Assembly (NCBI GenBank): GCA_024281135.1
Contig: JAMXLG010000109.1
Coordinates: forward strand, 1 to 10,509
Direction: 5' to 3'
Length of the DNA stretch: 10,509 nt
Source of the DNA: Vulcanimicrobiia bacterium
Lineage (GTDB): Bacteria; Eremiobacterota; Eremiobacteria; Baltobacterales; Baltobacteraceae
Numbering within the stretch: position 1 is the stretch's first letter; the number at the start of each line of letters is the position of its first letter. Under the pieces are notes generated by a model. It ran no database searches. It was not told the DNA's origin and was given only the letters and a program-made list of their open reading frames with translations. The translations under genes and the position numbers were made by a program. Positions 1 to 10,509 of this stretch are shown here, piece by piece.

Positions 1-131
1 GCTACATTCGAGTGCGATTCAGTGAGCGGTGGCGACGTTTGCAGCGGGCCGCCGCCTCCGCCGCTGCATGCGGCAAAAGTTATCGAACCAATGATGACTG
101 CCGCAACGGAGCGGCCCGGGAAAGCTAGCAT
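1..131 (-). CDS. Lipoprotein N-terminus, runs off the left edge (partial)
   Basis: Only the first 43 codons are inside the window; the frame stays open to the edge. The start is an ATG at 131-129, preceded on the minus strand by AGGAGA at a spacing of about six bases, a good ribosome binding site. The peptide is a classic lipoprotein signal: a short start with one arginine (R7), a hydrophobic core AAVIIGSITF, and a lipobox FAAC with the lipidated cysteine at residue 22. A run of serine and glycines (SGGGGG) and a proline/serine/threonine-rich linker follow. The product should be anchored in a membrane facing the periplasm or the outside. The glycine-rich start resembles those of the two EXORDIUM-like lipoproteins at 2092-3114 and 6568-7647, so it could be a third member, but no diagnostic part of the protein is visible and the function is unknown. 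Confidence 0.75.
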   Translation of the reverse strand, partial: MLAFPGRSVAAVIIGSITFAACSGGGGGPLQTSPPLTESHSNV

Positions 132-138
132 GAAAAAT

Positions 139-157
139 CTCCTGTGGTAAACAGGAG
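139..157 (-). promoter_or_regulatory. Hairpin covering the ribosome binding site of the left-edge lipoprotein
   Basis: Read on the minus strand, CTCCTGT (157-151), a five-base loop TTACC and ACAGGAG (145-139) form a perfect 7-bp stem. The AGGAG in the 3' arm is the ribosome binding site of the lipoprotein starting at 131. A further AGGAG lies upstream on the same strand (182-178) and could compete for the CTCCT arm, giving two mutually exclusive pairings. Direct reading shows the inverted repeat and its overlap with the binding site; a role in translational control is inference. Confidence 0.4.
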
Positions 158-287
158 CGAGCGTAGCGAAAGCGCGTCTCCTCAGCGTCTCAACTGCGAC
201 GCGCTTACAAGTAATGTGGTGGTTGGTTGCTGCGCTTACGTTTTTTCGCTCGCGAATGCGCCGCGGCAGCGCTCGACGTGCCTGGAG

Positions 288-1325
288 TTATGGCGAAGGG
301 CGCAGTTCGTAGTAGATGCCCCCGCTGCGCGAGACTTGCTTGAGATCCCGTCTCGGTGACGTCGGCGGGACGCCGGCAAATGCTGCAGCGGTATCTTGGA
401 GCACGGGAGGGTCGAGTAAGTAGCCGTGTCCGGTTTCATCGTCTTGCTTGAGGTAGCTTACATCGACGGTGTTGACTCCGCTGCACAAGATGAGATCACC
501 GCCGGCTTGCCCTGCTCGCTGGTTTCCGTGAATCTTTTCCGACTGCCGCAACGCTCTGTCGTTGTTCGAAACATATAGGAGCACCGGCGCCGAAGCGATG
601 GGGTTGGCCAGGGGCTTTCCGGCGCAGAGGTTAGAGGAAGTCAGCGCGCTCCGCAAGTCCGCGGTGGAGACGTCCGGCGCGAATAAGACGGCGCGTCCGA
701 GGCAGTTGTTGCAACCGCTACGACGGAAAACTGCAATCCCGTTGGTGACGAAGCGCGAACCTAAACTGTGGCCGGCGAACGAAACGGGCATGCCGGGAAA
801 CGCCTTAGTGATGTTGTCGAGGAACGTCGTGAAGTGAGGCATCGACCACCGCGCATTCGCCTCGTCCGTTTTATAGGCTAAGACGCTGGTCTTTCGTGCC
901 GGCCAAGAATAGACTATGACCGGGCCTGGAAACCGCAGGCCCTTTTGGAGAGCCATTGCAGTCTCGACAGCGGTGTTGAACGACGTGTAATAGCCGTGAA
1001 TGTAGACAAGAAGTTGGCGTGGACGCTTTGGTTCGAACCCGGCTCTTACCGCACTGATAAACGCCCGTTGCGATGAGCACCGCGATTCGTTGGTCTTGTT
1101 TACCGGCACCGAAATAACGCCCGCTGTGATCACGGGCTTGTGATTGGCATCAGTACCCCACTCACCGCTAAAGAGTTGATTATCGTTTAGTGGCTCGCGA
1201 TCCGTAATGAAGAAGATCGAACCGGGTCTCGCGGCGCACTCGGCGCTCGCAGGTGCATGGAGGAAAAGCGTAATGCCTAATACGCAAATGCCGAAAAGCA
1301 CGACGCGCTTCGGTCGAAGGTGCAT
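288..1325 (-). CDS. Secreted DUF900-type alpha/beta hydrolase
   Basis: This 345-residue protein is a serine hydrolase of the alpha/beta fold, closest in motifs to the DUF900 family; its substrate is unknown (esterase or lipase-like activity is the usual guess). Residues 1-28 form a Sec signal peptide (MHLRPKR, hydrophobic core, PASA), so it should act in the periplasm or outside. The strand and oxyanion region reads VYIHGYYTSF (residues 108-117), followed by VYSWPA near 138-143, both typical of the family. The nucleophile elbow is GHSLGS with Ser187, the acid is probably Asp256 in YVSNNDRAL, and the base His300 in ETGHGY, so the triad looks complete. The frame is open far upstream, but the upstream part runs antisense through the start of the HdeD gene and is low-complexity. 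I chose the ATG at 1325 because it starts the signal peptide; no strong ribosome binding site precedes it. It stands alone. Confidence 0.88.
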   Translation of the reverse strand: MHLRPKRVVLFGICVLGITLFLHAPASAECAARPGSIFFITDREPLNDNQLFSGEWGTDANHKPVITAGVISVPVNKTNESRCSSQRAFISAVRAGFEPKRPRQLLVYIHGYYTSFNTAVETAMALQKGLRFPGPVIVYSWPARKTSVLAYKTDEANARWSMPHFTTFLDNITKAFPGMPVSFAGHSLGSRFVTNGIAVFRRSGCNNCLGRAVLFAPDVSTADLRSALTSSNLCAGKPLANPIASAPVLLYVSNNDRALRQSEKIHGNQRAGQAGGDLILCSGVNTVDVSYLKQDDETGHGYLLDPPVLQDTAAAFAGVPPTSPRRDLKQVSRSGGIYYELRPSP

Positions 1326-1455
1326 AGGTTGGATTCTTTTGATCCACAGGATGCCGGTACACCTGTCAGAGCCAGCTAATTCAGGAGGGCGGCTGGCTGC
1401 TCCCACCATTGGTGCGGTGATACACTTTCTAGGCGGGTGTTTAGGAGGAGTTCTC

Positions 1456-2016
1456 ATGATAGAGGCAGTTGCGAACCGTTGGTGGGTTTTTCTCGTGCGC
1501 GGCATCGCTGCGATAATCTTCGGGATCATCGCCTTCGCGTGGCCCGGGATGACGCTGCTTGCACTGACGCTGGTTTTCGGTGCGTACGCGTTTGTTGACG
1601 GCATCTTCGCACTAGTTGCGGCACTCGCCGGTCTCGGCGGATCGCGCTGGTGGGCGTTGCTGCTCGAAGCCATCGTAGGGCTGGTTATAGCGTTCTACGT
1701 CTGGACCGAACCGGCGACCAGCGCCACCGCGCTTGTATACGCCATAGCGATCTGGGCAATTATTACCGGGGTGATGGAAATCGTGTCCGGCCTGCAGTTG
1801 CGCGATCTTATCAGCAATGAATGGATGTACATCCTCGCCGGTATCGCGTCGATTGCGTTCGGCATTTTGGTCTTCCGCGACGTAGCGTCGGGAGCAACCG
1901 CCGTTGTCTGGTTGATTGGGATCTACGCGATCGTCTTCGGCATTCTAGAATGCGGGCTGAGCTATCGATTGAATCACCTGCGTTCGGCGGCGCAGTCAGC
2001 CCATCGAGCGACGTAG
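1456..2016 (+). CDS. HdeD family six-helix membrane protein
   Basis: A 186-residue inner-membrane protein with about six hydrophobic segments (near residues 11-29, 33-57, 66-84, 88-112, 123-141 and 148-169). The arrangement is threefold repetitive: the RGIAAIIFGIIAFAWP type of hairpin recurs as EAIVGLVIAFYVWTEP and AGIASIAFGILVF. This pattern, the length and the small-residue helices are those of the HdeD/DUF308 family, linked in Escherichia coli to acid resistance at high cell density but of unproven mechanism. The start is fixed by a near-perfect ribosome binding site, AGGAGGAG, five bases before the ATG at 1456; an in-frame ATG at 1207 would add a hydrophilic leader antisense to the hydrolase gene and is rejected. 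It is divergent from the hydrolase, is followed by a strong terminator, and appears monocistronic. A stress-related membrane role is inference from the family. Confidence 0.9.
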   Translation: MIEAVANRWWVFLVRGIAAIIFGIIAFAWPGMTLLALTLVFGAYAFVDGIFALVAALAGLGGSRWWALLLEAIVGLVIAFYVWTEPATSATALVYAIAIWAIITGVMEIVSGLQLRDLISNEWMYILAGIASIAFGILVFRDVASGATAVVWLIGIYAIVFGILECGLSYRLNHLRSAAQSAHRAT

Positions 2017-2050
2017 CGAGAACGGTTCAATTCCCGTTGGAGCTACCACA

Positions 2051-2074
2051 AAGGCCCGCTTTTGCGGGCCTTTT
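2051..2074 (+). terminator. Rho-independent terminator of the HdeD gene
   Basis: A perfect 9-bp stem, AAGGCCCGC (2051-2059) and GCGGGCCTT (2064-2072), closes a TTTT loop. The 3' arm runs into a TTTT tail. It begins 34 bases after the HdeD stop. The minus-strand gene at 2092-3114 converges on it, but its transcript would have a poor U-tract here (CCTTTGTGG), so the terminator mainly serves the plus strand. Confidence 0.88.
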
Positions 2075-2091
2075 CGTTACCGGCTGTCGGT

Positions 2092-3114
2092 TCAGTCGAC
2101 GCAGCCGTGAACTGCGTTTGAGTACTCACGTTGTATTTCGAAGTTATGCCCGCTCAGCGAAATAATGACAAAGGGATTGAGCCGGCAGAGGTCGCCGATC
2201 TCGCTCGGATAGGCCGGGTTCGGATTGGACCATCCGCTGGGCGGATCGGGATCTGTAATTGATTCGAAGTATTCGTGCGACAGAGTTGAATCGGTTGAAT
2301 CTGTCAGTTGACCATTGGGCGGAGGCTGCGGCCCGACCGGCGCTATCGTGTCGGATGTTCTGCAACCTGCGACATTTTGGAACGGCTCGACGCTAAAGAG
2401 CACATGACCTACTGCATCTGCAAACGTCACACTTGCATGATACGCGCAAAAGGCGAATGTGGCTTGATCATTTGGTGAATAGCAGGTTCCTGCGCTCGTG
2501 CACGTGTCATACCCCGAGGGCAGGAAGAAATGATAGATGTGGCCGTACCCGCTTCCAGAGATCTTTGCCGCAGCGTGGACGAAACTCTCGATGTCGCTAA
2601 GCGGCACGACTTTATTCGCGTAGGCCTTCGTGGCTGAAAAGTTCGTACCGGTTGTATAGCGACCGTTTGTCGTCGCTCCGACGTATTGATCCACAACGTG
2701 GATAAACGTGCTGGCGTTGAGGTCGTTCATGAAGCCGACGGGGTTGCCCCAAGGAGCGCTTGAAGTCGCGTTGAGATAGATGTTGTGAGAGACGACCGTT
2801 TTAAGGACGTGACCGCCACCGAACTTGAGATCGGCAGGGTAGATCACGCTCATCGGCTCAGAACGCCCTGATGTCTTAAGCACAGGTAGAACGTGGTAAC
2901 GGTAACTCAATACGCGAGGCGGGGTTGCTGCGGCGAGACCGGAGAGGTCGACCGTCTGTGAATCAGCCGCACCGGCGGACATCGATTTTGTCGTTCCTTG
3001 CGATGATGGAACAACGCCCTGGCTTCCGCCTCCCGAACAGCTGGTGAGAATCACGCCGGCAAGCGCAAACGTCAAAGCAAGCGCGCAAAATGCGCGAAAC
3101 CCTATGATCTTCAT
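2092..3114 (-). CDS. EXORDIUM/Phi-1-like lipoprotein, copy A
   Basis: A 340-residue lipoprotein and a clear paralog of the protein at 6568-7647. The signal peptide ends in lipobox LTSC (Cys26), followed by SGGGS and a linker to about residue 75. The conserved part holds YPADLKFGGGHVLKT (92-106), VDQYVGATT, HIYHFFLPSGY, a cysteine-rich FCAYHASVTF, then TLSHEYFESITDP (277-289) with an HExxE motif (His280, Glu281, Glu284), EIGDLC (305-310) and a C-terminal QREYSNAVHGC. The order gGGxvL, HExxE plus (D/N)P, EI(G/A)DLC and a final Q-x-x-W/Y segment with cysteine matches, from memory, the plant EXORDIUM/phosphate-induced protein 1 family (Pfam Phi_1), whose biochemical function is unknown. HExxE could bind metal, so a peptidase-like activity is possible but unproven. 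The ATG at 3114 is preferred over the GTG at 3129 because GAGGAG sits five bases upstream of it. Confidence 0.8.
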   Translation of the reverse strand: MKIIGFRAFCALALTFALAGVILTSCSGGGSQGVVPSSQGTTKSMSAGAADSQTVDLSGLAAATPPRVLSYRYHVLPVLKTSGRSEPMSVIYPADLKFGGGHVLKTVVSHNIYLNATSSAPWGNPVGFMNDLNASTFIHVVDQYVGATTNGRYTTGTNFSATKAYANKVVPLSDIESFVHAAAKISGSGYGHIYHFFLPSGYDTCTSAGTCYSPNDQATFAFCAYHASVTFADAVGHVLFSVEPFQNVAGCRTSDTIAPVGPQPPPNGQLTDSTDSTLSHEYFESITDPDPPSGWSNPNPAYPSEIGDLCRLNPFVIISLSGHNFEIQREYSNAVHGCVD

Positions 3115-3143
3115 TTTTACTCCTCGCACATATCACAACGGAA

Positions 3144-3158
3144 CGCGACGAAGTCGCG
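3144..3158 (-). repeat. Inverted repeat in the leader of EXORDIUM-like copy A
   Basis: CGCGAC (3144-3149), loop GAA, GTCGCG (3153-3158) form a perfect 6-bp stem about 20 bases upstream of the ribosome binding site at 3120-3125. A GATAAT -10-like hexamer lies just upstream on the minus strand (3169-3164), but I see no matching -35. Whether the hairpin is in the transcript depends on the true start site. Confidence 0.35.
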
Positions 3159-3252
3159 CACTTATTATCGTTTGTGCAATGCGTCGACGACGGGGACCAT
3201 CGTCGGTAAGTTGATGGGTAGCTGGACTGCCCGAATAGGATGTAACAATGCG

Positions 3253-3280
3253 TGAGCTTGCAATATACTACGCAAGCTCA
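3253..3280 (-). terminator. Hairpin downstream of the thiamine-binding protein gene
   Basis: TGAGCTTGC (3253-3261) and GCAAGCTCA (3272-3280) form a perfect 9-bp stem with a ten-base loop, starting nine bases past the stop of the minus-strand gene at 3289-3591. Position and strength suit a terminator or 3' end-protecting hairpin, but on the minus strand no U-run follows it, so it may not terminate on its own. Confidence 0.45.
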
Positions 3281-3288
3281 TTTCGTAT

Positions 3289-3591
3289 TCAAGCTCGTTG
3301 TTTGCGCAGTTCCTCTACGTGCTCGACTTTCGACTCGAGGGTCTGCGGAGCGTCGATGCGATCGTCAATCTTTAGAAGGCTGCCGACACGCACGGCGCCG
3401 CGTTCGTGGCAGCGGCGGTGAATGAGGGCAAGCGCTTTGCAGATCGTCTCGACGTCCCCCTCCATGTTCGTTGCCATCGGGGTAAGCTGATAGCGAATGC
3501 CCATTTCGTCGAGCACGTCGAGTGCGATCGCTACGTATTCGCGTATGCCATGGCCGGATTCGGCGCTGATGCTAAGACTTGCGGTAGCCAT
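3289..3591 (-). CDS. MTH1187 family thiamine-binding protein
   Basis: A 100-residue cytoplasmic protein of the MTH1187/YkoF-type thiamine-binding family (Pfam Thiamine_BP, formerly DUF77). The hallmark is YQLTPMATNMEGDVETI (34-50), where the TPMxTxxEG segment forms the ligand pocket, followed by the helix with ALIHRRCHERGA and the strand VRVGSLLKIDDRID (67-80). The family fold is a small ferredoxin-like sandwich that assembles into tetramers. Members are often found beside thiamine or hydroxymethylpyrimidine transport genes, but no such gene is visible here. Length is normal. The ATG at 3591 is the only sensible start, though no clear ribosome binding site precedes it. The role may be thiamine carriage or buffering; the pathway is not shown by the context. 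Confidence 0.87.
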   Translation of the reverse strand: MATASLSISAESGHGIREYVAIALDVLDEMGIRYQLTPMATNMEGDVETICKALALIHRRCHERGAVRVGSLLKIDDRIDAPQTLESKVEHVEELRKQRA

Positions 3592-3683
3592 GCATGTGTA
3601 GTACCGGGCGCACTCTCAGGATTCCGCCGCGCCGGCTGCAGTATGTTCAATGCAGCATCCTCGTTTTTTCTCGGCGGTGCATC

Positions 3684-4262
3684 ATGAGGTTTTTCCTTGC
3701 GCTCATCTGCTTTCTATTCTTGACCGCGTGCGGCGGACAAGGCCTTACGCCGACGCCGACAGAGCAAACGCAGCTCTCTACGCTTTCGACCGGCACCTCG
3801 ACGAACGAGCAATTCTCTCAAAGCGTCGCTCACCGCGGCTTCGGCCGCTTCTTACGTGGTGTGACGCTGACCGAGCAACAGCAAACGCAACTACGGGAGC
3901 TCGTACAACAATTTCGGTCAGCCCATCCGCTCGGAAGCCGCTTCGATCCCGAAGCGCTTCGGACGCTCCATCAACACATGCTCGCCGTGCTGACGCCGGA
4001 GCAGCAAATACAGGTACAGCAGAATCTCGAGCGTTGGCGCAGCGCCATGCGCGCGATCGCTCTCACCGATCAGCAAAAGGCGCAGATCCACCAGTTGATC
4101 GAGCAGTATCGGCAGAGCCATCCTCGCGGCAGCGCGCCCGACCCTGAAGCGCGCCGTCAGTTGCACGAAGAAATCCATAACGTCTTGACTCCCCAGCAGC
4201 AAGCACAGCTGCAGCAATCGTTCGCGTCGCCCGCACCCGTTACGACGCCACAGCCCCATTGA
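3684..4262 (+). CDS. Lipoprotein with two tandem Spy-like LTxxQ repeats
   Basis: A 192-residue lipoprotein: MRFFLALICFLFLTACGG has a lipobox LTAC with Cys16. After a threonine/serine-rich linker come two copies of a unit of about 60 residues. Copy one starts LTEQQQ (62-67) and ends near LTPEQQ (103-108); copy two starts LTDQQK (127-132) and ends near LTPQQQ (168-173), an exact offset of 65 residues. Each is a predicted helical hairpin with an internal (S/A)HPxGS and DPEAxRxLH segment. LTxxQ motifs mark the Spy/CpxP group of periplasmic chaperones and stress sensors, so a periplasmic chaperone-like or metal-sensing role is a reasonable inference. The frame is open from 3594, but that leader is not signal-like; the ATG at 3684 begins the signal peptide, with weak GGCGGTG upstream. 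The stop overlaps the next start by one base (TGATG), suggesting translational coupling to the flavoenzyme. Confidence 0.82.
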   Translation: MRFFLALICFLFLTACGGQGLTPTPTEQTQLSTLSTGTSTNEQFSQSVAHRGFGRFLRGVTLTEQQQTQLRELVQQFRSAHPLGSRFDPEALRTLHQHMLAVLTPEQQIQVQQNLERWRSAMRAIALTDQQKAQIHQLIEQYRQSHPRGSAPDPEARRQLHEEIHNVLTPQQQAQLQQSFASPAPVTTPQPH

Positions 4263-5395
4263 TGGATGCCGTCGACGTCGCTGTCGTCGGCCTAGGTGGA
4301 ATGGGAAGCGCTGCGCTTGCGAATGTGGCTGCGCGTGGCGTTTCCACGATTGGCATCGAGCAATTTACACGCGGCCATCTTCTCGGTTCGTCTAGCGGCA
4401 AATCGCGAATGATTCGGAAGACGTATTTCGAACACGCGAACTACATTCCGCTGTTGATGCGCGCGTACGATGCGTGGGAAAAGTTGGAGAGTTTCACCGG
4501 CATTCCGATTTTTCGAAAAACGTCGGTATTACTTGCGGGTTCTCCCGAAAGCCCGGTGCTTCGCGGGGCGGCTAGCAGTGCTACGGCGTACGATCTTCCC
4601 GTTGAGCATTTGAGCGCACGCGACATTCGGACTCGTTTCCCGATGATGCAACCACTCGATGACGAGGTCGGTCTGCTCGAACCCGACGGCGGCATCATCA
4701 TGCCGGAAGCTGCGATCGAGGGGTATCTTCGCGTTGCCGAAGAGTACGGAGCCCGGATGCTGTTCGACTCTCCGGTGGTGGGATGGAATCATAGTCCCGG
4801 TTCGTCGTCACTAGAAGTGCGACTTACGGACGGGACGTCGATCGTGGCGTCGCGGCTTATCGTATGCGTGGGCGCCTGGTGGAGTACGTTCGAAGACGAA
4901 GCGATGCCGCTTCACCTACAAAGAAACGTGCAGCTCTGGTTTCGCGCGTCGTCGCCTGCATTTTTCATCGGGAAGTGTCCTTCGTTCGTTCTCGATCGAG
5001 AGGGCTTTCCCCAAGCACTGTACGGCTTTCCCGATTACGGAGGCGGTGTGAAGGCGGCATTTCACGGAGTCGGCGAGACGGTCGATTCGCCCCAGTATGT
5101 TGACCGTTCGGTACATCAGAGTGATATCGAGCCCGTGCGCGACGCACTGGCTTCGTGGATGCCCGGAAGCAGCGCGAAGTATATTGAGGCCAAAGTCTGT
5201 ATCTACGAACTTACACCCGATGGGCACTTCGTTATTGGAACGCACCCGAACGAATCGCGCGTTATCGTAGCCGGAGGCTTCTCTGGGCACGGGTTCAAAT
5301 TTGCTTCCGTCGTCGGGGAGTTGCTCGCCGATCTTGCGCTGGACGGGGGGACTACGTACGATATCGCGTTTCTCTCGCCAAGCCGATTTGCGTAA
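4262..5395 (+). CDS. Monomeric sarcosine oxidase-like / N-methyl amino acid oxidase
   Basis: A 377-residue FAD-dependent amine oxidase (DAO fold) close to monomeric sarcosine oxidase (SoxA) and N-methyl-L-tryptophan oxidase (SolA). Such enzymes oxidise N-methyl amines with oxygen, giving the amino acid, formaldehyde and hydrogen peroxide. The dinucleotide-binding motif is VVGLGGMGSA (8-17). Arg49 and Arg52 in GKSRMIRKTY, Tyr254 in YGFP, Lys264 and His268 in GGGVKAAFH, and Cys313 in KVCIYELTPDGHF line up with the catalytic and flavin-linking residues of Bacillus sarcosine oxidase (Arg49, Arg52, Tyr254, Lys265, His269, Cys315), so the flavin is probably bound covalently through Cys313. GGFSGHGFK (338-346) is the family's C-terminal FAD segment. 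No signal peptide: cytoplasmic. The start ATG overlaps the stop of the LTxxQ lipoprotein; a TTG one codon earlier is less likely. The exact substrate cannot be told from sequence. Confidence 0.88.
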   Translation: MDAVDVAVVGLGGMGSAALANVAARGVSTIGIEQFTRGHLLGSSSGKSRMIRKTYFEHANYIPLLMRAYDAWEKLESFTGIPIFRKTSVLLAGSPESPVLRGAASSATAYDLPVEHLSARDIRTRFPMMQPLDDEVGLLEPDGGIIMPEAAIEGYLRVAEEYGARMLFDSPVVGWNHSPGSSSLEVRLTDGTSIVASRLIVCVGAWWSTFEDEAMPLHLQRNVQLWFRASSPAFFIGKCPSFVLDREGFPQALYGFPDYGGGVKAAFHGVGETVDSPQYVDRSVHQSDIEPVRDALASWMPGSSAKYIEAKVCIYELTPDGHFVIGTHPNESRVIVAGGFSGHGFKFASVVGELLADLALDGGTTYDIAFLSPSRFA

Positions 5396-5409
5396 TCGCG
5401 TCTCAATGG

Positions 5410-5862
5410 CTAAGGGATCGGCACACCTCTTGCTAGTGCGCCGGGCAAAACGGTAGTTTCAAAAAACTTGAGCGCATTTCCAGCAATTTCAACGACGGGC
5501 GTGGTGCGAAGTAATTGCAGTTCTTGCGATTTAGTTGTACGAGGTTCGTGTGTGTACGAATGTTCGCTGAACGTTCGCGGAAGATCATCGACGATCACGA
5601 AAAATCTATTGCTTTCGTTCGTAACCGTAAACTCAGTGTTGCGTAGATCTAGGCAACTGCAATAAGACAGATCCTGTTGGTCGAGGCTGCGGACCCATTG
5701 CTTGTGCGGATCAACGGAGATGAAATGCCGAAGGGCGCCGATCAATGCGAGAAACATGCCGAAGTGATAAAGGAAGTCGTCGCGTAAGCCAGAGGCCTGC
5801 GCTTGATGCATCCCGTCTATGGCACGGTTGGCCCATCCGATCTTTTGATCCGTCGCGGACAT
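5410..5862 (-). CDS. Uncharacterised 150-residue protein
   Basis: I do not recognise this protein. It begins MSATDQKIGWANRAIDGMHQ, continues with an apparently helical segment (DDFLYHFGMFLALIGALRHF) and then a mixed part with alternating polar and hydrophobic residues (TEFTVTNESNRFFVIVDDLP) ending ARGVPIP. No signal peptide and no clear membrane span. The codon pattern reads as coding, and no better gene covers the stretch. The start is uncertain: the frame is open back to a TTG at 5904, with a GTG at 5880, but the ATG at 5862 is the first ATG and I chose it although its ribosome binding site is weak. It converges on the sarcosine oxidase gene, with only 14 bases between the stops. It could be a fast-evolving or accessory protein; no function is claimed. 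Confidence 0.6.
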   Translation of the reverse strand: MSATDQKIGWANRAIDGMHQAQASGLRDDFLYHFGMFLALIGALRHFISVDPHKQWVRSLDQQDLSYCSCLDLRNTEFTVTNESNRFFVIVDDLPRTFSEHSYTHEPRTTKSQELQLLRTTPVVEIAGNALKFFETTVLPGALARGVPIP

Positions 5863-5980
5863 CAGCTGACTCAACACTAACGACCGATGATTACTTGGAA
5901 GCAATCAAGATGACACGCCCAACCTGGACGCCGGCGATGGTCGACGCCTTTGACGCGGATATTGAGAGTTTTGCTCGACT

Positions 5981-6334
5981 CTAGGGATTGCCCGTGGATT
6001 GCGTATCGGTAGCCGGGCTATCGACATCAACGTCGCCTTGAGCGGGGCGTACTTGAACGTCGCCGCCGTAGCGTTCGAGGACAGCCAAAATCTGCGTTCC
6101 GTGTTCGGGGTCATCGACTGCAAGAATCGAGCCTTCGTCGTATGGGCCGAACTCCGAACCGAAGAGCTTATTCAAGGCGTCTTGCGCGTCTTCTTCGCCG
6201 GTTTTTAAGGGTTGAAGTACGACTGCCGATGTAGGAACTCCGATGCCGAGCAGTTCTTGTTGCGCTTTTTGCGCGTTATCGTCGCTCTGAAAATACGCCG
6301 TGAGCCGACCAGAAGTATAACTCGTGGAATCCAT
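5981..6334 (-). CDS. Small general-stress-type protein with acidic tail
   Basis: A 117-residue cytoplasmic protein. Residues 7-37 (TSGRLTAYFQSDDNAQKAQQ onward to VVLQPL) look like the beta-alpha-beta start of the heat-induced stress protein YflT / general stress protein 17M-like fold, in which a strand is followed by a helix that 'pairs' residues and a GIGVP-type turn. A second such unit seems to run from GSILAVDDPEHGTQILAVLE to VQVRP (about 68-98). The last 19 residues are acidic and low in complexity (DVDVDSPATDTQSTGNP), probably disordered. The start ATG is backed by GGAGAG six bases upstream. It lies divergent to the EXORDIUM-like copy B with 233 bases between. The family is common in stress-resistant bacteria but has no defined biochemical role; the assignment rests on overall pattern, not on a catalytic motif. 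Confidence 0.7.
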   Translation of the reverse strand: MDSTSYTSGRLTAYFQSDDNAQKAQQELLGIGVPTSAVVLQPLKTGEEDAQDALNKLFGSEFGPYDEGSILAVDDPEHGTQILAVLERYGGDVQVRPAQGDVDVDSPATDTQSTGNP

Positions 6335-6429
6335 CGCTTACTCTCCAGACCATATCTCGTTTCCGAAAGAATCCCGGCTAAAACGTGCCGGCGAGACGCT
6401 ATCCAAATCGTGCAAAGACTGCGAGTTTG

Positions 6430-6460
6430 TTGGCACTCGGTAGGCAGAATGGCTTAGAAT
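6430..6460 (+). promoter_or_regulatory. Possible sigma-70-type promoter of EXORDIUM-like copy B
   Basis: TTGGCA (6430-6435, five of six matches to the -35 consensus) and TAGAAT (6455-6460, five of six to the -10) are separated by 19 bases, slightly long. Transcription would begin near 6467 and give a leader of about 100 bases that includes the hairpin at 6528-6552. The call assumes a standard housekeeping sigma factor. Confidence 0.35.
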
Positions 6461-6527
6461 CGCTGCCCGAAAGGCGCAAACAATGCGCCGCGCACGCGCG
6501 GAAGTTCACCATCCCTATATAGGTGAT

Positions 6528-6552
6528 GGATTTGCGCTGTACGCGCAAATCC
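6528..6552 (+). promoter_or_regulatory. Stem-loop directly before the ribosome binding site of copy B
   Basis: GGATTTGCGC (6528-6537), loop TGTAC, GCGCAAATCC (6543-6552) form a perfect 10-bp stem. The ribosome binding site GGGAGGAGG starts at the next base, so the hairpin abuts but does not cover it. An imperfect inverted repeat centred on CTATATAG (6515-6522) lies just upstream. It could stabilise the message, act as an operator, or modulate translation; it has no U-run and is not a terminator. Confidence 0.5.
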
Positions 6553-6567
6553 GGGAGGAGGTTCTTC

Positions 6568-7647
6568 GTGAAGTCTTTTCCGTTTCTGCGTTTCTCATCC
6601 GCATTGACGATCATCAGTGCACTCGCGCTTTCCGCTTGCGGCGGCGGAACATCGGGAGTGCCGCTCGCACCCAGCGGGGCAACGCAGTCGCAGACTCCGG
6701 GTAACGGGACTGCGCCCTCCACATCGGGATCCTCGATTACATCGCAATCTATTACCGTGACACCAAAAGACCACGTGCTGCCGACAGCTAAGGCGAAGGC
6801 GCATTTGTACCTAACGAGTGCCGGGTACGCCAAACTTGCATCAGACCGCCGCACGCCTGAATCCGTTACCTATCCAATGGACCTGTCGTACTTCGGCGGT
6901 CCGTTCCTTAAAACGGCGAGGCTCTATAACGCGTTCGTCAACAGCAGCTCTTCTGCGTTTGCAAATCCTAACGGATTCGAGGAACATTTCAGCTACAGCA
7001 ACATGAGTCATATTCTCGACCAATATGTCGGGACGACGACGTCGAATCGCTACGATTGGGCCGGTGACGTAAAGGTCGGTTTTGCGTCGATTACCGGAAT
7101 TATCGGCGACGATCAACTCCTCGAGATCGTGCATGCCGTCGCGGCCGCAATCGGACCGAATGCCGGCCGCAAAAATATCTACAACATCTTCTTGCCGAAG
7201 ACACTGAACTATTGCAGCACAGGCTCGATCCTACCGCCCGGCTCGTGCAACCTTTTCCCGGGTAGCCCGAACCCGGCGTTCTGCGCATTCCACACTAGCG
7301 TTACGTTTAGCGATATCGGTGAAGTGCTCTTTACCTTCGAACCGACCATGGACATAGCAACCAGCGGGCTCACTTGCGCCGCCAACGCGAACGAACCGAA
7401 CGTCAAGACGCCGAACGGGGTGTTCGCCGACAGCACATATTCCACACTATCTCACGAGGTATCGGAGTCAATCACGGATCCCGAACCGAACAACGCCTGG
7501 TTCACGTTTACGAACCCGATCATCGCTGGTGAAATCGGCGATCTTTGCGCGTATCAGGGACAAACTGTCAATTTAGCGGGCAAAGCGTACTACATCCAAC
7601 GCGAATGGTCGAACAAAGTCCACGGATGCGACAACCTGCAACCTTGA
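6568..7647 (+). CDS. EXORDIUM/Phi-1-like lipoprotein, copy B
   Basis: A 359-residue lipoprotein, paralogous to the minus-strand protein at 2092-3114. The signal peptide ends in lipobox LSAC (Cys24) followed by GGGTSG and a long serine/threonine/proline linker to about residue 66. Shared blocks are YPMDLSYFGGPFLKT (102-116), LDQYVGTTTSNRY, a helix EIVHAVAAAIG, IYNIFLP, FCAFHTSVTFSDIGEVLFTFEP, DSTYSTLSHEVSESITDPEP (288-307) with HExxE (His296, Glu297, Glu300), GEIGDLC (321-327) and the C-terminal YYIQREWSNKVHGC. These match, from memory, the core of the plant EXORDIUM/phosphate-induced protein 1 family. Six or more cysteines outside the lipobox suggest disulfides in an exported domain. The start is GTG at 6568, six bases after a strong GGAGGAGG; an upstream ATG at 6523 would place a charged leader before the signal and is rejected. 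Monocistronic, ended by the terminator at 7668-7700. Confidence 0.82.
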   Translation: MKSFPFLRFSSALTIISALALSACGGGTSGVPLAPSGATQSQTPGNGTAPSTSGSSITSQSITVTPKDHVLPTAKAKAHLYLTSAGYAKLASDRRTPESVTYPMDLSYFGGPFLKTARLYNAFVNSSSSAFANPNGFEEHFSYSNMSHILDQYVGTTTSNRYDWAGDVKVGFASITGIIGDDQLLEIVHAVAAAIGPNAGRKNIYNIFLPKTLNYCSTGSILPPGSCNLFPGSPNPAFCAFHTSVTFSDIGEVLFTFEPTMDIATSGLTCAANANEPNVKTPNGVFADSTYSTLSHEVSESITDPEPNNAWFTFTNPIIAGEIGDLCAYQGQTVNLAGKAYYIQREWSNKVHGCDNLQP

Positions 7648-7667
7648 TCGTCTAGAAGTTACGTCCT

Positions 7668-7700
7668 AGAGAGGCCACCGATTCGCCGGCGGCCTCTTTT
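7668..7700 (+). terminator. Rho-independent terminator of EXORDIUM-like copy B
   Basis: AGAGGCC (7670-7676) pairs with GGCCTCT (7691-7697); inside it an A/C mismatch is followed by CCG (7678-7680) pairing with CGG (7687-7689) around an ATTCGC loop. The stem runs into TTTTTATTTT. It starts about 20 bases after the stop codon. Confidence 0.85.
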
Positions 7701-7707
7701 TATTTTG

Positions 7708-7749
7708 AAATTCATGAATTTTTCGCTTCAGAATCTATTCATTTCTGAA
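7708..7749. promoter_or_regulatory. AT-rich palindrome and inverted repeat before the cupredoxin gene
   Basis: A perfect 14-base palindrome, AAATTCATGAATTT (7708-7721), is followed by the inverted repeat TTCAGAA (7727-7733) / TTCTGAA (7743-7749). Both sit between the terminator of copy B and the cupredoxin start, in DNA clearly richer in A and T than the surroundings. They have the form of regulator binding sites. TAGCAT at 7753-7758 resembles a -10 hexamer and would place the transcription start on or next to the ATG at 7765; no good -35 is visible, which would fit an activator-dependent promoter. Confidence 0.4.
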
Positions 7750-7764
7750 TCCTAGCATCCGCGC

Positions 7765-8106
7765 ATGTTTCCCGTACTGCTACCGATTGTTCTTGCAACC
7801 GCGTATGCAATGGTTGCAGACAATACTCCCGATGCGGTATCGATTACCGCCGTGCCCAGCACTTTCACGCCGTCGACGATCACGCTTCATCGCGGCGTTA
7901 CGACCAAGCTCGTTTTCATGCATACTCAAGGCGTGCACGCAATAGAATCCGACGCGCTCGGAATTCCCAAGACCATCCTTTCGCCCGATAAGGATGTCAC
8001 GATCGACGTGACGCCGTCGCAGGATGGAACCTACGTCTTACGGTGTGAGATCGTATGCGGACCCGACCACGATTCAATGGCGCTCACCGTACATGTCGAA
8101 GGATAG
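7765..8106 (+). CDS. Free-standing CuA-type cupredoxin
   Basis: A 113-residue protein resembling the CuA domain of cytochrome c oxidase subunit II without its two-helix anchor. The N-terminus (FPVLLPIVLATAYAMVA) is hydrophobic and probably a signal peptide or membrane anchor, although it lacks the usual positive charge. The domain runs from about residue 24 to the end. His58 in GVHAIESDALGI corresponds to the first CuA histidine, and RCEIVCGPDHDSM supplies Cys94, Cys98, His102 and Met105 with the exact C-x3-C-x3-H-x2-M spacing of CuA sites. The full ligand set suggests a binuclear copper centre for periplasmic electron transfer; nitrous oxide reductase and oxidase partners are not nearby. An in-frame TAG four codons upstream fixes the start at 7765, and there is no ribosome binding site, pointing to a leaderless message. 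Its 3' end overlaps the start of the cytochrome gene, so the two are probably co-expressed. Confidence 0.83.
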   Translation: MFPVLLPIVLATAYAMVADNTPDAVSITAVPSTFTPSTITLHRGVTTKLVFMHTQGVHAIESDALGIPKTILSPDKDVTIDVTPSQDGTYVLRCEIVCGPDHDSMALTVHVEG

Positions 8107-9215
8107 CGAGGGCTGCCGCTATTGCGGCATTCGTGGTATTCGCGTCCGCCGAGTCTATACCGGCCGGCGCAATGCCGCCCTTCGCACAAGCATATCGCGC
8201 AAACTGCACGCTCTGCCATGTAGAGGTTCCGGCGCTCAATAGCTACGGCCGCTCCGTTCAGCGCAGTGGTTATGCGATTCTCGACCACCAGATATTGCAT
8301 CGCTCTTTGCCGGTCTGGATTGGCTTCAGCCCAGCCTTCGATTCGCAACAACAAAACGGCTCAAAACTTCAGGGCGGCAATGTTGCGGTTCACGCGGTGG
8401 GGCTCGCGGGCGACTTCTCTTATCACATTCAGCAGTGGCTCGTGCAGAACAACGTGCCCGGCGGGCTCGATACGGCATGGTTTGCCTACAACGGGCTCTT
8501 CGCGCACAGCGGCCACCTCTTTGCCGGCAAGATCGAAACGCCGGCGCCGTCGCCGTTTAGCCAATGGTTCGATTTATCGAACTTTGCGAGCGCGGAGATG
8601 ACCGTCGGCGAGCATCAATATCAGCTTGACGCAAACCGTTGGGGAAGCCGGCTCGCCTACGTGCACGGAGCACTTGACGTCGAAGCCGGTTGGTTGGGTT
8701 CGAGCGGCAACTTGGGCGGCACGAGCGATTTCACGAACGATACGGATAAGACGTTTCAGTGGAAGATCGCGCATGTCTCCGCTCAACGGACATCGCTCGA
8801 GTTCGGCGCCTTCGGTTCGCGCGGCAGTTTTCCGTTGCAAGAAGGTGGGACCGATCAATATTACTCGGTCGCGGCCTATGTCGAGCGAGACCCGCAACGA
8901 CACGTGCCGGGAATCTTTGCGCTCTATCAAGATACGTTTGACGGCAATCCGGGTCCGGGGCTCGGCGCGGCAGCCGGCAATGCGCTAACGTTCGAGCTCT
9001 ATCAAAACGCGTTCCATCAAAACGGTTTGTTTTCCGCGAGATTCGAGCGCACGAACGACGGATTGGGCAGTCAAGTGAAATCCGGTAATATCGACTTCGA
9101 ATATCACCTCGTGCGCTTCGTGCACCTCTATACCGAGGCCGCGTTCGCGCAAGGGAGTAAGCCGAGTTATCGATACATGCTCTGGTGGACGACGCCGCTC
9201 GAGCGCGTCCGGTGA
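8055..9215 (+). CDS. Cyc2-like monoheme cytochrome fused to an outer-membrane barrel
   Basis: A 386-residue exported protein. A basic start (RRIARA), a hydrophobic core (AAAIAAFVVFASA) and an AGA cleavage site near residue 39 form a signal peptide. The mature protein opens MPPFAQAYRANCTLCHVEVP with one heme c site, Cys51-Thr-Leu-Cys54-His55, followed by PALNSYGRSVQRSGY (59-73). This FAxxY-CxxCH-PxLNxxGRxxxxxGY pattern is that of the Cyc2 group of cytochrome-porin fusions and a wider set of related bacterial proteins. The remaining 300 residues have alternating polar and aromatic strands typical of beta-barrels (for example FSARFERTNDGLGSQVKSGN and the final YRYMLWWTTP). Cyc2 conducts electrons from outside iron(II) across the outer membrane; the same role here is inference. 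The start at 8055 lies 52 bases inside the cupredoxin gene in another frame; no later start codon leaves a full signal peptide. Confidence 0.78.
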   Translation: MRTRPRFNGAHRTCRRIARAAAIAAFVVFASAESIPAGAMPPFAQAYRANCTLCHVEVPALNSYGRSVQRSGYAILDHQILHRSLPVWIGFSPAFDSQQQNGSKLQGGNVAVHAVGLAGDFSYHIQQWLVQNNVPGGLDTAWFAYNGLFAHSGHLFAGKIETPAPSPFSQWFDLSNFASAEMTVGEHQYQLDANRWGSRLAYVHGALDVEAGWLGSSGNLGGTSDFTNDTDKTFQWKIAHVSAQRTSLEFGAFGSRGSFPLQEGGTDQYYSVAAYVERDPQRHVPGIFALYQDTFDGNPGPGLGAAAGNALTFELYQNAFHQNGLFSARFERTNDGLGSQVKSGNIDFEYHLVRFVHLYTEAAFAQGSKPSYRYMLWWTTPLERVR

Positions 9216-9221
9216 GGTGGG

Positions 9222-9884
9222 CTATGCGCCGCTGATCTCGTCTGTATCGCCGCCAATGCCGTTCGTGCGGAGAACCGCTTGTATCACCGGCAACGCGCCG
9301 CGCGCCATGAGCGCGTAGCCACGATCGGACGGATGGAAGCAGTCTTCCGCGAGATACCGGACGCCGTGATCGCGCGCGAGATTGGTAATCGCGAAGAGAT
9401 CGATGAACGTTGCTTGATGCGTCGCGGCTTGCTCGCGCATCGACCCGCTCAAGAGTTCGCACAGTGACGAAACGAATGGTTTTGCTTCGTCGGGGACGTG
9501 CGGAGTGACCGCGATGTTCGGTATTCCCGTTACGAAGAGCTGCGCCAGCGGAGCGGAAGCGCGAACACGTCCCAGCAGACGGGCGTACTGTTCGGCAAAT
9601 ATCGCGGGGTCGGTCGTGTTCGGCACATCATTTGCGCCCACCACCAAGAGCAATGTGTCGACCTCGGCCGGAATGCGCGACACCTGAAACATCGCGACGT
9701 CGTTCATCGTCGCACCCGGTACGCTCAAATTCGTAAATGAATGTTCCGCCGCCGCCTTCGCGAGCGCGCGGTAGATGATCTGCGTGAATCCGTTCGACGG
9801 CGTCGATGCTCCGGTTCCGTATCCCAGGCTGTCCCCGAGAACGGTGAGGTGGAGGCTTAGAACGTTCCCGTGCAGATCGCGCAT
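9222..9884 (-). CDS. SGNH/GDSL hydrolase
   Basis: A 220-residue serine esterase or lipase-like enzyme of the SGNH family. All four signature blocks are present: GDSLGYG with nucleophile Ser19, the glycine block in SVPGAT (Gly57), GANDV with Asn85, and DCFHPSDRGY with Asp181 and His184. The catalytic set is therefore complete, and the length fits the single-domain, thioesterase/arylesterase-like branch (TesA and relatives). There is no signal peptide, so it probably acts in the cytoplasm; substrate unknown. The ATG at 9884 is the only start that keeps the first strand (LHLTVLGDS); GGAAA lies roughly ten bases upstream, a weak ribosome binding site. It lies 143 bases downstream of the methionine sulfoxide reductase gene on the same strand, possibly but not certainly in one transcript. 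It converges on the cytochrome gene with six bases between the stops. Confidence 0.88.
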   Translation of the reverse strand: MRDLHGNVLSLHLTVLGDSLGYGTGASTPSNGFTQIIYRALAKAAAEHSFTNLSVPGATMNDVAMFQVSRIPAEVDTLLLVVGANDVPNTTDPAIFAEQYARLLGRVRASAPLAQLFVTGIPNIAVTPHVPDEAKPFVSSLCELLSGSMREQAATHQATFIDLFAITNLARDHGVRYLAEDCFHPSDRGYALMARGALPVIQAVLRTNGIGGDTDEISGA

Positions 9885-10027
9885 GATTTACAGATTTCCG
9901 GTGGCTGGCCAGAGGCGGGTTGCGCGCGAAAGTGCTCCACATACAGAGTACGTGAATACAGCGACATTCGTTTCCGGAGCCGGCAGAACGACCATGCCCT
10001 GCTCGTACCCAGATTAGACGGTCAAGC

Positions 10028-10495
10028 CTACGTTTGGGGGATGAATCGGAGAGCGAGGCCGTCGATGCAGTAGCGCAGATGCGTCGGCGCGGGGCCGTCG
10101 TCGAATATATGCCCAAGATGGCTGCCGCACCGTTTGCAGTGGATTTCGGTGCGTGGCTCAAACGCAAGTTCGTAGTCCGTGCGAGTTGCGGTCACCTTTG
10201 GAAGCACGTTCCAAAACGACGGCCATCCATCGCCGCTATCGTATTTGGTCTTCGAACTGAACAGCGCTTGTTCGCATCCCGCGCAGCGATACGTGCCCGG
10301 TCGCGATTCCTTGATCAACGCACTCGAGAAAGCGGGCTCGGTTCCGTTCTCGCGCAAGATGTAGTAACGGTCGTCACCAAGGAGTTTGTGCCACTCGGCG
10401 TCGCTGTGTGTTACCGCATAGCTGCTGTTTGCGCGGGCGGTGGCGGTGGCCAGCGCTGCTGCGCCGAGCGCGATTACGAACTGTGAGCGACGCAT
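10028..10495 (-). CDS. msrB: Exported peptide-methionine (R)-S-oxide reductase MsrB
   Basis: A 155-residue methionine-R-sulfoxide reductase. Residues 1-22 (MRRSQFVIALGAAALATATARA) form a signal peptide with paired arginines; the spacing to Phe is not a textbook Tat motif, so Sec or Tat export cannot be decided. The catalytic domain has the zinc-binding pairs Cys71/Cys74 (CAGC) and Cys120/Cys123 (CKRC), the family motif SGDGWPSFW (87-95), GSHLGHIFDDGP (124-135), and the catalytic Cys143 in RYCIDGLALRF, where most homologs read RYCINSxxLRF. It should repair oxidised methionine in periplasmic proteins. The start ATG at 10495 overlaps a TAA in TAATG, which could be the stop of a further upstream gene outside the window. 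An exported repair enzyme suits the oxidant-exposed, cofactor-bearing envelope proteins nearby, but a functional link is inference. Confidence 0.93.
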   Translation of the reverse strand: MRRSQFVIALGAAALATATARANSSYAVTHSDAEWHKLLGDDRYYILRENGTEPAFSSALIKESRPGTYRCAGCEQALFSSKTKYDSGDGWPSFWNVLPKVTATRTDYELAFEPRTEIHCKRCGSHLGHIFDDGPAPTHLRYCIDGLALRFIPQT

Positions 10496-10509
10496 TAGAC
10501 CGGAACCTG

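Follow-up and report, generated by a model that had tools for sequence, protein, structure and literature searches.

What is a CuA-type copper protein doing beside a gene for an outer-membrane cytochrome? The two genes lie in a stretch of 10,509 nt from a Vulcanimicrobiia bacterium (positions 1 to 10,509 of contig JAMXLG010000109.1), the whole of which will be called the window. The initial annotation proposed that the copper protein is the periplasmic partner of the cytochrome. The question is then whether the two proteins carry electrons across the outer membrane and, if they do, in which direction. I will argue, with a probability of about 0.7, that they form a two-protein outer-membrane electron conduit that runs inward, from heme to CuA and then towards a terminal oxidase. 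The features on which the argument draws, all on the forward strand, are as follows.

7765..8106, +: CuA-type cupredoxin gene, 113 aa (open reading frame; Cupredoxin_1; ligands; profile match to oxidase CuA domains)
8044..8079, +: CuA ligand motif C-E-I-V-C-G-P-D-H-D-S-M, residues 94-105 (translation, alignment)
8055..8106, +: 52-base overlap of the CuA and porin genes (open reading frames; common to locus L001)
8055..9215, +: Cyc2-like porin-cytochrome gene, 386 aa, with a signal-like N-terminus, one c-heme segment and a predicted 16-stranded barrel (open reading frame, alignment, AlphaFold2, porin matches)
8205..8219, +: CxxCH heme-binding motif, residues 51-55 (translation; present in 86/86)
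8313..9197, +: predicted beta-barrel, residues 87-381, 16 long strands (AlphaFold2; porin matches by Foldseek and VIA-align)
8535..8636, +: residues 161-194, a loop joining strands 5 and 6 at the position of porin L3; it contains Gly185-Glu186-His187 (strand order in the model)
8613-8615, +: codon of His187, in loop L3 of the porin

The two genes and their products

The product of the upstream gene matches the Pfam family Cupredoxin_1 above the cut-off (5.2e-10), and COX2 scores only 0.0059, below it. The five metal ligands read at the outset (His58, Cys94, Cys98, His102 and Met105) are all in place and are invariant in the 27 aligned sequences, the window included. The spacing of the two Cys, two His and one Met is that of a CuA site, and the protein aligns on solved CuA domains, with one substitution in the motif: the Glu usual in CxExC is replaced by Ile (C-E-I-V-C). 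As a single sequence the protein finds only weak CuA matches among solved structures. The profile of the 27 sequences ranks cytochrome c oxidase subunit 2 chains first, matching 6pty (2.3e-15) and 2cua (1.9e-14), both from Thermus, and the ba3-type 1ehk (3.7e-14). It also finds nitrosocyanin (1.2e-5), a protein with one Cys ligand, not two. A cupredoxin fold is supported by the Cupredoxin_1 match and by the model of a fused relative, L010, which shows the strands of a beta-sandwich at a block pLDDT of 86-97. No membrane helix is seen in the 113 residues beyond the signal-like N-terminus, which bears out the claim that the helices of an oxidase subunit are missing. The signal peptide, judged by eye, lacks a basic n-region, and those of the relatives are ordinary. 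The protein is likely a periplasmic electron carrier.

The downstream gene encodes 386 residues, of which about 347 remain without the signal peptide (again judged by eye). Its heme segment reads AMPPFAQAY-RAN-CTLCH-VEV-PALNSYGR. Translation and an alignment of 25 sequences uphold the first reading of a signal-peptide protein with one CxxCH and a PxLNxxGRxxxxxGY segment: the single CxxCH and the residues P59-x-L61-N62-x-x-G65-R66 ... G72-Y73 are invariant in all 25, and C51, C54 and H55 are found in 86/86 when the window is aligned with 85 homologues. The porin as a single sequence has no match in Pfam, NCBIfam or PDB, nor has its profile among solved structures. The AlphaFold2 model has 16 long strands, and its top structural matches (by Foldseek and VIA-align) are 16-stranded porins, OprO and OprP among them, so that what had been called a barrel-like region is now predicted to be a barrel of outer-membrane type. 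The heme segment is modelled poorly, with residues 27-61 at pLDDT below 50.

The constriction loop of porins sits between strands 5 and 6. The loop predicted at that place contains His187, which is kept in 86/86 sequences, and Glu186, kept in 77/86; three further His residues of the porin are His113 (73/86), His124 (76/86) and His154 (77/86). His187 is thus the best candidate for a second heme ligand, a prediction and not a finding, because the block pLDDT of residues 161-194 spans 42 to 83.

The overlap of 52 bases between the genes, noted from the start, is confirmed at 8055-8106. It is a trait of the window and of the nearest locus, L001, not of the whole family, because in many relatives the porin gene starts no earlier than the CuA stop codon. 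Identity to L001 is 85% for the CuA protein and 74-75% for the porin. The corresponding substitution rates (dN 0.10 and dS 0.63 for the CuA gene, dN 0.16 and dS 1.36 for the porin gene) show that both are under purifying selection. These ratios and the wide recurrence of the pair make it more than a chance neighborhood.

The remainder of the window may be described briefly. Downstream of the pair, Pfam identifies a GDSL lipase (9222-9884, − strand) and an exported-looking MsrB (SelR; 10028-10495, − strand), which stand in the same order in L001 with identities of 75% and 81%. Of the genes upstream of CuA, none of those tested recurs in L001. Two paralogous lipoprotein-like proteins are encoded in opposite orientation at 2092-3129 (−) and 6523-7647 (+), with 37% identity over 364 columns; neither has a Pfam match, and a SHE..ESITDP stretch is conserved in both, which also end alike in a C-terminal HGC. 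The open reading frames at 288-1673 (−; DUF900 hydrolase by Pfam) and 1207-2016 (+; DUF308 membrane repeat) lie on opposite strands and have several hundred bases in common; probably one start has been called too far out.

Resemblance to Cyc2 and the rus operon

Cyc2, the monoheme cytochrome-porin fusion of iron oxidisers (PMC8406198), has a signal peptide, a single CxxCH near the N-terminus and a PxL four residues after it, and so has the window porin, with P59 and L61 present in 86/86. It is also a 16-stranded porin like OprO and OprP, which served as its published templates (PMC8406198), and the barrel of the window porin is predicted alike. A length of 386 aa lies within that expected of Cyc2 (365 aa or more). 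The difference lies upstream of CxxCH, where the Cyc2 signature AXPXFAR[Q/K][T/Y] (PMC8406198) is replaced by AMPPFAQAY. The position of the signature Arg is occupied in the porin family by Q (71 of 86), K (11) or E (4), in contrast to a set of 24 Cyc2-type references (from Caballeronia, locus L081, from Methylocystis, locus L082, and 22 of the 120 matches listed), all of which keep ARQT. Compared profile to profile, the porin family and the 24 references are related with 96.7% probability (E 3.4e-10), most clearly at the heme segment, and there the window porin and L081 alone give a 45-residue alignment at 33%. The label Cyc2-like therefore stands as to architecture and profile relation, but I reject the identification of the protein as Cyc2 proper, since the published signature is absent. 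By its architecture, the porin would be expected to work like Cyc2.

The accessible text on Cyc2 (PMC8406198) describes no CuA partner or fusion. In the accessible literature, the closest published arrangement is the rus operon of Acidithiobacillus, cyc2-cyc1-cup-coxBACD-rus (PMC10654088, PMC4059628), where, as is proposed for the window, electrons from an outer-membrane porin-cytochrome go to a copper protein of the periplasm and to an oxidase. The free copper carriers of that system, rusticyanin and AcoP, are however mononuclear, whereas the site in the window is of the CuA type, and, as the available text has it, they are neither fused with nor directly next to Cyc2 (PMC10654088, PMC4059628). 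Plasmids of Caballeronia sp. SBC1 and Methylocystis sp. MJC1 (L081 and L082, respectively) resemble the window in having a porin-cytochrome gene beside genes for periplasmic carriers, but there the strict Cyc2 signature is present and the carriers are a high-potential iron-sulfur protein and/or c-type cytochromes. On the second plasmid, which belongs to a methanotroph, the Cyc2-type gene is annotated as a hypothetical protein and is followed by c-type cytochrome genes (3336-6409 of the locus). Sideroxydans growing on magnetite is described as expressing other cupredoxin proteins, from a separate gene cluster (PMC12016527).

A Cyc2 homologue has been reported from one Eremiobacterota MAG from acid mine drainage (PMC8357290), so that the mere presence of a Cyc2-like protein in the phylum is no novelty. 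What appears to be new is the CuA partner. A dedicated pair of this kind, which the initial annotation did not recognize as described, was not found in the open-licence literature searched, so far as its text is accessible (PMC8528912 included).

Pairing, fusion and exchange of the partner

A contig scan gave 30 loci. Their titles name Eremiobacterota, Eremiobacteria or Eremiobacter in 22 cases and only "bacterium" in eight; two genomes give two loci each. The CuA gene lies directly upstream of the porin gene in 22 of the 30 and is fused to the C-terminus of the porin in three (L008, L010 and L028). As for the rest, L029 is a broken fusion, L013 begins 200 bases before the porin gene, and in L014, L015 and L020 the CuA gene is arranged otherwise, at a distance of no more than about 1.2 kb.

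A census was then taken of 149 genomes of Eremiobacterota, the phylum of L001. A porin-family match (E <= 1e-3) is present in 117 of them and a CuA match at E <= 1e-25 in at least 77. The 85 porin homologues considered (E <= 1e-70) come from 90 stretches after five repeat places were dropped, and their arrangements, called from profile boundaries, are as follows.

CuA directly upstream, same strand: 56/85
CuA fused to the porin C-terminus: 4/85
Cytochrome c fused at the porin C-terminus instead: 5/85
Cytochrome c-like open reading frame within 1.5 kb, no adjacent upstream CuA: 13/85
CuA within 3 kb, other arrangement: 1/85
Cut by the contig end: 1/85
No CuA and no cytochrome c within the stretch examined: 5/85

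The two genes are thus far from being seldom found together. This result and the predicted outer-membrane barrel are the opposite of the two outcomes that, by the initial annotation, would have refuted its proposal. The cytochrome c-like open reading frames were picked by a motif rule, and some of the 13, where there is a single CxxCH, may not be genuine; a Pfam scan of two, the neighboring proteins in L070 and L064, finds three cytochrome c domains in each. In two of the 13 (L057 and L088) a CuA gene, differently arranged, is present within 1.2 kb as well, and a cytochrome c-like frame is also found near nine of the 56 homologues with CuA upstream.

The link between CuA and porin weakens among more distant porin relatives. 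At E values of 1e-80 to 1e-44, nine of 17 porin matches have an adjacent CuA gene and eight have no listed CuA match on the contig. Of the 49 weaker relatives listed (5.1e-44 to 5.6e-31), one has CuA adjacent, two have it beyond 3 kb, and 46 have no listed CuA match on the contig. Among the best 120 of 554 relatives, the taxon names, where given, are Eremiobacterota or Vulcanimicrobiota (three were checked), the others being plain "bacterium".

In source databases many of the relatives, whether fused or free, bear the name "cytochrome c oxidase subunit 2", which might suggest that the CuA gene is a stray subunit II, beside the porin by chance. Its closest likeness is indeed to the CuA domain of subunit II (nearest the ba3 type, e.g., 1ehk), with which it has the ligand set and cupredoxin profile in common. 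However, it has no membrane anchor helix, it has Ile in place of the Glu or Gln of CxExC, and it adjoins no subunit I: no oxidase gene, and no COX1, was found among the window proteins scanned, the window extending for about 7.7 kb before the pair and 1.3 kb beyond it. Furthermore, in a tree with nine subunit II sequences of the same loci, the 26 partner-type CuA sequences form one clade of their own (support 0.893, branch 1.78), and several loci possess a separate subunit II gene besides the partner CuA. Chance placement is contradicted by the census, where 60/85 homologues have CuA adjacent or fused. I therefore reject the identification as subunit II, given the COX2 score below cut-off and the separate clade, and regard a stray gene as extremely improbable.

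The fusions bear most directly on the function of the pair. One porin (P0070) ends in two CuA domains in tandem, and three (P0031, P0061 and P0108) have a C-terminal cytochrome c domain where others have CuA, confirmed by Pfam in P0031. L068, from the group of weaker relatives, likewise ends in a cytochrome c domain instead of CuA. The model of the L010 fusion consists of the barrel, a linker (residues 392-414, pLDDT below 50) and the cupredoxin domain already mentioned. Porins usually have both termini on the periplasmic side, where a fused CuA domain would then lie. The fusion of CuA and its exchange for cytochrome c are the strongest argument that electrons would be handed from the porin heme to CuA, and they strengthen the original proposal of CuA as periplasmic partner, which is the best explanation of the confirmed observations.

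The same facts weigh on a different view of the proteins, that the barrel is a porin for a substrate or a metal, with a heme that is structural or acts as gate or sensor, and that the CuA protein stores or chaperones copper rather than carrying electrons. The barrel does match transport porins. A store or chaperone, however, does not account well for the retention of every CuA side-chain ligand or for a cytochrome c at the same fused position, as expected of redox carriers, and I consider this view unlikely.

Some variants of the locus deserve separate mention. L062, L078 and L079 contain two CuA-porin pairs in tandem and in the same orientation, the second porins having diverged. A free, diverged CuA gene (CAVYCGIGHGxM) directly follows the porin-CuA fusion at L028:7466-7816, L029:5069-5416 and L008:7449-7862, and branches in the tree outside the paired and fused CuA sequences. 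A related family of about 590 aa, found at L068:1698-3467 (−) and L069:2744-4525 (+), has an N-terminal heme segment and a barrel, to which are added a C-terminal cytochrome c domain and then a further domain (as read and scanned in L068).

The proposed electron path and its direction

In the inward conduit proposed here, an external one-electron donor would reduce the heme of the porin, Fe(II) being a first guess by analogy with Cyc2. The heme segment would lie in the barrel or at its periplasmic mouth, the iron ligated by His55 of CxxCH and probably also by His187 of loop L3. The CuA protein would dock at the periplasmic side of the porin, take the electron, and pass it to a soluble cytochrome or to the CuA/heme entry of a terminal oxidase. 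The periplasmic carrier may be regarded as an exchangeable module, which could be a separate CuA protein, one or two fused CuA domains, or a cytochrome c.

The connection to an oxidase comes from the 30 loci. Eleven of them have a relative of COX1 no farther than about 4.1 kb from the porin (by BLAST clustering, with Pfam on L026 only); in the other 19, whose flanks are short in some cases, none is seen in the flanking sequence. Together with the lack of an oxidase gene among the window proteins scanned, the five homologues of the census with neither carrier in the stretch examined, the 46 weaker relatives with no listed CuA match and the absent Cyc2 signature, these 19 loci count against the conduit. 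COX1 (E <= 1e-40) occurs in 127/149 genomes, with one to seven genes in each genome having one. By my estimate fewer than one case of such proximity would be expected by chance, a figure that is not to be read as a probability, as the loci are related.

In known enzymes, electrons enter the oxidase at the CuA site. The conduit might nonetheless run outward, with electrons of respiration leaving CuA by way of the porin-cytochrome for external acceptors such as Fe(III), humic matter or other cells. The anatomy of the pair fixes no direction, and porin-cytochrome systems of the Mtr kind are described as running both ways (PMC10734462). I find the outward direction quite unlikely, however, in view of the oxidase neighbors in 11/30 loci, which point to electron input for oxygen respiration, and of CoxB, whose CuA is described as the electron entry to the oxidase (PMC4059628). 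A further point against the conduit is that a cultured relative, Vulcanimicrobium, showed no lithotrophic growth on sulfide, thiosulfate or H2, and iron is not among the donors named in the accessible text (PMC9758169).

A broader proposal, towards which I lean only slightly, is that the Eremiobacterota (Vulcanimicrobiota) possess their own family of one-heme porin conduits with plug-in periplasmic exit modules (free CuA, one or two fused CuA domains, or a fused or neighboring cytochrome c). The CuA form would then be a natural free-standing carrier dedicated to extracellular electron transfer, and His187 of L3 would complete the coordination of the heme inside the barrel.

To my knowledge, the way in which Cyc2-type proteins hand electrons over to the periplasm is poorly settled outside Acidithiobacillus. 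Since in some genomes the porin is fused to its presumed partner, the hand-over could be tested on one polypeptide. The results also suggest that many genes of Eremiobacterota now labelled "cytochrome c oxidase subunit 2" are something else. If the inward conduit is true, then the pair would provide a candidate extracellular electron pathway for much of a barely cultured phylum, given the porin-family match in 117/149 genomes and the strong CuA match in at least 77/149.
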